6,146 bases of DNA from Candidatus Atribacteria bacterium (GTDB lineage: Bacteria; Atribacterota; JALVIU01): assembly GCA_027028665.1 (NCBI GenBank), contig JALVIU010000043.1, forward strand, positions 1-6,146, read 5' to 3'. The translations under genes were made by a program, and so were the position numbers. Below the pieces are notes generated by a model, which was not told the origin of the DNA, searched no databases, and saw nothing but the letters and a program-made list of their open reading frames with translations. Positions 1-6,146 of the stretch are shown here, one piece after another (the stretch's first letter is position 1; each line of letters begins with the position of its first letter).

Positions 1-1135
1 TTGTAAGTGCATATTCTGTAGCCAGTTGCTCATAGTTTATGAGCTCCTCTTCTGTATGTCCATCAAAATAGGAAAGTGCATCAATATCAGAATAAGGAGT
101 AGAAAGCCTGGCCTCTTTGTCAAAATGGTCTACCTTCAAAAAGGTAATGAATTTATCAAAAGGTCCTTCTATATAAAGTTGCACCTGTGAATGCTGATCA
201 GTTGTACCCTTTGCAGAAATAGGAGTAATGCCCACAAATACTTCTTTTCCATCCTGAGTAAATCTCTTTCCAATACTTTCTGCAAGGAGTTGTCTATACC
301 AAAAGGAGATTTCATACAATCTATCAGAATAAGGCATAAGAACAGCCATATTCTTCTTTTTTTCCGTAAATAATAAATAGTATACTATAGCTAAAAGAAA
401 GGAGGGGTTTTTCCTTATGTCAGGAACAAGTATCTTTTCATTTGCATATGCCGCACCATCTATAAGTCCTCTTATATCGACTCCTGAAAAACGTGCAGAA
501 AGTAAACCTACTGCAGACAGTACAGAAAATCTACCACCTACATTCTCAGGTATAGTAAAGGTCTTAAAGCCCTCCCTTTGCGCTATCTCCCATAGAGCCC
601 CTTTTTTATAAGTGGTAGTTGCCACAAACCTATCCTTATAATCTCCGCATTCTTCCTTTACCTTTTGTAAAAAATATAGGAAATTTGCCATAGTTTCTGC
701 AGTAGACCCTGACTTTGTAATTACATTAAAGAGGGTCTTACATGGATCTAATATATCTAACATAGATTCTGTTGTTTCTGGATCTACATTATCCAGGATA
801 AAGATCCTTGGATAGCCACCTCTTTTTTCTCTGGGAAGAAGGTTGTGAAAAGGATGGTTAAGCGCCTTGTGTAAAGAAATATTGCCAAGAGCAGAACCAC
901 CTATACCCAATACAACAAAATTATCTATAGTATCTCTCCTTTCATATACATACCTCTCTATATCATCTAAGAGGTCTTTATTCTCAGGAAGGTCTAAAAA
1001 TCCAGGTTTTTTGGATTTTATTCTGTTTATAATATCTTTTGCATCCTTAGAAAATGAATCTACAGAAGAAGCAGTTATTCCTTCATCTTGAACTTTTTCA
1101 GACAAAATATTATCATAATAAATTTTTATACTCAT
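1..1135 (-). CDS. pgi: Glucose-6-phosphate isomerase, N-terminal 378 residues, 3' end outside window
   Basis: Pgi interconverts glucose-6-phosphate and fructose-6-phosphate in the cytoplasm (glycolysis, gluconeogenesis and supply of amino-sugar precursors). The frame is open from ATG 1135 to the window edge without stop or frameshift. SIS-fold motifs are GIGGSALGN (77-85), TKSGSTAET (140-148) for phosphate binding, the PROSITE-type signature ENVGGRFSVLSAVG (197-210) with Arg202, LLAESIGK (283-290) with the catalytic Glu286, and KGTTDQHSQ (309-317) with His315. These correspond to Arg272, Glu357 and His388 of rabbit PGI. The C-terminal block with the catalytic lysine (rabbit Lys518) lies outside. 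Spacing fits the short form of about 450 residues (Bacillus, Thermotoga), so roughly 70 residues are missing. The start shares ATGA with the TPR stop; AGGGAGG lies about 10 bases upstream, a slightly long spacing. Sixteen of 17 arginine codons are AGA/AGG. Confidence 0.97.
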   Translation of the reverse strand, partial: MSIKIYYDNILSEKVQDEGITASSVDSFSKDAKDIINRIKSKKPGFLDLPENKDLLDDIERYVYERRDTIDNFVVLGIGGSALGNISLHKALNHPFHNLLPREKRGGYPRIFILDNVDPETTESMLDILDPCKTLFNVITKSGSTAETMANFLYFLQKVKEECGDYKDRFVATTTYKKGALWEIAQREGFKTFTIPENVGGRFSVLSAVGLLSARFSGVDIRGLIDGAAYANEKILVPDIRKNPSFLLAIVYYLLFTEKKKNMAVLMPYSDRLYEISFWYRQLLAESIGKRFTQDGKEVFVGITPISAKGTTDQHSQVQLYIEGPFDKFITFLKVDHFDKEARLSTPYSDIDALSYFDGHTEEELINYEQLATEYALT

Positions 1136-2037
1136 GGGGTCTCTTCCTCCCTTTTTGTAAGTATTCCATCCTTATATATAAAGGACTCTTCTTTGTCATT
1201 GTAGTACCAGATCTCTTCCCTTTCTCCATCTTTATATACTACCTCTATTTTATCAGGTACCCCAAGAGGATCGAGGTTATTCTTTTTAAAAACAGCATCA
1301 TAAGGATAACTAATGGCATCATTCATCTTTTTCATATACTCTTCTGCAAGATCTTTTCTATCTATTACTTTATATATCTTTATAAGTCTTTTATAGGAAA
1401 ACCAATACTCCATTGGATGTGTAAAAGAATCCTTATGATTTTTCTCTTCATAGTCTATTACTTTTTTATAAGCAGATATGGCATATCCATAAAATTGGTA
1501 GGTAAAGTTATAAGAAAGTCTTTCATATACCTGTCCTATAAGGAAGTTAGCAAATATAGATGTAGGGTTATCCCTTAGATATCTCTTTATGGAGGCAAAT
1601 CCTATAAGGAGTTTTTTGATAGAAAGATTCTTTCCTATAAGTTTATTTTCTACATTTAAAAGCTTTTCTGCATATTTCAGGTAACCTTCTGCATTCTTAA
1701 AACTTTCAGGAATAAGATAGTAGTAATAACCTGTAAGTTTTAAGAATGCCCCTCTATGGGATTCTTTTATTCTAAGAGCAGAGATCCAGGCATCCATCGC
1801 ACTTTTATATTTCTTCATTTCAAAATAAGCTTTTCCTAACCAGTACGCAGCATCTGCATTTTTTGGATCAAGTTCTAATGCCTTTTTATAGGCATTTACA
1901 GCTTCTTGAAAATTCTTCTGGGTAAAATAGGTATACCCCAATTTATAGTACGTTTTTGCATCCTCTCCATAGGAAAAAGATACAAAGAGAAAAAGTACCA
2001 TAAATAAGACTATAGTTAATATATATAATTTTTTCAT
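1132..2037 (-). CDS. Exported tetratricopeptide-repeat protein, function unknown
   Basis: A 301-residue protein with a signal peptide: MKK, a hydrophobic core at about 4-20, and likely cleavage near SYG-ED (23-25). There is no lipobox cysteine, so it is probably secreted or periplasmic rather than a lipoprotein. Two clear 34-residue TPR units follow, at 27-60 (LGYTYF...A...Y.KALELDP) and 61-94 (LGKAYF...A...W..ALRI). Residues 95-195 are helical with degenerate repeats, including a further TPR-like unit around 161-195, and 208-243 may hold another. The last stretch, about 255-298, has a different character, with alternating charged and aromatic residues (KIEVVYKDG, EIWYYND, SFIYKDG) suggesting beta-hairpins. 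I choose ATG 2037 because GGGAG lies 6 bases upstream and the signal peptide starts there; an ATG at 2076 would add 13 polar residues and has no Shine-Dalgarno. TPRs usually bind protein partners; no partner is known here. It overlaps pgi by 4 bases. Confidence 0.87.
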   Translation of the reverse strand: MKKLYILTIVLFMVLFLFVSFSYGEDAKTYYKLGYTYFTQKNFQEAVNAYKKALELDPKNADAAYWLGKAYFEMKKYKSAMDAWISALRIKESHRGAFLKLTGYYYYLIPESFKNAEGYLKYAEKLLNVENKLIGKNLSIKKLLIGFASIKRYLRDNPTSIFANFLIGQVYERLSYNFTYQFYGYAISAYKKVIDYEEKNHKDSFTHPMEYWFSYKRLIKIYKVIDRKDLAEEYMKKMNDAISYPYDAVFKKNNLDPLGVPDKIEVVYKDGEREEIWYYNDKEESFIYKDGILTKREEETP

Positions 2038-2038
2038 A

Positions 2039-2338
2039 CTATTCTCCCTCTTTCTCTTTGTTAAGTTGTAACACATAATTTACTTTCAAGTCATCTATAG
2101 TTCTCTCTATAGTCTTTATCTCCTCTTCTTTGAGTTTTCCTTTTATTCTTTCAAAAAGCAAATCAATAGTATCTATCGCAAGCTTTGCCTCATCCATATC
2201 TTTGTGGATCTTTCCTGTTATACTATTTGCTACAAGTCCCATATATTGCCAACTACTCTCTGCAAGTATACCAATAAAACTAAGAATAATATCCTTGATC
2301 TGTAAAGGTTGCTCCTCTTTCCCCTTCTCTTCTGTCAT
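2039..2338 (-). CDS. DUF1844 family protein, function unknown
   Basis: A 99-residue protein with no signal peptide. An acidic/lysine-rich N-terminus (1-10) is followed by a hydrophobic helix ILSFIGILAESSWQYMGL (18-35), a short linker with Gly42, and two charged helices, DEAKLAIDTIDLLFERIKGKL (about 49-69) and EEEIKTIERTIDDLKVNYV (71-89), ending in a lysine/glutamate tail. The pattern of an F-x-x-x-I helix, then A-K-x-x-I-D-x-x-x-L, then K-G-x-L-x-x-E-E and a final D-L-x-x-x-Y-V matches DUF1844 as I know it, a small family common in Gram-negative-type bacteria with no established role. It is probably a cytoplasmic helical protein, possibly membrane-associated through the first helix. It is 11 bases downstream of dgkA. 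Its 3' end encodes the ribosome binding site of the TPR gene. Confidence 0.85.
   Translation of the reverse strand: MTEEKGKEEQPLQIKDIILSFIGILAESSWQYMGLVANSITGKIHKDMDEAKLAIDTIDLLFERIKGKLKEEEIKTIERTIDDLKVNYVLQLNKEKEGE
2044..2048 (-). promoter_or_regulatory. Ribosome binding site of the TPR gene, inside the DUF1844 3' end
   Basis: GGGAG (within GAGGGAGAA) on the minus strand lies 6 bases before ATG 2037. It fixes the TPR protein start just 1 base after the DUF1844 TAG stop, in favour of a signal-peptide N-terminus. Confidence 0.7.
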
Positions 2339-2343
2339 AAATA

Positions 2344-2351
2344 CTCACCTC
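2344..2351 (-). promoter_or_regulatory. Ribosome binding site of the DUF1844 gene, overlapping the dgkA stop
   Basis: GAGGTGAG on the minus strand shares bases with the dgkA TGA stop and lies 5 bases from the ATG at 2338. It sits mostly in the largest intergenic gap of the window (2339-2349). Confidence 0.75.
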
Positions 2352-2718
2352 ACTTAAAAAGAATTTTATGAGCATATGGCCAAAATATAAGAAAACCTAC
2401 AATAACAGAAAAAATAGAAAATATAAGCACTGCCCCTGCCTGTATATCTTTTACATGTTTTACATTTTTATTATATTTATCCTCTATCATATCAAGAAGT
2501 ATCTCTATAGATGTATTTAAAAGTTCTGCAACAAATACCAGAGAAATCACTATAAAGATTATAGAAAGTTCTACTTTTGTAATATGTAAGTACCAAGAAA
2601 AAAGGATCACAAATAGTCCGATAACGATATGGATTTTCATATTTCTCTGAGTAGAAACAGTATAGGCTATGCCCTCTATAGCATAATTTAGACTCTCCAG
2701 AAATGACCTCGTTTTCAC
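2350..2718 (-). CDS. dgkA: DgkA-family membrane lipid kinase (diacylglycerol or undecaprenol kinase)
   Basis: Small integral membrane kinases of this family phosphorylate diacylglycerol (E. coli DgkA) or undecaprenol (Gram-positive members) with ATP, feeding phospholipid turnover or the lipid carrier of wall synthesis. The 122-residue product has the family layout: an amphipathic N-terminus, NMKIH (26-30), hydrophobic helices at about 31-46, 49-64 and 95-112, and the active-site stretch AELLNTSIE (64-72) with Glu65, Asn68 and Glu72, then VKDIQAGAVL (89-98) with Lys90, Asp91 and Gly95. The NMKIH form resembles the Gram-positive type, favouring undecaprenol as substrate, but sequence alone does not settle this. 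Gln24 sits where E. coli DgkA has the metal-binding Glu28; I recall TQRN variants in several phyla, so this need not mean loss of activity. The start codon is GTG, overlapping the protease stop (GTGA), with a good Shine-Dalgarno AAGGAGAG 6 bases upstream. Confidence 0.93.
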   Translation of the reverse strand: MKTRSFLESLNYAIEGIAYTVSTQRNMKIHIVIGLFVILFSWYLHITKVELSIIFIVISLVFVAELLNTSIEILLDMIEDKYNKNVKHVKDIQAGAVLIFSIFSVIVGFLIFWPYAHKILFK

Positions 2719-4367
2719 CTTTTACTCTCCTTCCTTACAATAGTCACATTCTTTTCTACCCAATCCCCTATAATCATATCCATATCAAAAGTTCTCTTTG
2801 TTCTCTTTGTCTCAAGTCCCCCAAAAAATTGTTCTAAGGTAAGACCTCCCTTCGTTTTATCCGCTTTTTTTATTGCCTCAGCAAAGGACTCTGCGTAAAG
2901 TTCTGCCACGAGGGAATTATTCTTTTCCCTATTTGTCAATTCTTCTATAAAACCCTTAATATCTGTAATATTTTTTTGCTCCTCTGGGATCTCTTCGGGG
3001 AGTGTCACATCACCACCTCTTACCAAAAGATAAGCAGAGCCAGGAGGAAAATCATCAGGTATCCTTATTGATATCTTTTTTATTATGGGTGACTTCCTGA
3101 AAGGTCTTATTGTAACATCTCCTTTTATAAGCTCACCAGGTCTATATTTATCCTTATCCAATACTATGTCCTCTATATAGCCTACATTCTTATGTTTTGT
3201 TATCTCTATATTTACCTTTACTTCATCAAAATTTATTTTTTTAAAGGGATTATCTTCAAGCTCATATACAAGTTCTTTTAAACCACTTAAAGATTCTGCT
3301 GCAATATCCTCTCCAGACCAATACATATCTTTCAATTTTACAATACTCTCTCCACCCCTATTAAAGGTAATAGAAACCTTTGATGTGCCTTTTCCAATCC
3401 TGTTTATCGCCCTATCTATTCCCTCTAATGAAGAAACAAGAAGTATTGGAGGAAAAAGCTCTTCATCCTGTACAGATTTTACCCTGAAAAAGCCTATCTT
3501 TCCATTATCTATATCCTTCACTTCTATTATTATAGATATAACCTTGGGATATTTACCAATATATCCCCCTACACCTTCTCTTCTATCCTGCACAGCCGTC
3601 CCTATAACATGTATAGGGGCTCCCAACTTAAAGGGAAACTCCATATTAGGGACAATTCCAAAAATATAGGCAGAAGATAAGAGAAAATCTATGTTTCCTT
3701 TGGTAAAAATAGGATGCCCAAATGCCAAGAAGAAATCTTTATCTCTATATGTAAGTGTACCAATAGCAGATATACTAAGGTCACCTGTAGTAAGATCTAC
3801 AGATACGGCACTACCCGGGATAATAGGGGTATTCTTAAAAAGTTTGGCCTTTATAAACCCTACATTAAGCATCTTCGCCCCATATCCAGCAAATAGTTTG
3901 TTTAAATATTCATAACCTCTTTCCCCCAATCCAGATACAGATAAATAAGAAGCCTCATTCAAAATTCCTTTCCATGAAAAAAAGTTTCTCTTCATAGATA
4001 GCATACGTCTTATTGGCACAATAAGTCCATACGGACCTTTTGTAAATTTCCAGCCATATGCCAAAGCACCTGCTAGCTTACCATTGAAATATATAGGACT
4101 CCCACTCATTCCTGCAACAATGGATCCATATTCTGAAAATCTCCTATCAGTTAGTTTTACAAATATATAGCCTTCTCCACTTTTATCTTCGATAGTATCT
4201 ATAACTACTACTCCGAATTCTTCTACCTTTGTACCTTTAAAAACTGTCTTTCCAATGCCTTGCATCCCTGGTTTTATATCTGTTATATCAATAATTTCTA
4301 CTCCGTATGCATAAGCTGTAATAAAGAAAAATAAAAGAACAATCACTAATACTATGTATCTTCTCAT
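2715..4367 (-). CDS. Exported SpoIVB-like S55 family serine protease with permuted catalytic motifs
   Basis: A 550-residue exported protein with a signal peptide (charged MRR, hydrophobic core 4-18, likely cleavage near AYA-Y at 20-21). The S55 domain spans about 25-335. GSIVAGMSGSPIYFNGKL (81-98) closely matches the SpoIVB active-site block QGMSGSPI and gives nucleophile Ser88; Asp74 in LTDRRF aligns with the SpoIVB Asp in KITDPRL; GTLTYRDKDFFLAFGHPI (203-220) matches the SpoIVB histidine block GTMTF...GALGHVI and gives His218. In SpoIVB the histidine block comes first, so the two halves are exchanged here. There is no PDZ domain. Residues about 385-460 look like a beta-sandwich segment; 460-550 is charged and unassigned. 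Similar S55-domain proteins with this motif order are, to my recollection, annotated in non-sporulating phyla. The start is the only plausible ATG; it overlaps the mreB stop (ATGA) and has no close Shine-Dalgarno, so it probably depends on re-initiation. Substrate is unknown; action outside the inner membrane on an envelope protein is inference. Confidence 0.85.
   Translation of the reverse strand: MRRYIVLVIVLLFFFITAYAYGVEIIDITDIKPGMQGIGKTVFKGTKVEEFGVVVIDTIEDKSGEGYIFVKLTDRRFSEYGSIVAGMSGSPIYFNGKLAGALAYGWKFTKGPYGLIVPIRRMLSMKRNFFSWKGILNEASYLSVSGLGERGYEYLNKLFAGYGAKMLNVGFIKAKLFKNTPIIPGSAVSVDLTTGDLSISAIGTLTYRDKDFFLAFGHPIFTKGNIDFLLSSAYIFGIVPNMEFPFKLGAPIHVIGTAVQDRREGVGGYIGKYPKVISIIIEVKDIDNGKIGFFRVKSVQDEELFPPILLVSSLEGIDRAINRIGKGTSKVSITFNRGGESIVKLKDMYWSGEDIAAESLSGLKELVYELEDNPFKKINFDEVKVNIEITKHKNVGYIEDIVLDKDKYRPGELIKGDVTIRPFRKSPIIKKISIRIPDDFPPGSAYLLVRGGDVTLPEEIPEEQKNITDIKGFIEELTNREKNNSLVAELYAESFAEAIKKADKTKGGLTLEQFFGGLETKRTKRTFDMDMIIGDWVEKNVTIVRKESKR
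2725..2732 (-). promoter_or_regulatory. Ribosome binding site supporting the GTG start of dgkA
   Basis: AAGGAGAG on the minus strand lies 6 bases before GTG 2718, inside the end of the protease gene. It is a strong Shine-Dalgarno and supports a GTG start at a 4-base GTGA stop/start overlap. Confidence 0.75.
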
Positions 4368-5392
4368 CTGCTTAATGTAATAAGCCCCCTTCCCTGTTTT
4401 AATACATCAATATAGTCCATCACTTTACCTGTACCAATAGCTACGCAAGAAAGTGGATTCTCTGCAATAGTTACAGGAGTTTCTGTAGCCTCGGCAATAA
4501 GTCTATCTATTTTCTTCAGCAATGCTCCACCGCCTGTTAGGACTATACCTCTATCTGCTATATCTGAAGAGAGTTCAGGAGGAGAACTCTCAAGTACCCT
4601 CTTTACACCTTCTATAATCTCATCTAATGAATCCTTAAGGGCTTCATAGATCTCTCTTGAAGATACTACTATCCCTTTTGGTAAACCTGAAATAAGGTCC
4701 CTTCCTCTTACCTCTATCTCAAGATTTTCATCTTCATTTTCAGGGGGAAGTGCTGTACCTATCTCTATCTTTATTCTCTCTGCAGTATTTTCTCCTATTA
4801 TTAAATTATATTTATTCTTTATATACCTTATAATATCTTGATCAAATTTATTTCCTGCAACCCTTATAGAATTATTAACAACAATTCCACCCAATGAAAT
4901 AATAGCAATATCTGTAGTACCTCCACCTATATCTACTACCATATTTCCATTTGGTTCACCTACATCGATACCTGCACCCAATGCAGCAGCCATAGGTTCT
5001 TCTACCAAAAAGGCATCCTTTGCCCCTGCCTGTATAGATGCCTCCATCACAGCCCTCTTCTCAACCTCTGTACCTCCTGAGGGGATACCTACGATTACCT
5101 TGGGTTTTGAGAATCTACGCTTTCCCCATACCTTTCTTATAAAGTATTCTAACATCCTTTCTGTAGTATTGTAATCTGCTATAACACCATCCTTCATAGG
5201 TCGTTCAGTTACTATATTTCCCGGGGTTTTACCCACCATCCTCCTTGCCTCTTCACCGATAGCAAGGATCTTATCCGTTTCTTTATTTATAGCAACCACA
5301 GATGGTTCTTTAAGCACAATACCCTTTCCTTTTACAAAAATATAAACATTTACAGTACCAAGATCTATACCAATATGTTTATCCCTCAGCAT
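4364..5392 (-). CDS. mreB: Rod shape-determining protein MreB (actin-like)
   Basis: MreB is the bacterial actin homologue that forms membrane-bound filaments and directs lateral wall synthesis by the elongasome. The 342-residue product matches the usual length of about 335-350. Actin-fold ATPase motifs are in order: phosphate 1 DLGTVN (10-15), PSVVAIN (30-36), the IVGIPSGGTEVEKRAV block (100-115), EEPMAAALGAG (131-141), phosphate 2 VDIGGGTTDIAI (153-164), and the adenosine motif IVLTGGGALL (283-292). I place the start at the ATG at 5392 because AGAGG lies 6 bases upstream; an in-frame TTG two codons earlier (5398) directly abuts that AGAGG and is unlikely. There is no long N-terminal amphipathic helix like that of E. 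coli MreB. Membrane contact may use the W89/F94 region, which corresponds to the insertion loop of Thermotoga MreB (inference). It overlaps murA by 14 bases and the S55 gene by 4, so translation is probably coupled. The Firmicute paralogue name Mbl is an alternative; subfamily cannot be fixed here. Confidence 0.97.
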   Translation of the reverse strand: MLRDKHIGIDLGTVNVYIFVKGKGIVLKEPSVVAINKETDKILAIGEEARRMVGKTPGNIVTERPMKDGVIADYNTTERMLEYFIRKVWGKRRFSKPKVIVGIPSGGTEVEKRAVMEASIQAGAKDAFLVEEPMAAALGAGIDVGEPNGNMVVDIGGGTTDIAIISLGGIVVNNSIRVAGNKFDQDIIRYIKNKYNLIIGENTAERIKIEIGTALPPENEDENLEIEVRGRDLISGLPKGIVVSSREIYEALKDSLDEIIEGVKRVLESSPPELSSDIADRGIVLTGGGALLKKIDRLIAEATETPVTIAENPLSCVAIGTGKVMDYIDVLKQGRGLITLSR

Positions 5393-6146
5393 AGCCAACC
5401 TCTTCTTCCTCCAACAAATTTACTCTTTTAATATGAGCACCAAGTGCATTTAACTTTTTTTCTATCCCTTCATAGCCTCTATCTATATGATAAACCCCAT
5501 TTACTTTAGTTGTGCCATCAGAGACAAGTCCTGCTATAATAAGTGATGCCCCTGCCCTTAAATCATGAGCAGTAACCTCTGCACCACTTAAACACTCTAC
5601 CCCTTTTACTATAGCACTATGTCCCTCAATCCTTATATCTGCACCCATTCTCTTTAATTCCCCTACATGTGTAAATCTATTTTCAAAGATATTCTCCGTA
5701 ATAATACTTATTCCATCTGAAACGGAGAGAAGTGACATCATCTGTGCCTGCATATCTGTGGGAAAGCCAGGATATGGCATTGTCTTTATATCCACTGCAT
5801 GTATTCCGTTATTTCCCAATACATGTATACTATTTTCAAATTCCCTTACTTCTATGCCTATACTTCTTAATTTTACTATAACAGCATGTAAAAATTCGGG
5901 ATTTATATCCTCTAAAAGTACATCACCTTTTGTGATTGCAGCTGCTATCATAAACGTACCTGCCTCAATTCTATCTGAAATCACTTTATGATTATTTACG
6001 CCCTTTAAACTTTTTACGCCCCTTATCTTTATAAGATCTGTTCCTGCTCCTTCAATATTTGCTCCCATCTTATTGAGAAAATTGGCCAAGTCTACTACTT
6101 CAGGCTCTCTTGCAGCATTTTCTATAATTGTCTCTCCATCTGCAAG
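5379..6146 (-). CDS. murA: UDP-N-acetylglucosamine 1-carboxyvinyltransferase (MurA), C-terminal 255 residues, 5' end outside window
   Basis: MurA transfers enolpyruvate from phosphoenolpyruvate to UDP-GlcNAc, the first committed cytoplasmic step of peptidoglycan synthesis. The frame is open to the window edge, so about 165-170 N-terminal residues of a protein usually 417-430 long are missing, including the loop with the PEP-binding Cys (Cys115 in E. coli). Visible family blocks, numbered from the first residue in the window, are IIENAAREPEVVDLANFL (7-24), SDRIEAGTF (57-65), FPTDMQAQ with the catalytic Asp at 131 (E. coli Asp305), ENRF with Arg157 (Arg331), HDLRAGAS with Arg197 (Arg371) and HIDRGYE with Arg223 (Arg397). 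All the family's key residues in this half are present. A paralogous AroA call is excluded by ENAAREPE and DLRAGASL. Its last 14 bases overlap mreB. Family assignment is secure; whether it is a MurA1 or MurA2 type cannot be told. Confidence 0.97.
   Translation of the reverse strand, partial: LADGETIIENAAREPEVVDLANFLNKMGANIEGAGTDLIKIRGVKSLKGVNNHKVISDRIEAGTFMIAAAITKGDVLLEDINPEFLHAVIVKLRSIGIEVREFENSIHVLGNNGIHAVDIKTMPYPGFPTDMQAQMMSLLSVSDGISIITENIFENRFTHVGELKRMGADIRIEGHSAIVKGVECLSGAEVTAHDLRAGASLIIAGLVSDGTTKVNGVYHIDRGYEGIEKKLNALGAHIKRVNLLEEEEVGYAEG
5399..5403 (-). promoter_or_regulatory. Ribosome binding site of mreB, inside the murA 3' end
   Basis: AGAGG on the minus strand ends 6 bases before the ATG at 5392 and lies within the last codons of murA. 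It decides the mreB start in favour of ATG 5392 over the TTG at 5398, which would leave no spacer. Confidence 0.7.

Follow-up and report, generated by a model that had tools for sequence, protein, structure and literature searches.

The 550-residue protein described here is probably a serine endopeptidase that is exported and has a circularly permuted trypsin-type domain, with Ser88, His218 and Asp261 as its putative catalytic triad and a place in the envelope machinery of diderm bacteria. Circular permutation of the two-barrel protease domain had already been proposed in a preliminary description of this DNA, and it is supported by the order of the sequence blocks, by structural models and by a profile alignment. 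The link with the outer membrane, which the preliminary description had not seen, is the stronger functional clue.

Gene, genomic setting and distribution

On the minus strand of the window (the whole stretch of 6,146 nucleotides that was analysed), the genes follow each other in the order murA, mreB, the 550-residue protease, dgkA, a DUF1844 protein, a TPR protein and pgi (Table 1). The protease is probably made from one tight operon, because it overlaps both neighbours, its start codon with the mreB stop (ATGA) and its stop codon with the GTG start of dgkA (GTGA). At the place where dgkA follows the protease in the window, a relative (L038) has ispD, a GHMP kinase gene and ispF. The protein is the only S55 protein that a genome search found in its own genome; its nearest named relatives by kinship belong to the Atribacterota, and the permuted family is present in 48 of 50 genomes of this group.

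Table 1. Features of the protease gene, its product and the adjacent genes (window positions)
Feature	Position	Strand	Remarks
Permuted S55-type serine protease	2715..4367	(-)	550 aa; Pfam PF05580, 44.2 bits; AlphaFold model of residues 24-550
mreB	4364..5398	(-)	Pfam MreB_Mbl; stop overlaps protease start (ATGA)
murA	5379..6146	(-)	Incomplete at window edge
dgkA	2350..2718	(-)	Pfam DAGK_prokar; GTG start overlaps protease stop (GTGA)
Sec signal peptide, inferred	4302..4367	(-)	Residues 1-22; hydrophobic N-terminus MRRYIVLVIVLLFFFITAYAYG
Ser barrel	3969..4298	(-)	Residues 24-133; counterpart of the C-terminal barrel of trypsin-fold proteases; VIA-align
Ser88 codon	4104..4106	(-)	Nucleophile in GMSGSPI; kept in 68/68 and 40/40
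Asp74 codon	4146..4148	(-)	Catalytic Asp of the preliminary description; Gly in 40/40 unbiased relatives
Variable linker between barrels	3819..3968	(-)	Residues 134-183; strand-helix-strand unit; alignment A1 and model
His barrel	3552..3818	(-)	Residues 184-272; counterpart of the N-terminal barrel, without inserted PDZ; model
His218 codon	3714..3716	(-)	Predicted catalytic His; sole invariant His of the protein
Asp261 codon	3585..3587	(-)	Proposed third catalytic residue; Asp in 68/68 and 40/40
Asp196 codon	3780..3782	(-)	Near-invariant, 66/68 and 39/40 (97%); beta1-beta2 turn
Middle alpha/beta region	3252..3542	(-)	Residues 276-372; model secondary structure
C-terminal Ig-like domain and helical insert	2718..3224	(-)	Residues 382-550; model

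Among 199 genomes of the Firmicutes-type phylum to which Pelosinus belongs, 52 have the permuted protein and 49 have Omp85; the permuted S55 gene is found in 49/49 Omp85-positive genomes versus 3/150 Omp85-negative ones (Fisher p 2e-43, for counts among related genomes and uncorrected for kinship), and the two genes lie within 15 kb of each other in 41 of the 49. In Pelosinus, a DUF2233-type (NAGPA) gene is followed by a permuted S55 locus with MlaE-MlaF-MlaD-TolC; TamB and BamA are neighbours in Halanaerobiales and Atribacterota, and FlgI in others. The genome of the window has Omp85 beside TamB, on another contig. The permuted family is missing from many diderms, such as E. coli, Bacteroides and Thermotoga, and would thus be a lineage-specific part of outer-membrane systems. 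A role in cell-wall growth alongside MurA and MreB, rather than at the outer membrane, could be read from murA-mreB, which stand nearest to the gene both in the window and in most loci of Atribacterota, but it is unlikely, given that Omp85-negative Firmicutes have a cell wall and almost never the permuted protein, and that MlaEFD-TolC, TamB and BamA are the neighbours elsewhere.

Several variants of the gene were encountered. Three Omp85-negative genomes (L144, L145, L146) encode short permuted S55 proteins (ORFs of 366-443 aa) that keep the Ser, His and Asp and have neither the C-terminal Ig-like part nor an obvious signal peptide; these proteins may represent a second use of the fold. Among the loci L079:2197-6429, L090:4109-8515 and L096:7773-10070, the permuted S55 domain of Armatimonadota forms a single protein with beta-propeller and Big domains, and in an anammox genome the next gene encodes a separate beta-propeller/Big protein. 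Two contigs titled Acholeplasmataceae (L061, L062) have a typical Acidaminococcaceae locus with the permuted gene, and their assemblies are probably mislabelled.

Order of the blocks and invariant residues

The Ser block (GMSGSPI, residues 86-92, with Ser88) lies 130 residues ahead of the His block (GTLTY...FGHPI, from residue 203, with His218), and the positions given for these motifs and for Asp74 in the preliminary description were accurate. The flanking blocks that it had seen to follow the exchange are present, although their numbering was one residue off (GIGKTVF starts at 37 and VIGTAVQDR at 254). The Pfam PF05580 match, which clears its cut-off of 25 bits, pairs residues 24-104 with positions 111-192 of the 210 of the profile; with such a score it is not due to chance, and it places the Ser block, from the C-terminal part of the profile, at the N-terminus of the protein. 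Instead of a His block and then a Ser block collinear with PF05580, the Ser block comes first, and the protein is therefore filed as a permuted S55 relative rather than as an ordinary member; its score against TIGR02860, the SpoIVB equivalog, is 41.9 bits, below the cut-off of 305.

In 68/68 sequences from several phyla, the window protein included, the His follows the Ser by 130 to 192 residues, and the earlier suggestion that permutation might be a family-wide trait is supported. In SpoIVB, a spore-signalling protease, the His lies 142 residues ahead of the Ser, and every SpoIVB examined shows this reverse order, whereas the swapped order was found in every non-SpoIVB S55 relative examined. 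The chain of SpoIVB runs from a PGG strand through the PDZ domain, the GTxT...GH block and the inter-barrel linker to the Ser block; here, the signal peptide is followed by the Ser block, the variable linker, the PGSA strand with the GTLTY...FGHPI block, and other domains. No PDZ domain is detected by Pfam, and the PGSA and GTLTY strands adjoin without a gap in both model and sequence, in agreement with the absence of this domain noted previously. Full SpoIVB and the permuted protein occur together in single genomes of the spore-formers Pelosinus, Sporomusa and Halonatronum; Halanaerobium, Allisonella and Acidaminococcus, taken as non-spore-formers, have the permuted form only.

Conservation was followed in two sets, one of 68 aligned, pattern-found sequences (window protein included) and an unbiased one of 40 relatives from a whole-genome profile search with no selection on motifs. 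Among the Ser, His, Asp and Glu residues, only Ser88, Ser90, His218 and Asp261 are 100% conserved in the two sets, His218 being the only invariant His of the protein and Asp261 the only Asp present in every relative. Ahead of Ser88 there is no conserved His, and so no hidden His/Asp pair in SpoIVB order, which had been named beforehand as one of the cases that would speak against the permutation. Within the His barrel, Asp261 sits 43 residues past His218, at the turn between beta5 and beta6; in chymotrypsin, Asp102 occupies the beta5-beta6 turn, 45 residues after His57. The residue order is thus Ser-His-Asp and not Asp-Ser-His, because the invariant Asp is Asp261. In place of the His, Asp, Ser chain order of clan PA, a triad Ser88-His218-Asp261, a cyclic rotation of that order, is proposed on the basis of invariance and model topology.

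The permuted domain might no longer be a protease at all, its barrels acting instead in binding or scaffolding during assembly of the outer membrane, as might be suspected of a protein with no known substrate or activity, and given that the SpoIVB crystal itself has an unusual, possibly inactive triad (PMC12502668). This seems distinctly unlikely in view of the invariance of Ser88, His218 and Asp261 in the 40 unbiased relatives, which sets these three residues apart from most positions.

Structure and homology of the two barrels

The AlphaFold model of residues 24-550 has a pLDDT of 91.6 and a pTM of 0.89. Residues 1-110 of the model superpose on the Ser-bearing barrel of many trypsin-fold proteases, among them DegQ (129-243), HtrA1 (266-370) and DegP (151-262; Z ~7, VIA-align), with Ser88 near the known nucleophile of these DegQ/HtrA1/DegP-type barrels, according to range arithmetic on the matches. 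Both barrels of clan PA were recognized, the six-stranded one bearing the Ser in the model and its VIA-align matches, and the second one, with a His after beta3 and an Asp at beta5-beta6, in the His barrel modelled alone (pLDDT 91.6). The linker between them consists of a strand (141-145), a helix (149-160) and a further strand (165-168) in the model; its Arg150 is invariant among Atribacterota, in some of which the linker grows by up to ~60 residues. Further along the chain, residues 372-525 of the model resemble complement macroglobulin-type domains (Z ~6.7), a common fold.

The His barrel superposes on the crystal structure of SpoIVB (9lnf, residues 108-301) over 84 residues at 3.2 A with 20% identity. 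This superposition spans the PDZ insertion, starting at the pre-PDZ strand, and because residue 108 lies before the PDZ domain, SpoIVB carries this domain as an insert within the first hairpin of its His barrel. VIA-align is the basis of these structural statements, with middling Z values of 4-7; Foldseek returned no match with E below 0.001 for the whole model or the His barrel, and 9lnf is absent among the VIA-align matches listed for the whole model.

By sequence, the His half resembles SpoIVB weakly (HMM E 0.005-0.4; profile-profile E 0.017), and SpoIVB was not retrieved when the His-half profile was searched against PDB sequences. PF05580 detects 20 of 68 His halves. A permutation-aware S55 alignment, one of the checks that had been suggested, gave one collinear alignment of the rotated profile with SpoIVB over 254 columns, versus 143 for the unrotated profile, and the profile alignment separately pairs GSAVSVDL with SpoIVB GHSIGVVL. 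Rotation of the single sequence (hmmsearch) gained ~1 bit, not above the gain with a shuffled His half, so that it is the profiles and the structure in combination that support the permutation.

If a Ser barrel had instead been fused independently to a different beta-barrel, with no permutation of S55, this would account for the weak similarity of the His half and for the fact that the isolated His barrel scores better against other barrels of trypsin type (in most cases the Ser barrel) than against SpoIVB. A fusion is nonetheless very unlikely: the superposition on SpoIVB extends across the PDZ insertion, ten out of ten SpoIVB sequences align on the same GTxT...GH block (nine score better than all of the shuffled or reversed controls), and, among Pfam families, PF05580 has matches to the largest number of His halves.

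The proposed third catalytic residue and SpoIVB

The preliminary description held that all three catalytic residues were kept, in the order Asp-Ser-His with Asp74 as the catalytic acid, but, although Asp74 aligns with SpoIVB Asp363 (invariant, 30/30), this is effectively ruled out by Gly at position 74 in 40/40 unbiased relatives and 62/68 other sequences, and by the SpoIVB crystal, in which ~24 A separate Asp363 from His236 and Asp363 is not regarded as catalytic (PMC12502668). Thr393, the substitute third residue of SpoIVB in the crystal paper (PMC12502668), was also rejected as a candidate for the permuted family, as its counterpart is Ala103 here and Ala, Ser or Gly across 68/68 aligned sequences.

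In SpoIVB (L114-L122, L138, L184-L203), the residue aligned to Asp261, at the place of the catalytic Asp of trypsin, is Asn in 30/30 sequences (Asn290 in B. subtilis numbering, by arithmetic), and Thr393, like Asp363, is invariant (30/30). Since Asp261 is invariant at the place of chymotrypsin Asp102 and is Asn in SpoIVB, SpoIVB would be the odd one. A tentative and rather improbable scenario is that non-proteobacterial diderms have used the permuted protease since ancient times in the upkeep of their outer membrane, and that SpoIVB was derived from it by re-permutation, PDZ insertion and an Asp-to-Asn loss. In a tree of the Ser barrel, SpoIVB forms one 100/100 branch among permuted sequences of Negativicutes; its attachment is weak (54/87), its branch is very long, and the direction of permutation is not settled by this tree.

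Proposed function

The point of permutation would be the inter-barrel linker, so that the Ser barrel comes first and the His barrel second, and Ser88, His218 and Asp261 would catalyze hydrolysis as a classical triad, judging from their invariance and the topology of the model. The protein, made here from a murA-mreB cluster and encoded elsewhere beside MlaEFD-TolC or TamB-BamA, would form part of the envelope machinery of certain diderm bacteria; it most likely acts on proteins that assemble the outer membrane or transport lipids, either at the outer membrane or in the periplasm. Its conservation in several phyla, in Firmicutes in near-exact step with the outer membrane, suggests that it is probably a working envelope protease. 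Taken together, the gene neighbours, the co-occurrence with Omp85 and the presence of Vpar_0521 (see below) in outer-membrane fractions point to an exported protease for outer-membrane assembly or lipid transport as the most likely role. Trypsin-fold halves swapped with the active site intact would constitute a striking natural permutation. The triad assignment also points to particular residues in a conserved protein of the outer-membrane cluster that has awaited a function since 2016. Under this assignment, the odd triad of SpoIVB, with Asn for Asp, would be derived, which is a testable proposal.

Comparison with known systems

HtrA, DegP and DegQ share with the permuted protein a periplasmic trypsin fold and a structurally matching Ser barrel, but they have the canonical His-Asp-Ser order and C-terminal PDZ domains, and there is no Pfam sequence match between them and the permuted protein. 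SpoIVB (MEROPS S55; PDB 9lnf) and the permuted protein have a GMSGSP nucleophile block, a GTxT...GH block, a two-barrel domain and export in common. SpoIVB differs in its opposite barrel order, in the PDZ domain ahead of the GTxT...GH block, and in having Asn at the place of Asp261 together with Asp363 and Thr393, three invariant residues that the permuted family lacks; unlike SpoIVB, the permuted family is not confined to spore-formers. Searches of open-access text turned up no published record of an S55 permutation or of the Asp/Asn exchange, and nothing relevant on a permuted chymotrypsin fold or S55 domains.

The outer-membrane gene cluster of diderm Firmicutes was described by Antunes et al. 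(2016; PMC5007114), who urged work on its unknown conserved proteins, and Vpar_0521 of Veillonella parvula has been detected in outer-membrane fractions and named as a study target (Poppleton et al., 2017; PMC5491611). The locus of Vpar_0521 is of the same type (DUF2233, S55, MlaEFD, TolC, TamB), with a gene order equal to that of Pelosinus for the genes named, and its match to the family is by position. In the available portions of these two papers, it is presented as an unknown protein, with no description of the permutation or the triad (PMC5491611, PMC5007114). The protein family is, thus, already known and its link with the outer membrane has already been suggested; the barrel swap and the corrected putative triad are added here.
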